The translations under genes and the position numbers were made by a program. Under the pieces are notes generated by a model. That model did no database searches and was not told the DNA's origin. It saw only the letters and a program-made list of their open reading frames with translations. DNA of 8,086 nt from Candidatus Aerophobota bacterium (GTDB lineage Bacteria > Aerophobota > Aerophobia > Aerophobales > B3-G15), in NCBI GenBank assembly GCA_014859225.1, contig JACUUP010000066.1, forward strand, positions 1-8,086, read 5' to 3'. Shown here piece by piece: positions 1 to 8,086 of this stretch (position 1 is the stretch's first letter; every line of letters starts with the position of its first letter).

Positions 1-174
1 CCTTCCTGCAACTTCGGATGGCAAAAAGTCCTGCTTAATTTGCACGATGAAACTGCCAGGGATTATTGAACTATCAGAAGGTAAGCCAGAGGAAAAACTG
101 CAGGTAAAAAAAACAACACTCAGAGAAACTGTTAGCAGAGCTAACCAGATTTTACTGCATATCTTAGCTTTCAT
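1..174 (-). CDS. Secreted or membrane-anchored protein, N-terminal part; possible propeptide of a subtilisin-like protease
   Basis: Partial gene: 58 codons are visible and the 3' end lies beyond the left edge. The ATG (174-172) overlaps the carB stop as ATGA, which suggests translational coupling; the only purine-rich Shine-Dalgarno candidate (AGGGGG inside the carB tail) lies about 16 bases upstream, too far to be good. The product starts with a basic n-region ([10 protein letters not shown]), then a hydrophobic core ([13 protein letters not shown], residues 11-23), then TCSFSSG, which together look like a signal peptide. The Cys at 25 is preceded by FFT, a poor lipobox, so signal peptidase I cleavage or a membrane anchor is as likely as a lipoprotein. 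The following [20 protein letters not shown] resembles the opening strand of I9-type propeptides of S8 (subtilisin-like) proteases (PGxYIVxxK). That assignment is a pattern-based guess on about 25 residues. The existence of the gene is better supported than its function. Confidence 0.6.
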
Positions 175-3100
175 AAAAAAAGTGGTCTGTCCCCCTTTTC
201 ATAGTAATCCTGAAGTGCTTTTACCTGAAAACCTTTTTTTATGGCAGCTTCAATGCCATTAACTGTAGCTTGGGCACCTGAGATAGTAGTTATCACAGGA
301 ATGTATTGAAATACCGCTTCACTTCTTATTTTAGCTTCATCCTGCTTCATTTTCTTTTTACCACTGGGGGTATTAATAATAAGAGAAATTTCGCCATTTT
401 TAACGAGGTCCATAACATCTGGTCTTCCTTCGCCTATCTTAAAAACATTTTGTACCTCTATTCCTGACTTTCTAAGCACTTCCGCTGTTCCAGAAGTAGC
501 TACGATGCTAAATCCAAGGTCTACAAGCTTCTTGACTATAAATATGATGGCTCTTTTATCTTTATCCTTTACACTGACAAATACATTTCCCTTAAGTGGC
601 ACATTTTGTCCTGCGGCAATCTGGGACTTCATAAATGCTACTCCAAATGATTCATCTATTCCCATTACCTCACCTGTTGATTTCATCTCTGGACCTAAAA
701 CTGTATCCACACCGGGAAAGCGGTTAAATGGGAAAACAGCTTCTTTTATGGCAAAATGTTTCACTTCAACTTCTTTCAGGATACCAAGCTCCTTTAATGA
801 TTTTCCTAACATAACTTTCGTAGCTACCTTTGCCCAGGGAACTCCTGTAGCCTTGCTCACATAGGGAATGGTTCGAGAGGCACGTGGGTTAACCTCCAGC
901 ACATACACTCTGTCATTTTTAACTGCATACTGCACATTCATAAGTCCTTTAACTTTTAACTCTCTTGCCAGAAGATAAGTATTTTGTTTCATAAGTTCCT
1001 GAATATCTTTGCTCAAGGTATAGGGGGGAATGGCACAAGCTGAATCACCAGAGTGTATACCTGCCTCTTCAATATGTTCCATAATCCCACAGATAACTGC
1101 CTGATTTGCATCCGAAACGCAGTCCACGTCAACTTCTATGGCATCCTCCAGAAACTTATCTATGAGAACCGGATGCTCGGGTGATGCTTTAACCGCTTTT
1201 TGCATAAATTCATTTAACTCTCCCTCATCGTATACCAGCTCCATTGCTCTTCCACCCAGCACATAGGAAGGACGAACAAGTACTGGATATTCAATCTTTC
1301 TGGCAATTTTCCGTGCTTCAAAGACCGAGGTTGCAGTGCTACCTTCAGCTTGCAAAAGATTAAGTTTTTTAAGTAGCACTCTGAAACGTTTTCTATCCTC
1401 AGTTCGGTCAATACTTTCAGGCGAAGTGCCCAAAATTTTAACACCAGCTTCCTTTAATGGAATAGCCAGATTGAGGGGTGTTTGACCACCAAACTGAACA
1501 ATGATACCGTCTGGCTTTTCTTTATCAATAATGTTAAGTACATCCTCCCTTGTGAGTGGTTCAAAATACAATCTATCAGAGGTATCATAATCTGTTGAAA
1601 CAGTTTCAGGATTGCAGTTAATCATGATGGGCTCGTATCCCTCCTCTCGCAATACAAAAGCAGCATGACAGCAGCAGTAATCAAATTCAATTCCCTGCCC
1701 TATCCGATTTGGTCCTCCCCCTAAAACAATCACTTTCTTTTTTCTACGGGCACGAGACTCATCTATCGTCTCGTAGGTGGAATAAAAATACGGCTTATCA
1801 GGATTTACCTCACCTGCACAGGTATCTACCAATTTATACACTGCTTCAATCCCTGCGCTCATTCTTTTTTCTCGCACCTGTTCCTCCTTGCACCTCAAAA
1901 TATATGCCAGCTGAATATCGGAAAAACCATACTCCTTAGCCTGACGCAAAAGCTTGGGTGTAATAGTAGCTAAGCTATGCGTGTGTAAAAGATTTTCCAG
2001 CTCAACAATTTCCTTCATATTGTGTATAAACCAGCGGTCAATCCTGGTAAGTTTATAGATGTCATCTATTTCCATACCCTGCTGCAAGGCATAACGGATA
2101 TAAAAAAATCGCTCAGCATTAGGATAAATAAGTTTTTTACGAATTTCTTCCATATTTCTCTGCTCTTCCTCGGATATATCTTTCCCATCAGCGCCAAACC
2201 CATACCTGTCAGCTTCAGTGGAGCGAATCCCTTTTTGCAAAGCTTCTTTAAAAGTCCGGCCTATGGCCATAGCCTCCCCCACAGCTTTCATGGATGTGCC
2301 TAATATGGGGTCAGCCCCGGGAAATTTTTCAAAGGCGAAACGGCAAATTTTAAATACACAATAGTCCAGCGTGGGTTCAAAGAAAGCATATGTTTTTCCC
2401 GTAATATCATTTCTAATCTCATCTAAGGAAAGCCCTACGGCTAACTTTGCCGCTACTCGGGCGATAGGAAATCCAGTGGCTTTGGATGCTAAAGCTGAAC
2501 TGCGTGAAACACGCGGATTTACCTCAATTACTTTAACATCACCATTATCAGGGTTTACCGCATATTGTATATTCGCACCACCCCCGGTAATCCCGATTGC
2601 CCGAATAATTTTTTTAGATGAATCTACCAGATTATTATATTCTGTGGTACTCAGGGTCTGTGCCGGTGCTACCACCGCGCTATCACCCGTGTGAACTCCC
2701 ATTGGGTCAATATTTTCCATGGAACAGACAATGATTATATTGTCTTTGCAATCGCGCATTATTTCAAACTCAATTTCTTTCCACCCGATAACCGATTCCT
2801 CAATCAGAACCTGGTGTACCGGACTAAAGTCAAGTGCCCTTTTAAGAAAAACCTTTAGCTCTTCCCTGTTGTAAACAATTGAGCCCCCCGTTCCCCCCAA
2901 AGTAAATGCAGGACGCAAAATAAGGGGAAAATCAATCTTCTCGGCAAGCAAAAATCCCTCTTCTGTGGAGTAGGCAAGACCGGATTTGGGAACAGCCAGA
3001 CCAATAGATTGCATGGTATCCTTAAATAATTTCCTTGATTCGGCTCGAGCAATAGCTTCAGTTGATGCACCAATAGCTTCAACATTAAATTTGTCCAGGA

Positions 3101-3419
3101 CTCCCTTTTCCTTTAGAAAATATGTTATGTTTAAACCAGTTTGTCCACCTAAGGTGGGTAAAATGGCATCAGGTCTTTCCTTCTCAATTATCTTCTCTAC
3201 AAATTCTGGAGTTAAAGGCTCAATGTATGTACGGTCAGCCATCTCAGGGTCGGTCATAATCGTGGCCGGGTTGGAGTTCACCAATATAATGTGATACCCC
3301 TCTTCACGCAGAGCCTTGCAGGCTTGAGAGCCTGAATAATCAAATTCGCAAGCCTGACCAATTACAATGGGACCTGAGCCAACGATAAGTATCTTTTCAA
3401 TATCAGTTCTTTTTGGCAT
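171..3419 (-). CDS. carB: Carbamoyl-phosphate synthase large (synthetase) subunit
   Basis: Makes carbamoyl phosphate from bicarbonate, two ATP and ammonia, for pyrimidine and arginine synthesis. At 1082 residues it is full length (E. coli 1073). Order: carboxyphosphate ATP-grasp domain (about 1-400), oligomerisation domain (about 401-555), carbamoyl-phosphate ATP-grasp domain (about 556-935), MGS-like allosteric domain (about 940-1082). Active-site residues sit in register with E. coli: Arg129, Arg169, Glu215, Asn283, Gln285, Glu299, Asn301 and Arg303 in the first half; Gln830, Glu842, Asn844 and Arg846 in the second. The effector site keeps TSGTA (975-979), Lys994 and NTPSG (1016-1020), compatible with UMP or nucleotide control. 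The ornithine-site acidic residues Glu784, Asp792 and Glu893 are present. It starts one base after the carA stop, with a weak AAAAGAG as ribosome site, so coupling is likely. The last residues (KGDRPLFL) look like an added tail encoded by a GGGGACAGA-type repeat. The enzyme looks fully active, unlike its partner CarA. Confidence 0.97.
175..200 (-). repeat. GGGGGACAGACCACTTTTT-type repeat motif in the carB 3' end
   Basis: The minus strand reads GAAAAGGGGGACAGACCACT followed by a T run, and supplies the last codons of carB up to the tga stop. It is the sibling of the motif at 6582-6605. If it is an inserted repeat, it has replaced or extended the native CarB C-terminus. Confidence 0.35.
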
Positions 3420-3420
3420 T

Positions 3421-4464
3421 CTATTTACACTCTTTTAAAAATGCATCAAAGTCGCCCGGGATGTACTGAACTCCAAGTGCAGGATAATTTTTGCTTCGGA
3501 TTACCTCTATGCTCTCATCATTCATATTCACCTCGCTCACTTCTATATCATCCCGACAGATGGAAGTTTCATCAATCACAAAACAGTGGTTTTGAAGGGT
3601 GATTGCCACGCTACCTGTTTTTAGAGAGCGCACCGGTTGATTTACTCCACGATGACCACACTTCATTTGCTTTATTTTTGCTCCGAGCGCCAATGCTAAT
3701 AATAAATTACCCGAGGATATACCCAGGAGTGGTTTTTCCCCCAGAAGATTCTTTACTTTTTCCACTATTTTGTGAAGGCTTTTCAGGTCCTCTGGCCCTG
3801 CGCTAAAGATAATTCCATCAGGATTTAACGCTAAAATATCTGCGGCAGATGCCCGGGCTGGAAGTCTGATTACCTGACAGTTAGCCTTGTATAGATTGTG
3901 AAATAAGCTATTTGCTGCACCAAGGTCTACTAGAGCCACCCTGCAGGATATGTGCTCTGGAGCCTGCCAGAAAACTGGTTCAGAAGAAGTTACTTCCTGA
4001 ATGAGGTTTTTTTCCTCACACCAGGATGCCTTAATCTTTTCCTTAAGATTTTCTACATTAAAATCTTTAGTTGAAACTATACCGCTCATCTCGCCATTAT
4101 CTCTAAGATGAACTACAAGCGCCCGAGTATCAATTCCCTCTATCCCCACCACATTATTTTTTTTCATAAAATCCTGTAAGCTTTCCCTGGCTAACCAGTT
4201 GCTATAGATACGACTGCATTCCTTTACAATGAGAGCCTCTGCCTGGGCAACGGGAGATTCGTATCCCTGGTTATTAATTCCGTAATTTCCCATGAGAGGA
4301 TAAGCCATGGTAAGGAGCAAGCCTCTGCAGGCGGGGTCAGTCATAAGTTCCTGATAGCCAACCATTCCCGTGTGAAAAACAACTCTTCCTATTTTTTCGC
4401 CCTCTGCCCCAAAAGATTGACCTTCAAATACACAGCCATCCTCTAACACTAAAATTGCTTCCAT
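3421..4464 (-). CDS. carA: Carbamoyl-phosphate synthase small subunit with a degenerate (glutaminase-dead) amidotransferase domain
   Basis: CarA normally hydrolyses glutamine and passes ammonia to CarB. The N-terminal CarA-specific domain (residues 1 to about 150) is clearly conserved: [12 protein letters not shown] (33-44), [11 protein letters not shown] (55-65) and [18 protein letters not shown] (107-124). The class I amidotransferase domain (about 175-347) is not. The nucleophile elbow, usually GICLGHQ, is GISSGNL (248-254), so Cys is Ser250, His is Asn253 and glutamine-binding Gln is Leu254. The terminal HPE is IPG (335-337), so catalytic His and Glu are Ile and Gly. The usual SNGPGDP is SAGPEDL (221-227) and GxNHPV is GVNQPV (273-278). 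The loop after HPE is deleted, giving 347 residues against about 360-380 in typical CarA. The frame is open throughout. I chose ATG 4464 because GGAG lies 5 bases upstream; the in-frame TTG at 4467 is too close to it. Inference: a structural or regulatory subunit of an ammonia-dependent CPS. Confidence 0.93.
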
Positions 4465-4469
4465 CAAAA

Positions 4470-4473
4470 CTCC
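4470..4473 (-). promoter_or_regulatory. Ribosome binding site of carA
   Basis: GGAG on the minus strand, 5 bases before the ATG at 4464 and only 2 before the alternative TTG at 4467. This spacing decides the start in favour of ATG. Confidence 0.7.
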
Positions 4474-4478
4474 ATTTT

Positions 4479-4511
4479 AAAAAAGACCCCTCTGTCCTGG
4501 CACGGGCCTTT
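4479..4511 (-). terminator. Hairpin with U-run in the carA leader: candidate transcription attenuator
   Basis: On the minus strand AAAGGCCC (4511-4504) can pair with GGGTCTTT (4489-4482). The loop is 14 bases and one G-U pair is needed. The 3' arm runs into six T (4484-4479), directly before the carA ribosome site. It lies between the carA promoter and the start codon, where attenuators of pyrimidine operons sit. The loop and 3' arm read AGGACAGAGGGGTC, which partly resembles the PyrR-binding loop (ARUCCNGNGAGGYU, 8 of 12 defined positions by eye). The GC part of the stem is short, and I see no convincing alternative antiterminator. Confidence 0.35.
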
Positions 4512-4554
4512 GTTAGATTTTTCAGGTGGTTTTATTGCAGTCAAACACTCATTG

Positions 4555-4567
4555 TTTCCCGGGGAAA
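4555..4567. promoter_or_regulatory. Perfect 13-base palindrome in the carA leader, possible operator
   Basis: TTTCCC, one G, then GGGAAA: 6-base arms around a single central base. It begins about 16 bases downstream of the carA -10 box, so it covers the early transcribed region, where a repressor could act or a small RNA hairpin could form. There is no U-run directly after it on either strand, so it is not an intrinsic terminator for the upstream dehydrogenase gene. Confidence 0.3.
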
Positions 4568-4582
4568 AAACTTAACTTATGT

Positions 4583-4611
4583 ATTTTACCTGTAACCAAT
4601 CAAAAAGTCAA
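4583..4611 (-). promoter_or_regulatory. Sigma-70-type promoter of carAB
   Basis: On the minus strand TTGACT (4611-4606), a 17-base spacer, then TAAAAT (4588-4583): five of six consensus matches in each box with ideal spacing. It starts about 30 bases past the dehydrogenase stop codon. Transcription would begin near 4576 and give a leader of about 110 bases before carA. The 10-mer containing the -35 box (AGTCAAACAC on the plus strand, 4606-4615) occurs again at 4539-4548, inside the leader. Confidence 0.6.
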
Positions 4612-4640
4612 ACACGCTATACAAAATCAAATATTAGCCC

Positions 4641-5669
4641 TCAGGGACAGATCACGGTGCGTAGTTCACCGCTAAATCTTTCCATTCCATCCATCACCTC
4701 ATTTATAAGAGTGGCTTCTAAAGGAATTTTGTCCGTCACCACACCTGATAGATCGAGTTTTCCCCGGCGAGCAAACTCAATCAGTAAGGGTAGCTCCTGC
4801 AATAGATGGTCAGAGGAGCCAATCACTTCAGCTTCTTTACCCAGAATATCTTTATAGGAATCAACCTCAAAGGGTCTATCGGTGATACCCACCAGGACAG
4901 CCCGGCCAAAAACTGTCAGTGACTGGACAGCTTGTCTCATTGTCTGGGGAAGCCCTATTACCTCCAGAGCAACATCTACACCTTTGCTGTCGGTCAACCG
5001 GTAAATCTTAGCTACAGGGTCCTCTTTTTTTGAGTTCACAGGAATGGCTCCGTATTTTTCAGCCAGTTTGAGCTTATCTTCGTTGATGTCCACGCCGTAA
5101 ACCTCAAGGGCACCGAAAGTCCTGGCAAGTTGAATTGCTGATATACCCAGTCCACCTGTGCCAAAGACAGCCACAGTTTCGCCAGCTTTCAGCCTTGCTT
5201 TGCGCAGGGCGTGAAAGCAGGTGGCAGAGGAACACATAAGAACTGCCCCTTGCTCGAAAGGAACCTCCTCAGGTAAAAAGATGCTATTCCGAGCGGGCAC
5301 AGCGATGTATTCGGCATAACCGCCATCACAGTGCTTACCGAGCATCATCCCCTGTTTGCAGAATTGCTCACTTCCGCTTGCGCAATAATAGCAGCTGCCA
5401 CAGCTTAGCTGATAGTGAATGCATACCCTCTCACCTATCTTTGGAGATGTGACCTGCGAGCCTACCTCTTCCACAATGCCGGCAATTTCATGTCCCAGGG
5501 TCTGGGGCAAAGGACCAACCGGGGATGTCCCGGCCCGGTAATGAACATCCGAGTGACAGATGCCAGCTGCCTTGATACGGACAAGCACCTCTTTTTCGCC
5601 TATGCGGGGAAGCGGTACCTCCTGCATCTGTAAAGGTTCACCTGTTCTGATAAGACGAACCGCTTTCAT
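4641..5669 (-). CDS. Zinc-dependent medium-chain alcohol dehydrogenase, NAD(H)-type
   Basis: Oxidises an alcohol or reduces the matching carbonyl with a nicotinamide cofactor; cytoplasmic. At 342 residues it is a typical length. The N-terminal GroES-like domain holds the catalytic zinc ligands Cys38 (GICHSD), His60-Glu61 (GHE) and Cys146. The structural zinc lobe has four cysteines (Cys90, Cys93, Cys96, Cys104), as in horse-liver-type and bacterial ADHs. The Rossmann motif is GTGGLG (170-175), and Asp194 at the end of the second strand favours NAD over NADP. The ATG at 5669 has AAAGAGG ending 6 bases upstream. The substrate cannot be told: primary alcohols, a polyol or an acyl-CoA-linked alcohol are all possible. 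It has no clear terminator, and carA's promoter starts about 30 bases later, so some read-through into carAB is possible. No functional link to carbamoyl phosphate is evident. Confidence 0.93.
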   Translation of the reverse strand: MKAVRLIRTGEPLQMQEVPLPRIGEKEVLVRIKAAGICHSDVHYRAGTSPVGPLPQTLGHEIAGIVEEVGSQVTSPKIGERVCIHYQLSCGSCYYCASGSEQFCKQGMMLGKHCDGGYAEYIAVPARNSIFLPEEVPFEQGAVLMCSSATCFHALRKARLKAGETVAVFGTGGLGISAIQLARTFGALEVYGVDINEDKLKLAEKYGAIPVNSKKEDPVAKIYRLTDSKGVDVALEVIGLPQTMRQAVQSLTVFGRAVLVGITDRPFEVDSYKDILGKEAEVIGSSDHLLQELPLLIEFARRGKLDLSGVVTDKIPLEATLINEVMDGMERFSGELRTVICP

Positions 5670-5675
5670 GAGTTA

Positions 5676-5682
5676 CCTCTTT
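5676..5682 (-). promoter_or_regulatory. Ribosome binding site of the alcohol dehydrogenase gene
   Basis: AAAGAGG on the minus strand, 6 bases before ATG 5669. It supports this start. I see no convincing -35/-10 pair in 5683-5794; the TATACT at about 5685-5690 is too close to the ribosome site to be its -10 box. Confidence 0.65.
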
Positions 5683-5794
5683 CAGTATAAATTTTTAAAT
5701 ATCAGTGTAAGTTCTGTCATTTTCTATGTTCGTTAGCTACTCCATTTACAAATTAGTTGGCAGATTGATTTGAAGAAGGTCTCTCTCTTTGGCC

Positions 5795-6127
5795 CTACTT
5801 TTCTATTCTAATTTTGCTCCAGCATTTCCAGGTATCCTTAGGGCTAAAAAATCCTGCCTCATTAAAAACTATCCTCACCTTTCTGGTTTTCTCTTTACCT
5901 ACCTTTACCCTTCTCCCGAAGCTAAAACTTCTGCCTCTTTTTATGTTCTTTGCCGTGGAAAAGATGCTAAAACCTATTGCTTCTCCCCTATTTTCCAAAA
6001 AAGTAATAACCTCTATGCGATATCTTGTCCTTTTGGTGTAGACACTAATTTTCCCCCTGAAAACTATATGCTCATTCGCTGTCAAACTTAACCTGCTGCT
6101 GGATCCGCAGTGAACCCTCCTATACAT
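5795..6127 (-). CDS. Hypothetical small, very basic protein; possibly a remnant
   Basis: Open frame of 110 residues from ATG 6127, extendable to TTG 6172. I do not recognise it. The product is rich in Lys and Arg. From about residue 20 it shows alternating hydrophobic and polar stretches (HIVFRGKISVY, RYRIEVITFLEN, IGFSIFSTAKNIKRG, RKVRIVF) that suggest a beta-sandwich. No signal peptide or membrane segment is seen. The best ribosome site is AGGGA about 10 bases before the ATG, which is weak. Upstream the same frame is closed by TAATAA near 6200. It lies 125 bases before the dehydrogenase start on the same strand. It could be a genuine lineage-specific gene, the C-terminal remnant of a secreted beta-rich protein that lost its signal peptide, or a chance frame in purine-rich DNA. 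Confidence 0.35.
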   Translation of the reverse strand: MYRRVHCGSSSRLSLTANEHIVFRGKISVYTKRTRYRIEVITFLENRGEAIGFSIFSTAKNIKRGRSFSFGRRVKVGKEKTRKVRIVFNEAGFFSPKDTWKCWSKIRIEK

Positions 6128-6213
6128 TTTTAACTTTTCCCTAATTTTACCTTGAAATTTTGCCCCTGGCAAGCAAAAAAAGGCAGGAAATTTACCTCTT
6201 TTTTATTAGAAAA

Positions 6214-6240
6214 CTATACAAAAAACCATCTTTTGTGTAG
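6214..6240. repeat. AT-rich inverted repeat (hairpin)
   Basis: CTATACAAAA (6214-6223) and TTTTGTGTAG (6231-6240) pair over 10 bases with one mismatch or wobble around a 7-base loop. On the minus strand it is followed by TTTTC, so it might act as a weak terminator of transcripts entering from the right. Its low GC content makes that uncertain. Confidence 0.25.
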
Positions 6241-6337
6241 AAAAGGGTACGCTTTGGTAAAGGGGCACCAGCGCTGTTAATTTGAAGGCCAGGAGTATAG
6301 TTATAAAAATTAAAGTTGCCCATGTTAGCTTTACTTT

Positions 6338-6366
6338 TTTATCAACAATCTTTTTTTATTTGTCAA
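6338..6366 (-). promoter_or_regulatory. Candidate sigma-70 promoter in the intergenic region
   Basis: On the minus strand a perfect TTGACA (6366-6361) is followed, after 17 bases, by GATAAA (6343-6338), four of six in the -10. It would start a transcript near 6331 heading toward the basic ORF and the dehydrogenase. The surrounding DNA is very AT-rich, which raises the chance of a false match. Confidence 0.35.
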
Positions 6367-6581
6367 TTAAAAATTAAAAGTGCACTATTTGGTCGTGTCA
6401 AGACTCTCTCATAATTAAGTGCTCCGATGAATCTGCTGAACTCATAACTTATGGTTTTCTCAAAGGAAGTTTAACCAGAGGGATAAGATTCTCATTAGTT
6501 TGGATAATATTGTAAACCGAATTGATGGATATTCCAGTGAAAGTTGCCACTAACCAACCCTTCACATTCCCTCATTTGAGA

Positions 6582-6605
6582 GAAAATAAATCTGTCCCCT
6601 TTTTC
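6582..6605 (-). repeat. GGGGACAGA-type repeat motif at the nuclease gene end
   Basis: The minus strand reads GAAAAAGGGGACAGATTTAT followed by TTTC, beginning inside the TAG stop of the nuclease gene. Its 15-base core (plus strand TCTGTCCCCTTTTTC, 6591-6605) differs at one position from the core at 186-200 in the carB tail, in the same orientation. From memory, similar strings recur in many bacterial genomes near IS200-like REP-associated transposases. No such transposase is in this window. Confidence 0.35.
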
Positions 6606-8080
6606 TACTTACCTACCTGTTTCTTTAACCACTGAAAGACTGCCCAGCTAGCTGCAAGGTCTTCTTCGTTGTACTTGAGTATCTGATCAATGATGTCCTG
6701 CCTCAGGTTGCCATCTTCAGTCTCTACTGCTTCAATGTACTTCGCCATGGACCATTTCGCACCGTATTCATTCTGACTGCGTTTGAAACCAGTACATCGT
6801 TCCACTACTTTTAGACTGTAACTTGGCTCTGCCAGAACCATTGCTTTTTTGGTCAAGGGAAGTAAATCCACAAGATTATCCAAAACCCTCTGAGCTACTC
6901 CCTTAGAATCACCGTATCTTTCCATGTACAACTCCACTTTTATTTTTTCGTAGTGGTGCCAGTGGACAAAAGGAATATCTCCGTATTCGTTGAATATCGT
7001 GCAGCAATTTGATAGGAAATCCTCCCAGCTTTTTTGATCCCCATCAGGGCTAATGGCTGATAGCGCGGGAATAAAAGGTCCTGGTTTTTCCCCATAGACC
7101 TGTATTCCCCAGAGGTATACTTTCTCCAGTTCATCCAGGTAGGGAGGAAGACCTTCAACGTCGAACATCACAAGGTTAGAATTATCTGGCAGATCAACTT
7201 TGTCTACCAGGACATTCATTTTTTCTTTCATCGCCCTGGCGTGAAAAAGAATCCCTCGAGCACTATTTCCAACTTTTCTAACTCGTGTCCCCCACGGTTT
7301 CTTCAATTGGCAAAGGGAAACCTCATCGTAGCTGGTAAGCAGATCATCAATGGTCAAAATACCCTCATCCTTCAAAACCCGGGCAAGGCTTTGGTCCACA
7401 CCGTACACAAGCGCTACATCATTTCGCTCAACAGCAACATCCCAGCATATTCTGCTAAAACCACACCCCTGACATTTTGACCAACCAACCGGGGAATAGG
7501 GAATATCATGTGAAGAAACAATATCCACCAATGCCTTCAGAACTTCCATTGCTGAATCTCCACCATCATAGGGAAACTCAACGATTGAGCCATCTCCTAA
7601 GAATGCTTCAAGTCTGGCAGGTTTACTCTGAGTATTTTTTTCATACAAATAGCCGTATACCTGCAGCTGGATAAGAATCTCAGGGTGCTTCTTTGCATCA
7701 GCATGCCGGGCGAGTTTGCAATCTCTGATAACATAGGAGATATCTTCATGAATCAGGATGTCTGGAACGCCTATAATTTGAACCTTGTATTCATTGATTA
7801 TCTCCTCAGCTACAAGTACCCCCTGATAGATTATGGGTGCATTACTCTGAATCAACTCTTTTGTCTTTTCTGGGCGTTGATTGGACGGTAGCCTGGAGAC
7901 GTTAACATATTCCCCCAGAGAATCAATGTGGTTTTTCTCATGCCTTTGACCCAGCCTGAATATCACCTGTTCAAATGGTCCGGGAGAAGCTTCTTTTTCT
8001 CCAATAAAACGATAAAATAGACGCCTTTCGCACTGAGATGGTGCATAAAAATCATAGATATTTTGAACTGTTAGTTTCAT
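6605..8080 (-). CDS. TM0106-type RecB/Cas4-like nuclease with C-terminal RNase H-fold domain
   Basis: A 491-residue protein that I assign to the TM0106 family of RecB-like putative nucleases from its layout. The N-terminal half is a Cas4/AddB-like PD-(D/E)XK domain: GVPD (104-107, metal-binding Asp107), Asp120-Cys-Lys122 as the (D/E)xK pair, and Gln138xxxTyr142. Cys17, Cys203, Cys206 and Cys212 are spaced like the one-plus-three cysteines that hold the 4Fe-4S cluster in Cas4 and AddB. A helix-hairpin-helix-like stretch follows (about 228-285, with LKDEGILTIDDLL). The C-terminal half resembles an RNase H-like 3'-5' exonuclease domain: Asp307-Val-Glu309, HWHHYEK (373-379), Asp401/Asp405 and YNEEDLAAS (470-478, Asp474). 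Both nuclease sites look intact. ATG 8080 fits the family start, but only 6 bases upstream are visible, so the ribosome site cannot be checked. DNA repair or defence-related end processing is possible; no cas genes are nearby in the window. Confidence 0.88.
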   Translation of the reverse strand: MKLTVQNIYDFYAPSQCERRLFYRFIGEKEASPGPFEQVIFRLGQRHEKNHIDSLGEYVNVSRLPSNQRPEKTKELIQSNAPIIYQGVLVAEEIINEYKVQIIGVPDILIHEDISYVIRDCKLARHADAKKHPEILIQLQVYGYLYEKNTQSKPARLEAFLGDGSIVEFPYDGGDSAMEVLKALVDIVSSHDIPYSPVGWSKCQGCGFSRICWDVAVERNDVALVYGVDQSLARVLKDEGILTIDDLLTSYDEVSLCQLKKPWGTRVRKVGNSARGILFHARAMKEKMNVLVDKVDLPDNSNLVMFDVEGLPPYLDELEKVYLWGIQVYGEKPGPFIPALSAISPDGDQKSWEDFLSNCCTIFNEYGDIPFVHWHHYEKIKVELYMERYGDSKGVAQRVLDNLVDLLPLTKKAMVLAEPSYSLKVVERCTGFKRSQNEYGAKWSMAKYIEAVETEDGNLRQDIIDQILKYNEEDLAASWAVFQWLKKQVGK

Positions 8081-8086
8081 TGTATT

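Follow-up and report, generated by a model that had tools for sequence, protein, structure and literature searches.

The window, an 8086-base stretch that is the whole of contig C171 of genome G000 (a draft of 1.8 Mb, 91% complete and 0.35% contaminated), carries on its reverse strand a paralogue of the small subunit of carbamoyl-phosphate synthetase (CPS), carA2, followed by a full-length CPS large subunit gene, carB2 (Table 1). One base separates the two genes (TAG A ATG), a junction that suggests translational coupling. The carA2 frame (4464..3421) is open and intact, as the first-pass annotation had read it, with an alternative TTG start possible at 4467. In a profile search, CarA2 lies above the curated cut-offs of PF00988, PF00117 (GATase) and TIGR01368 (CPSaseIIsmall); the first of these bears out the earlier claim of a well-kept N-terminal domain. 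The protein has the CPSase_sm_chain and class-I GATase domains of a CPS small subunit, and a carB gene adjoins. (What this means operationally is that automatic annotation would name CarA2 glutamine-hydrolysing, since it passes all three cut-offs.) Upstream of carA2 and on the same strand lies a gene for a Zn-dependent alcohol-dehydrogenase-like protein (4641-5669) that is nearest to L-threonine 3-dehydrogenase but under that cut-off; in G006, a genome from another family of the same order, the zinc dehydrogenase gene is not beside carA2. Positions 6605-8080 encode a TM0106-family RecB-like nuclease with an RNase_H_2 domain, above the curated cut-off.

Table 1. Features of the carA2-carB2 locus, with the loci of a gene following carB2 in other genomes (positions are those of the window unless a locus is named).
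Feature	Position	Strand	Remarks
carA2, CPS small-subunit paralogue with dead glutaminase domain	3421..4464	-	347 aa from ATG; stop TAG 3423-3421
carB2, full-length CPS large subunit	171..3419	-	1082 aa
CarA N-terminal CPSase_sm_chain domain (PF00988)	4075..4452	-	well kept
class-I GATase domain (PF00117)	3463..3933	-	residues 178-334; fold-forming segments retained but active site lost
Ser250 for catalytic Cys269	3715..3717	-	Ser or Ala in 14/14 of dead clade
Ile335 for catalytic His353	3460..3462	-	Tyr/Val/Ile/Cys across dead clade
Gly337 for catalytic Glu355	3454..3456	-	deleted in 12/14 of dead clade
Glu225 for Gly243 of SNGPGDP loop	3790..3792	-	Glu in 14/14 of dead clade, Gly in 121/121 live CarA
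Leu254 for glutamine-binding Gln273	3703..3705	-	
Ala45 for glutamine-site Ser47	4330..4332	-	
Ala184 for Lys202	3913..3915	-	
PurF-like loci after carB2	L107:5669-7000, L111:4574-5998, L310:7542-8942, L313:12669-14072, L316:5170-6642		families f120/f190

Residue numbers in comparisons are those of E. coli CarA; the window's own numbers are used where Ser250 and the like are given. The Cys269-His353-Glu355 triad of glutamine-hydrolysing CPS II, which is present in 121 of the 139 CarA sequences gathered, is replaced in CarA2 by Ser, Ile and Gly, and the Ser47/Gly243/Gln273 glutamine site by Ala, Glu and Leu; the loop after HPE (Pro354) is deleted. Alignment confirms every replacement that had been read from the window by eye (Ser250, Leu254, Ile335, Gly337, S221-AGPEDL and the loop deleted after HPE). 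At columns conserved to at least 97%, the departures of CarA2 are E29R, S47A, Y48C, Q51L, K202A, G243E, P245L, C269S, Q273L, K285Q, F288C, G339V and H353I, to which E355G is added. Among the 121 live CarA, 56 positions reach at least 97% conservation; 46 of them are retained across the dead clade, and the ten that it has lost (Y48, Q51, K202, G243, P245, C269, Q273, F288, G339 and H353) are mostly in or near the glutamine site. The original statement that all changes fall on glutamine hydrolysis thus holds for most of them, but not obviously for E29R and K285Q. Huang and Raushel (1999, 'Deconstruction of the catalytic array') reportedly mutated Glu355, Ser47, Lys202 and Gln273 as a catalytic array; the window's CarA2 differs at each of the four. 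A role for Ser250 as a new serine nucleophile is disfavoured: His and Glu are gone, and one clade member has Ala at this position, so that a serine nucleophile is not required. A structure prediction for CarA2 from a two-row alignment was discarded (pLDDT 36).

CarB2 has both ATP-grasp halves of a CPS large subunit with their metal and ATP residues, and the C-terminal domain. R129, R169, E215, H243, Q285, E299, N301 and R303 are kept in 13 of 13 CarB2, the catalytic motifs of the C half are present, and the clade departs from the near-invariant residue at only 5 of 115 N-half columns. One of these five is Cys232, which is Thr in 11 of the 13 and Cys in the window and G006, and which is here equated with Cys648, the ammonia-gate residue of CPS1 (PMC4655335). 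Judged by the bicarbonate and ATP residues checked, the chemistry of CarB2 is predicted to be intact.

A survey of 386 genomes across bacteria, with targeted looks at five further phyla, found the same CarA2 paralogue in 15 genomes of six candidate phyla (14 are tabulated), counts that are not an estimate of frequency, since the survey drew on the matches most like the dead type. Gly243 is changed to Glu and Cys269 to Ser or Ala in all 14. The orthologue in G006 is 65% identical to the window's CarA2 and has the same losses, and the adjoining CarB2 is 83% identical. Outside the window's order the motifs are GPE-x-D, GIS-x-GHE and QYYP-x-SPGFDE, with Tyr for His and deletion of Glu. A conserved operon partner of carA2/carB2 was sought across the family, and none was found.

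The CarA tree alone groups the dead sequences with only 91% SH-aLRT and has long branches; the N half of CarB, which is independent of the glutaminase residues, was therefore used. In this tree the CarB partners of dead CarA (13 of 13) form one clade (ultrafast bootstrap 100, SH-aLRT 100) that is separate from the canonical CarB carried by these genomes, which implies that carA2/carB2 is an ancient paralogue and not a recent duplicate. The window pair belongs to this clade by its CarB placement, by Gly243 to Glu and by Cys269 to Ser. Recent duplication in the window lineage, with the window pair grouped with its own canonical CarB, is rejected (AU p=9e-7). Thus, what had been taken for a lone odd gene has real losses, but it belongs to an old paralogous family. 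The CarB tree requires a minimum of two switches between live and dead. The second loss is in Fusobacteriota-type genomes, with triads V/M/D and G/N/E, whose CarB falls elsewhere in the tree; a single origin of all dead CarA including these is rejected (AU p=0.00014), and the Fusobacteriota loss is independent of that in the candidate phyla. The Fusobacteriota-type CarA with lost triads are at L128:6189-7220 (G038) and L033:5001-6083 (a Fusobacteriaceae MAG); in G038, which is 99% complete, the dead protein is the only CarA found.

Nei-Gojobori estimates of dN/dS from close pairs in families f190 and f120 are 0.06-0.35 for the dead GATase domain, with most values at 0.12-0.20, and 0.09-0.24 for the N domain of the same proteins; live CarA of these genomes gives 0.09-0.30. 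The values for the dead domain are far below 1 and similar to those of live CarA, which implies that it is kept by purifying selection. Between the window and G006, synonymous sites are saturated, and identity is 57% in the GATase domain and 73% in the N domain; this lesser conservation of the GATase domain leaves room for relaxation in that branch. The CarB2 frame of G006 (G006:C78, L041:2457-5693) is interrupted once, by an in-frame TGA in place of a conserved Gly codon (GGGPNRI*QGIEF), and is otherwise intact; the TGA is an assembly error, a polymorphism or early decay. On these two observations, relaxation of selection in the window/G006 branch is possible.

The four genomes of genus g211 in family f190 (96, 92, 86 and 83% complete) have dead CarA only and one CarB each, together with ATCase/OTCase-family genes; in one of them a contig ends in a further CarA fragment of 46 aa, likewise of the dead type. 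Comparison with relatives, which the first-pass annotation had put forward as the check on its reading, shows the same positions lost as a clade with dN/dS well below 1. Its central claim, that the glutaminase was lost under retained selection, is supported by the occurrence in 15 genomes of six phyla, by the low dN/dS and by this genus in which the dead CarA is the sole one found.

Most other genomes bearing carA2 also have a live carA1. That of the window genome is on contig C257, with a half-length carB-N and then mnmG; its product has the triad intact and is 41% identical to CarA2. A second intact carA as the real partner of CarB had been named at the outset as a threat to the interpretation; such a gene exists, but it is no close relative at this identity, and it has a different, split CarB. 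The canonical second CPS of these phyla is split in this way, carA1 being with carB-N and carB-C with pyrC. In relatives, carB-C lies between pyrC and a gene that we take to be Ndk-like from the start of its protein (L319 = G006:C15, L060 = G002:C29). The window genome has pyrB and pyrC, and only ~26 bases without a carB-C remnant separate pyrC from the Ndk-like gene (L318:3727-6190, G000:C263); a search of the rest of that assembly for carB-C found none. Deletion of the canonical carB-C makes carB2 the only complete large subunit found in this genome, with the caveats that carB-C could have been relocated to a part of the genome missing from the assembly and that in Aquifex a CPS.A half on its own can catalyse both partial reactions (PMC6022934).

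The residues lost from CarA2 and kept in CarB2, the purifying selection, the single clade of CarB partners and genus g211, where this is the sole CPS found, make it probable that carA2-carB2 encodes an ammonia-dependent CPS, convergent with vertebrate CPS I. CarB2 would form carboxyphosphate from bicarbonate and ATP, NH3 would attack carboxyphosphate to give carbamate, and a second ATP would turn carbamate into carbamoyl phosphate. CarA2 would be kept as a structural or regulatory partner holding CarB2 in its active shape; as it would not hydrolyse glutamine, NH3 would have to be taken up from solution or be supplied by an ammonia-releasing enzyme nearby. (Glutamate dehydrogenase, one such enzyme, adjoins carA2/carB2 in one genome, G351.) The lack of glutaminase activity, the use of ammonia and its route of entry are what we infer for CarA2-CarB2; in human CPS1, Ser in place of Cys explains ammonia dependence, and ammonia from outside is believed to take a different way in (PMC4655335). 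Against the proposal, E. coli CPS needs very high concentrations of ammonia to react with it (PMC6245113); the activity is a predicted one, and an adaptation of CarB2 in its affinity for ammonia is putative. A broader version is offered tentatively, as one that may well not hold in full: that bacteria of several candidate phyla make carbamoyl phosphate (in some genera all of it) from free ammonia through an ancient CPS family whose pocket, with its invariant Glu243, was rebuilt to serve a new function, for example recruiting or sensing ammonium, the Fusobacteriota being convergent.

Ammonia would also be the nitrogen source if the altered pocket bound a new ligand and made CarA2 an allosteric sensor, an unlikely reading that draws on the newly acquired acidic residues (Glu243 in 14 of 14 and, in the wider clade, frequent Glu or Asp at 273, 245 and 339); the proteins of the window and G006 have no acidic residue at 245, 273 or 339, and the ligand is hypothetical. 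It is less likely still that CarA2 docks another ammonia producer (glutamate dehydrogenase, a PurF-like protein or some other deaminase), the NH3 being channelled to CarB2 and not free. A glutamate dehydrogenase gene does adjoin carAB2 in G351, in G006 one lies upstream of carA1, and a PurF-like gene follows carB2 in families f120 and f190, but the neighbours of carAB2 are not conserved across the family and neither gene adjoins it in the window. The PurF-like protein (TIGR01134, under the cut-off) starts MSGIFG, with Ser for the catalytic N-terminal Cys of class-II amidotransferases; it may be another amidotransferase of this cluster whose glutaminase is dead, and this Ser speaks against its acting as the docked ammonia producer.

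The live CarA1 of the window genome might pair with CarB2, which counts against ammonia dependence. That CarA1 serves CarB2 in trans, CarA2 being a regulatory decoy or on its way to loss in the window lineage, is nevertheless judged improbable: the intact, triad-bearing carA1 of this and most other genomes and the faster change of the GATase domain between G000 and G006 have to be set against the four g211 genomes with no other CarA, the one-base spacing of carA2 and carB2, as in coupled translation, the position of carA1 beside its own carB-N, and purifying selection on CarA2 elsewhere. All genomes used here are draft assemblies, the window is a contig of only 8 kb, and CarB2 of G006 has a stop. 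A pseudogene, sequencing error or mis-binned contig is nonetheless highly improbable given the intact frames, the dN/dS far below 1, the spread over 15 genomes of six phyla and the same-order orthologue, which at 65% identity has the same losses and also opposes the error or chimera that the first-pass annotation had allowed for; for the family as a whole this explanation is already refuted.

The preferred reading, an ammonia-dependent synthetase, has its closest parallel in vertebrate CPS1, which likewise has intact synthetase halves and keeps a glutaminase-like domain that is inactive and has Ser in place of the catalytic Cys; ammonia is its demonstrated nitrogen source and the predicted one of CarA2-CarB2 (PMC4655335). 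(The inactivity of the domain in CarA2 is read from its residues.) In contrast, CPS1 is a single mitochondrial chain activated by NAG, while carA2-carB2 encodes two bacterial polypeptides, and CarA2 has also lost His, Glu, Gln273, Ser47, Lys202 and Gly243. There is neither fusion into one polypeptide nor common descent with CPS1: CarA2 scores 154 bits to CPS1 and ~200 to E. coli CarA, and both window proteins are closer by score to E. coli CarA/CarB than to human CPS1, which implies that the likeness to CPS I is convergent and did not arise by descent within CPS I. (The C-terminal domain of CarB2 aligns to both E. coli CarB and CPS1.) With E. coli CarAB, a CPS II, the pair shares its two-subunit architecture and operon order, and CarB2 matches E. 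coli CarB over its full length, but without the glutaminase residues CarA2 falls outside the 'glutamine-hydrolysing' definition despite TIGR01368. The Aquifex-type CPS, with separate CPS.A, CPS.B and GLN genes, is split as is the canonical second system of these phyla; the window's carA2-carB2 is unsplit, with a dead glutaminase. Single-domain NAD synthetases are another bacterial amide-donor family in which ammonia replaces glutamine (PMC3376133), but there the glutaminase domain is absent, while in CarA2 it is present, dead and conserved. The anabolic carbamate kinase of Pyrococcus is a prokaryotic ammonia-dependent source of carbamoyl phosphate (PMC6022934) with an amino-acid kinase fold, whereas CarB2 is an ATP-grasp protein.

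Reviews name glutamine as the nitrogen donor that E. coli CPSase uses physiologically and, 'by extension', as that of every bacterial CPSase (PMC6245113); CPS1 is described as the sole CPS type that does not use it (PMC4655335). At the level of sequence this rule is contradicted by the dead glutaminase that a bacterial family conserves; no report of a bacterial glutaminase-dead CarA was found in the openly licensed full texts searched. The CarAB architecture with a CPS I-like loss has evolved in bacteria at least twice, so that the dead CarA2 family is an independent evolutionary replicate of the transition from CPS II to CPS I, and it makes testable why an inactive glutaminase subunit stays. 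The automatic 'glutamine-hydrolyzing' label misnames genes of the carA2 type and leads metabolic models of uncultured bacteria to route nitrogen wrongly.

Some further variation was seen among related genomes. Those of family f6, in the window's phylum (L054, L055, L057 and L058), have full-length CarB, several of them without any CarA found, the CPS large subunit there having no glutaminase partner, and in L055 this CarB gene adjoins a dihydroorotase gene. In a pyrimidine operon at L129 (G031:C85), CarA has Asn for the catalytic His (C-N-E), while the close relative L143 is intact.
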